From assembly GCA_947561395.2 (NCBI GenBank), contig OX387184.1, positions 28,510,766-28,574,765 of the forward strand: a DNA stretch of 64,000 bases. The letters are read 5' to 3'. Position numbers and translations under genes: made by a program. Below are positions 1 to 64,000 of the stretch, piece by piece. The DNA is from Buxus sempervirens. Lineage: Eukaryota > Streptophyta > Magnoliopsida > Buxales > Buxaceae. The stretch's first letter is position 1. The number at the start of each line of letters is the position of its first letter. Under the pieces are notes generated by a model, which saw only the letters and a list, made by a program, of their open reading frames with translations, had not been told where the DNA came from and did no database searches.

Positions 1-1346
1 ACCGCCTGATGGGGTGCAGGCGGACACCTGGGTGCCTAAGTTAGTCTAATTGGTTGGTCTACGGCTTGAGATTCTAAGTAAGGTCTCAGTTGCGGTTCGA
101 GGAAGTCCGTAGACACCCCGATCCGCCCCGTCGGTTGACGGGTCCCTTAGAGTTTCCTAGGATTGAGTCAACTTTCTATTTGGTTCTCACCCGATTCCTA
201 ATCCAGCATGCCATTTAGTTAGGTCTTGGCGGGACTACCTAAGTGGTGTGGGTCCCTTTAGTTGATTTTATCTTGCTTTACTTAGGTGATCTGGGTCTGA
301 TTGGGTGGGCCCCGTTGGAAGATCCACGATGTCCTTGGTGGGCTTGGGTAAGCCCATGTACCCATGTGGGCCTCTTTCTAAGCCTAGGAGGCCCTGTGGG
401 CTTAGGTGAAATGAATTGATTTTATATTAAGGTTTAAGTTTGGAACTTAAGTAATTTTCATGTCAGAAGTGAGTCGGCATTGGTTTGCGGGCCCCTGGGT
501 GGGCCCCCATGTGGGTTGCCAAAAATTTTTTAACTTATCTTGCTTATATTGGCCAAAATGAATTGGACATCGGGCTTGGGGCCTGTAGTCCAAATTTGGG
601 CTTGAAAGCTCGGTTCCTTGAGGTTTAGGGTTTGCACCCTTCTTAGGTTTAGTTAATGGGCCTTGGCGGACCTGATAGGCCCTTACCCGGAGTCTCGGCC
701 AAACCATGCATTTCACACTTCATTCCACAAACAAGATTCGGGTGGGCCGCATTGGGTTTAGCCCGCCCGGTTCAACGGGTTGATTTCGATTAATCTTGCT
801 TATTTGCATGCTTTCCGGTTTAGTGGGCTTGGTGGGCCTCGTTGGAAGGCCCACTAGTGTTCCAAGTTGGACCAGTGGTCCAGGTACCATGTTGGGTTTC
901 CGGGTCTATTGGTTCATTCGGTTTAGTTATGAGATTATTCAAATCAATGAAAATCAAAGATCACACATAAAAATGCATTTTAAGGGTTTTGCAATGGGGG
1001 TGGTTTCATGGGCTTCCTAGGGGCTTTCAGTAGTTGTGTGGGCCCCTGCATGGGCCCACAATGGTTTAGGTAGTGGAGAAGCACCTCATTTGGTCTCTTT
1101 CGGGAGTTTCGCAATCATGGGAGGGGGAAGGAGGGAGGTATGGGGCTGCTGCCCCCACTCACTTTTCAACCACCTACAGCAGTGAGACAGAGGTTTTGGC
1201 ACCCCTGTTTGGTCTCCAAATTCATACACATACAGCAAGCCTCGAATATCAACACACAACCTAAGGCTAAGGACCTAACAAATGCCAATAACCCCCAAAC
1301 AATTACACATGCCCAGCAAACAATAAGAAAAATAAATGACAATAAC

Positions 1347-1453
1347 AATGGCCTTTAAAGGAAGCTAAGCAATGCTAATAATAATGGCCTTTAAAGGAAG
1401 CTAAGCAATGCTAATAACAATGGCCTTTAAAGGAAGCTAAGCAATGCTAAGGA
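1347..1453. repeat. Three tandem copies of a 36-bp unit inside LTR A
   Basis: The phrase AATGGCCTTTAAAGGAAGC begins at about 1347, 1383 and 1419, each followed by TAAGCAATGCTAA. The copies are nearly identical. Each contains the palindrome CCTTTAAAGG. I did not see the array at the matching place in copy B, so it looks like a local expansion. Confidence 0.85.
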
Positions 1454-2717
1454 TGGACCAAAGATAACATAAAGGTTATAGAAGGGAAGGGGACCTTCAT
1501 ACATGCCACTCCGACAATGACATATCTTGTGTGTGCACAAGCCAAACGACAAGTGAAGGGCTGCTGTAGGATGGGGAGGCATGGTTACTAACCACCGAGC
1601 AGCAAGTAAAAAAAACATGGGTACACAGAGATATATTGAGATTCAAAATAGTGGCCTCTTGGCTCGGTAAAAACAACAGCGGGGCATGCTACATATCCAC
1701 AAAAAAACAGTAGGTGAAGGAGGTAATGGATCATGTTCATGCAAACACATAGCAAGACATGGTGCTGTCTCCAACAGCACCTCTCATGGATTTTCCCCGG
1801 GGGTCATTTGGGGTTAAGGAGCATACTTTTTAATGTAGGAACAGATGCATGCTAAGGGATATGGCCACAGCAAAAACACACCAAAAGAAAATGAAAATGT
1901 AAACGAAAAGTGAGAGAAGAGATAATGTCAAGAAGGGTAATGGGGGGTTTACTTCGGGGTACATTGGACCAAAGAAGAGAGGAACATTCTCCTCTAATAA
2001 TTACTGGAATAAAGCCAAAACAGCAACCTAATGAGCACCTAAAAATATGTAAAACCAAACTCCAATACTCCCAAGGACACCTTACATGAACTTCTTACCA
2101 TTGTAGGGCCTCATGCCATGAAAAGAATAGCAAATGCATACTTAAAACCACATGGGAATGAGCCCATGCAAAAGAGGAAGGCAAGGGCAGAAAAATCAAT
2201 AAAAAAAAACTCATTTTAATGCATGTCAAAACAAATCTAACCAGGAACCTTACCTTGGTATCCTAAGCTTGTTGGTGGAGGTGTATGGCACTCCTTGAAG
2301 CAAAACAACAGTGGGGAACCTCGTTTTTCGCAGCAACAGCAATGGAGCCTCCTCTTCTTGGAGAACAAGTGGAGAAGAAGAAGAGGGAAGAAGCTTGGGA
2401 TCACTTGTGTGTGGTGTGGGGTGGTGGTGGAAGCAAGGAAGGTGGAGAAGAGTGGTTCGAATGGGAGAGATGGGTTTTCTTGGAGAGAGGTTGGAGAGAT
2501 GGGAGAGATTTTCGAAAATTCCAAGTCCTTTTTTTTTTCAATCCAAATGCCAATCCCAGAATGTAATGAGAGAGATGAAAGGTTTTGTTTAGAGAGTTAT
2601 TGAAAAATCCTTGGGAGATGGAGAGTTTTCTCATGGGAAAGTGGATGGTTGCCATGTGGAGAGGAAAGGTTGGGGGGAGGTCAAGGGTTTTTCTCTTGGG
2701 GAAGTGGAGGGTTGCCA

Positions 2718-2863
2718 TGTGTAAGATGGAGAGAGGGTTGTTTGTGTTGGGGAGGTGAAGGGTTAATGGGAGGTGGAGGATTTTTATTGGGGAGGTGACA
2801 TGTGTAAGATGGAGAGAGGGTTGTTTGTATTGGGGAGGTGAAGGGTTAATGGGAGGTGGAGGA
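2718..2863. repeat. Direct repeat of about 65 bp, 82-bp spacing, in LTR A
   Basis: The stretch from TGTGTAAGATGGAGAGAGGG through GGGAGGTGGAGGATT occurs at 2718 and again at about 2800. It sits in a larger G-rich region (about 2600-2990) of variants of GGGAGGTGAAGGGTT. No coding potential is supported. Confidence 0.7.
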
Positions 2864-3113
2864 TTGGTTGGGAAGTGAAGAGATTCATGGGGGAATCAAG
2901 AGTTTCATGGGGAAATGAAGAATCTTTATGGGGACATGAAGGGTTTTATGGGGAAGTGAAGGGTTGGGAGGTGAAGGGTTAGGAGGTGACACGTGTGCAG
3001 CCCTCATTGTGTCCACGTGGCATCCTATGTGGAGCCCCCATGCGCACACGTGGCATCCTATGTGGCATTGCCAAAAATCCAGAAATGCCCCTAGCTTTGA
3101 CTGTTCATATCTT

Positions 3114-3480
3114 TTTCATCCGGACTCCGATTTGAGCAAACTCAATTGCGTTGGAATCGTATCGAAGTCCTCTATCCATTGGGACTGAGCTAAACACCTG
3201 GCTTGGGGTTGGCAAAAAGTCAACTTTCGGCTCATTCTCAAGTTTGACCGGCCCACAGAACCTTCACCCAGACTCCGATTCCAGCAAACTCAGTTGCGTT
3301 GGACTCGTGTCAGGATTCTCTATCCAATGGTATAGAGCAAGGTACTTGGCACGGAAATCAAGGAAAAGTCAACTCTCGGCTCTTCCTCAAGTTTGACCGC
3401 CCGCAGAATCCTCATCCGACCTCAGATTCCTGCAAAATTAGTTGCGTTGGAACCGTGTCGGGATTCTTTATCCATTGAGA
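3114..3480. repeat. Three copies of a ~149-bp module near the LTR start (copy A)
   Basis: Each unit contains CATCCGGACTCCGATT (or a variant), then a GCAAACTCAATTGCGTTGGA-like phrase, a CGTGTC-like phrase and CTATCCATTGG. Units begin near 3114, 3263 and 3412. The same module occurs three times in LTR B (near 56717, 56866, 57016) and four times in LTR C (near 53025, 53170, 53315, 53460). It lies just inside the LTR 5' end as read on the minus strand, where U3 is expected. Confidence 0.8.
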
Positions 3481-3601
3481 TACAGCAAGGTAGCCAGATT
3501 TCATTTGTTCGAAAGGTCAACTTTCGACCCTTCAGGGTTTGACTTTTTAGCAGGGTTCTGCATTTTTGGCTTTTTGGGAGTGCAAAAATGAGGTGCTTAC
3601 A

Positions 3602-4060
3602 ATAAACATATTTTTTTTTTCAGAACTTTAACAAACCTAGAACTAAACGTAGGGAACCAGGTTTGAACTGTTCCTCTTACCTTAGATTCACACGAAAACC
3701 TTCCCTTCTTCTTCTGATCTGAGCAAAGTCAAAGCTCTTGGAAACTTACGTATGGGAGAAAAGTGTGCATACAGCTGGCTGCCTTCTCCTTTTCACTTCT
3801 CTCTCTAACGTAAATAGCAAACTTCTAATTAGGTTTTTATTTTCTTTTTTAATATTTTTGTTCAGAACTAATTAACCCAAATTACCTTCCTATACTTTCT
3901 CTTAAACCAAATTAGAATTGGATCTCAACTTAAATCAGCCGTCCATGTCCTTGTAATTTCGGCCAATCTCAATATTCTCCTTATTTCCATTAACTAATAA
4001 TTAACTATTTAATAAACAAGCTTAATAATTTCAACAATGATAATAATAATAGTAATAATA

Positions 4061-4119
<59 letters not shown>

Positions 4120-4346
4120 CTCAAAACTAAAATACAACTCACCTTATATTTAATTTTCCAAGTTCTCCGAGTCACCTTGCAACTTTCCGAGTTGAACCAA
4201 TTCCTCATTCTCTGCAATATTAATAATATTGATTAATTTATTTATTTTATCCTAATTATTTTATTAATAAAATCTAGGACTTTTATAAGGGAGGGCATCT
4301 ATTAATTTATTTATTTTATCTTTAGTACTGAACATTTGTTTTTGTA
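3602..4346. other. Intergenic, AT-rich, with a TAA microsatellite
   Basis: No gene is supported. A (TAA)n tract with a few AGTAAT interruptions fills about 4039-4119. It produces a spurious poly-leucine reading frame on the minus strand. The stretch 3610-4000 may be part of an older repeat into which LTR A inserted, but I could not define its ends. Confidence 0.6.
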
Positions 4347-4813
4347 TTAGGTAAATATTTGTGGTATGCGGGTTATCCAAACATGACGGGTTTTCTCTCT
4401 CCATATAGAGGAGTTTGATATCATCTTCAAGATTATTGTCTTGGAGGTGGAAGACTACATGCTCAAAGGAGATTTTTAATCATTTGCATTCTTCATTACA
4501 AAATGTGATTGAAAGATGTTTTGGTGTCTTAAAAGATCACTTTCCTATCTTGAAGATGATGTCGTCGTTCTCATTTAAAACCTGAGTGAAGATTGTATTT
4601 GCAGCATGCGCCATGCACAATTTTATTAGACAAAAGGCAAGACAAGACTGGCTATTTTGAGCAATACGTGGATGAAAATTTGATTGTTATGGATAATGAA
4701 GATGAGCACGAAGATGATATTAATTCGGATGGCTTGGTGCCACCAGGCCTAACTAATGAGATGGCGGCTTTCGGGGACGTATATGCAAATGCATTGGTAT
4801 TATTTGGTTATTA
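4347..4813 (+). pseudogene. PIF/Harbinger-like transposase, C-terminal fragment
   Basis: The plus strand, read with frame changes, gives GYPNMTGF followed by a PYRG-like phrase, then VIERCFGVLKDHFPILK, both diagnostic of the DDE nuclease domain of plant Harbinger (HARBI1-like) transposases. This block lies at about 4365-4560. A 73-residue acidic tail follows (4593-4814), with an Asp/Glu run at about residues 34-43 and a stop at 4812-4814. In active relatives this enzyme cuts and pastes DNA together with a Myb-like partner. Here the N-terminal catalytic part is absent, a residue before GYPN is changed and the frame is broken, so it is a dead fragment. No partner gene or terminal repeats were seen. 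Confidence 0.7.
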
Positions 4814-6205
4814 ATTGTATTTTATAAATAAACATTAGATGTCTACATTGAGTATACTCACTAGTATTTAAATATTATTATTTGGTTGACATTTTTTATT
4901 GTTTTGTTGCTTGCAAAGTTGGATATAGAAACTATACAATTTTTTCCAATAATCTGGGCAAACTGTACAAGATTCTAGATTCTAGATTCTAGTTTAAGAA
5001 TCTGAAGTCATAATCCAACTTATCCAAACAGGAATCTAGATTCTAAAATCGAGGAAATATAGTCTGGATTCTAGAATTTAGGATTATAATTCTTAGTTGG
5101 ATTTGCAAGTATGTCCCTGAAAGGAAATATAATCCAAATTCTATAATTCCCACCAAACACCACCTAAGCGCGACTTGATCCATTTGAAAGCTGAATATAT
5201 GTATTTTATCCATGCCAAGTCTTGATAATTCAAATGAAGCCACACTCAACTTATAAGCATCCGAAGTTGGCCAAGTCAGCATACTATTAATTGTTATACC
5301 AGAAACTTCATTTGATCATTTATTGCTCCCTTTAATCCAATTTTAAGTGATTTTTATATCAAATCTTCCTTGTTGAGTCCATTTTTAAATGCCTTCTGTA
5401 TGATTCAGTTTGGATTTCATTCAAGAGAGTTTTGATTAATTGAATCTATGCTACTCATTAGCAGTTCACATAATCAATTATATTAATGCACATTTGAGCA
5501 TTTTGATTTAAAATTTTTTTTCCTAACAAAAAAAAAGATTTAAATTTTTTATTTTTTTTGTGATTTTACTTTGAGTCTTACAAAGTAGCTTTGATTGTGA
5601 CAAATCAATAAGGGGCATCTTGCTCTATAGGATTATCCTCATTGAGAGTCATGCACTCTCATTTTATCCCATTCGTGTTTTGTTTTATTCCTTTTAGCTG
5701 GAATTAACTTTAGGTGTCTACCTACACCCTAATTAGGTAGTGGCAACTTCCCAAACTGGAAGTGATTTCACGTGCGACCGGACTCCATGTGCATACATCC
5801 TGGAGACTCCACTTGGTAAAGGGACTTTATTTGAACTGAGTTGACTCAAATCACCTAAATAGAGCACAATGCACTGACATGATCTCACCCACCCACACAC
5901 ACACACACAAACCACATCGGGTGTGATGTATAATTGACTTATTTTTAAATTTTGTGGGGTTAATCCACATGGATGAGCCATGATTGAATGACGATTGTTG
6001 GGGTATGGGGGTTATTACTGGAAGTTGTATGGGGCACTAGAGTGATTCAATTGCATACATTCATTGCATAAACTTAGACATATCTAATAGCCACCAACAT
6101 ATATAATGTATTTGTGTATTTTGTTTCCAATTTTTATTTTCTTTCTTTTCTTTGTATATGTTGTGCAATTATGGGTGTCTACAAATACGAGAAGTGGATT
6201 TCATT
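4814..6205. other. Intergenic, AT-rich
   Basis: No coding region is supported. A short tandem of GATTCTA is at about 4972-4994, related words recur at 5035-5075, and an AC microsatellite is at about 5889-5908. GGTGTCTAC words at 5712 and 6173 resemble LTR edges seen elsewhere in the window, but no matching element could be closed between them. Confidence 0.5.
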
Positions 6206-8289
6206 TGTCACATCCCGTAATTTTACATTAATTTAAGGGAAAGATAAAACAAACATCAACTAATCTTTATAGGTACTCACTTTCCCACGTTAGGATAGTT
6301 GGCTAACTAACATATAACAGAATATTGCAACAGAAGTAAGATAGGCTATGCAACTAAGATAGAAAATAAAAACATTCCACACTAATCCATCTTACAATTA
6401 TTATAGTACAAGGTTTGTTTATCTAAATCAAGACCCCTTTATAAAGGTCAATGTCTTCTCATTTCTCTCTGGAATCTACTAGATGATGACTCTCTCTTCA
6501 ATTCCTGACCTGTAATATAAAAAAGAATCATGAGCTCACAACCAATATAATGATACAAACAGAAATCAATCCATATACATTGATGAGGTCATCGATTAAA
6601 ATAGAATTACTACATACACATTACAATAATCATGAATAAAACCAACTCCAATCTCATCAAAGATAATACAACACTCATGATAATTCATAATAAATCAATC
6701 AATTACAAAATGCATGAACAATGTAATAACCATACACACACCATAGCTGAAATGATGGTAGACAAGACATATTTCCCCCTAAAATCCTCGAAGGGCAACA
6801 GTCCACTCTCCCTTCATCTAAATTGGTAGTATATGACTAATGATCAACTCAACCAACTGGGAGAAGACTCACTAGATGGAAGCACAGTGTTAGAGAACAC
6901 TCACCACCCCTATGTGGCCACTCATAGGGTTTAGCGTATCTCAACCCAAGGATACCTTTTTAATTCCACTTCTATTTTCAAGTTACCACGAGCATCATCC
7001 ATATGGAGCCATATCCTGGCATCGAAGATTAGAAACATACTCCTCTATAGGGTCATCTCGAAATCCATTACATTAGATGATGCATGATAATTAAGTAAGC
7101 ATAAAAAAGATTCAACTATTATAAACAAAATAATTATTTCACAATCACTATACTAGAATACCATTCTTAATTTGACGTCTTACATTCATATTATTTCCAC
7201 CATTAACTTTCAATGGTTAGTTGTTATTAGTTGAAAGCTAAGAATTCATTTCATCCTTACAGTTTTATGCACATTTGAATCATAATTTCTAATGCCATAA
7301 CATCTTAATCTATTCCCGTCTATATCACCGTCTAAATTCACATTAAACTACATAACCTTTGATGTCACTAGCTATGGTGTGCTGTCGATAGAATTATAGC
7401 ATTTCATAAGATTTTGAGTGTAAAATCTTGATAAATCATAACTTTTTGTGACTTACAGCATGTCATATTGGGGCTTACGTCTTGCTGACAGTGGCTATGG
7501 CATGCTGTTCACGCCCGTACGGTGTAAAACCCAAAAACAGGGTTTCTTAGGGTTGTTCAAAACCCTTCCCATTTTTCCTTCCATTTCCTTCATTCTAAGT
7601 CATTCAAATTCATTCGGAAGTGTAAGGTTATACCATTACCATGCATTTCAACTCATAAAAGTCCTCTAATCCTGACTAGGCATCATTTCCCACTTTACGA
7701 TACAAATACTAAGAACAAAACATGGTATAAACTATACATAAACTCAATATGCTAATTTATAGTTTCCTTACATGCAAAACCATCACTGAGAAGACTCAGA
7801 ACAATACTTTATTCATAAGACCCATCAAAGGCTAATCATACAAATGGTAGATTTAACAGAATACAATTCACATACATATTAGTGAAGCTTCTTTTACTTC
7901 TCAAGCCTCGATTCTCTCTTCCTCTTCTTCCTTTCTCCTTCTTCTTTTTTCTTCCTCCAGCTACTGCCCCCTTTCATCTCCACAACAGTAAGACCAATGA
8001 GTTTTGTGCTCCCCTCACCTCCTTTGATTGGAAACAAGTGGAGCCTCGTAGCATTAGCACCTTCAACATCAACACCACTTGCGCTATTTGGAACGTGGAG
8101 AGGGCGGTAGTCAAGACACAGCTGATCGCCCATGATATAAGGAGGTCTACGACATCGCCTGAGGTGAGGTTGGGGTTTTCGTTTCCGTCTCCTCTGTTGG
8201 CTCTATTAAGATCTTTAATTTGAGAGATAAGGAGCATTCCACCATTATTTATGAGATTTCTGACACTATTGCTCAGATTGGCTTGCAAG
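6206..8289. other. Intergenic; possible old LTR fragment at the left end
   Basis: TGTCACATCCCGTAATTTTAC at 6206 looks like a gypsy LTR edge, but I could not find the opposite end or a TSD. An open frame at 7882-8223 (113 codons, hydrophobic N-terminus) has no family signature. A further open stretch at about 8218-8290 continues after the MITE, so the MITE may have hit a transcribed or formerly coding region. No product is assigned. Confidence 0.35.
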
Positions 8290-8518
8290 CAGTGGCAGAA
8301 CCACCTTAGAGCTAGAGGGGGCAATTGCCCCCCCTAAAATTTTATTTTTTAATTTAAAATATATTTTTTCCTATATGTTTTAATTGAAATTTATGTTTTG
8401 CTCCCTCTAAAATTTCTGGTTTGCCCCCATAACTCATTAAAATTTCTATATTTCATTAGAAGTGTTAATTGAAAATTTTTTTTGCCCCCTCAGATTTGGA
8501 GCCCTGGTTCCGCCACTG
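8290..8518. mobile_element. Non-autonomous hAT-type MITE, 229 bp
   Basis: The left end reads CAGTGGCAGAACC and the right end, reverse-complemented, reads CAGTGGCGGAACC. The element is flanked by a perfect 8-bp duplication CTTGCAAG (8282-8289 and 8519-8526), the length made by hAT transposases. The interior is AT-rich with GCCCCC-type tracts and no reading frame. Its termini differ from those of the 9.7-kb hAT at 38276, so a different transposase probably moved it. Confidence 0.92.
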
Positions 8519-8713
8519 CTTGCAAGTGAACACATCTATGGAAGAGTTGGACAAGCATTAATCTACTGTGAATGCCATTGCTTGGGGACCTCTTGAGTTG
8601 TCCCATATCTATTTTTTTTGGAATGATACCCAGGATTTGGGAGTTTCCAATTGAAAATGAGTTCTCTTTATCAGCATTCCAAACATAGTTTTTTCTCTGT
8701 TTTTCCTATGAAT

Positions 8714-9020
8714 TGTTATGAATCCATTGAATATGGATGACCATTGGAATACACCTATTCAAGGATACACCTCTTGGAGCTTTGGGATACACCTCTTGGA
8801 ATACACCTCTTGAGATGAAAAGATACACCTCTTCAAGGATACACCTCTTGGAGCTTATAAAAGGGTCTTGAGATGTATGGAATTGAAACACACAAATTTG
8901 CTAACTAGTGAATGATCTTGAGTTCTGAGAGAGCTGATTTTCTCTTCCATTTGAGTCTATCTTATCTTACTAATCTTTCTTGTCTTGCCATTCTCTTTCT
9001 TTTACAACACGTTATCAGCA
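8714..9020 (+). repeat. Copia 5' LTR
   Basis: It begins TGTTATGAATCC. Similarity to the 3' LTR runs through GTTATCAGCA near 9020, so the end could be either there or at ACAACA (9009) with GTTATCAGCACG as the primer site. By eye about 8 differences separate the two LTRs. The body holds about seven copies of ATACACCTCTT-like words (8750-8850) and TATAAAAGGG at about 8856-8865, a good TATA box. Confidence 0.9.
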
Positions 9021-9069
9021 CGAGTCTCTGCCAAATCTGAAAGCTAGTAACATTCTTTTAAAAGTCACT

Positions 9070-9150
9070 GTAAGTATTTCTGTTATTTTGTTTGTGATAA
9101 TGAAATTAATTTTATATATTATACAAATGCTTTATAACTTTGATTTATAG
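9070..9150 (+). other. Possible leader intron upstream of copia gag
   Basis: A GTAAGTATT donor at 9070 and a TTTATAG acceptor ending at 9150 bracket a T-rich stretch. The gag-like reading frame opens directly after the acceptor. This is inferred from splice consensus only. Confidence 0.35.
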
Positions 9151-10180
9151 AAAATTTCAAATCTTAGCAAACTTGAATTTGTTGCTCTCGACATTTCTGG
9201 GAAAAATTACTTATCTTGGATCCTTGATGCTGAGATCCATCTCGATGCGATGAACCTTGGAAACACTATTAAAGAAGGAAATGAAGCATCCCTGCAGGAT
9301 TGTGCTAAGGCAATGATTTTCCTTCGCCATCATCTTCATGAGGAATTGAACACTGAATATCTCATGGTAAAAGATCCCTTTGTTTTATGGAATAGTTTGA
9401 AGGAAAGATATGAGCACCAGAAGTGCGTCATCCTTCCAAAGGCTCGATATGATTGGTTGCACCTGAGGTTGCAAGATTTCAAGAGTGTAAGTGAGTATAA
9501 TTCTTCACTCTTTAAAATCAGCTCACTTTTGAAGTTATGTGGTGAAAAAATCACTGATGAAGACATGTTGGAAAAGACTTTTACTACTTTCCACGTCTCG
9601 AATGTGCTCTTGCAGTAGCAATACTGAGAGCGAAAGTTTACAAAGTATTCTAAACTCATTTCTTGTTTTCTAGTGGCTGAGCAAAATAACGAGCTTTTGA
9701 TGAAAAATCACCAGTCTCGTCCAATTGGTTCCACACCACTTCCCGAAGCAAATGGTATATCATTCCAGAAGAATGGTAGACATGGACGAGGACGTGGTAG
9801 AAAGAATTATCAATATAGTGGCACCAGAAGTGAAACCACTAAAAGGAGAATCCACCAAGCACCTTACCATCATAAATGGAAGAAATCATAAAAGAGCAAA
9901 GGTCTCGTGAACAATCCTCAAAAGAAAAATGAAGATGTATTTCATCGATGTGGTATGAATGCACATTGGTCACGTACCTGTCGTACGGCCAGACACTTGG
10001 TAGATCTATATCAAGCCTCTAAAAGAGAAAAAGGAAAGGAAATTGAAATGAATGTTAAAGAACGAATAGATAATTATGATGGAATTGATATTACTCATCT
10101 TGATGTTTTTGATTTCTTTGAAGATCCTAGTGGTAGAATTGATCATCTTATTGGTGATGGAAATGTTTATTTTGAGTAGT
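9151..10180 (+). pseudogene. Copia gag (UBN2-type), broken
   Basis: From 9151 the frame reads FVALDISGKNYLSWILDAEIH and continues through a 122-residue open block (9250-9618) typical of the plant copia capsid domain, with SLKERYEHQK and YNSSLFKI phrases. A stop near 9616 and a frameshift precede a basic Gly/Arg segment (9673-9891), then another stop. The last block (9907-10179) holds the nucleocapsid knuckle. Its first cysteine is replaced by phenylalanine in the phrase FHRCGMNAHWSRTC, so the zinc site is incomplete. The protein would have packaged the element's RNA. Confidence 0.85.
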
Positions 10181-10274
10181 AAGTCTTTGTTTACTATATT
10201 ATAAGAGTTTGAATTCTATAGTAATGAAATTTTATATTTTGCATGTATGAACAAGCATAGATTCTATTGATGAA

Positions 10275-10652
10275 TTGATGAATGCTGATGATGTATGCTT
10301 GGTAGATAGTGCGACAACTCACACAATCCTTAAAAATAAGAAATATTTCCAATGTTTGAAACATAGCAAAGCCAATGTAAACACAATATCAGGTTCATCG
10401 AACCTAATTGAAGGCTTCGGAAGAGCATATATATTATTTCCCAATGGCACAACATTGTGCATTGATGATGCTCTATTTTCTCCAAGATCAAGAAGGAACT
10501 TGTTGAGTTTTAAAGATATACATCGTAATGGTTATCATATTGAAACCACTAATGAAGGCAACAAAGAGCATCTTTTTATTACTCAAATACAATCAGGCCA
10601 GAAGCTAGTGTTAGAAAAGCTGCCATCATTCTCTTCGGGGTTGTATTATACG
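10275..10652 (+). pseudogene. Copia protease and start of pol, interrupted by the LINE
   Basis: An open block contains the aspartic protease active-site region LVDSATTHTI and the downstream phrase RRNLLSFKDIHRNGYHIET, which leads into the pre-integrase region. The frame is cut at 10668 by the LINE and resumes at 21952. The protease would have processed the polyprotein. Confidence 0.85.
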
Positions 10653-10668
10653 AAAATGATAATGATTG

Positions 10669-11155
10669 TCTGTCCATCTTGGAGGTGAGCGGCTCAGCGA
10701 CTGGGGCATCTGAAGCGTCTAGAGCATTTGAAGCGTCTAAAGCGTCTGTGCGACTAGAGCATCTGAAGCATCTGGAGCGTCTGTGCAAGCCTCTCGGTGA
10801 CCGTCTGGAGCGGCTTGGCGGTGAGCTTCTGGAGCGTCTGTCCATCTTGGAGGTGAGTGTCTTAGCGATTGGGAGGTGAACATCTCGTCGCTCTGTTCTA
10901 GAGGTAGCCCTGTTTCGTCCTGGAGATCTGGAGCTCCTGTGCCATCTGTGCATCCTAGAGGGAATAGCGACTGCATAAGGCCGACCTTCTTATGTCGTTC
11001 GCCCGCTTCTGCCGGCGACCGAACCTCCTTCCCAAGTAGTCGCTGGACCTGCTGCGCTCTATTGCGTGGGTTTCTGATTGAGATTGTTCCCTTGCTCGTG
11101 GTAGAGGCATTCCCAGGACCCTATGGTGGTGCCTGGAGGCCTGAATTAGAGTGGA
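10669..11155 (+). promoter_or_regulatory. LINE 5'UTR / internal promoter region with GC-rich short repeats
   Basis: The first 200 bases are built from variants of GAGCGTCTG and GAGCATCTGAAGCGTC, and TCTGTCCATCTTGGAGGTGA occurs at 10669 and again near 10837. Base composition is far more GC-rich than the surroundings. L1 elements carry internal promoters in this region, but the promoter role here is inferred from position. Reading frames through it on both strands are low-complexity artefacts. Confidence 0.6.
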
Positions 11156-12587
11156 GTGGATGCTGCTAATTTCCCACCATTGCCAAATTCAAATGTAGAT
11201 GATGGCAACCCTATGCAAGTTTGTGCAGATGTGATAACAAAGGGGGGCCCAAGACCCAGTAAACCTGGCTACAACCCCTCTCAAAGAAGCAAACATCCCA
11301 TGGAGACCTTGGGCTTAACTTTTCACGTCAGCTCCTACAAAGTGGTCGGCATTAAGCTTTGTGCAACCTGAGCTGATTGATGGAGTTCCTTTCATCTGCC
11401 CCCCTGTTTCAGTTGCTGAAGAAGGTGCTAAGGTCTGGGAGGGCTGCCTGGTGGGGTATTTTTTGGATAAAAAATTGCCTCTTGTTGCTGTGAAGTCTCT
11501 TGTTAACAGGCTTTGGGGCAGAGGGGTGGAAACTTCTGTAACTTCGGAGGGGTTCTTCATTTTCAAATTCAGTGATCCAACTGTTCGTAGCAAGGTTTTA
11601 GACAATGCTCCTTGGCACCTGGCAGGTAGATTGTTCATCATTAAAGAATGGAAGCCGTTCATGAAGCTGCAGAAAGATGTAATGAAAAAAATTCCAATAT
11701 GGGTGAAGTTTACAAATGTGCCTTTAGAGTACTAGTCGGAGAAGGGATTAAGCTATATAGCTAGTGGAATTGGAGTTCCCCTCTATATGGATGAAGCAAC
11801 GCAAACCAGATCTAGATTGTCATTTGCCAGAGTGTGTGTTGAAATTGATCCAGCATGTAGTTTCCCAGACAAACTACTTCTCCGTCCAAGTCTTGATGGT
11901 GTAGATGTAACACATATTGGCGTTGAATACCAGTGGAAACCTCTGTCATGCTCTGTGTGCAAGGTATTTGGTCATACCCTCCCTAAGTGCCCAAACTCAT
12001 CATCCACTTGGGTACCTACTGGTAGAACTTTTCCCCCAAACCATCTTGCTCAGGAAGGTGAACTAATTGGGACAGATAACCCATCTTCTCGGGTAGCACC
12101 TACAACTGTGAGTGGAAGTGTTTCAAATGCTGAACATATACGTGTGGATATTGTTGATAATATAGAAGTCACTAATATGAGTGAACCTATCCCATTTCAA
12201 GATCTACAAGGCAATTGTAACAGTGGAAATGATGGCATTCATGTGGGGGAGGAAGCCTTTGGACCATCCACATCATCCCCAACCATTCAAGTAGAAGCCA
12301 CAAGCCAAAGATGTTCATCACCAATGGTGCCAAGTGCAAACCTCCAGCAGGCAGAAATGAGGAATAAGTTTTCTGCTCTAGATATGTTTGAAAGTGCTGA
12401 ATCTCCAGAACCTGTGTCCAATAATAACCTCAAAATAGCAACAAGATCAAAGAAGAAGGAAAGGAAGAAAAAGAAAAGCCTGTTGATAGATGAGATTGCT
12501 ATGAAGGACGAAAAATTGAAGGCTCAAAAGGTTTCTGAAATCTCTTCAGGTGTTGCTACTCGTAGACACCAACAAATTTCTCTATGA
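11156..12587 (+). pseudogene. LINE ORF1 protein (DUF4283-like domain plus CCHC zinc knuckle), broken
   Basis: The frame opens near 11156, shifts at about 11340-11361, is stopped at 11733 and continues to 12587. The first part matches the DUF4283-type domain of plant L1 ORF1, with LVGYFLDKKLP, SEGFFIFKFSD and a PIWVKFTNVPLEY end. At about 11945-11990 it reads CSVCKVFGHTLPKC, a complete CX2CX4HX4C knuckle. A basic Lys-rich tail (about 12440-12480) follows. ORF1 binds LINE RNA. ORF1 overlaps ORF2 by four bases. Confidence 0.88.
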
Positions 12588-15500
12588 TTAATTGGGCAAT
12601 GTGGAATATTAGGGGTCTAAATGACCCTGAAAAGCAGCTGGAAGTAAGAAACTTCATTAGAAATAATAAAGTTAGCTTTATTTGCTTGGTTGAGACTAGA
12701 GTGAGACAAGTAAACAAGACAAGTGTTCTATCTTCTGTATGTCCAATGTGGAGCTCTATTGACAACTATTCAAAAGCTCTAAAAGGAAGGATTTGGTTGT
12801 GCTGGGACCCTGAGCAGCTTATGGTGCATCCAATTTTGATGACAGACCAACTTATACATTGTCAGGTGATTTGCACAGAATCTTCAAAGCAGTGTGCCAT
12901 GTCTTGTGTGTATGCTTCAAATAACTACATGACTAGGAAAACCTTATGGTACGACATGAAAGCTCTTATCCCTGCATGCCCCTGGATTGTTATGGGAGAT
13001 GTTAATTGTGTACGAAATGCTATGGAGAAAGTGGGGGAAGAGAGATACACAAACAAGCTTCGGCTGATCTCAATGCTTTCATCAATGACTGTATGCTGCT
13101 GGATTTAAAGTCAAAAGGTTTCAAGCACACCTGGAGTAATAAAAGCATTGGAAATAATCTGATCCTCTGTAAGTTAGACAGGGTCTTAGTAAATCACCTA
13201 TGGCTTCAAGAGTTTGCTTCATCTGAGGTTGATTTTCTTCCCCCAAGTATGTCGGACCACTGCCCAGCTCTCATCTCTATATTTCAGAATGATTACAGTC
13301 GTCCTAGACCATTCAAGTTTTTCAACTTCTGGTGTAAACACAAGGAATTTCATCAAGTGGTTGCTGAAGCATGGAACACACAGGTTACAGGTACCCCTAT
13401 GTTTAAACTTGTGAGTAAGCTCAAATCAGTAAAAGCTGCTCTTAAAGCCTGGAGTAAAAGTAGTTTTGGAGATGTAGAAACGAAAGTTCAAGAGATGAGG
13501 GATGAACTTAATGACTGTCAAAGGAATCTTTTTGCAAACCGAAGTGATGGGGCTATGGCACTTAAGGAAAAAAGGATCTCTCAACAGTTAACTTCAAAGT
13601 TGGTAGATCTGGAATCACAAATAAGATAGAAGTCTCGTGTTCAATGGTTAGCTGAAGGAGATGCGAACACATCATATTTCCACAAGGCTCTACTAACTAG
13701 GCGATCTCATAACAAGATCTTGGCTGTCTATGACAATCAAGATAGGAAGATCACTGACTGAGAGCAATTGAAAGGTATTTTTCTATCTCACTATAAGCAT
13801 TTATTGGGTGGAGATAATGGGCATTGGTTTGGGCATTCTATAAGCTTTGAGGATAAAATAAGCAAGAGACTTGATGAGGTTTAGGCTATGGAATTATGCA
13901 AGGAAGTTACAGATCTGGAAATAAAGGAAACTATGTTTAGTTTGAAGAATGACAAGGCTCCAGGCCCTAATGGCTTTACTCCACTATTTTTTAAAGAAGC
14001 CTGGAACACTGTGGGCAGAGATACAATTACAGCTATAAAGAGCTTCTTCTCTTCTGGAATGTTGCTGAAACAGTTGAATGGTACGATCATAACAATTGTC
14101 CCTAAATGTGCAAATCCTACTAGAGTGGAGGATTATCGGCCTATATCTTGTGTGAACACAGTTTACAAGTGTATTTCAAAACTGTTGGCAAATAGATTTA
14201 AGCAGGTGGTCGCTGATCTGGTGGGGGATTATCAGAGTGCTTTCGTCCCTGGTAGGAGGATAGCAGACAATATACTCATAACTCAAGACATTATGCATAA
14301 CTATCACCTAAATAGAGGTAGCCCAAGGTGCACTACGAAGGTGGACATCAAGAAAGCCTATGACACTGTAAGATGGGAACTCCTTCCTCCACTTCTTACA
14401 GCCATGAAGGTACCTGAAAGGTTTATCAATTGGATGATGCCCTGTGTCACCACCCCCTCCTACTCTCTTAATATGAATGGATGTCTGGTGGGCTACTTCA
14501 AAGGATAAAAAGCGCTTCGACAAGGTGATCCCATGTCACCCTACATTTTTGTGTTGGTAATGGAATTGTTTCACTCCATTTTGTCGAAGAATGCATCCCA
14601 GGGGTACAAATACCATCCAAAATGTGAGAAGCTGGGACTCAAGGCGCTGTGTTTTGCTAATGACCTTATGGTCTTCTCGAGAGGGGATATTGATTCCATC
14701 AAGGTCATATTCAGAAGCGTAGAAGAGTTTGGAATCATCTCATCCAAGATGTATCTTTGCGCAACTCCTCCAGAAATCCAAGACTACATCAGCAACAACC
14801 TCCAGATTGAAGTGGGTGAACTACCAGTTAGGTACCTCGGCTTACCTCTCATCACAACAAGGTTAAGAGCAGTAGATTGTGAGCTTCTTATCATGAAAAT
14901 CAAGTCTAGAGTTCAATCATGGAAGTCAAGAAGTTTGTCCTATGCAGGTCGGGTACAGTTGGTGAAATCAGTCCTTCTTTCTATTGCTGTCCACTGGCTT
15001 GCAACTTTCACTCTACCCAAAAGTGTCCTAATTGAAGTGGAATGGTTATGTAGGAGGTTCATATGGGCAGGTTCAGACATGTGTAAGAAAATAATTCCAA
15101 TAAAATGGAGCGTAGCTTTTGCACCAAAGACTGAGGGTGGATTAGGACTCATTGATGTTCAAGTCTGGAATAAGGCTGCTATTGTTCACTACCTATGGCG
15201 TCTAATAACAGGTGAAGAAACATTGTGGACCAGGTGGATAAAGGAAATGGTTCTCAAAGGGAAAAATATTTGGCAAGCTCAACTTCCTTCTCAGCCTTCA
15301 TGGATATGGAGGAAGATACTTAACATGAGATCTAAAGTGTTCGACAAGATTAAAATCCGAATTGGAAATGGAAGAAAATCCTCCTTATGGTTTGATAATT
15401 GGCACCCTCTTGGATCTCTATACACGAGATTTGGAGCCAGAATAATTTATGGTTCTAGTCTAACCACAGAAGCAAAAGTGGAGTAGATTATTACAAATGG

Positions 15501-15788
15501 TGAATGGGATCCCCCACCTACTCGGTCACATACTCTTATGGAGGCGTGGAGTGCTCTACAATAGCTACCAAGACCAGATATGGATCGACAGGATCTGGTA
15601 AGTTGGCTCCCAACTCAAGCAACTCAATTTTGTATGAAGGATGTATATGGTTCGTTGAGAACTTAGTTGCATATAGTTACTTGGAACAAGCTGGTATGGT
15701 TTGTGGAGAACATCTCAAAACATGCTTTCATACTTCAGCTAGAATTGAGTAAAAAATTGCTAACCCAAGACACTTTGGTGAGGCGTAA
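12584..15788 (+). pseudogene. LINE ORF2 (endonuclease - reverse transcriptase), 5' part, broken
   Basis: ORF2 begins MINWAMWNIRGLND, the start of the AP-like endonuclease, and continues with CLVETR. A frameshift lies between 13006 and 13108. The endonuclease ends with the catalytic SDHCP phrase. The reverse transcriptase follows from about 13890 with NDKAPGPNGF, EDYRPIS, QSAFVPGRRI and RQGDPMSP. The catalytic FADD box is FAND here, because Asp is changed to Asn at 14659-14661. In-frame stops are at about 13627, 13759, 13882, 14506, 15484, 15562 and 15661. The frame is cut at 15788 by an LTR insertion and resumes at 21366. Confidence 0.92.
15784..15788. repeat. Left target-site duplication CGTAA
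   Basis: CGTAA is repeated at 21361-21365. Removing the insert and one copy restores the LINE zf-RVT reading frame across the join, which confirms the boundary. Confidence 0.95.
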
Positions 15789-16944
15789 TGTAAAACCCCG
15801 AAATTTTGGGTATTTTATTTTGAAAAAAATAATTAGAAAATCATTTCATTTTTATGTTGGTTTTTCAGGTGAGCAATGTCCAAGGGCAATTTGGTAAAAT
15901 TCTTAAAAGTTGGATTTATCTAAACTAAGGTAAGTAAAGTTAGGTTTAAATTTCAAATGTTATATAAGTTATTATTTATTGATTTGGTTAGCTATTATTT
16001 TGGTTAGCTATTAGTTGGTTTTTGATATTAGTTGGTGTAGGAAATTTTGTGGTGGAGCACCGGTGGATCATGAGGGAGTTAAAAGAGATTTGGTTGAATG
16101 CAAGGCTGTTGGTGTAGGTAATATAGTGTAGGGCACTACACTTGATCAAAATTAGAAGACAAACAGTTTTTTTAAAACGTATGGATTTTGCTGATCGTAA
16201 CCTTTGCTTTCTCTCCCGGCGTTACCAATAACTTCAACGTTAGAGAAGGCAAAACGGATGCAAATTAAATCTGAGAGTGGAGGTGAGTGGAGAGAATTGT
16301 TTGGAAAGGAAGAAGGCAACCTTGGCTTTGTAGAGAAGAGGTCATTCATTTCTGTTGGAGCAGGAGATTTTGGACGAGAAGAACCGTGCTGCTTGAGGAG
16401 GTCGTCCATGACTGTTTGAAGATTCTGGATGTGAAGATCCTCCAAAACGAGTTGCTGTTGTGTGGAAGTTGGAAACAAGAGGCAAGTAGCACCTTCCAAA
16501 ACCTTGCATTGTGTTGTTAAATTTCGGATTTTCAAGATTTGATGAAATCAGAAATTTACAGAAATTTGTTAGTAGGATATTGTTGATCTGAGTTTTATCC
16601 TTTGTATAATTAGATAAAATTCGTATGGGATATTTGAGTTGTTGGTTGGTTTCCCATCATGTGATAATGGCTTGGTTGAAGTAATGGGGTTTAGTTCTTA
16701 TGGAAATATGTTTACCAACAGTTTTTAAAATTAACGTCCAATGCTGAAGTCTTGAGGAAAATTTATGGGTGTGGGGTTTTAAGTGGAGCCTTGTTCCATC
16801 TCAGTAAATTTGGTTCCAATGACCTACAGCAATGGGCATTCTGTTGGGAAGGCATTCTGGGGGGGGGGGGGGGGGGGATGCAATAGGATGTGGAACACGA
16901 AACATGTGATATGGAGTGAAATTTCTGGACGGCTATTTTGTGGG

Positions 16945-19283
16945 TGTAGACACCTGATTTTTGCACCCATAAAATGAAGAAAAATGAAAAGTCAAACCCT
17001 GAGGGGGTCAAAAAATTGACTTTTTGATTCAAGTGAATTTGGCCATCAAACTTCATCTTATTGAAAAAGAGCATTTCGACACGGTTCTAACACAATTGAG
17101 TTTGCTGGAATCAGAGTCCGAATGAGGAAGTTATGAGTCGGTCAAACTTTTGGGGAGCGAAAAGTTGACTTTTTGCTCGACCCCAATTCAGCTGCCAAAC
17201 TTGATCCCAGTGGATAGGTGGTTCTGAGCCGGTTCCAACGACACTAAGTTTGCTGAAATCGGACACCGGACGAAGAAATTATGGGCAGTTGAAGTTTCAA
17301 GAAAACTGCCCATGTGGCAAAACAGCAGCAAAAAGGTAGAATAAATGAATAAAATAAATAAAATAATTGTTTATAAAAAATATCTTAACTTTTAATAATA
17401 TTTTAATAAATATCTGAAGATATTTTAATATAATAATCATTAAAATCGAATAAAATCCGTTTAAAAATCAAATTTAATAAAGTGTTTCAAATCCGGCATT
17501 TAAAAAACGTGCGCAACCGCACTTGAGGTACGGTTTAGTCTGAACCGCACTTCAAATACGGTTTTGATCTTCTAGAAGGTGGACGCGTGTCCTGTACAGC
17601 GACAGCTGGTAGATTTGCGCAGATTTGCACGTGTCGAATGCCAACCGCACTTAAAGTGCGGTTTTTGATTATTTTGTGCATTTTTGTCACAACCGCACTT
17701 GAAGTGCGGTTGTGACCAAACCACACTTCAAGTGCGGTTCCGGCACTTTTTGCCTATAAATAGAGGGCCAGCCCCCCATTTGAAGCAAGCCATCCCCTTT
17801 GGCCTACCCCCACTCCCTCTTGGTGCTTTCCATGGTCAACCTCTGCCCAGGTGCTGCCACCCCAATCCCAAACCAAATACCCATTTTTCCCCTGAAATGC
17901 TACCTGAACTCTACCCTTTCACCTCGTAAACATAAAACAACCCAGTGAACCCTTGCTAAAACCCCATTTGAAAGCTCACAAGGACGTAGAAGGGCTGCCC
18001 AAATTCTCGGAGAACCCAGAACACGTGAGGAGTGAAAGGTAACAGTAAAAGTGTGCTTTTGGTAACTTTGAATACATTAAATTCAATTCTTCATGGTCTA
18101 ATTTCCTCTATTGTTTGTTTTGCTATTTTTTTCTCACCTGTTTTCTTTTATTTTGCATGGTGATGAACTCTCCTCAACATGGAGGAAACTCCTCTTAAGA
18201 AAAAAAAAATGTCTTAAGTTAAAAAGGGACACTTTAATTAATATTTAAGTTACTTTATTAATTCCTTTTACTCATTGACAAGGAGAGATGTAATTCCCCT
18301 CTGAAGGCCCATTGCATCCCTGTAATCTCCCTCTCCTTCCTCTCTTGAAAATGGCCACAAACAATTAGAAGGGATTCTTGTTTCTTTGGGAAAAGTAAAA
18401 GAGGAGAGAAGCGGCTTTCTAAGTCAAATGTAGAACCATGAAGGCACTGGAACCACCACAGAGGTCGCCGGAGCACCCAAGGAACACGCCGGAAAGGTCT
18501 CAGCCGGAATTGGAACCAAAAAGCAAAATAATGTAAAAACCGCATACTCAGAGCGGTTTCATCCAAACCGTAGAGTAAGTGTGGTTGTCTCCTGAAAATG
18601 ACTAAAAAATTAGTTTTTGACCCGGTTGGATTTGTTCTGACCCGAAAACTTGAAACCCGACCCAATAAGCAACTTGGACTTCTTTAAGTCCATTTTTGGA
18701 CTATGGGCCCACCAAGACCACCTTGGGCCCACTTGTGGGGCCCACCTTTGACCGGCCCAAGGCCACCTGACTCCAGGCTAGTGGGCCAAACTCAAGCCCA
18801 CCAAGCCCAAAGATTTGCAAATATTATAAAATTTAATAAATAACCAAAAAGGGTTACCCAATAACCCTACTGGGCCTCCGACCCAACCCTGGAAAACCCA
18901 TGGGTCTTCCAACGGGACCCGAATCCGACCCACATCATCTAAATAAAAGATAAAATCAAATAAAAAGGGACCCACACCTTCAGAGGGCCCCGCCAGACCA
19001 AATAAGGTATAATGTTGGCCTAGGAAGGGTGAAAATTGACTCAAAACCAGGGAAACCCGAGGGACCCGTCAAACCGACGGGGAGGTTCGGGGTGTCTTCG
19101 GACTTCCCCGGACGTAACCGAGGACTTAGCTAGAACTCTGAAAAGCCGCAGACCAGACTTAGACCCGGATAGGGCAAACACCGTGTCTGCCTGCACCTCT
19201 CAGGCAGTGGTGACTCCGAATGTCCCGAGGCACGCACGAACTCTACGTGCGCCCCGTGTGCGATCTAGATTTAGGTGCGCACA
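16945..19283 (+). mobile_element. Solo LTR of a second gypsy family (Tat-like), nested
   Basis: It starts TGTAGACACCTGATTTTTGC and ends TTTAGGTGCGCACA, flanked by GTGGG on both sides (16940-16944, 19284-19288). At 2339 bp without coding domains it is a solo LTR. Near its start it holds two units of the module with CAATTGAGTTTGCTGGAATC, the reverse complement of the repeat in LTRs A, B and C, so it is a relative in the opposite orientation. The phrase GTGGTGACTCCG lies about 75 bp inside its right end. Plus-strand transcription is indicated by the TATA box at 17755. Confidence 0.92.
17515..17762 (+). promoter_or_regulatory. Five 21-22-bp imperfect palindromes followed by a TATA box (LTR promoter)
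   Basis: Palindromes of the form AACCGCACTTnAAGTGCGGTT start at about 17515, 17543, 17643, 17691 and 17718. TATAAATA follows at 17755-17762, about 16 bp after the last. Two weaker copies (about 18538 and 18566) lie downstream. A repeated dyad directly before a TATA box suggests a dimeric activator site in the LTR U3. The binding protein is unknown. Confidence 0.7.
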
Positions 19284-21365
19284 GTGGGATGGCTTGTTAT
19301 TCTGTTGGGAAGTGTTAGTGCATGTTTTTCTGTTGGGATAATTAAGAACTTGTAGGAAAATTTTCGTGTGGTATATTATGGGTTCAGAATGAAGGAGTTA
19401 TGTTATTGCATGTTGAGAAATCACCACTGCAGAAGTTGAGAACACTTAAGGCTGTAGGTGTTTTGAGTGAAGCTTTGTTCTAGCATCTTAAAGCTTGTTC
19501 TAATGAATTCATAGAAGTGGGCAACCACTTCCTTTTATCTTGTTCCAAGCTTATTAATCCTGTACAGGTGCTGAGACACGATTTGAAGGTGGAAATTCTG
19601 GGTTTTAAATTTAAAAAATAACTTAGCTCTAATTTATAAGTAGGGTGCAGCTGATTTAATATTGACCATAAACAGAATTTTTTAACCTCTTATATCTTTT
19701 TGATTATGTTCATCTAAGTTCAATTTAACCTTCAGATTTTTGAAAACCTTATGGAGGATGAATTGGTAGTAAACTATAGATGATTGTTATGAGAGAAATA
19801 ACCAACTTATGAGTCAAAATTTCAGCAACTTGTTGTTGGGTTCTTTGAGCAGATTTTGCTCAAGGCTAGTTGATCTTATTACATGTCCTTACTAGAATTT
19901 TAGGGAAACAAAAAATAGTCCCATGTTTTCATAGAATTGTTGGGAAACAAATTACTCAAGATAGGTTATAATTTTTCTGCAGTTACTATTATAAATCAGA
20001 TTTTGGAAGTCTTGTTGTGGTTAATGATAGTAAATGAAAGTATATTGTATGGCACAAACTATTGGTGTACTCTTGTTGTGGTTATTGCTATAGTTAAATT
20101 CTTTTCCCAATTCTGAATTTTCTGGAAAATTTTTATAAGTTTGATGGAAGCAAGATCATGAATATATATATCCTACAGCATATAGGTGAGATGTTATGAG
20201 CTTATTTTGGTAAAGAATTAGGGCGTATGTGGTCTTAGACTTAACTAGTAAAGAATTAGCAGAATTTTGATATTCTAATCTAGGAAGGGTGATCATTTGG
20301 GAATTATAGAACTGACTTAACCTCACATGGAAAGTGCTGAACTTGTAATTCTAATCTAAAAATGTTTTTGATTTTGGATTCTTCATATGTTTAATTGATT
20401 CCGGTTGATGAAATTGTAAGTGTTTCTAAGGTATGTACCAATTGCTATAAATTTTTAATGATGGATGACTTTAGTGATTATGTGAATCGAAAAATTGGTA
20501 TTATTAATTATAAAACGTCTTCTTTCATTAAAAGCATGGTTTTATGTTAAATTGCACAGTATATGAGAATTTTTGCCAAAATATTAAGGAAGAGACTTAG
20601 TGTGGATCCATAGTCGAGTTATAAGTGGAATTTGTATATTTTGCCTGGATGTAAGTCTGGAGTTCCTTCATGCGTTTCCTCCATGATGGAGAGGCCTTCC
20701 ATGAGGGAAGCGCTGCAGCAACTCCGTTTCCACCATGATGGTGAGGTCACTTGAGTAATTCCGCCATGAGGGCGATGATATTGGATGTTTGAGCTGTTGC
20801 AGTGTTAGACTGGATTGTCTGGAACTCTAGTGCTTAGCCACACAAAATAGACAAACTTCACGAGTCCCAATATTTAATGTTTTTCTGAATTTGTAATTGA
20901 CGATGTATTTCCGCGATTAGTCGGATTAACCGAGGTTAATCGTAACTTAAGTGATTATCACTTGTGCATGTTTTAGAACTGTTATAACTGTATTTTTGTG
21001 CATGCATTGCTATTTGCTGAGATCGTCTTATCTCACTGTTTTGTTTGGTTTTCAAATTTAGGTGAGGACGATACCGTGGGGGTTGATAATCCGGTGGACT
21101 ATCCGGAGTATCGTGAGGAGGATTACTTTATTGAGTAGATCTTAGTTGTTGGTTTTACTTACTTTAGTGAGTTTTTATTATGAACCTGTATTACTTTTGG
21201 ATATGTTTGGGAAAAATTAGTGAACCTTGATATTATGCGTTTGAATCTTTATGTTATTTTATTTCATGTTTTCCCTTACTCTGTTGATCCTGTGAAATTT
21301 TAATTAACCTTCGGGTACGAGTTACGGTTATTTTACGTAACCCGAATCCGGGGTGTTACACGTAA

Positions 21366-21782
21366 TATCATCCCCACATCATCATGTGTATTCTGCCGTG
21401 AAAATATGGAGGACCACGATCATTTATTTTCACTTGCAACTACTCTAGCGAGGTTTGGAGGAAGGTTATGAGGAAAAGTGAGGTAATCAGACCTCCGTCT
21501 CATTGGGAGGGGACAATTGATTGGTCAGCTCAACACTTTGATGGGAAGAAGTTCACCAAGTAGGTGAAAAGAGTATCACTTGGTGCCATGGTTTACCATA
21601 TATGGCGGGAAAGAAATAGACAGGTGTTCCAGAACAAAGCCATACTGGTTGGTGAGCTACTTACTCACATTATCATGAATGTGAGAGGTAAAGCTTCAGC
21701 TATGAAGAAGGTGGTCAAAGACAATCCGGAAAATAGAAGTATATGTGAAAATTGGGGATTGCATGTAAATTTTGTTCTATGA
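21366..21782 (+). pseudogene. LINE ORF2, 3' part (zf-RVT and C-terminus)
   Basis: Directly after the duplicated CGTAA the zf-RVT domain continues with IIPTSSCVFC and ENMEDHDHLF, i.e. the cysteine and histidine positions of that putative zinc site. After a frameshift the last block (21564-21782) reads YHIWRERNRQVFQN, typical of the C-terminus of plant L1 ORF2, and stops at 21780-21782. About 150 bp of 3'UTR and the poly(A) run follow. Confidence 0.88.
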
Positions 21783-21951
21783 CTTTTCTCTCTTTTTTGT
21801 CTAACCCTCTCATGTGCTAGAGTAGCTATGTATAGGGAAGTTCCATACTTTTGCTTTTGCATAGCTTTTGCTTTGCTATGATTTTTGTAAATTTCTTTTT
21901 AATCAAATATATCACTCACTTACTTTCCAAAAAAAAAAATGAGAATGATTG

Positions 21952-23338
21952 AATCACATATTGTGATGCACCAGAAGTGCACTGATCCAAAGGTCTTTAT
22001 GATTTGGTATGATCGCCTTGGACATCCGGGTTCTATAATGATGAGAAGAATTATTGAAAATTCAATAGGGCATCCATTAAAGAACCAGAAGATTCTTTTA
22101 CCAAGTGATTATCTGCGCTCTGCTTGTTCTCAAGGCAAACTAATTATTAGACCATCTCCTTCAAACTAGTTGTTGAATCTCCATCATTCTTGGAAAGAAT
22201 TCAGGGAGATATTTGTGGGCCTATACATCCTTCATGTGGACCATTTAAATATTTCATGGGTTTAATTGATGCATCATCTAAATGGTCGCATGTTTGTCTT
22301 CTTTCTTCTAGAAATCTTGCTTTTGCTAGACTTCTTTCTCAAATAATCAGATTCAGAGCACAATTCCCTGATTACCCAATTAAGAAAATTCAACTAGATA
22401 ATGCAGTTGAATTTACATCTCAAGCTTTTGATACCTATTGCATGTTAATTAGAATTGATGTTGAACATTCTGTTGCTCACACACACACTTAAAATGGTTT
22501 AGCTAAATCATTTATCAAAAGACTTCAATTGATTGCTAGACCACTGCTTATGAAATCAAATTTACCTAGTTCTTCTTGGGGGCATGCTATATTGCACGCA
22601 ACATTTCTGGTTCGAATTAGGCCATCTGCTTATCATAAATATTCTCCACTACAACTTGCATTTGGTCAACCACCAAATATCTCTCACCTTCGAACGTTTG
22701 GTTGCGCTATATATGTTCCTATTGCACCACCACAATGAACTAAAATGGGCCTTCAACGTAGACTTAGTATATATGTTGGTTTTGATTCACCATCTATTAT
22801 TAGATATCTTGAGCCCCTTATAGGGGATATTTTTAAGGCACGATTTGAGGATTTCCATTTCAATGAAACAATTTTTCCGTCATTAGGGGGAGAAAAATCA
22901 GTGCCTGAAGCACGACAAGAAATCTGTTGGAAAAGTTTATCTTTAGCTCATCTTGATCCTCGTACTAATCAATGTACAATGGAAGTTGAAAGGATTATTC
23001 ATTTGGAACAAGTTGCAAATCAATTATTGGATACATTTACTGATACCAGAAGTGTAGTAAAATCTCATATACCTACTATAAATACTCCAGCAAGGATTGA
23101 AGTCCCTGAAGGACAACTTGCTAACAATGTAGTAGATGAATCTAAGGCACGCCTAAAACGTGGAAGACCTATTGGTTCAAAAGGCAAAAATCCCCGAAAG
23201 AGGAAAATTCAAAGAAATGAAAGTGGTGCTCCTGAACAGACCATAAAGCCCATTTTACAATCTCCTGGAATAGAATCCCCTAAAGTGGAACCTCCTGAAA
23301 AGGAAACTCTTGAAGAGAAATCTCCTGAAGAGAAATAG
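21952..23338 (+). pseudogene. Copia integrase, broken, with catalytic Glu lost
   Basis: The pre-integrase zinc region (WYDRLGHPGS with downstream CSQGK) is followed after a stop and frameshift by the core domain: ERIQGDICGPI carries the first Asp and KIQLDNAVEF the second. The third catalytic residue, normally Glu in GLAESF, is Lys (codon at 22505-22507), and a stop (22490-22492) lies four codons before it. A further stop precedes the C-terminal block (22745-23338), which ends in short Pro/Glu/Lys repeats. Integrase inserts the cDNA; this copy cannot. Confidence 0.9.
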
Positions 23339-23399
23339 GTACCTGAAAATAATGAGATCTTAATACATTATCTAAGTACAAAAGAAATTTGGGATAGAA

Positions 23400-25080
23400 A
23401 TAAAATCGTTGTCGACAATTCATTTTTTATTTAAAGTAGCTATTGGCATTACCAGAAGTAATGAAGAAAATGAGCCAAAGAATGTCGACATAGAAATGAT
23501 TGGCCAAAATGGAAAGAAGCTATTGAAGCTGAGTTAAGCTCATTAGCAAAACGAAAAGTTTTTGGGCATGTAGTCCAAACGCCTGAGGGAGTGTCACTTG
23601 TTGGATATAAGTGGTTATTTGTGCGAAAACGCAATGAAAAGGCAATGAAAAGAATGAAATAGTGCGATATAAAGCAAGGCTTGTTGCACAAGGTTTCTCA
23701 CAAAAACCTGTGATTGATTATGAAGAAACATATTCTCCCATTATGGATGCGACTACATTCAGATTTTTAATAAGTTTGGTAGTCACAAAATGATTGGAGA
23801 TGCAGTTGATGGACGTAGTTACTGCATATTTATATGGATTATTAGATCATGAAATATACATGAAAATCCCTGAAGGATATAAAATGCTAGAAACATATAA
23901 TTCAAGTACATCTAGAAGCATGTACTCTATCAAGCTTCAAAGATCTTTATATGTATTAAAGCAATCTGGACGCATGTGGTATAATCGCCTAAGCGAATAT
24001 TTATTAAAGAAAGGATTTTAGAATAATCCTATATGCCCATGCATTTTCATTAAGAAATCAGAATCCGGATTTGCTATTGTTGCAATTTATGTTGATGATT
24101 TAAATCTTGTTGGAACCCCTAAGAACTCACCAGAATTGCTACTGCATTGAAAGACGAATTTGAAATGAAGGATCTTGGGAAAACAAAATTTTGTCTTGGC
24201 CTGCAGCTTGAGCATTTCCCAAATGGAATCCTTGTTCATCAATCAACATATACAAAAAAAGTCTTGAAGCACTTTATATGGATAAAGCTCATCCTTTGAG
24301 TACTCTAATGATTGTACATTCACTTGATGTGAAAAAAGATCCTTTTCGTCCTCCAGAAGATGACGAAGAAATTCTTGGTCCTGAAGTACCATGTCTTAGT
24401 GCCATTGGTGCACTAATGTATCTTGCAAACTACACACGACCTGACATAGCTTTTGCAGTTAACTTATTGTCAAGATATAGTTCTACTCCAACTCGAAGAC
24501 ATTGGAATGGAGTTAAACATGTACTTCGGTATCTCCGTGGTACAACTAATTTGGGATTATTCTATCATACTGGATCAACTTCACAGTTGATTGGATATGC
24601 AGATGCAGGTTATTTATCTGATCCACACAAAGGTCGATCTCAAACATGATATCTCTTTACTTGTGGAGGTACTGCTATTTCATGGAGATCTGTTAAACAA
24701 TCATTATCTGCTACTTCTTCGAATCATTCGGAGCTTATTGCCATCCATGAAGCAAGCCGGGAATGTATTTGGCTAAGATCAGTAATTAATCATATACGAT
24801 AAACGTGTGGCTTTTCCTCAATCAGTGATAGCCCAACAATTTTATATGAAGACAATGCAGCTTGCATCACACAAATCAAAGGCGGATATATCAAAGGACA
24901 CAGAACAAAGCATATATCACCTAAGTTTTTTTTTCACTCATGAACTTCAGAAGAAAGGCGATATTGATGTTAAGCAAATACAGTCAAGTGAAAATCCGGC
25001 AGATTTATTCACAGAAGCATTGCCTACAATAATTTAAGAAGATTGTGCAAAGCATTGGAATGAGAAAAGTTAAAGACATT
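23400..25080 (+). pseudogene. Copia reverse transcriptase and RNase H, broken
   Basis: Fragments in several frames give GYKWLFVRKRN, RYKARLVAQGFSQ, DVVTAYLYGLLDHEIYMKIPEGY and an intact IYVDDLNLVG active site (YVDD at 24088-24099). RNase H follows with GYADAGYLSDPHKGRSQT, SHSELIAIHEASRE, LYEDNAACI and KGHRTKHI. Stops or frameshifts occur at about 23660, 23790, 24020, 24150, 24650 and 24800. The reverse transcriptase motif survives but no continuous protein can be made. Confidence 0.9.
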
Positions 25081-25220
25081 TCATCATGCTGTTTCCAGGG
25101 GGAGTATTTGACTTAAAAATTTATGTACTCTTTTTCCTTTGCCATTGGTTTTTTCCCACTGGGTTTTTCCTTGGCAAGGTTTTAATGAGGCATAATTTTT
25201 TGTCATCCAATTGGTCATCC

Positions 25221-25229
25221 AAGGGGGAG
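25221..25229 (+). other. Copia polypurine tract
   Basis: AAGGGGGAG lies immediately before the TG of the 3' LTR, the expected place and composition for the plus-strand primer. Confidence 0.85.
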
Positions 25230-25536
25230 TGTTATGAATCCATTGAATATGGATGACCATTGGAATACACCTCTTCAAGGATACACCTCTTGGAGCTTTG
25301 GGATACACCTCTTGGAATACACATCTTGAGATGAAGAGATACACCTCTTCAAGGATACACCTCTTGGAGCTTATAAAAGGGTCTTGAGATGTATGGAATT
25401 GAAACACACAAATTTGCTAACTAATGAATGATCTTGAGTTCTGAGAGAGCGGATTTTCTCTTCCATTTGAGTCTATCTTATCTTGCTAATCTTTCTTGTC
25501 TTGCCATTCTCTTTCTTTTTCAACGCGTTATCAGCA
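25230..25536 (+). repeat. Copia 3' LTR
   Basis: It begins TGTTATGAATCC and matches the 5' LTR throughout, with about 8 differences in about 300 bp by eye. It holds the same ATACACCTCTT array and the same TATAAAAGGG. Confidence 0.9.
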
Positions 25537-25612
25537 TTTTAATACTTTGTGACTCTTTTTACCATTTAAAATACCAGTTTTTAACAAATTATATGCTTTA
25601 CTATGTGAAGTT

Positions 25613-25807
25613 GATCCAAACCGAACTGAATTTGCAATTCAGTTTGGGTTGGGTTGGATTATGGGTTTTCCATTTATGATTGGTTCAGTTTACAGTTTGA
25701 GAACTTCAGTTCCAATGTCGGATCTATTCGATTTTGGGTCTATCATTAGTAACTTCGATTTGGTCTTGGGTTGAGGCCAACCCAGACCAAACCACACCGA
25801 GTTGTAG
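25613..25807 (-). mobile_element. Terminal fragment of the same hAT family as the 9.7-kb element
   Basis: Read on the minus strand, the edge (about 25807) gives a diverged TAGNGCTNCAACTCGG terminus, then GGTTTGGTCTGGGTTGGCCT and CAACCCAAGACCAAA as in the left end of the hAT at 38276. The fragment continues into an imperfect palindrome with TTTGCAATTC that also occurs at about 40870-40880. About 195 bp match. The other terminus and a TSD were not found. Confidence 0.75.
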
Positions 25808-25818
25808 CACTACACATA

Positions 25819-25822
<4 letters not shown>

Positions 25823-25870
<48 letters not shown>
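25823..25870. repeat. AT microsatellite
   Basis: About 24 uninterrupted AT repeats directly beside the hAT fragment. It creates a spurious Ile-Tyr reading frame. Confidence 0.95.
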
Positions 25871-25872
<2 letters not shown>

Positions 25873-28800
25873 TGTTATCAATCAAACTAAAAAGCCATCT
25901 CTTCACTTGCTAATTAACATTTTTTAATTTAATTTTACCAACTACCAAGTCCTATAGACTCTAAATCCATGTGAGGATGAGATTTTCAACATTCTTAATA
26001 TATTATAGATGGGAATATCTAGATTAGCCATATATGCAATTTTAGTGTTTTAAACATTAAAGTTTAGAATAAAGTCTTTTATTTTTTCCTTTTTCGTAAA
26101 GAATTCATAGAGTATAGCGGTGTTACTTATGCCGTAAATTTATTAATTGTAGATTAGTTAAGCGACCATAATCAATATGAACATAGTTTTACCATAATAA
26201 CCTTTACGAATTCTTTTTAACATATATAACCTTCGAGAATGTCTTAGTTCTTGCTATTGATATTTAACATCTAAAAGTTATTCTATAAATTGGTAACTAT
26301 ACCACTTGTACAGGAGAAAGAAAACAAAATCCATTAAATTAATTCTTTTCTTACAGTTAGGGCTACATTCCCTCCAAAAAAACAAAAAAAGAAAAAGAAA
26401 AAAAGGTCATCTTTGAGCATTTGTTTAGGAAAATGAGTTGGGAGTCTGGGTTTACAAACAGGAGAATGAGTCAACACAGCAAAGTTTCTTTAGATCTTTA
26501 AGCAAGGGATTAGAACTTTCAGGTGGCCTTGGAGGGAGACTTTATTGATCCATGAGGAACTCTATAGCATTACATGCAAATTAGTATCAAGAATAGATAG
26601 ACTACAAACTAAAAGCAAGAGAAATATGAATGACAATACGGGGGAGGGATTCTGAAGGAAACCCAGCATACCACCTTTAGAAAACTTTATGAAGAAAGAA
26701 GGAATTCAAGATTCCTAGCCACCAACAAAGAGGCACTTGGAAGCAAAGCAAAGAAGGTGAATAGAAAATATATAGGGAAGGAGAAAAACCACACAAAAAA
26801 AAATACCACACTCAAGGCAAAAGAAGAGATTCTAGAGAAGCAAGGGGAGCTACAAAAAGATCAGTCAAACTTGGGGCACTCCACATTTGAGGTCTTGCTG
26901 CATGGTCACATTGCTTGGTTCATAATCAAGATAAGTGACAAACAGAAGATCATAAACAGATGGTTTTTTTATAGTAACTATACAAGCTAGATTTTGAGAC
27001 CACATCTTATACTAACCAGAATAGTTCTATATATTTTAGTATTTTCAAATATCTTTCATGATCCAATGATGGTTGTAAAATGAAATTGTTGTGTATTCAG
27101 CATGTAGGCTATAAGTAATTTGGAACCTTAATACTAAGCAAATTTTATTCACAAAATTCAATTTCTCTTAAAAAGATATATGACCCCATGATGTTAAGAT
27201 ATATTAGATAGAAAAAGGCAGACATGCACAAAGAGAGAGAGAGAGAGAGAGAGAGAGATTAAATCTAAAAATTTACAAAGGTATAATTAGTCAAATATTT
27301 TCATAGGTGGCATGCTCTCCACAAGAACTTAATTGATTAGTTAATGAAAATGGCAAATAAAATAAAAAGCATATGCAATCTAGGATACTATGAAAGCAAC
27401 AATGCAATTGGTATTTGTTTAAACCACACAAACAACACCTTTTTTGACTTAAATACACATTAGGATTATTAATAAAGTCATAGAAGTGAGCTTAAAGGAG
27501 CGTAAGAGCTACATCAAGGCTTACTTTTGTCTATTTCCTTCCTTTCAAGCAACCTTAAGCCCTTAGCTTTTGAGGCTCAGACCTATCTCATTATCCTTAA
27601 TTAATGTCTGTGCATTAAATATAATTTCCATGGATCAAGAGATGCTTTTTATTAATTATTGACCTGATTAGCTTAAGACACTACATCATAATGAGGACCC
27701 AACACTTGCTAGAGAACAATAATTCTTTCACAATTATTCAATCTTATTTTATTCCACAGTATATTCACTTAGTTCTAGATTTAAGGCATCGACCTAATTA
27801 CCCAAGTGTATGTGTATGAATATGTGTGAGAGTTACAGGGAATGGAGGGTTTTTATTGAAATGCGTGCGGCAAAGAAGAAGAGAATTGAAGAATGATAAG
27901 GATAGGGAAATGGATAACAACAGTTGATGAAATGAAGATAGAGAAGATAATAAGACATCATAGGTATGATCTCTTAGACCCCAACCCCAATAGAAATCTC
28001 AATCATGCAATTAATTTTGGGCTGGCACTGATTGTGATAGATGGCATATCAATACACATGTATGTGTTTCTCTTGTCTCTAACAAATTTGAAGTCTTAGA
28101 TTTTGAGAACTGTGATCAATTTGGTATCATCAACCCCATCTACTTTTGTGGCCCAACTCAGCCCTTCCTTCTGCAACAGCTCTAACTAGCTCCCACTTGC
28201 CTTACCACAGCCCTCTTAAATCTATGGCTCCCTTTCTCTCTCTCTCTTCCCCCACTTTGGTATTATTCCTCCGTGGACATGATCATGCTAAAAGACAACT
28301 ATAAGACAAATTTTCAAAAGCCCCAAACCGGGTGTGATGGGATAGCTTGGTTTATCACTCAACCCAGTTCAAATGGTAATTCAAACTAGAGTATCTAGAA
28401 AGAACAACTTTGAGGCAGTGGATGGTTAAGCAAAATTTCAAATATATATTTGACCTTTTCATGTTGGGTTTCAGTGCTTCCTCTAGTTGGGAACTTTTTG
28501 GGGGTCCACATGAAGCAACAATCAAGTCCAGCAAGAAGGATATAAATGAGGGTTCAACCAGCAGCTTCAACAGTCCAGCTTATAGAATATAGTTAATCAA
28601 TAGAATTTTGTTGTTTCTGCCACTTGAGACATATATAACTCATTATATATTCTAAAAAATGGCAAAATCTAGGGCATGGAGTATAAATTAGTGTTGGAGT
28701 GTGGCTCATATTTATATCTCATTAGCAATGTAACCTTAGTTGTGATATAATGGATTTTTTTTTTAGTAATACACAATGAACATAGGCATATTGTTGAACC

Positions 28801-31555
28801 ACTTAAAATCTGTGTGCGAAGTTTTCTCTTCTGTCCTATTTTTTTTTTTTCGATTTCTGTTCACACTGCAAAATTCACAACAGCTAGGATCCATAAGGGT
28901 CCTAAACATAAGATTATGGCATGTCTCATAATTTTTTAAAATGATTAGAACCTTTTTTTAAATATATGCCAATTTGGTTCAACTTGATCAAATAAAGTCA
29001 GTCATATATCTATTTCATTCACCTTTTTTTTTCCAAACAAAAGAAAATTACTATGAAAGAGAGGTCAAGTTTGCAAAATTGATTGTGCAAAACAAATACT
29101 TCAAAGTCATCCAATTGTTCTTATTTATGCATGGACAAATTCGCCAAGTGGCAAATTTTAAAGCTTAAAATCCCTTATCTTGGATTCTTAGGCCCCAAAC
29201 AATAGACATTCCTTTCAAACCATATGAATGTTGTTCACCTACGGAAGTCCACGTATTGAGGTGATGATAATTTTTCCAGCCTACCAAAATGCACAAGTGT
29301 CCAGCTTTAGATAAGGGAGAATTACCACCGAAGGATAAAAAGAAGCTAGAGACAAAAACAAAAAAAAATAAAGATGGATAAAGAGTCTTTAAATGAGGTG
29401 GGATGGAATAAAGGAGTAGATAATGAGGAATAAAGCTATTTGGATAATCAAAAAAATAAAAGCATATAAAAAACATTTAAATTTACTAAACGATAATTCC
29501 TAAAAAAAATTATATATCTATCTATATTTACGATGTAATGACAATGTAGGATAAAATTCTACAAGCACCAGAGATGGAGGATTCAATATGTACTTTTAGA
29601 TCCCAAATACTTGCCGGGGGTACAATGCGCACAATATGTTAGTTTCACCGTAACAAAAATCGTCTGCACCCAATATCTTTTACACTCATACACTGCCCAA
29701 ATGTGATTGCTGCAATCAGTTTGAAAAAATTTATTTCTCTCTCTTCAAAAACATTTGAATGCATAAATCAAAATGTTGTCATCTGGAGTATCTTATGGTT
29801 GGATTTTTTTCAAAACAATTTTTTTTTTTATTTTTAAAAGCAAAAGTCTACAACTATTTGTCTAGAGCCACTCAGTGGAACCAGCATGAAATACACGGAT
29901 AGATGCTCATGTCAATAAGGGGCCCCACGGATCTAGACTCCATTCCAGCCGGTGGTTTCACTGAACCACCATAATCTGGCTCTATAAGAAATGCATTCGA
30001 ACAAAGGTTCACATAGAGCAGCATCTAACAGCGCAGACGATTTCAAATGGAAACTCGATGAGATATTCTACCATCGGAAGAAAAGAAAACAAAGAAACAG
30101 GAGAGAAAAACCAGTGGGTCCCACAACGCGTGCAGGAATCCTTATCTTGTGCATGGTGCGTAATAACCCACCTAAAACCACAAGTACTAGTAACGGGTTC
30201 TCTGAAACTCCGGACGATCTTTTTGTCCATAAATCCAATTTATAGATTCCTCATTTTTCCTTTTTTTTTTTTTAAATCTTTTTTTGAAATTTTATTATTT
30301 TTTATTTTTTGGTACAAATAGATAAACAAATAACAGACTTTATCTGAAATTTCAAAAAAAAAAAAAAAAAGGAGAAAACAATATAGAAGGCATCTCTCTC
30401 TATAAAAGGTGCAGGCTAATACCCATTTCCAAGAACTACTTTGGATCAGAGGGACACGAATGTCATATGGTGTTTTGTTGCAGGTGCCAGGGAAGAAATA
30501 AGAAAGAGCAGGGGATGTATTGGTGAATTAAAAATTACTGAGGGACTTGTATAGAAACGTGGTTCTTTTTCTCTGCACCGCTTTTAGTAAGTCTTGCGCG
30601 TGAAGGGGAGAGGATAATAACCAGATATCAATGTTTAGTCTAAGATGGAACAACCCATTATCAATCTTACCCTTTAAAAGTAAAATAATGTCATTAACCC
30701 TAAGCTTCTCCAATTTTACACCATTGACCATTGGTCTTATATAAAGGGATCAAATGACATGGGGTGTAAGAAAACTAAGAGTTTTGGTTGATAAACTTTA
30801 TTAATAAGTTTGTGGATACAAGTAATTTTCACCCTTTTGTACTTTAAACTAAGCAGCAATCATTGTGCTTTTCTAAATCTAAATATTCTTCACAATTAAT
30901 TGTAAACCCACCTCCTTCATTGGTTACCTAGTAGCTATTTTTAAAATGTTTTGAACCTAAAAGAACCCAAAAAAAAGGGAAAAAAAAGGACTTAGGTTCT
31001 AAATTTTTGTATATGAATTGGGTTTATATCATTCATGACCTTAGCTTACCATTTTTCTTGCAACACTAATCATGTAATGTTACAAAGACGCGCAGATAGC
31101 CGGCAATCCTGTTGAGTTATGTGTATCTATAAGATCACTTGATTGGTGCTGCAAGATACATCACGTAAGGAATAGTGAGGAGGATTTTGTGCCATATAAA
31201 TTGACATTTGAGAAGTATATTGAGAAATTATCTCAAGCAATTGATTTCTCTTTCCCTTTTTTTTTTGAAGAAAATTTAATCAATTCTCACACATCAGAGA
31301 AGTTATTTGCAAAAGTAATTATAAAGATCATCCTTGAACTTTGGAAGAAGAGAGGAAATAATAAGCGCAATTAAACATGCAACTTGAAAGGTAAGTTGGT
31401 TCTTGGACGTGAATAACGCTAAAATGGTAATTTGACATGGGCAAAGTTGTCTCGAGAAATTTGTAGGAGCTCCAGTCAAGTAATTCATAAATGGAGAGAA
31501 TTTTTTTAATTTAATCTCAAGGCCATTTATTTCAAAAATTCGTCCATGGGGTCTC
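25871..31555. other. Intergenic, AT-rich, no supported gene
   Basis: Only short reading frames without family motifs occur on either strand. A GA microsatellite is at about 27233-27258. Poly(A) and poly(T) runs are common (28750, 28840, 29820, 30260, 30355). Several short purine-rich segments could be old repeat edges, but none could be closed with terminal repeats or a target duplication. Confidence 0.55.
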
Positions 31556-32965
31556 TGTCTCCCCCCCTCTCTCTCTCCCCCCTTATTTCTGTCTCTCTCT
31601 CTCTACCTCCTCCACGCTCTGACACACTGCCCTCTGTATGGCGTAAGCTTGATGCCTGATAGTGCAAGCAAAGCAAGCACCCCACCTTTTTTTTTATCTC
31701 TCTCTCTCACTAAAACTATCTGTCTTCCTCCTTGTCTGTAAAAATCTGCTTTTTCCCTTCTCTCTCCCCCACTCTTTTTGAGCTCACACTACTACTATAA
31801 GCTCCTGTTTAGTGCTTCACTAGCCAAACCCATCACCCAAACTCACCTTCATTTTCTCCTCCTCTCTTCTCTTCTCTTCCCCTTCACCATCCACTTGTTA
31901 TTTTATGATTTTATATTTTTGTATCCTCTCTCTCTTTCTGTCTGACTCATCTTTTTGTCTTTGCTATGGAACCTGCTTAAGCTCAAGATTTCAGACACAG
32001 AAGCTGATGTGGGTGATCTCATAATCTGCTTTGTCCTAAGGTAGAGGATACTCATGTTGTTTTGAGGGTCTTCATGCTGTTTTCTTCCTTCTACATTTCT
32101 TTTTCTAGTGGGGAAATAAAAAGGAGTTCATTCTTAGTCATCTTCCTCCAACCATCATTTTCTTTCTTGGGGATTCTGTTAGCTCCCTTTCTCTTTACAG
32201 CTAGAGATAGAAATTGTTGGAGAGAGAGAGAGAGAGGTTTATCAGTTCCTATACTGTTTAATTTTTTTCATGGGCACCAATTAAGCTACATTGTCACTGA
32301 ATTCTATTCAACCATTGGAGAAACCCAAAACCCATTTGTTCTTCTTTCATCTTGTCCTTAGAAAGAAAGTGGAAGGAGTTCAAAACCTAGGTTATCTAAA
32401 AACCTTTTGGTCCTTTCTTATTTCCATGAAAAGTTTTGGCCTTGTAGAGTCTCCTACAACCCAAAACAGCCAAATAGTATTTATCTTCAACAATCTTGAG
32501 AGTCTTCTCCATCTTCACTGTTCGAACTAGGAATGAAAATTAGCGGGGTAGTGAAATGGATTCCTCTATGCAACACCCTGAAGCAATGTTTGTCCTCATA
32601 TATCTTGAGTAATTCCTTTTAACTTACTCTTTCATTTTTTTTTTTCATTACTTCTCAGGGGATTTTAAGGAATAAGTGTATTTAATGTGGACTGGAGATC
32701 CTCGAAATTTCCCATTCCCAAAGGAACTGTAAGTTCAATTATCTGTATTAGATTGTGCTCTAATTCTGTAGTGTGTCTTCTCTTGGTGTCTGAAGAGAAA
32801 AAGGGGAGAGAGAAAGAGGTAAACAGTTGTTTAAAAAAGTCCCAAGAATCCCCACCATCATATAATTTAATTATTTAGGCCTCAAATTCCTTTCTTTCTC
32901 TTTTGGTCTCCAACATACGAACAAGGAAAAAGAAAATAAGAAACAGAGAAAAGAGAGGAATAGAA
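31556..32965 (+). promoter_or_regulatory. Promoter/leader region of the ZF-HD gene, pyrimidine-rich
   Basis: From 31560 to about 31960 the plus strand is dominated by CT and CCCC tracts, and a GA tract lies at about 32219-32236. CT/GA repeats are typical of plant core promoters and leaders and are bound by BPC-type proteins. The transcription start cannot be fixed by eye. An ATG frame (32074-32361, 95 codons) lies upstream of the gene and would be an upstream ORF if transcribed. Confidence 0.5.
32729..32878 (+). other. Probable 5'UTR intron of the ZF-HD gene
   Basis: A consensus donor (ACT|GTAAGT at 32729) and an acceptor (TTATTTAG ending at 32878) bound a 150-bp stretch that is T-rich toward its 3' end. 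It ends 87 bp before the start codon. Inferred from splice consensus only. Confidence 0.5.
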
Positions 32966-33790
32966 ATGGATCTTTCAGGTCAGGAGGGAGAGATCCCAAT
33001 TCCAATAAACAGCACTTATGCTGGGGGACATGGTCATGCTCATGGACATGGTCACATGATCCATCATGATCCACCAACCCACAACCACATCATTCCTTCT
33101 TCAGCACCTCCACTCCCCCCTAATGGCCCCATCCCTCCAAGTCTAGAAGACCACATGCCCTACAAGAAAGCAGTGAGATACAGGGAATGCCTCAAGAACC
33201 ATGCAGCAGCCATGGGTGGAAATGCCACTGATGGTTGTGGGGAGTTCATGCCAAGTGGAGAAGAAGGCACCCTTGAAGCCCTCAAGTGCTCAGCCTGCAA
33301 CTGTCACAGGAACTTCCACAGAAAGGAGATAGAAGGTGAGTCCTCCTCCTGTGAATGCTACCACCACCCTCATCTCAATAGGTTAGGCAGGAAGATCATT
33401 GTGGGTCATCACAAGAATATGATGGGGCCTGAATCCTTGGGGTACCCTACAGGTGCCCTCATGCCCTCAAGGACAGCACCACCCCACCAGATGATAATGT
33501 CCTACAACATGGGGTCCCTCCCTTCTGAGTCTGATGAGCAGGAAGACGGCGGTGGTGTTGTAGCAAGGCCACCACAGCTTGTGAAGAAGAGGTTTAGGAC
33601 CAAGTTCACCCAAGAACAGAAGGAAAAGATGTTGAACTTTGCAGAGAAGGTGGGCTGGAGGATACAGAAGCAGGAGGAATCCGTAGTGCAGCAATTTTGC
33701 CAAGAAATCGGGGTCAAGAGGAGAGTCCTCAAGGTGTGGATGCACAACAACAAGCACAACTTGGCCAAGAAGAGTTCCTCCACTACTTAA
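32966..33790 (+). CDS. ZHD: Zinc-finger homeodomain (ZF-HD) transcription factor, 274 aa
   Basis: This is a nuclear plant-specific transcription factor that dimerises through its zinc-finger part and binds ATTA-type DNA through its homeodomain. The chosen ATG gives [15 protein letters not shown]. The frame is open 63 bases further upstream but without an in-frame ATG, and that extension looks like leader. Residues 22-32 are a Gly-His repeat. The ZF-HD dimerisation domain covers about 68-121, with [27 protein letters not shown] and [14 protein letters not shown]. An acidic linker (about 188-196) precedes the homeodomain (about 207-268), with [15 protein letters not shown] and the recognition-helix phrase VWMHNNKHN. 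All Cys and His landmarks are present and the CDS is intronless, as usual for the family. It resembles the Arabidopsis ZHD3/ZHD4 (HB21/HB31) group; the exact orthologue is not resolved. Confidence 0.96.
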
Positions 33791-36714
33791 ACACTCTCCA
33801 TTAACTGTTACTTCCTCTCTTGTTTTACTTTAAGTGGAGTTAGTTTTATAGTCAGTCTTATTTTTCGTTTCCGTGCTCTTCCATCTATGGGTTTCTTCAT
33901 ATCATTGGCTATGTAATGTAGTTTAGGTAGATTGGTGTCCACAGAGTTTGATTTGTGGGTTCTGTTATGTTTACCCAGCTTTGTAATTGATTGAAATACT
34001 TTGATATAAGACAGGCTTTTTAAGCTCTTACTTGAATTCTCCACGAATGATCTGCTGATTCCTATTTTGTCTTTTTTTTTTCTTCTTTCCCCAATGAAAA
34101 GAAGAAGTTCCTTCAAGGATATTTGAATCCAGACTGGAGGCTTTCTCCAAATATTAGTTTTTGAGGTGATGGGCCTTTTTCTGTTATTGTTTCTAAAATC
34201 TTTGTTGACAGGTCTGTTTTCTTCCTACTCTAGTTTCTTTTGTCTAATCTGTGTGCCTTTCATCACCTTGTTCCACTAATAGGACTTCATATTAGGCTCC
34301 ATTTGTATAGATCTCCTTCTTGCCAAGGGGATTCAATCATATAGCTTGTAAAAGTCAACAACCCTTCATGTTGAAGATATTTAAACTGTTTTAATTAATT
34401 TTACCCCTCACATATCTTGTTAGATGCAAGATCTTGTGGGGAAGATTTCTGTGCAGGTGTATGTGTATGTTTTTATGTATGAGAGATGATCTTAAAAAGC
34501 CCAAAATTTTATTACCCATATTAATTATCTAATCTCCACACACATCTCTAAACATGTTTTTGTGTGTTTTGAGTATGTTTGTGTTTGTTTGTGTTTCCCT
34601 TTTTCCTTTTTCTTACTTTTTTTTCAAGGAATTTTTTGTGTTTAGTTTGTATTCTTCTTCCCTTGCATGCACAAAGTCATTGGTATAATTCCTTGCATGT
34701 TAAAGGAATATAATACTGTATCACATGTTCTCATTTATTACATTTAATAGATTGGGTTAGGACCTGCATGACAGCATCAGGATTAAAAGTTGTCAACAGT
34801 AATATCACATGCATGTTCACCATTGCCATCAATTGATCAGCCTCACATGTAAAGTAAATAGACACAATTAAACTCCCCTAACAAAAAGTATTAAAAATAG
34901 TACTGTAGAGACTTAAAAAAAAAAGTACTGTAGAGACTTATTAATAGCTAGGTCATACATAGATATAATTTTGATTTTATAATTTATGCCCTATTAACAT
35001 AGAAGTATTTATTACTTAGTGGTGAATCTTATGTCTTGATGGTTATGGATTGGTTGATTCACTCGGCAAATCTTCACACGTGTGTGTACGAGCGTGCACA
35101 CACACATCTATCTATAAAATAACAAAAAAAAAAAAAAAAACAAATTTGAAAAGCTAATAATACCTTAAAGAGAGAAACACCAATCACAATGAGCCAGTGC
35201 CCATGGGTGCATGATATTTTAGGCGCAAAGAGTTTCTGTCTGTAAGAGAGAGGTTCACATCTTTCTTAAAGAAGAATCCATTTTATCAAAATAAAATAAA
35301 ATAAAAAAGTTCAACCACTAAAAAAAATATTTGTTGATTAATTAAAATTAGAACTACCAATTCACCATCTCATTTAATATATATGCTTTTATCTTGGTAG
35401 AAACTTGGCGCTCATTTAAGAGGGCTCTTAATTGGAAGCATGATCTTCTGAGCCATATTTAATATGCTAAAGGACCTATTTAATGGGCAATGCTGTTAAA
35501 GACAATGACCATTCTATCCCCAATTCTGTTGGCTTCAAAACATATATTGTCTTGTAGTACATATATAAGGCCACCAAACTGCTTAGCTGCATGGATGGGT
35601 ATTCTAATGGAACCATCTAGGTTCAATATTACAATTAATACAACCCCTTTACAGCTTGCTGTGTCATGTTTGTATATATTTTAGAGTTGATGAGAAGAAG
35701 GATGGAAATGGGCCTGCTGGTTATGGCAAACTCCAACCCACCCCTAGTGAATCCACCCCATAAAAAAGCTTAGGGTCATGGTTTTGCCAAACCCAAACCT
35801 AATATTTGGCTTATTCAAACCCAACCCATATGGCAGGTTACACATTTGTACATCCAAAACTTGATTAATCAAGAGGATCTGAATATACCAAATGCTAGCT
35901 TGCACTTCTTGTTATTCATTAACTAATAAGAGGAAAAGGAATTGCAATTCACAGTCAATGCAAGATCATGAAGGGCATTTGGAGGGAAGAAATTATTTCC
36001 TTAATGTTGCTTTTATTACCTTTGGGCCAAAAAAAAAAAAAACTTTGAATCCATGTGGAAAAAGGAACTTAGGTAGGACTGGCTTGTTTAAGGTGATAAT
36101 AATCTATTAGGGGGAATCAAAACATGCTTTTGCTTTAGGCTTTGGATACTCAATTCTAACAAAAATTAATTAATTAATTAATAATTAAAGATTAAGGTAC
36201 TGATTAGATAGGTAAACATAGGCACTAATTGATGTTTCCATGATACCTAAGTTTGATTTTATAGCCACCCCTTTGTAATTGATTCCATTAATTTCTTAGT
36301 ATAAAATGGCGGCTGGTGGAGTAACTAGTCCTCTTTCCTTCATTTTTTTTCTCTTATTTTGTTTGACCTTTACAGTTAGATGATTCTGAATCAAATATGC
36401 TTTAGACTTGCATGCCCATTTAAACTAGTGTTTTAGCTACTGTTCTCCTTCACCTACTTTAATTATCTTCTTTGTAAAGAGAATAAAAATAATTAAATCC
36501 AATTAGAATGATGCACCAATCAAAAAATCCAAAACATTGAACAGACTTACGGTTCAGGTTGCTCTAAATGTGTTGGGTTTGGATTGCCAAGGAGGGTTCT
36601 GTTTGCTTTGGGCAGAGAACCATTAGCATAAACTCCAATTACTAGTGAGCATTCATGCACATAGGTACATACATACACATTAATGCATACATTAACACAC
36701 ACACACACACACAC

Positions 36715-36782
<68 letters not shown>

Positions 36783-37507
36783 TGTATAGGCAGACACATT
36801 TCACCTAATTTACAGACACATATACTCACATAAACATACCAAGGTTCTAAACTTTTACAAAGTTTTGCTGGGGGAGGAGACTGGTCAGGGTTGATGGGAC
36901 TGGAGTACAGGAGGGAACACATTTGGATACCCTCTGTGATGTAGGTTACTGTGTCCATTGCTTGGACTGGACATTCATTACCTTCTTTCATGGAGACCCT
37001 GAAAACAAACTATTAGTACCCTAAAAGTTACCCCGAAAAATTTATCTGGTTCCAACAGTCCAAAAGGTTATACTGTTACTGGGGAGATTTGAGAGAAGTC
37101 ATCACACAGAGAGTAATTCGATGAGCTTGGACAGCTTTCTTATGACAAGGTTTCTTCCACCTGGACCTAACCCATATGTCTGAACAGTAAACCTACATTC
37201 AAGAGTCCCAAGATAAGCAGGCCTAAGCTTTAATGAGTGTGGCAAGAACAAAATGCAGAAAAGAAAAAACAGAATATATATGTCCCCGCAATAATCATCT
37301 AAGGCTCTTTGTATTTTTTTAAGTCTAAGGACCATTTGAAAGTGCTGATTAAAAACCACTGACAACTGGTGCAGAGTTTCACACCACATGGACTACCATC
37401 TTGTATACCAAGGAGTTGCGGAAGAGGAATTCAGCATGTAGAAGAAGAAGCAGAAGATCATTTGGAACAATAATATTGATCAGTTCATGGTTGTCTTCTA
37501 ACCTTAC

Positions 37508-37546
<39 letters not shown>

Positions 37547-37980
37547 AAGAAACCCGCTAGCCATGACCATAATGGCTTCCTCCCTGCTGTGGAATGTTCA
37601 GACTGAGCCATAGGTACTAATCATCCACGCCTTAAACGGGGGATTAGACCGTCACGACAGCACCATGGAAGTGTAATGAATGAAGGATCTTATTTTCATA
37701 TATTTACAAACAAGCATTGTTCTTGTTCATGGCCACTGCTGAATGGAACGAATGTACTCGACAACCTGTACTCGAAGGACGCAACCCACTTACAAGCTTA
37801 GCCCAAGCCCATGAAAGGGAAAAGCGTTGAGCAGGCTTGCATTTAGGTTGGATTCAGACCACGTTATGGTAAACCCATGATTTGACTCCCTCAGAAAACA
37901 TTCTACTACGATCCAATCGGCTGGTACCTTCTGTCCCGTTTGAAATCCGTGATTTAAAAATATGGTCCCACTAACTGAAA
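33791..37980. other. Intergenic, with compound microsatellites; no supported gene
   Basis: The first 200-300 bp are probably the ZF-HD 3'UTR. A compound AC-TC-TA microsatellite is at about 36693-36780 and a TA tract at about 37510-37544. Minus-strand open stretches at 36780-37010, 37100-37220 and 37380-37500 show non-repetitive peptide sequence (for example AMDTVTYITEGIQMCS), but I recognise no family. They could be exons of an unknown gene, a non-coding RNA or chance. Confidence 0.5.
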
Positions 37981-38040
37981 TGCTGTTTGGTAACGTTTTT
38001 GCATTTTTCAAAACAATCAAATAAAAATTAATTTTTAGTG

Positions 38041-38175
38041 ATACTTTTTTCAAAATAATTAAAATTCAGTCATGACTTTTAACTTTTAGAATACTTTTTT
38101 AAAATAATTAAATTTTAATAACATTTTATTATTACAAACCAATCATTCCAAAAATGCTCTTATACCAGTCACTCA
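38041..38175 (+). repeat. Left arm of an older palindromic (foldback) element split by the hAT
   Basis: The reverse complement of this segment matches about 47961-48130 beyond the other end of the hAT, sharing GGTTTGTAATA, AAAAGTTAAAAGT, TTTTAATTATTTT and AAGTATCACTAAAA. Before the hAT arrived the two arms lay about 120 bp apart, as in a foldback MITE. The outer ends and TSD are not clear. Confidence 0.8.
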
Positions 38176-38394
38176 CATGACTTGTACAAATCAATAAATG
38201 ACTTGGACTTTTATCAATAAAATTGCTTGTACAAGTTATTTATTAGCTTGTACAAACCATTTGAGTTGTATAAGTTAGGGCTGCAACTCGGTGCGGTTTG
38301 GTTCGGGTTGGCCTCAACCCAAGACCAAACCAAAGTTATTGATGGTCGGTTCAGAACCGAACCGAACCGACCTCAAAACCGAACAACCCAAACC

Positions 38395-40808
38395 TGTGAG
38401 ACATGGATTCGTCATCTCGGATGACTTCCGATTATCGTCACGCGGGGATCGATAAAAATAAGAGTCGCCACCATCCATTTTAAGGTGTGAATGGACACCA
38501 AAGGGTTCATAGATGTCAAATAGAGCCAAAGTAGCTCTAATACAAGAAAAATCCAGAGATTGGGTACGAGGAATTATTTATGAGCGGGGGAAGGTGTTAG
38601 GCACCCCCACTCATCCGTCTAAGACGGTTACCATATGCTTGCTCATGCTAAGAATTATTTTTCTAACAAAATGGACAAAAGGATGCTTACAACAAGCACC
38701 ATGTATGTGATCATTCCACATGAGAAGTCTAATGAACTTAGGCTCTCTTTGTGGATTCATCACTTCTAAAACCTCATGAGTGAAGTGAAATCAAGGTAAA
38801 AAATGAAGAAAATCAAGCCAAGGCAAATCAGGAGAAATTGGGTCAAAAGAGCTTGAAAACTTTGATAACCCATAACTCATTAAATTTAAATCCAAATCAA
38901 ATGAAACCAAAGCCATTTGAAAACTGATACATATTAGAATATATAGTAGAAAATTCAGCTCAATCCGATTCAAAACAAAAGAGAAATCCACATATGAAAT
39001 CTGCTGTTATAACTCAGAAAAAGTGTTAAGTAGGCATTTTCAAAGCTCTATTCGTGGAGTTTGGCTCAATAAAAATCCATGAAAATTGGTATGAAGGAAG
39101 CATGTAGTGCCATCTTTCCAAAGAAAAAGACCTCACATCAATCTCTATCCGGATGTGACTTATGTGCTCTCTTGAACAGGCCTAAAAGACCACAGATGAG
39201 CTCTGGACCATGCCAGCGAGCACCTCTGAGTCAACTGAGCACCCAAGGCACAAAACAGATTGAAATCTGCTGAAATCAGTTGGAAATGAAAATATACTTC
39301 TCAAAGAAAACTCAGAAACTGGAATCATAGGAAACGGATTAAAACTGAGCAAATAGTGCACCATCAAAGCGGCAAGTTCAGCAATCTGGGCTGAACTGTC
39401 TTACAAACTTTGAAGAGATGGTGTCAAAATTTGGCTACATGGAAGTGGACGAAAATTTCCAGATATTAAGTAGACACATCCATCTACCACATGTCTTTGG
39501 AATCACTCAAAAATTCATCCGGAGGATGAAGTTATGAGTCTTCCAAGACAGGCCACAGATCTGTCCTGTTTTGAGGTTTTTTGAAGAGGAAACAAGGAAA
39601 CCAGTGCATGTGTGCATGTGGATTCGACCAAAACCTCAAAATCAACAAAAAACCTTCTCATGAAGTTCTAAAACTCATTCTAAGGCCAATGATCTCAAAT
39701 TTTCCATATTTACATGGAAATCCAAGATCTAGCCTATTTTGATAAAAATGGTGGAAAGTGGGTGTGAAGATGTGGAAAATCACATTTTCTATGAGAAAGT
39801 TAGAATCCATGGCTATTGAGAGCATGGATTCACATCTTCTCCAAATACAAAATAAACTCAGAGAAGCATTCAAGGGTTCAAAATAACCATATAGCATGCT
39901 TTTCATCATTTGAGGGTTCTAAACCTAGAGGATCCATTCCACCTTCCTTTTCCCCAGGCTCTCTCTTCACGTTTTACGGCTAGAGAGGATTCCCAGGTAC
40001 TTTAGAAGGGGTTTGGGGTTGCAAACAACACAAGGTGGTCTTATACTACAGAAAGGTAGAAGATGAGAGATTTGCTAGAACTTAAAAAGGAAGCAATAAC
40101 TCAAATAGGCCTTACCTTAGTAGCTTGAACAGTTGAGTAGCCAATCCAGCAGAGGTTCTCCTTCTTCTTGCAGAGCTTCTAAGCTTCAGATTGTCAGCCA
40201 TTTGCAAGAGGAGGACCCCTCTATTTATAGGCCAAGTCAAGGGTAGAAGAGTCCCAAGGGTAGGCCAAAAAGGCCTTCTAGATTATTCCAATTCTCCTCC
40301 AAGGCTTGAATTGGAGTAATTCAGCAAGTTTCGGAGGGTGAAATAGGGAGTTTAAGTCCCTAAGAGAGAGGTAATATGTGTAAATAAGGCTCAGGGATCG
40401 AGCCATTTCGCAAATCCCCGAAACAGCCAAAACCATATACTCAGTGCGGTTCTACACAACCGCCACTCAAGTGCGGTTTATGTATAAATTTGACCAAACC
40501 GCATATACAGGGCGGTTCAATTCAGTTATGCTTTAATTGATTGCTGTCCACGCGGCTTAACGGCCGAAGCTTCGCGAAGCCACGTGGCCGCCAGCGCAAC
40601 AAGCATGGACCTGAACCGTGTTGAGTGTGCGGTTGCAACCGCACATACAGAGCGGTTGAAACCGAGATTATAAAAACCGCATATTCAGTACGGTTGGCAC
40701 TGATTCTGAAAGTTTTTGAAAGTTTGACATATGTCAAGGCTCAAATAAGACATTTAAAGCTCATCTTAGTTAATCTCTTATATTGGGGTGCAATTTGGGG
40801 TGTCTACA
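38395..40808 (-). mobile_element. Solo LTR (Tat-like gypsy) nested in the hAT left end
   Basis: On the minus strand it starts TGTAGACACCCCAAATTGC at 40808 and its plus-strand left edge is TGTGAGACATGG at 38395. AAACC flanks both sides (38390-38394, 40809-40813), and hAT subterminal sequence resumes directly after 40813. No coding domain is present. It has GAGTCGCCACC 67 bp inside its left edge and a minus-strand TATA box at 40221-40230. The start resembles that of the LTR at 16945, but most of the body looks different. Confidence 0.92.
40221..40696 (-). promoter_or_regulatory. TATA box and upstream palindrome array of the nested LTR
   Basis: On the minus strand CTATAAATAG (40221-40230) is preceded, about 200 bp upstream, by a cluster of five imperfect dyads of the AACCGCA...GTGCGGTT type at about 40430, 40458, 40495, 40637 and 40674. 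The same dyad type precedes the TATA box of the LTR at 16945, though at closer range. Confidence 0.65.
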
Positions 40809-41089
40809 AAACCGAAATCGAACTGATTTTTTATATAAAACCCGAAACCCAACCCAAACCGAACCGAAATTTGCAATTCGGTTCGGTTTCGGGTTTTTTT
40901 ATTTATAAAATATTAAAATTAAATAACAATGAAACAATATCTACCAGTGTCAGATAAAAAAGGAAGAAATTCCATGTTTCAGTTGGCTTCAACCTTTTAC
41001 TTCATGTTCAGTTCAGTGTATAAAGCTTAACTAGTACATAATAGAAGAGTGCCTCTGATGTGCCCCATCAAAAGCTTATAACAGGATTA

Positions 41090-41411
41090 CTAAGAAGTAG
41101 ATTGCAGATTGTTGGACTCTTGCTGCTGTTTCCACTGGGCAGAGGTCAGTGCTTTCTTTATTGAAAGTGCATGGATGTGCTTCATCTCCTCCACCAATGC
41201 AGAATTTACCAGCCTATGCCTCTCGAGCAATCTTTTCCCTTCAAATTGGTCTGACACAATCTCAATCTCAAAGCTCGCTCCACACCTAGTAACACAAATT
41301 TTTATTTGAAGTTAAAAATGCACAAATGTGAGGGAACTCTGCTAAGTCCACCAAAGTAGAAATAAAATCTATCTAATAAAAGAATTACCCCCCAGATGTA
41401 TCAGTTACTAC
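41090..41411 (-). pseudogene. BOLA2: Captured exons of a BolA-like gene (BOLA2 type), 5' part missing
   Basis: On the minus strand two exons with proper splice signals are visible. A 23-bp exon (41411-41389) lies between TTTTCAG and GTAATT, and a last exon (41285-41090) follows a CTAG acceptor; the intron is 103 bp. Together they encode a segment containing TDTSGGCGASFEIEIVS, FEGKRLLERHRLVN, EEMKHIHALSIKKAL and QWKQQQ, ending in a natural stop. This is the C-terminal three quarters of the small BolA fold, which works with monothiol glutaredoxins in iron-sulfur handling. The conserved Cys-Gly and the RHR histidine are present and the frame is undamaged. The start exon was not found inside the element. 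Retained introns point to DNA-level capture rather than reverse transcription. Confidence 0.85.
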
Positions 41412-43508
41412 CTGAAAAGGATGAAAATTCAAGTCAATTTAGTCGGGATGTAAAATATGGTAACATAAGCGTGGGTCAAACAAATTAAAGACCCAAAAGG
41501 AAAAAAAAAATTGGTCAATGACAAACTGGAAACAATTAGCCATGCAATAACTTAATAAATCACACAGACAGTGTACTCAATCCGAACCAATAATATCGAC
41601 CAATCATCAGCAATTAAGCAACAATGATCCAAGTAAGCTTTGGTTTACCTTCATATTAATGAAATCCTATCCCAGCTGAAATGTAAAGAAACCCATCCAG
41701 AAGAAAATCCGAGGAGTGATCCATATAGCCTACAATTGTATTTTCCCATCTGTATCAATTTGTGCCACCCAGTTTACCTTTGTTTTAGTTCTTGTGGGCC
41801 CTTTTGGTACTTCTTCCCAAAAGGAGAATCAATTCCTTCAAAATCTTATGAAGTTCTCGGTAAAAAACTGCTTCAGATGAACAAATAACACTTGTTAAAT
41901 GCACATTTAAGAACCTATTTTGGGTTAAGAAGACAAAAAGCAGAAAATGGGTCTCATGAAACAGCATGAATATGAGATAATATCATAAAAAATATCACCA
42001 TAAGTAACCAAACCAATTCATTCAAAAGCAATTTATAAAATCAGAGGACTGACTACACTGATGGAATCAGTGTTTGAATGATGCCATTAATTTTGAATAG
42101 TTTCTTGTAAGTGTTTACTAAATGCTTAATGTAACCGGCTAAAGAGATTTTGGGGATAGAAATCACTTTGGGGCCCAAGGAACAAATGCAAACAAACTTT
42201 TAGCATTTTATCATACTGCCATACCAGAAAGGATAAGCTAGTTCCAGCAAGTACTAACCAATACTTAAAAACCATGCTAATGTAGAACAAACAAGAAAGG
42301 CAATATCAGATGCAAAAATAGCTAAGATAAGAAAAGCCACAACAAAGGTAAAGCAAAGGAATGATAGTTCAGATGTTTTGAGAAAGTAAGACAAAGATCT
42401 ATGGAGGATTTTGAGTAAAAGGTGGAGATGGTGCATATTGAAGTATCTAGTAGGACGTGGAGGAAGGAAAAGAATCCGGTGGAGTTCATAAAAAATATGA
42501 ACTAACACAATTAACAAGATGACTATTTCCGAACCTGTTATCTGATAGCCTATACGTGACCTGCTTCCATAGAGAGCCACCTTTACCTCCCATAAAAGAA
42601 AAACGTGCTCTTTTCTGCAAGTACATAAAAGAAGTTATATCATAGTGACTTTCAATTCAAAAATGAATAGAAGAAAAAATGATTTCACCCATGAAAGGGA
42701 GAAAAGAAAAGAAAAGCTTATCCCTTTATGTGGAGTAATATCCATTGAAATATTTACCCGTGACATGCTTAGAACATAGAAATTTGTGATCTCAAATTGA
42801 GAAACTCGCAAACCAAGCTAAGAACTCCTGCCAAAACAGTAAATTCAAAAGCTTAATGAAAGAAAATTCAGTAACAACTAATAAATGTGGAACGAGATGT
42901 TACAGAACAGATGAGTTTAAAGCATCTATGAGAAGAGCGATGTACCTGATCCTGGAAGATAGTAAGATCTTATAGTGTATAGTATACCATGAAATGATGA
43001 GCTAACATAATCATAGGGGAACTCATAATCCAGCAGGATTAATAGAGACGTAAAAAGTAAAAAGAACCACAAAGTACCAATGTTTTTAACAAATTACAAA
43101 AGGGAGAGAAAGAAAAAACTAAAAATAGTCTATTACAAAGCCAAATTACCCAAAAAGTCAATACATAAATAGTAACCATCAGTCAGTAAAATCCTAAAAG
43201 AGATAGGGAAAAAAAGCCCCCAGTGCAATTCCAATAATCTTCAATGTACTTGACACCTGAAAAATATTTAATAAAGATTAAAATTAAAACCATTAGCATA
43301 AATAGTAACCAATAAATAATGAAAAAAGACAAGAACCTTTAAGATCTATTTACCTCAAGCATAAATTATTGAGAAGCGCCTAAAATGGATTCACTAACAA
43401 TGACAGGCTCCTCTGTTATAGCTGAAAAATATAGAGAATAAATTATAATACATAAAAATAACTATACTAAAATAACAAACAAGCATGCAATAGGTGGTAT
43501 GAAAAATT

Positions 43509-45550
43509 TCACTTACTTGATTCAGCTTCTTTAAGCTCTTCTAAGCTTTCCTCAATCTCGATAGGGGTTGGAGAAGCCCTTAACCAGTCTTGCAAACAAA
43601 TCAAGCATTCCACAACCTTTGGAGTCAATGAACTATGAAATTGGTCAAGTACACGACCTCCTATACTAAATGCAGACTCTGAAGCTACTGTTGATACTAG
43701 AATTGCCAAAACATCACGTGCTATATGAGAAAGCACACGAAACTTTGAACTATTCATTTTCCACCAATATAAAATATCAAAGCCAGGATCATCTTTCTCA
43801 ACACTCTCTTCCAAATATCTATCCAATTCAGATTTTGATTGAATGACCTCTTCTTCTTCCAAGTGTTTGTAAAACTCATTTTGAAGAGTTTTTATTTGGA
43901 CAGATGCATCAGGAATAAGTTGTTCAACATTCATCACATCAACATCTTGGCTTGCATTGTTTGAAGGCACATCTGGTGGACTAGTTGAATCAAGTACTTG
44001 ATAATGTTTGAACATACGATCCATTGCTTCTTTAACCTTTTCAATCAATTCTATAACCTTCTCAACAGAAGAAACTTTTGCATAACAAAACCTCACATAC
44101 TTCAACTTATATCTAGGGTCCAACACAACTGCAAACAATAGCATCATATTTACTTTGTCAGTGTTTCCCCAATACTTATCAAACTTTCTTTCATCTTCAT
44201 TGCCATATCAGATAAGCAAATATCATCACACTTTGCCCATTGAACCAAAAGATTTTCAATCCCACAAACTTCATGAAAATAAGAATTTGAAGTTACGTAT
44301 AATGACCCCGACAAACGCTTTGTAATACTGTAGAAACACTTGAGAAACTTACATAAGACATTTGCTTTTTTCCAATCATCTTCACTTGGAGGTCCATCCT
44401 TCAAATCATTCATAAAACGGAAATCATCTTCTTCAAGACGCTCAAAAGCCTTCTAAAATTTTAACGTAGCTTCCAACATAAAGTAGGTAGAACTCCACCT
44501 TGTTGGAACATCTAAACATAAAAGGCTCTTGGATGTAATTTTTTCTTTTTCAACACACCTCTTGAATTGTTGTTGCCTTCCCGGTGAACTCCTTATATAT
44601 CTCACTGCCCCACGGATTCGAGAAATAGAATTCTTCACTTCATTTATTCCATCTTTCACAATCAAATTCAATATATGAGCAGCACATCTCATATGAAAGA
44701 ATTCCCCATCCAAAATCAAACCATTCTTTTTACAAAACCTTCTTTTCAAACTTCTAACTGCCACGTCATTAGAAGAAGCATTGTCAACAGTAAGGGTGCA
44801 TAATCTTTCTATGTCCCACCGTATTAAACACGATTCTACAGCCTTTCCAATATCTTCCCCGCTATGACTATCAATTACACAAAAGTTGATGATCCTTTTC
44901 TGCAACTTCCAATCCTTATCAATATAATGCGCTGTAAGACACATATATGACAGATTTTGTATTGAAGTCCATAAATCTATTGTCAAGCAAACCCTTTGCT
45001 TAGACTTCACCAAAAATTCCTTTAACTTCTGTTTCTTGTGAATATACAACTCCAAGCAATCTTTTGTCACAGTAGTACGTGACACTAGATTGAACTTAGG
45101 TTGCAAAACATTACAAAATGCACGAAATCCTTCACGCTCAACAAATCTAAATGGTAGCTCATCAACAATTATCATGTTAACAAGAGCCTTTCGACATTGC
45201 TCTTGATCAAATTTCCAATTAGTTAAGACAACCTCCCCTTCTTGTCCCAATGACGAAAATAATAAAAGCTTTTGATTCTTATTCTTCTGACTATACAGAT
45301 ACTTCGGGCATTTATCTAAATGTTTATAAAGGGTGATAGTTCCATTAATACTTGAGCATGAGTATTCATTATGAGAATAGTTGCATGTTGCCCTTTCAGA
45401 TTTCCCCCCACTTATTCTTTTCAACTTAGTAAAATGCTCCCAAACTACTGATCTTCCTTTATATGGCCTTTTAGCACTCGATGACACCAAGGAAGCTGCC
45501 GTAGTTTCAGCATTTTCCTCTCTAGTTTTAGTATCACCCATGCTTGACAT
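43509..45550 (-). pseudogene. hAT (Ac-like) transposase, broken by one stop and one frameshift
   Basis: The frame starts at 45550 (MSSMGDTKTREEN). Residues about 30-85 resemble a BED zinc finger, but the second Cys of the usual CxxC is Ser (CNYSHNEY), so the finger is probably defective. The catalytic region follows with LTIDLWTSIQNLSYMCLTAHYID, LTVDNASSNDVAVRSL and MRCAAHILNLIVKDG. An in-frame TAG lies at 44453-44455 and a frameshift near 44190. The C-terminal block (44147-43509) has FAVVLDPRYKLKY and the dimerisation segment VSTVASESAFSIGGRVLDQ. All three parts lie in order on one strand, so it could make at most truncated protein. It is the only transposase in this element. Confidence 0.93.
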
Positions 45551-47700
45551 CTAATCAAATAATAATGAAAAAGACAGTTCAGCATAAATTATTAAGACCA
45601 TGAAAGTGATACACATTTTACTCTCAAATCAATAAAATAACACAAATGTATCCAAATGAATTTGGGAATGCTTCAAGCACATAAAATAAATTGCCAAATG
45701 AATCTGGGAATGCTTCAAGCACATAAAATAAATTGCCAAATCAAGCATGTGCATGAAATTTTACTCCCGATTTATCTTTTAAGCTTTTGGACCTTTTGAA
45801 AAATGTTCTTATGGTGATGGTCTTGATACATGACACTATTCCATGGGAGGTTCTACAATCTATTTTTGATCTAGAACTTTGGGAAATTACAAAATGTTTT
45901 GATCCTATTTTTGAAGCTTTCGTATTATATTTGCTTTAGCTTCTTTCTTTATATTGTTCAGAAACTCAATATCAGTTTCATGCCAAACAAATATCATTCC
46001 TAATCTCACAAATATAATTAAATTGTATAATTCAAAATCTAATTGTAGGATTCAAATCAAAATAATTACTTAGTAAAGGAGATCACCAATGATTTATGGT
46101 GGCATGAGAGTTGAACTGGAAAATACCTTTTTAAAGGAGCAACCACCGCTGCCTCTAGCTTCAAAGAGGATCGATCAATATCAGCTCCCACTTCACTCGG
46201 GTCTAATCTGTGCAATTTCATACTTGTTAGACATGAACTGCTGTACTACTATATTCACTGATAGAGATTTTGTTGCTGCAATCTGGTTATAATTTATTCA
46301 TTTCCTTACTCAGAGTTTGAGGTTCCTGTATTTATTTTTAGATTGTGTTGTTTTGCTCCTATCTATCACCAAAAGTTATACATTGTTTATTCTTGAGTTT
46401 GCACTACAACCTGATTATTCTGTGATTGATTTTCTTACTATTCTTGTTGTTTGTTTGTTTTGTTTTCAACCCACAGTAGTATTCCAACAGAAATTCAATC
46501 TATCCAACTGGTGAAGAATTGAATCTAGGTCTTGAGGGTGAACAGTTAGAACTTACCAGTCACACAGGATGGTAGTTTTTATGCGTGGCTATTCTATTCT
46601 GGGCAGCAAACTCCCCTTATCATTTAATCTTTGAGTTCAGAGTTTCCAATACAATTTACTTAACACAACAAAAACTTATTCCATGCTCCTAGTAATGAAT
46701 TCCATAAATCATCAGGTCCCATATCTTCAATCTCAGATAGGACCCAAACTTGCATTACCTAAGAATGGTAACAACTCATTGACCATGAATCAGAACACTT
46801 ATACGGCTGACTTTTCAATACTCATCACATAACTTCATGTTTTTAACGAACTTTTTGTATAATTGGTTTAAAAAAATGAAGAAATTATTTTCAATTAAGA
46901 AGGAAATATCTTCCTACAACAAGTTTAGTAACCCTAGGAAGCGCTAAAGAAATCACAACCTTCCACAAACTGTAAGTTTTTAACAAACTAGGGAGATGTT
47001 TATGGTTTCTTATTTTCCTCTATCATTTCAATTTTTCGCTTCCATTCAATCGGGCTAGTAGAAATCAGATTCCTTTTAAGAAAAGTTTTAATAACAAGAA
47101 CCAGAGTAAAGAAATTTTGAAAACTCGACAGGCATTCAACGAGAACAGAAATTTCCAGAAATGTGTAAAATTGTAAACGGAACTCAGCAAGTGAAATTCA
47201 ATTCCTATGAACGGAGAATTTTAGTAAACAAAAGACAAGATTTAAGAGAAGAAACGAACCCTAGAACAAGGAAACGAACGCATGGCCAAGAAAGCTTTGA
47301 AGAACATCCACCCGCACCCACCGAGAGAGAGAGAGAGAGACAGATAGAGGTGGGTTGTCCAACTTTTCTTGTAGCATAAAATAGAATAGACGTCAAATAC
47401 AAAGCGTGACCATGAGATTTAGGGTTCACCCTGAGACAGATTGCAGCAACAAACACGATTAGGGATTTAGGGTTCCGCTGAGAGAGAGGAGGCAAACATG
47501 AGCTACACGAATCGTTTTTGCTGTTCGGTGATTCATCTTCTTCTTCCAAGGTTGCTGTTCGGCTAAGAGAGAGGAGGCAAACCAGCAAACACAATTAGGG
47601 ATTTAGGGTTTGGGAGAGGGATTCGTTCAATTTAAGAGAGGGCGACTTTGTAATATGGTAAAACTTTAAGGGGTAAAGGTAATAGGTATATATATATAAT
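45551..47700. other. hAT region upstream of the transposase start
   Basis: No gene is supported here. A GA tract (about 47322-47342) sits in a purine-rich region that on the minus strand would be a pyrimidine-rich leader, so the transposase promoter may lie near 47400-47650. Two plus-strand frames (46089-46292, 46317-46514) have no family motif. Confidence 0.45.
45652..45735. repeat. Two tandem copies of a 42-bp unit in the hAT
   Basis: CCAAATGAATTTGGGAATGC at 45652 and CCAAATGAATCTGGGAATGC at 45694 start two nearly identical units just upstream of the transposase start on the minus strand. Confidence 0.85.
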
Positions 47701-47719
47701 TATATCAAAATATGTATTG

Positions 47720-47940
47720 TCGGTTTAGTTCGGTTCGGTTCGGTTCGGTTTAAAGAAATATATACTTTCGGTTCGGTTCGGTTTACCCGACTATACAACC
47801 CAAAACCGAACCGATTTAATTCGGTTTTAGGATTTGGAAACCAAAACCAAAACATGCATATAAAAAACCGAACCAAACCTACCCGAAGTCGGTTTGGGTC
47901 GGTTCAGGTTCGGTTTTACCCAGACCAAGTTGCAGCCCTA
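47720..47940. promoter_or_regulatory. Right subterminal repeats of the hAT
   Basis: Tandem GGTTCGGTTC words at 47727-47750 and 47768-47785, and inverted AACCGAACC forms further on, fill the last 220 bp. Such subterminal arrays are transposase binding sites in Ac-like elements. Their role here is inferred. Confidence 0.7.
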
Positions 47941-47960
47941 GTATAAGTCATTTTATTGAC

Positions 47961-48130
47961 TTGTACAACCCATTTGAATGAGTGGTATAAGGGCATTTTT
48001 GAAAGAGTTGGTTTGTAATAGTAATATGTCACTAAAATTCAATCATTTTGATAAAATGTTTCTTAAAAGTTAAAAGTTAGAACATTGCTGACTGTATTTT
48101 AATTATTTTCAAAAAGTATCACTAAAATTA
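47961..48130 (-). repeat. Right arm of the foldback element split by the hAT
   Basis: It is the inverted counterpart of 38041-38175, beginning 20 bp outside the hAT. Beyond it, 48131-48240 is AT-rich. A separate direct repeat, CAAAACCCCTCCTAGATTCT, occurs near 48244 and 48312. Confidence 0.8.
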
Positions 48131-48599
48131 ATTTTCCCTTTCAATTAATTCAAATCAATTACTATTTTAAAATTTTATAAAATTGTGTTTGAAAACAATT
48201 AAAATCTGATTTCTTATAAAACTCGTCCTTAAACGCAATGAAACAAAACCCCTCCTAGATTCTACATTTCAAAAACTAAAAGCGTCAACCAAGAAGAAGA
48301 TCGAAAGCAAAACAAAACCCCTCCTAGATTCTGCATTATCTTTTCAATGAGATTGAGAGGTTGCCGGATGGTCAAAAAAGAAAAACAATCATGGATAGCA
48401 AAGACAATTGAAAGAGAAAGAAGAAAATCTCTGGAGAAAAGCCAAGATCTGGGAAGTCTTGATAGTGATGTGACTTTGTTTCGCCATAATTGAACGCTGG
48501 GTGGGAAGGTGAGGAAACATGTTGAGGTCGCCGGAGAGTGGAGAGTGTATCAATACAAAAAAGCAGGGAGCGAGCCGAACCAGGAATTTTGAAAAATTA
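48131..48599. other. Intergenic stretch between foldback arm and gypsy LTR
   Basis: The only structure seen is the 20-bp direct repeat at a spacing of about 68 bp noted for 48244 and 48312. No gene is supported. Confidence 0.5.
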
Positions 48600-48904
48600 T
48601 GTTACATGAACTGCTTTAAGTGATGTGCAGGGAAGTTGTGATAGTTACTTAGTTATGTTTATATGTGGGCTATGTTCAAATAGTGGTAGAAGTCAGTTAG
48701 GGAGTTATGTGCTTAGAGAGTTTGTAGGAGCGTCTGTTAGAGAGTTTCTCTTGTACTTAAACTATGTTCTTTTACTTGTGGAGTATCTACGAGTTATCTT
48801 TAAAATTTCCATGAATTGTGGAGGCTGGCTCACCTCAAATTAAGCCAATATTCAAAATTGCTAAGCGCAAATCCAAATCACGTATCAACTTTGGTATTAG
48901 AGCC
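48600..48904 (+). repeat. 5' LTR (about 290 bp) and primer binding site of a gypsy element
   Basis: TGGTATTAGAGCC at 48892-48904 is a one-base variant of the initiator-Met tRNA primer site common in plant gypsy elements. The LTR before it probably runs from TGTTACATGAACTG (48600) to ATCA (48887). No second LTR is in the window, so the left boundary is an estimate. Confidence 0.7.
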
Positions 48905-48916
48905 AACATTCCTACA

Positions 48917-49980
48917 ATGGTTGATGGTACTAGATTGTCCAACATGAATGATGCCATCCTTCAATTAAAGGAAACGACAAATGAGCATCGACGATTGTTT
49001 ACTGGACTTCAAGATGAATTCAAGGCACAACGGGAGGAGTCTAAAGCACAAAGAGAGGTTCTTCATGAAGTGCTCAGAAATTTGAATGCCATGGGATAAC
49101 AACGAGGTGAAAGTTCGATGGCAGGGTCTGTGAATTGAAGGAATGAGAATTTAGATCCGGATTTTGGACGAGAAGTGAGTCACGGGATAGAAACCCGATA
49201 TACTCGATTAAATTTTCCATGTTTTGATGGATCGGAACCTTTAGGGTGGATTTATCGGGCAGAAAAATTCTTTAACCTCCATCAAACACCAAACTCATAG
49301 AAACTAGTGGTGGCATCATTTCACCATGAAGGAAAAGCCCTACAATGGTTACGTTGGATGGAGAACAATGGAGCAAACACTAATTGGTTTGATTTTACCG
49401 TGCTATGGAAGTGAGGTTTTGGTCCCAACGACTTCAAAGATCCAACAAACATGCTAACTAAACTAAGAAACAACAACAGTAGAAGATTATGAGACAAAAT
49501 TTTAAGCCTTAGCCAATCGAGTAGATGGCTTGAGTAGCTTTGCAAAGATTAGTTGTTTTGTTGCAGGTTTAAAGTAGGAGATCAAGTTCATGATTCAAAT
49601 GCTCAAACCTACTACTCTTTTTGCTTCAATAGGTCTAGCCCGACTATAGGAGGAACGAGTGTCTTTTCAAAGACATCAACCTCGACAAGAGCAATCAAGA
49701 ACTACTAATACAGGAAATGATACATGGCCTACAACAATTCCGATTAAGAGAGTCACACAAGCAAAGATGAAAGAAAGGAAGGAGAGAGGTTGATGAACAA
49801 GAAGTTACCACGGAGGTAGACCCCACGCCCAAGATTTCATTGAATGCAATTATTGGCATGTCTGCTCCTCAAACGATGAGGGTTAAGGGGATTTTGGGAA
49901 AGAAGCCTATCATGGTATTGATTGATACATGCAATACTCATAATTTCTTAAGTCCATCTTGTGCGCGCATCTTTGGGAAC
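48917..49980 (+). pseudogene. Gypsy gag and start of protease, broken and truncated
   Basis: After the primer site a frame starts MVDGTRLSNMNDAI and contains a coiled-coil-like run (QLKETTNEH to KAQREESKAQREV). After stops and frameshifts, capsid phrases follow (LNFPCFDGSEPLGWIYRAEKFF, HHEGKALQWLRWM). The protease start reads MRVKGILGKKPIMVLIDTCNTHNFLS at about 49877-49953. The active-site Asp is kept, but the glycine of the D-S/T-G triad is Cys, so it is inactive. The frame is cut at about 49982 by Tat LTR C. The LIDxxxTHNFLS style suggests a chromovirus-like gypsy, which is tentative. Confidence 0.85.
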
Positions 49981-49982
49981 CC

Positions 49983-51808
49983 TGCACCGCGGGGGGGGCA
50001 CAGGCGTTCGTGCCTCCTAAAGAGTAAATCGGGAAATCTAAGTAGCCACTACTTGATGGGGTGCAAGCAGACACCTGGGTGCCTAAGTTTGTCTATTTAG
50101 ATGATCTACGGCTTGAGATTCTAGTTAAGGTCTCAATTACGATCCGAGGAAGTCCTAAGACACTCCAGTCCGCCCCGTTGGTTGACGGGTCCCTTGGGTC
50201 TCCCTGGTTCGAGTCAACTCCATCTAACTTACCCTATTCCTAAGCCAAATATGCACACTTTTAAGCCTTGTGGGGACCACCTGCATGGTGTGGGTTCCAT
50301 TTATTTGATTTTATCTTGCTTTATTTAAGTGATCTGGGTCTGATTGGGTGGGTCCCGTTGGAAGGCCCATGGATTTCCTGGTGGGCTAAGCTTAGCCCAC
50401 ATGTCCCTTTACTAGGCCTTGATCTAACCCTAGAAGGCCCTTTAGAGTTTTGGTAAATTGGATTGATTTTACTTTAAGTCCAAGTGCAGAGATAATTAAA
50501 GCTTATTCATGGTGGGCCTGGATGGTTTGTGGGCCCCACAGTGGTTGCCATATAACTTAATTTATCTTTGTTAAGTTATTTCCAAATGGGCTAGGCATGG
50601 GCTCGGGACCCATGTCCTAGGCTTGGGATTGAAAACCCAAGGCTTCTCGAGTTAGGGCTTTGGGTCATTTGCCTTGTTTGGTAATTGGGCTAAGTGGGCC
50701 CAATAGGCCCAAGCCGGCAATCACGGCCAAACCATGCTTAAACTATCCAGCAAATTCCAGATTGGGCTTTTGGTGGGCCTAGAATGGTGTGGCCCACTTA
50801 ATTGGTTTGACTGTCTTATTTAGATCCAAATATGTCCATTGGGCTTTGTGGGCCCCCGTTGGAAGGCCCACAATGAATCGAATTGGACCGATGGGTCCAA
50901 GGCCCACATTGGGCTTCCGGTTGACTCGAAAACTCTGCTAGGTTATCTGGTTCAATTAAAACAAGCTAAAAAAGACAAGGGGGCTGAAAATTGGGAATTT
51001 GGATTTTCTGGGGGTGTATTTGAAATGATTTTTCGGATACAAAGAAAAATAAGCTGATCCAACTTGAGTTGTCGAATCAACCTAAAAAAGGCTTTTTTCA
51101 AGTTTTTTAAGTGGGCTTGGGTTCTGCGTTTGCTCAAGGGTTTTGGTTACTATGTGGGCCCCTGTGTGGACCCATTGTGGTTCAGAGAAAGGGGGAATCC
51201 CCCATTTTTGGTCTCTTTTGGGACTTTGGCATCAAGGGAGAGGGGAGAAGGCTTGGGACTTTGCCTTCTCCCATTTGAACCATTTCTAGGAATGAAACAA
51301 GGACCTAAGTGTCCCTGTTTAGGTTACATGAAAGTCGTCTCCATCTCTCTATGTAGAGAGAAGAAGAAAGAGGCCCGGTAGGCCAAGCCTTGGTCAACTT
51401 TCAGCCAAACCACACACATCCATTCAATAATCAGCAACTCAATCATGCCAACAAATTATATGGAACATGAAACATGAGGAAACAGTGGGTAAGAACAGTA
51501 TTCATGTGTGTGGGTGCTCAAATGCACATGCTTCCCAAGATGCTATCATGAAGGTACCTACTAATGAGGGGGCTAGCATGCTTCCTAACATGGCATATAT
51601 GGGCTGAGCTTGATGTATTTGGGGTGAGGGAGCATGCTGAAAATATTAGCCATTGGAGAGGAAAAGGGACATGCTAGTGACACCAAACAGCAACTAAATG
51701 AATGGGGGGATGGATCATGGCATGTGAGCTATTATGTATGGACATACTTAGAGTGTGTGAGCATGAGATAAAGAGAGGGACGTGGGGAGGAGGAGCATGC
51801 ACCTCAAA

Positions 51809-51846
<38 letters not shown>

Positions 51847-53646
51847 GACCTAGCTTCAACAAGCATACCCTATAACCAATATCATGCCCAAAGCAAATAT
51901 ACAGCCATCTAAATAAAATCTAGAGAAGGGAATGAAGGGGATTAAAGTTGGATACAGGAGAGTAACAAAGAAAGGGAACAAGCTCCCCCATTAGAATGGA
52001 AAAGAAAATAGCAAAACAGCACCTTTAAAGACCTTAAGAAACCTTATGAAAATGCACACTCTTCCTCTCTTAGAGTCATCCGTACACTCCCCTTACCATG
52101 GGAGTGTTACCATACTTGTGGGAACATAAAGAAGGAGAGAAGAGAGGGAGAAGAAGCCTAGGCGTGCATTAAAAGAGAAGGTGAAAACTCATAAAGTCCA
52201 AACTTGCTCCAAATGAGCTCACTTTTATGTATGTCAGATAAAAGGTAGTGGGGATTCTTACCTTGGGGTTTAAAACCCTTTGTGATGAATGTTGAACCCA
52301 CTTGAAGCCCAAAAAACTGTTGGTCACCTCCTTTTGCTTCCACTAGATCCTCCAAGCACCCTCCTTGAACAAGAAATGAAGAAGGATGAGAAGAAGAGAG
52401 GTTGTGGGAGGGTCTTTGAAGTGTTTTGGGACTGGGGAAGGAGTTAGGTGGGTAAAGAGGGAGTGAATGGGAGAGATTTTTGAGAGAGTTGGGAGAGATG
52501 GAGAAGAAGAGTCTTTGGGGAGATGGAGAGAGCTTGGAAGAGAGGGGCAACAAAATGAGAGTCTCCCATACGTACAGGGTGGGATGGGGGTATTTAAAAT
52601 GGGTGATGCACATGGATGCATGGTGGGGAGACACATGGAGGGTGATGATGCATGAGGGAGAGAGAGGGAGTTGCATGTGATAATCATGCATGGGGGGAGG
52701 GGGGGGGGGGAGATGTATATGCATGGGAAAAAAGGGGGCTAGGTGTCACATAGAGAAAATGAACATGGGGAAAAGAGGGGGGCTAGGTGTCACATGGAGA
52801 AAATGCACATGGGGGATTATTTATAGGTTTTTTATTTATTTTAAATGAGATAAAATATTATTTTATTCAAGATCTTTTTAAGATATTAATATTATATTCG
52901 AGATATTTTCTTTTGTTGTCATTTCCGTCCTTTTTTCCCCATGTCACAAATTTCTGCACATTTGCTACGTAGGCAGTTTTCTTCAATTCTGCCTGAGAGT
53001 TTGAACTGCTCATAACTCTCTAATCCAAGCTCCGATTCTGGCAAACTCAGTTGCGCTGGAACTAGGTTGAGATCCTCTGTCCACTGGAACAAGGTTTTGC
53101 GAAAAATTCAAGTTTTGAGCAGAAAGCCGAAGTTGCATCCAGAATTTTAATCTGCTCATATCCCCCTAATCCGGACCCCGATTTTGGCAAATTCAATTGC
53201 GTCGGAATCGTGTCAAGATTTTCTTTCTTCAGGGACAGAGAAAACATTATTTGGATTTGAGCAGAAAGTCAATTTCTGCTCCTTCGGGACTTGATCTGCC
53301 CATAAATCCTTTATCTGGACTCCGATTTCAACAAGCTCAGTTGCATTGGAACTGTGTTGAGATTCTTTATCTGCTGGGACAAAATTGGGCAGCTAACCCT
53401 AGTTTGAGCAGAAAGTCAATTTCTGCTCCCTTGAGTTTGACCAGCTCATAACTTCTTCATCCGGACCCCGATTAGGGCAAACTTGGTTGCATTAGAACCG
53501 TATCGGAATCCTTTATCCATTGGGTAGAAGTATGGTGGCTGATTAGCACCTGATCAAAAATTCAACTTTTGTCCCCTTAGGGTTTGACCTTTTAGTTAAG
53601 ATTTTCATTTTTGACACTTCCGTGAGGTGCAAAAATGAGGTGCTTA
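49983..53646 (-). mobile_element. Tat-type long LTR, copy C
   Basis: On the minus strand it starts TGTAAGCACCTCATTTTTGC at 53646, directly after a purine tract (GGCAAAGAGGGAC), so it is a 3' LTR. The left edge is set near TGCACCGCGG (49983) by position relative to copies B and D. The last 70 bp are diverged, including a changed GAGTCGCCACC box (AGTAGCCACT at 50041). It holds four units of the ~147-bp module (53025-53525), AC/TA microsatellites (about 51805-51846) and a poly-G tract (about 52690-52711). Confidence 0.8.
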
Positions 53647-53733
53647 CAGCTGTCCCTCTTTGCCAGAGTCACCTTGGGGATGAATGGCAAAAAAGAAAAA
53701 GAACAGTATTTTTGTGCCTTGCATTTCTTTCAA
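53647..53733 (-). mobile_element. Remnant of Tat internal 3' end with polypurine tract
   Basis: These 87 bp match the sequence beyond copy B (57207-57290): GCTGTCCCTCTTTGCC versus GCTGCCCCTCTTTGCC, then CACCTTG, GATGAA and GAAAAAGAA. On the minus strand it is the internal region ending in the polypurine tract of LTR C. It is cut at 53733 by LTR B, so the element with LTR B inserted into, or recombined with, the element with LTR C. Confidence 0.8.
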
Positions 53734-56700
53734 TGTGCGCGCCTGAAAAACGGTCGCATTGGTAGAAAACGGGAAATCGGAGTCGCCACCGCCTGATGGG
53801 GTGCAGGCGGACACCTGGGTGCCTAATCTTATCTATTGGTTTGGTCTGCGGCTTGAGATTCTGAGGCAGGTCTCGGTTGCGGTCTGGGGAAGTCCGTAGA
53901 CACCCCAGTCCGCCCCATCGAATGACGGGTCCCGTGGGTTCCCTGGTCTGAGTCAACTTTCTATTTGGTTCTCACCCGATTCCTAATCCAGCATGCCATT
54001 TAGTTAGGTCTTGGCGGGACCACCTAAGTGGTGTGGGTCCCTTTAGTTGATTTTATCTTGCTTTACTTAGGTGATCTGGGTCTGATTGGGTGGGCCCCGT
54101 TGGAAGGTCCACGATGTCCTTGGTGGGCTTGAGTAAGCCCATGTACCCATGTGGGCCTCTGTCTAAGCCTAGGAGGCCCTGTGGGCTTAGGTGAAATGAA
54201 TTGATTTTATATTAAGGTTTAAGTTTGGAACTTAAGTAATTTTCATGTCAGAAGTGAGTCGGCATTGGTTTGCGGGCCCCTGGGTGGGCCCCCATGTGGG
54301 TTGCCAAGAAAAGGTTTAACTTATCTTGCTTATATTGGCCAAAATGAATTGGACATCGGGCTTGGGGCTTGCAGTCCAAATTTGGGCTTGAAAGCCCGGT
54401 TCCTTGAGGTTTAGGGTTTGCACCCTTCTTAGGTTTAGTTAATGGGCCTTGGCGGGCCCGATAGGCCCTTACCCGGAGTCTCGGCCAAACCACACAATTC
54501 AAATATCATTCCACAAAACAAGTCCGGGTGGACCGCATTGGGTTTGGTCCATCCGGTTTTATTGGTTAAGTTTACTCAACTTGTTTAATTGCATGCTTTT
54601 GGGTTTATTGGGCTTGGTGGGCCCCGTTGGAAGGCCCACTAATGTGCCAAATTGGACCGGTGGTCCATGCCCCGAGTTGGGTTTCCGGATGATCCAGAAA
54701 CCCTGTAGGTTTGTTTGGCTTGATTGTAAACATCAAAAGAAATGCAACCAAAACAGGAAAATAAGAAAGCCATACGTGCATACATGGATGTAAGCAAAAC
54801 AAAGCAAAAGCAAAGTGAACATGCTAAGACAAAAGGGGAAGAACAGCAGCTAAGCTTGGGGACTAGCATGCTTGTCATACTTGGGGATGACATACAAGGA
54901 GGTGTGGGTGAGGGGAGCATACTCATTGCATGACAGTCATAGGGCTGCCCTGGAGGTACACGGGCACTTGGTCATGCATGCTGGAAAGTGGGGGAGTGGC
55001 AGCAAGGTGTCTTGGGGGAAACGGGGGGCATGGCATGCAACTTAAACCCTTTTAAGAACAAGGAACAATGGGGGCTGTAGCTGCTGCCAGCAGCAGCCCC
55101 AAAAAGGTCTACATGCTTACCAATTTGTCATAAAAAAATAGTAAAAAAACACATGTTGCATATTCATGAGAAACTAACAAAAAAAAAAAAAACCACCGTA
55201 AACGGGAGGACAGCAACTATTACATTGAGCTTGGTGAGGCTTGTCTTGCTACCGAGGATGGGAAGCGCTGCTGCTGCCTCCAGCAGCAGCTCATGCATAC
55301 CATGACTATGGGTTAGGGGTAGTGGGAGCATGCTTACATATGTATGCCCAGAAAAAAACAGCAAGTGACAACGACAAGGTTAGTGCACCTAGTCGGCAGC
55401 ACACTTGGTTTTATATAAAAACAGCAGCTATTCATAGGGTGGAGGTGTACATGATGATCATGCTATCAAGGAAACAAGCCATACGAACACAAATGGAGAA
55501 AATGCATGCTGTAAAATAATAATAAGAAAGGGAACAGCAATTATAAATGGGGTTGGAGACATGCTTAACATGTTGGAAATAACACAAAGTGGTGTGGAGG
55601 AGGGGGATCCTTCATGCATGGGGTTAGGATACTAAACTAGGGAGTGTGGGTGGTTGAACCTGCCGAAAACAGCAGCTGTCCAAGGATTTTAGGCATGATA
55701 AAAAAACAGCATGTATAAAGGGGGAAGAGGCCATGCTTGTACATACTCACATACACCATAAATGAGCACACAAAAATGAGAAAGGATGAAAACCGTACAA
55801 CACAAAAAAAAACAGTAGGAGAAGGGATAGAGGGGCTTATAGAGGGGGGTACATGAGAGTGGATGTTAGGGGGAACATTCTCCCCACTTAATGGATGAAA
55901 ATGCTGCTGGAACCCAAAATAAAGAGAAGAAAACAGCATATTTAAACTACATGATCTTCTCTCTCTCACATTAAACCTCCGGGGACTTACCTATCTCACC
56001 ATGGAAGAAGCATAACCCATGGAGAGCACGGATAAGCAATCAAATAGAGTGAAAACCCATGCCTCATTCAAAGAACAACCCCCCAACAACATGAGGAACT
56101 CATATGCTTCAAATGAACCGGAATTTATATATGTTAAAAAGAAACCTACTAGAAAGCTTACCTTTGAGTTTACAAGTGGTTTCTGAGGTGGGCTTCAACC
56201 TCCCTTGAGCATGGATGGAGTTGGAGCACCTCTTTGCAATCCCCACAGCAACTAACCTCCTTGGTCTTCTTTTTTGAGTAAAAAAAATGAGGAAGATGGG
56301 GAGGAGAGGAGCTTGAGATAGGTTTTTCTTTTAGTGTCTTGGGAAGAAATGAAGAGAGATTTTCTTTTCTGTTGGAGGAGACGAATGGGAGAGATGGAGA
56401 GGGTGGGAGAGCTTGGGAGAGAATGGGGAAAGAAGGGGTTCGAAATGGTGGTCCCTCATTGTGTTGGAAATAAAATGGTTTTTATACCATGGGAGATGAA
56501 GGGTTGCATGGGGAAGTGAAGAGACTCATTGGGGAGGTGGATGGTTGCCATGTGGAGAGGAAAGGTTGGGGGAGGTCAAGGGTTAGGAGGTGCCACGTGT
56601 GCAGCCCATATTGTGTCCACGTGGCATCCTATGTGGAGCCCCCATGCGCACACGTGGCATCCTATGTGGCATTGCCAAAAATCCAGAAATGCCCCTAGCT

Positions 56701-57206
56701 TTGACTGTTCATATCTTTTTCATCCGGACTCCGATTTGAGCAAACTCAATTGTGTTGGAATCGTATCAAAGTCCTCTATCCAATGATATAGAGCAAGGTA
56801 CTTGGCACAGAAATCGAGGAAAAGTCAACTCTCGGCTCTCCCTTAAGTTTGACTGCCCGCAGAACCTTCATCCGGACTCCGATTTGAGCAAACTCAATTG
56901 CGTTGGACTCGTGTCAGGATTCTCTATCCAATGGTATAGAGCAAGGTACTTGGCACGGAAATCAAGAAAAAGTCAACTCTCGGCTCATTTTCAAGTTTGA
57001 CCGGCCCACAGAACCTTCATTCGGCCTCCGATTCCTACAAAATCAGTTGCGTTGGAACCGTGTCGGGATTCTCTATCCATTGAGATACAGCAAGATAGCC
57101 AGATTTCATTTGTTTGAAAGGTCAACTTTCGACCCTTCAGGGTTTGACTTTTTAGCAGGGTTTTGCATTTCCGGCACTTCCGGGAGCGCAAAAATGAGGT
57201 GCTTAC
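53734..57206 (-). mobile_element. Tat-type long LTR, copy B (3' LTR of the integrase-bearing element)
   Basis: On the minus strand it starts at 57206 after the polypurine tract and ends GGCGCGCACA at 53734. It is 3473 bp. Three units of the ~149-bp module are near 56717-57080. Two short GC-rich dyads built of GCTGCTG and CAGCAGC lie at about 55079-55100 and 55267-55290. The first 700 bases at the plus-strand left edge match copy A closely, so A and B are from the same subfamily. Confidence 0.88.
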
Positions 57207-59369
57207 AGCTGCCCCTCTTTGCCTGAGTCACCTTGCGGATGAACGGCGAAGAGAAAAAGAATCTCGTTTTTGCGCCTGGCCTTTCTGTCGACATGGTCGA
57301 CGAGCTCGGTCCTTTTGAAATTTTTATGAAGAAAAGGAAACGTCCAAATAATGTGGAGCCGCTTTCAAGCTTCGGAGTTTCCTTACCCTTTGCTTTTCGG
57401 GTTTTTGTGGAGCAACTCTTTAGCATTTAGTTTATGTTTGAAAGAGATTAGATTGGACTTGAGCTCGCCAACCTGCTTCGGCGTTGATGCCAGGCACTTA
57501 ACAATATTCTTCTTTCTCTTGTTTGTTCCATTAAAGCTTTTAAGTGTCTTCAGATTTTTTTTTATTTTTTATTTTAAGGAGCTGTTCGGCCAGGAGATGA
57601 TTTTGGAAGTGGAAAGAGTGAAGAGATGGGACAGAGAGAAGAGGAGGAGGTGCTGCTGCCGGTGAGGAGGTGCTCTCGACGCTGTCCAGTGCTTCCAGGA
57701 GGTTCCCACACTTGCTCTACTCTAATTACAAAAGTGTAAAATCAAAAATTACAACATGGGCTATCTTGCCCCAATTAGATCTTCATTTCTGCTTATCTGT
57801 CTTCATGTCTTGCTGCTTCCTTTCCCACAGCGTGCCTTGTGGTTCTCCTTCGGAGTAGGGGCATCCTTGTTTGGAGTGATTGCTACTGGTGATTAAGTAG
57901 AGACCCCTGCTTCGCGGTCTTCTCTCGCTCTTGGCATGTGAAGGTTCCCTTGGAGAAAGCTGCCTTGCTGGGGATAAGTGGGGTCCCTTACACCGCCATT
58001 TTCCTTGTGAGGCCTTTTCCTTCTGCCCGGGTTCGAACTCATCATCCTGCTCGTCTGAGCTCTTGTTGAGTGTGGAGGAGCTTTGCAGGGGTTTGGCGTG
58101 AGTCCGCCTTATTTCTGTGTTGCTTTTCTCCGTGAGGCCGACCTCTTCAGACTAGGTGAGGCTTGGGAGAATTGCATCCTTGATCATCATTTCTTATTGT
58201 TGGCAGGACTCCAGTGGAGATCGGTGGACATCGCCCTCCGTTTGTTGAAGAGGCTTCACTGGGGATTAGAGGAACTCGTCCCCTGTGTGTTGAATGCACA
58301 CCACTAGAAATCAGGGAAGGAATATCCGCCTTCTTATTGTTGCCGTACCTGTGAGGATCGGCAAGAAACAATGCATTAGTTGAGGACTAGCTGGGGAATG
58401 CAAGCACATCTATTTTCTTTTTCTTTTCTTTGCTTCAGGCCATTTTGCCCATTGCAGCTAGAGGTGGCCTCTACCAACGTTGAGAGACTCATCAACTAAG
58501 GTTAGTGGCACACTATGGTACTCAAAAACAGTTAAACAGAACAATTTCAGAGGAACAAGTGTGTAAGTGTGTGTCTGTGTTTGCAATATCACAAGTAGTT
58601 TCCCAGGTCAGACAGGACTTGGAGTGCTTGGTGCTCTCAGCAGCATTGTCATCACAGGCCACTGTGGAGTCTTCGACTCGGGCGCAACCTGTCGGTTCGG
58701 ACCCCTCAGATCTGTGCAATTTTCTCAGTTTACTGTCTGCCACTGTCACTGCTCTCGTCTGTATCTTGCTGTGCTTAATCCAGATGCGACCAGTTCTCTT
58801 TTTTTTTTTTTTTTTGATTGACTAACCACACAACGCCCTTTTTTCGGGTTTTCGCTGTGTCCAGCCTTTCAAAACTTTGAATTCCATCATTGCCAACGAA
58901 TGCAGACCTAACTGTTTGCCCTGATCATTCCTTTTGGGATCTGAAAGGTCTTAGAGATAGGACAAAATGTAGGCTTGGTCTTGGTTATGAAAGAAGGGTA
59001 AGTGGCTCAAAAGGCTTAGACTTCTAGGTTTATCAAGTGTGCTACTTTATTGATGGTGGAACTTACATCCTGGCTTATTTGCATTTCCATTTTTTGGTTA
59101 GGTAAGAAATTTCCCAATTTTTTCTGTTTCCTTTTTTTCTTTTTTTTTCACTTTTTTTTTTTGGAAGTTTTTCGGGGCATGGGTGCCCCATTTCTTCTCT
59201 TTGCTATGCCAGGAATGCCCTATTTGAGGTGTAGAACACTTGTGATAGGTTGAAAAAATTCCAAGGCTCAAAATTGTCTAACTAGGGGAGAATTTGGGGT
59301 ACCTGAAGGGGTTCATGGGCCAAAGGAGAGTCAAGGATGGCCTCTCTTCATTTCTCAATTGGAACGATC

Positions 59370-60100
59370 TCAAGCATAGTATAGTTTGACTGCGTCTGCA
59401 TTTATCGGCTCAGGAAAAACTGCCCCGTCCATCTCTTGTAGGATGAGTGCTCCTCTAGACAAGACTTTGTGGACTACGAACGGCCCTTCGTAGTTTGGCT
59501 TGAATTTTCCTCGGTTGTCCTCTTGATGGGGAAGGATCTGTTTCAACACTAGATCTCCTACTTTGAACTGTCGTGGCTTTACCTTCTTGTTATAGGCTCG
59601 CGCTACTCTTTGCTGGTAAAGTTGGCCATGACACAAAGCCTTGATCCTTTTCTCATCCAATAACTGCAATTGGTCAAATCGGGACTCTTCCCACTCGACA
59701 TCACTGATCTCGGCTTCCTTTAGAATTCTGAGTGACGGGATTTGTATTTCCACGGGGAGGACTGCTTCCATTCCATATACCAAGGAGAATGGGGTTGCCC
59801 CGGTCGATGTCCTGATCGACGTCCGATAGGCATGCAGTGCATAAGGTAACTTCTCGTGCCAGTCTCTGTAGCTGACCACCATTTTCTCGAGGATCTTCTT
59901 CAGATTCTTGTTGGCAACCTCTACTGCCCCGTTCATCTTGGGTCGGTATGCTGTGGAGTTCAGATGTCTGATCTTCAGAGTTGCACACATCTTTTCCATG
60001 TCCTTGTTGTTCAAATTCTTTGCATTGTCTGTGATGATTGCCTCAGGCACGCCATAGTGACAGACTATGTTGTTTTTGATAAACTTGAGCAATATACTTA
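59370..60100 (-). pseudogene. Tat-lineage integrase, C-terminal two thirds
   Basis: The minus-strand frame reads FIKNNIVCHYGVPEAIITDN (second catalytic Asp), YRPKMNGAVEVANKNLKKI (catalytic Glu), YALHAYRTSIRTSTGATPFSLVYG, then the C-terminal RQFKVGDLVLKQI and GPFVVHKV segments and a stop at 59370-59372. About 240 codons are uninterrupted. The first catalytic Asp and the zinc domain are missing, because upstream of about 60100 the frame passes into an unrelated hydrophobic translation of an inverted-repeat arm. The NGAVE and GQLYQQRVARAYNKKV phrases are typical of the Tat/Ogre clade. Confidence 0.92.
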
Positions 60101-60534
60101 AGTCAAGACATAAGGAGGAACGGGGTGAACCCCACAAAACAAGAATGCAAAGAAAGAACTGGGGCAACCCTTTGAAAAAAGAAAAAAGAATAAAGCCGGG
60201 GTAAACCCCGAAAGCAAGAGCCAAAGATTGTGGCAAAGGACCCAAGAAAGAAGGGAGAAAAAGAACAGAACAAAGATGGAAAAAGGAGAAAAAAGCTACA
60301 AATCCAAGTTGGACACAAAACTGAAGAAGCAAAAGATGAAGCGAGCCCTAACAAGAAAAGTGGACAGAACATGGCTCTTACCTCGTTCATCAATTTTGAG
60401 CCTTCATATCATTTCTTCTGGACCCTTGAACCCAGCCTGCACTTCGTCTTATTGAGAAGTCCTTTCTGATTACAAAGAATGTAACACGTTCGACAATATA
60501 CTTAAGTCAAGACTATGTTGTTTTTGACGAACCT
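60063..60534. repeat. Direct duplication flanking the first inverted-repeat arm
   Basis: CAATATACTTAAGTCAAGAC occurs at about 60091 and again near 60493. ACTATGTTGTTTTTGA occurs at 60063 and again near 60513. The arm thus sits between duplicated pieces of integrase-region sequence, which points to a rearrangement with template switching or an insertion plus duplication. Confidence 0.75.
60114..60487 (-). repeat. Inverted repeat, left arm (about 375 bp)
   Basis: The reverse complement matches 61582-61972 closely (a few percent difference by eye), including GGGGTAAACCCCG and the ends GGAGGAACGGGGTGAACCCC and GTTACATTCTTTG. The spacer is about 1.1 kb. Long similar reading frames in both arms are translations of this repeat, not genes. 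Confidence 0.88.
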
Positions 60535-60539
60535 CTTCC

Positions 60540-60765
60540 TTATGTCTTTATTTTTGAGAGGCACCTTGCTCCTTAATTCTTCAATTTTGGGAGACATCTT
60601 GCTTTTTAGGGTTAGGAGACACCTTGATCCTTCTGTCTTGGGAGACACCTTGCTACTTATGTCTTGACTTCTGGGAGGCACCTTGCTCCTTAATTCTTCA
60701 ATTTTGGGAGACATCTTGCTCTTTAGGGTTAGGAGACACCTTGCTCCTTCCATCTCTGTCCAACA
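60540..60765. repeat. Minisatellite of GGGAGACACCTTGCTCCTT-type units
   Basis: About seven units of 25-40 bp with the core GGAGRCACCTTGCTCCTT are present. A block of about 126 bp containing TTCTTCAATTTTGGGAGAC appears twice (about 60551 and 60677), showing a higher-order duplication. Confidence 0.85.
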
Positions 60766-61581
60766 CGTGAGATGTGTTGGGGATATCTTTGTCTTGCATC
60801 TGATGTGTGAGTACACCGTGATGAATTTCTTCTGCGCCCAATGTGTGACTACATTGCAATGATACTGTCTTGCACCCAGCATATGAGATACGCTGTGGTG
60901 GCTTTGTCTGTCTGTTTCAAGTTTTGTTAGTACCTGTAAAAGTTCATGTGGAGCTCAGTCAATTGGACTTCATATGTTTATTATCAAAATTATATGCAAA
61001 TTCAAGCAATTTCTCTTTGATTAAAATCTTTTGGGAATTCACCAAATGTTTGGAGTTTCCTCTTTAAAGTGGGTCCATGACAAGATCAGTAATCTTTGGG
61101 TCAGTCACCTGACAATCTCATTTAGATCTATGAAATGGTGCCTCCTGGCACTCCTTGTGTGAGTGTCAACCTTTTTGCCTTCAATAGCATGCCCCATGTT
61201 GGAAGGAAATGAATTGTTTTGGTTCAAGGGGTTTCTTTGGCACTGCCCTTCCCCAATTCTTTTGACTTTCTCTTTTGTTTTTTTTTCTTTCCCTGCTCCT
61301 GTCTGGGGGTTGTGAAATGGTTTTTCTCTCATTGGTTCCCTCTCTCGAGTTTGGTGCCTTGCCCCAGTCTGAGGGCCATGTCAATTTCCACGAATCATGA
61401 TCCAACAATCAGAGAGGACCTATTAGTAGGACGAAATGTAGGCTTTGGTTCCAGTGTTCAGAAATAAAGGATAGACGGGCTCAAACCCTATATAGCTTCA
61501 TTCTATGGGTAACCATTATGTCTAGTCAAAGTTCTTCTCTGTCTCTTTTGTTCTGTCATTGCCAGTTTGTCCGAAATTTAG

Positions 61582-61972
61582 TGTTACATTCTTTGTAATC
61601 AGAAAGGACTTCTCAATAAGACGAAGTGCAGGCTGGGTTCAAGGGTCCAGAAGAAATGATATGAAGGCTCAAAATTGATGAACGAGGTAAGAGCCATGTT
61701 CTGTCCACTTTTCTTGTTAGGGCTCGCTTCATCTTTTGCTCCTTCAGTTTTGTGTCCAACTTTGATTTGTAGCTTTTTTCTCCTTTTTCCATCTTTGTTA
61801 TGTTCTTTTTCTCCCTTCTTTCTTGGGTCCTTTGCCACAATCTTTGGCTCTTGCTTTCGGGGTTTACCCCGGCTTTTTTCTTTTTTCTTTTTTCTTTTTT
61901 CTTTTTTCAAAGGGTTGCCCCAGTTCTTTCTTTGCATTCTTGTTTTGTGGGGTTCACCCCGTTCCTCCTTTC
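61582..61972 (+). repeat. Inverted repeat, right arm
   Basis: Counterpart of 60114-60487 in opposite orientation. A TTTTTTC array (four CTTTTTT-type steps near 61875-61910) makes it slightly longer. Confidence 0.88.
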
Positions 61973-62689
61973 TTCCCCTTCATTTTTTAGGGGGCTTTTC
62001 GCTTTGCCCTATCTTCACCTTTGTTTTTCTTGTGTTCCCAATCCTACGAAGCTTCATGCCCCAGTTTTGAAGATAGAACATGGTAGGGTCAATGAAGGAA
62101 TTGTTAGGCCCAAAATGTTTTGCTAGGATATTATCTTGTGTCAGATGATTTTTTGGAGAAAATCAAGGATGGCCTTTCATCCTTTTACAAAGAATGTAAC
62201 ACTCACTTATCTTTAACCGATTAACTAGCTAAAGAGCCATTTTCATCTTTATTCATTTTGTTTTTTTTTGTTTTTTTTTTGTTTTTGTTTTTGTTTTTTT
62301 TTATTTTTTTTTCTTTGCTTTTTGACTTTGCCCGAGTTTGGGGTGACTAGACATAATGTGGGTTAGAAATGAGATGATCAAACTCAACATGTTTGACTAG
62401 CAGAATTTGTTAGAAGTATCTCAGCCAAAAATGGCCTCTCATCATTTCATCGAGATCATTGATCTTGGATCATGTCAGTGACCTTTGACTGGTATGGGCA
62501 CCTTGCCCCTTCTTTTTTTTCTCACACATCTCAGCTTGCCCCTGTGTTTTGCAAGGTAGGTCTCAAATATGGTGTTGGCAGGGGATCCCTTGGCTAGGTC
62601 GAGACCTGCACAGTTTGTGCTGTTTGGCACATTCCATCTATCAAATTTGATTGTTCAGGTTTGTCCCGAGATCACAGTCATGCCTTGGT

Positions 62690-63064
62690 GTTGTTCAATA
62701 CTCTAGTGATTTCCCAAAAGATTTCATAAGTTAGCAAAAAGAAACATGCTGTCAAGTTCGGAATTGAAACGAAAAAAAAGATAAACAAAAAAGAGCAGCA
62801 AACTATGCAAGGAGTGGCTGATGTAGATCGACGTTCTTGGAATTCAGTTGCATGCCATGGGAGGAAGCCTTTAAGTGCTCTCCTCGTCACCATCTTCTCC
62901 TTCCTGTGAGAAGATGGTTGGTTCAAATGTGCAAATCTGTGCTAACATGTTAGATATGTCTCGTCCCTCAATGGATCTTGGCTTCTCGAGCAGTTCCTTC
63001 AAAAATCCTTGATCAAGCAGATCTTGAATGTCATGCCGTTGGTCCAACATCGCTCTGTGCTATG
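62690..63064 (-). pseudogene. Possible Tat polyprotein remnant next to LTR D
   Basis: From 63064 downward the minus strand reads a non-repetitive peptide with HDIQDLLDQGFLKELLEKP and FEPTIFSQEGEDGDEES before losing the frame. It looks like polyprotein sequence rather than a leader, but I cannot assign a domain. Its direct contact with LTR D, without a primer site or gag, suggests that D inserted here or that a deletion occurred. Confidence 0.4.
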
Positions 63065-64000
63065 TGTGCCCGCGTCGGAAACGCGGCACGAGGAAAATTC
63101 GGAGTCGCCACCGCCTGATGGGTTGCAGGCGGACACCTAGGTGCCTAATCTTGTCTATTAGGGCTTTTGGTCTACGGCTTTGAGATTCTAAGTAGGGTCT
63201 CGGTTGCGATCCGGGGAAGTCCGTAGACACCCCGGTCCACCCTGTCGGGTGACAGGTCCCTTAGGTTTATCCTGGTTTGAGTCAGCTTACATTGGTCTCA
63301 CCCGATTCCTAATCCGATATGCAGTTTGGTTAAGTCTGGCGGGACTACCTGGGTGGTGTGGGTCCCTTTAATTGCTTTTATCTTGATTACTTAGGTGATC
63401 TGAGTCTGGTTGGGTGGGCCCCGTTGGAAGGCCCACGGTATCCTTGGTGGGCTTAGTCAAGCCCGTGTGCCCTTGTGGGCCTCGGCCTATCCTAGGAGGC
63501 CCTTTGGGCTTTGGTTGATGCATTGATTTTACTTTAGGTTCAGTTTTAAAGATTAAGTGTTTTTCATGCACAAGTGGGCCGGACTGGTTTGTGGGCCCCT
63601 TAGGTGGGCCCACATGGTGGCCAAGTAATTTTTATTGGATTTATCCTTTTAATCTGCCAAAGTGAGTTGGACACTAGGCTTGGGGCCCATAGTCCAAACC
63701 TGGGCTTGTAAGCCCAAATTACCAGAAGTTAGGGTTTGCACCCTTCCTTGGTTCGGTTGGTGGGCTTTGGTGGGCCCGGTAAGCCCTTGCCCTTGGTCTC
63801 GGCCAAACCACGCATTTCATGCATCAATTTCACTGATTTGGTTCGGGTGGACCGCCTTAGGTTTGGCCCGCCTTGTTTAATCAGTTAATTTTACTTATCT
63901 TGATTAAGTTGCATGCATACATGTTTATTGGGCCGGGTGGGCCCCGTTGGAAGGCCCATTGGAAATCAAGTTGGACCGGGGGTCCAAGTCCCACATTGGG
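63065..64000 (-). mobile_element. Tat-type long LTR, copy D (cut by window edge)
   Basis: The plus-strand left edge is TGTGCCCGCG, followed by GAGTCGCCACC (63102-63112) and the shared TGATGGGTTGCAGGCGGACA. It continues past 64000. It is more diverged from copy A than copy B is. Because no primer site follows it on the minus strand, it may belong to a further nested element or a solo LTR rather than being the 5' LTR of the B element. Confidence 0.8.

Follow-up and report, generated by a model that had tools for sequence, protein, structure and literature searches.

A hAT transposon family in Buxus sempervirens carries part of a host BolA2 gene and pieces of other loci

Introduction

How cut-and-paste transposons acquire host genes was not known according to Du et al. 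2011 (PMC3260210), and a 2026 review states that an undiscovered capture mechanism may exist (PMC13317346). For the filler DNA of the maize elements Ds2 and Ds-l4, repair of excision breaks has been mentioned as a possible cause (PMC3260210). Among the carriers of a histone H3 piece described in Pseudocercospora fijiensis, 277 of 471 have a hAT domain, and full-length elements measure 9.5-9.9 kb (PMC6710886). An initial annotation of the DNA studied here, which proposed that a hAT element had captured host exons, considered capture less common in hAT elements. This is in line with Du et al. 2011 (PMC3260210), but in grapevine, hAT elements that share transposase sequence had already been reported with captured genes, as Hatvine-6 (PMC2528002). 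The one paper found to combine BolA, transposon and "captured gene", on a mushroom genome, appeared unrelated.

Results

The window is a 64,000-nucleotide stretch of the Buxus sempervirens genome; its features are listed in Table 1. The matching termini and identical flanking duplication claimed by the initial annotation are present: the terminal inverted repeats are 13 bp long and the 8-bp target-site duplication is exact. Together with the transposase domains, these place the element in the hAT superfamily. The element is inserted inside another, MITE-like inverted-repeat element. A scan of the window with Rfam at gathering scores gave no match.

Table 1. Features of the hAT element and its surroundings in the window
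Feature	Position	Strand	Remarks
Inverted-repeat (MITE-like) element, left arm	38024..38204	.	80% inverted match, 193 columns
Target-site duplication, left copy GTATAAGT	38268..38275	.	Identical to right copy
hAT element	38276..47940	-	Transposase and BolA sense strand is minus
Terminal inverted repeat TAGGGCTGCAACT	38276..38288	+	Element 3' end, sense orientation
Solo LTR, 2414 bp, TG..CA	38395..40808	.	5-bp duplication AAACC on both sides
BolA2 gene capture, intron 1 end to 3'UTR	40921..41715	-	94.4% to C4:16.556 Mb, 816 columns
BolA exon 3 and natural stop	41090..41285	-	Pfam / parent comparison
BolA micro-exon, 23 bp	41389..41411	-	Donor GTAATT, GTAAGT in parent
Sigma-70-type gene intron fragment	41713..42486	-	98% to C12:32.7505-32.7513 Mb; 0.77 kb
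58-bp piece, third locus	42488..42545	-	95% to C11:8110915-8110972
hAT transposase gene, broken	43509..45550	-	In-frame TAG and frameshift near 44180
Terminal inverted repeat, complement of TAGGGCTGCAACT	47928..47940	-	Element 5' end, sense orientation
Target-site duplication, right copy GTATAAGT	47941..47948	.	Identical to left copy
Inverted-repeat (MITE-like) element, right arm	47945..48135	.	Partner of arm 38024..38204

Two statements about the interior need to be modified. The contents of the 9.7-kb unit did not all move as one, as had been proposed, since the solo LTR has its own target duplication; the LTR, which the other ten hAT copies lack at this site, is a later insertion into the element. 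The two ends nevertheless belong to a single element, as the 5' end, the BolA piece and the 3' end recur jointly elsewhere. Similarly, the element was said to carry its transposase still, and a BED finger, an RNase-H fold and a hAT dimerisation domain are indeed found in pieces. However, one stop and one frameshift break the gene, and the window copy therefore lacks the intact transposase expected of an autonomous hAT. An intact open reading frame of 680 amino acids is found in sister copies, at C3:5.32 and C3:4.85, and the domains are also present in an intact sister frame. Further transposase-bearing relatives lie at C1:12.47 and C9:10.29.

The two BOLA2-type exons, including the micro-exon, and the natural stop are as first described. 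Chance resemblance was ruled out by a Pfam BolA match (E 5.2e-17) and by the top solved-structure match, At5g09830 BolA2 (E 2.5e-24). Exon 3 differs from the parent gene at 2 of 196 bases. The description of intact GT-AG signals was overstated, as the micro-exon donor has lost the G at +5. The micro-exon itself is independently supported, because a BolA retropseudogene elsewhere in the genome joins exon 1 straight to it. The 103-bp intron between the two exons rules out capture as cDNA. As the initial annotation recognized, the start exon is absent: the captured segment begins within intron 1, and only the micro-exon and exon 3 are kept. The window copy thus lacks the start exon and complete BolA domain that define a functional BolA gene.

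The genome search suggested at the outset found a complete BolA2 gene of 93 codons in three exons, with an open reading frame, at C4:16.55 Mb, on the same contig and ~12 Mb from the window. The donor is still present, as in transduplication. No match to the hAT ends was found at this parent in the 16 kb compared.

Including that in the window, we found 11 hAT copies with BolA exon sequence, and two more, both with exact target duplications, in which just the 3'UTR end of BolA is left. Both element ends were found in 10 of the 11 (window copy included), and the target duplication is exact in eight of these and imperfect in two. The transposase region is absent from eight of the ten both-ended copies. 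A first look at the wider hAT family gave sets of 1516 and 939 candidates, and 40 were scored from each set; among the 40 3' ends scored from the 939, 13 carry BolA UTR and 27 do not. Of the 27, 25 were judged by match borders, and two of these (C10:36.68 and C14:2.35) were also read. Two 3' ends that had appeared to reach into the BolA UTR (C21:2.72 and C4:48.7) proved on reading to have none. The initial annotation had called for copies with and without the exons, and both kinds exist.

These copies bear on whether a native BolA gene simply lies between two unrelated hAT ends. That reading is contradicted by the finding of the same ends and cargo at independent sites, most of them with a target duplication of their own, and the complete parent has no hAT end match in the region compared. 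We therefore see virtually no chance that it is correct. The interpretation in the initial annotation is supported: it named two findings that would refute it, the lack of a second, complete BolA locus and ends from different elements, and neither was obtained. Rather, the recurrence of BolA-bearing copies with both ends argues that the piece was captured and amplified with the element; its presence in dispersed copies is again characteristic of transduplication.

BolA was apparently captured once and then amplified, to judge from the junction and indels that the copies share. The junction between the BolA UTR and the hAT end is common to all 11 exon-bearing copies, as is an inserted A that is absent from the parent and the retropseudogene. 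The micro-exon is kept in four copies, and these also have in common the donor deletion and a gap of 18 bp in the intron. A tree of exon and UTR sequence does not contribute to this argument: it is poorly resolved, too short for copy order, and even groups the window copy with the parent, at a support of 25. The left border of the BolA piece varies, lying at element position about 6226, 6575, 6639, 6663, 6712 or about 6880-6900. Similarity between the window copy and C3:5.32 is uneven, with 98% in the transposase region and 87% at the 5' end. Since segments of one pair of elements diverge unequally, the copies are mosaics to which no single age applies.

BolA is not the only cargo. The window copy includes intron sequence of a sigma-70-type gene, whose flanking exons at the C12 donor encode Sigma70_r2, and sister copies contain pieces of PPDK, HECT or BRX genes. 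The interior of C3:4.85 follows the order C11-C4-C11-C8-C11, at 97-99% identity. When the C11 donor was compared with the sister at C8:9.81, 82 of the 91 donor bases aligned, all identical, across the site at which C3:4.85 carries a piece from C8:13.06. The difference between these sisters reads as a gain within earlier cargo. The initial annotation understated the case: the unit is a family, the interior was pieced together from several loci of the host, and an unbroken transposase open reading frame is found in sister copies.

Discussion

It is quite probable, from the copies compared here, that a hAT family took up a copy of part of the host BolA2 gene and subsequently dispersed it, that its cargo was gained by gap repair with template switching, and that the BolA exons are passengers. 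The patchwork of unlinked donors leads us to favour template-switching repair after excision as the inferred route of capture. Excision would leave a gap, and its repair would be the occasion on which cargo is gained. The growing strand would leave the sister chromatid for other loci at very short homologies, copy genomic DNA there, introns included, and then re-enter the element. The product would be able to jump again because its ends stay intact, and the transposase for new jumps could be supplied by family members with an intact open reading frame. Alternatively, serial captures at separate times could build a patchwork with no switching within one repair.

Another explanation is that BolA and the other pieces were acquired by fusion of two adjacent hAT insertions that moved as one. 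Insertion fusion has been proposed for all Pack-TYPE superfamilies (PMC8903248); it likewise leaves both ends intact with cargo between them, and could account for some captures. However, where the sigma-factor intron from C12 meets the C4-derived BolA piece, the two overlap by 3 bp (TCC) and there is no remnant of an internal terminal repeat, and in C3:4.85 the pieces of three contigs alternate, one having been gained inside earlier cargo. We consider fusion unlikely. Few of the junctions were read base by base.

What might the captured BolA exons do? Most likely they are passengers with no protein function, as indicated by the missing start exon, the weakened micro-exon donor and a pattern of changes indistinguishable from neutral. 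A chimeric or truncated BolA protein, or a contribution of splice sites or a 3' end to the transposase transcript, would be consistent with the BolA-derived part of exon 3, which, to the extent that each of the 11 copies retains it, is free of stops and frameshifts. In C21:18.75, moreover, splicing of the last complete PPDK exon in the cargo to BolA exon 3 would preserve the reading frame. There are 12 non-synonymous and nine synonymous changes against 6.0 synonymous expected, but this slight excess has a P of only 0.10. The test is small, its changes were scored relative to a consensus rather than along a tree, and it argues only weakly either way. A TGA lies directly upstream of the BolA part in C3:5.32, most both-ended copies have no transposase region whose transcript could be served, and the captured piece stops ~100 bp short of the end of parent-retropseudogene similarity, which we take as the poly(A) region. 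Such functions are thus very unlikely. Putative small RNAs from the hAT copies might instead silence the parent gene, given the many copies and the high identity to it in exon 3; with the parental frame open, we regard this as very unlikely. Only tentatively do we suggest that the lineage with the intact open reading frame may have been exchanging its cargo until recently, or may be doing so still: each round of excision and gap repair could patch in DNA from several unlinked genes, and some products, in which PPDK exons continue in frame into BolA exon 3, would be candidates for new chimeric genes. The function of BolA itself is probably not at stake.

Gene capture by hAT elements is already known in plants, and the BolA-carrying family is unusually informative in that a single genome offers a stepwise capture series, which includes a before/after pair and recent donors matching at 97-99% identity. 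Gap repair with template switching can therefore be tested against insertion fusion through the junctions. As in Pack-hAT and other Pack-TYPE elements, most both-ended BolA copies have coding DNA between their ends and no transposase region (PMC8903248). Eight of ten would fit the definition of a Pack-hAT as non-autonomous and free of transposase sequence, and the window copy does not; in the Pack-TYPE scheme, the window copy and C3:5.32, which have transposase sequence, would be of the autonomous or derived class (PMC8903248). The patchwork favours a capture route different from that proposed for Pack-TYPE elements (PMC8903248). The histone H3 hAT of P. fijiensis and Pyrenophora is likewise a case of a housekeeping-gene piece amplified by a hAT element, but there a transcript or retrocopy was captured, with no introns, whereas the BolA family captured genomic DNA (PMC6710886). 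Maize Ds2 and Ds-l4 also have hAT ends around filler DNA partly copied from intron-containing genes; these carriers are non-autonomous, in contrast to the BolA lineage with its intact members (PMC3260210). Hatvine-6 shares with the BolA family common terminal inverted repeats, similar transposase and a variable interior with host exons and introns, with non-genic sequence also present in Hatvine-6 (PMC2528002). Its cargo as described there does not include BolA, and that account, in the portion available, presents no series comparable to the identified donors, before/after sister pair and stepwise borders of the BolA-carrying hAT family (PMC2528002).

Structure of the element and its surroundings

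The window corresponds to C4:28510766-28574765 of the 676.5-Mb genome. The inverted-repeat element around the hAT element is older than the hAT, which sits within it, and the solo LTR arrived after the hAT; comparison with the 10 other hAT copies revealed no insert at the place of the solo LTR. Two lesions disrupt the transposase gene: a TAG codon in frame, and a frameshift near 44180.

Features of the hAT element in the window and of the BolA2 parent gene
Feature	Position	Strand	Details
hAT element	38276-47940		13-bp terminal inverted repeats; exact 8-bp duplication GTATAAGT
Inverted-repeat element hosting the hAT	arms about 38024-38204 and 47945-48135		arms 80% alike
Solo LTR nested in the hAT	38395-40808		2414 bp; duplication AAACC
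BolA piece	40921-41715		end of intron 1 through 3ʹ UTR
Sigma-gene intron piece	41713-42486		98% to C12:32.7505-32.7513 Mb
Transposase gene	45550-43509	minus	BED finger, RNase-H fold, dimerisation domain
Parent BolA2 gene, complete	C4:16.550-16.557 Mb		exon 1 63 bp, micro-exon 23 bp, exon 3 196 bp

Elsewhere in the window, positions 25717-25812 are an inverted match (80%) to the hAT end at 38276-38371, and a pattern search found no terminal repeat of the hAT type there. Four repeats (1-903, 50041-50944, 53766-54711 and 63096-64000), mutually about 70-91% alike, may be LTRs or sequences of a like kind. Near 49771-50100, an open frame resembles, by eye, a retroelement protease.

A BolA2 fragment shared by a transposon family

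The exon 3 product of the window (P0001) matches the Pfam BolA profile with an E-value of 5.2e-17, and the BolA sequence matches Arabidopsis BolA2 (At5g09830), which points to a flowering plant as the source. The parent gene has 93 codons and a stop. A BolA retropseudogene at C8:16.949 Mb, which contains an in-frame stop, has exon 1 fused straight to the micro-exon and thus supports the micro-exon splice; it is also useful as an outgroup. The micro-exon donor reads GTAATT in the four hAT copies that retain it, versus GTAAGT in the parent. Further BolA-domain loci, separate from the parent, lie at C14:775908-776144, C1:53544008-53544220 and C9:3918412-3918546.

Searching the genome with the 322-bp BolA sequence of the window identified 14 places: the window, 10 other hAT copies (named here by contig and position in Mb), the parent, the retropseudogene and a 38-bp match to exon 3 (C1:44692155-44692192). 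Close to this 38-bp match, a stretch of 126 bp matches, in inverted orientation, DNA that lies downstream of the parent. For the copy at C19:17.18, no 5ʹ end was found within the 16 kb examined. The 10 exon-bearing copies with both ends span 1816 to 9665 bp, with target duplications that are exact over 8 bp in eight and imperfect in two. In two other elements, C3:4.85 and C8:9.81, both with exact target duplications, BolA is reduced to the end of the 3ʹ UTR. We scored 40 family 3ʹ ends from 939 first-look candidates; the BolA UTR is present in 13 and absent from 27, including C10:36.68, which has both family ends and a target duplication that is not clear-cut.

In all 11 exon-bearing copies, BolA ends at a common right-hand junction, and all contain an inserted A, which is missing from the parent and the retropseudogene. 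The left border shifts inwards, from element positions of about 6226 through 6575, 6639, 6663 and 6712 to about 6880-6900 for C3:4.85 and C8:9.81, which keep only UTR. A single capture of BolA, with the interior then replaced repeatedly from the left, would explain both the fixed right junction and the moving left border. A tree of the exon and UTR sequence, from a short alignment and with low support, does not by itself give a single clade of hAT copies. The window copy and C3:5.32 are 98% identical in the transposase region and 87% at the 5ʹ end; segments of one pair of elements have thus diverged unequally, and the copies are therefore mosaics.

Other captured host sequences

In the C12 donor, the exons on either side of the sigma-gene intron read as sigma-70 region 2: a profile search gave E 1.2e-11 for the downstream exon, and E 0.059, below the curated cut-off, for the upstream exon, which matches adjoining profile positions. 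In the window, this piece adjoins the BolA piece with a 3-bp overlap, TCC. The window also holds a 58-bp piece that is 95% identical to C11. Exons and introns of PPDK are present in four sister copies (C21:18.75, C21:31.92, C19:17.18 and C3:5.32); a donor locus, at C22:26.92 Mb, is 97% identical over 2220 bp. The PPDK exons lie upstream of BolA exon 3 on the same strand (L019:3577-5331, the stretch fetched around C21:18.75, and sisters).

HECT and BRX exons lie inside C3:4.85. In its interior (L048:5410-7440), the donor order is C11, C4, C11, C8, C11, at 97-99% identity, and 3 to 39 bases separate the matched pieces. An open frame at L048:1360-1737 has no Pfam match; by eye, it resembles exon 1 of a D-type cyclin gene from plants.

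How was the cargo acquired?

C8:9.81, which carries an internal deletion within its transposase, is about 99% identical to C3:4.85 across shared blocks. A piece from C8:13.06 is found in C3:4.85 and not in C8:9.81, where C11 donor sequence persists: of 91 bases of the C11 donor fetched, 82 align to C8:9.81, all 82 identical, and they span the site of the piece. Most likely, C3:4.85 gained this piece after the two elements split, since a loss that restored the exact C11 donor sequence is implausible.

One explanation for such cargo, favoured by Gisby and Catoni (PMC8903248), is that neighbouring insertions fuse. However, the junctions that we read contain no internal terminal repeats. Together with the abutting of unlinked pieces, the retention of introns and the tiny overlap between the sigma and BolA pieces, this points to template switching during gap repair. 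Switching to unlinked loci would patch genomic pieces, introns included, into the hAT. Errors of replication during repair of excision breaks are a suggestion cited in a passage of Du et al. (PMC3260210).

Activity and coding potential

In C3:5.32 and C3:4.85, the transposase ORF runs through 680 aa without a break, so recent activity of the lineage is possible. Relative to the consensus of the hAT copies, 22 different single-base changes occur in BolA exon 3. Of these, 12 are non-synonymous and nine synonymous; the remaining one was scored as a stop but forms half of a CAG-to-TGG change that affects two bases. The nine synonymous changes compare with 6.0 expected (P 0.10), and neutrality is not rejected. 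In C21:18.75, predicted splicing from the final captured PPDK exon that is complete into exon 3 of BolA would keep the frame, as expected by chance for one join in three. In C3:5.32, a TGA lies directly upstream of the BolA part.

Relationship to known elements

The value of the BolA-carrying family is its stepwise record of capture, with donors identified. Host gene pieces in hAT elements are already known, and this family adds to them. Published accounts describe Hatvine-6, which has a transposase and host gene pieces (PMC2528002), Ds2 and Ds-l4 (PMC3260210) and Pack-hAT elements (PMC8903248), all holding host gene pieces, and a fungal hAT that carries a piece of histone H3 (PMC6710886).
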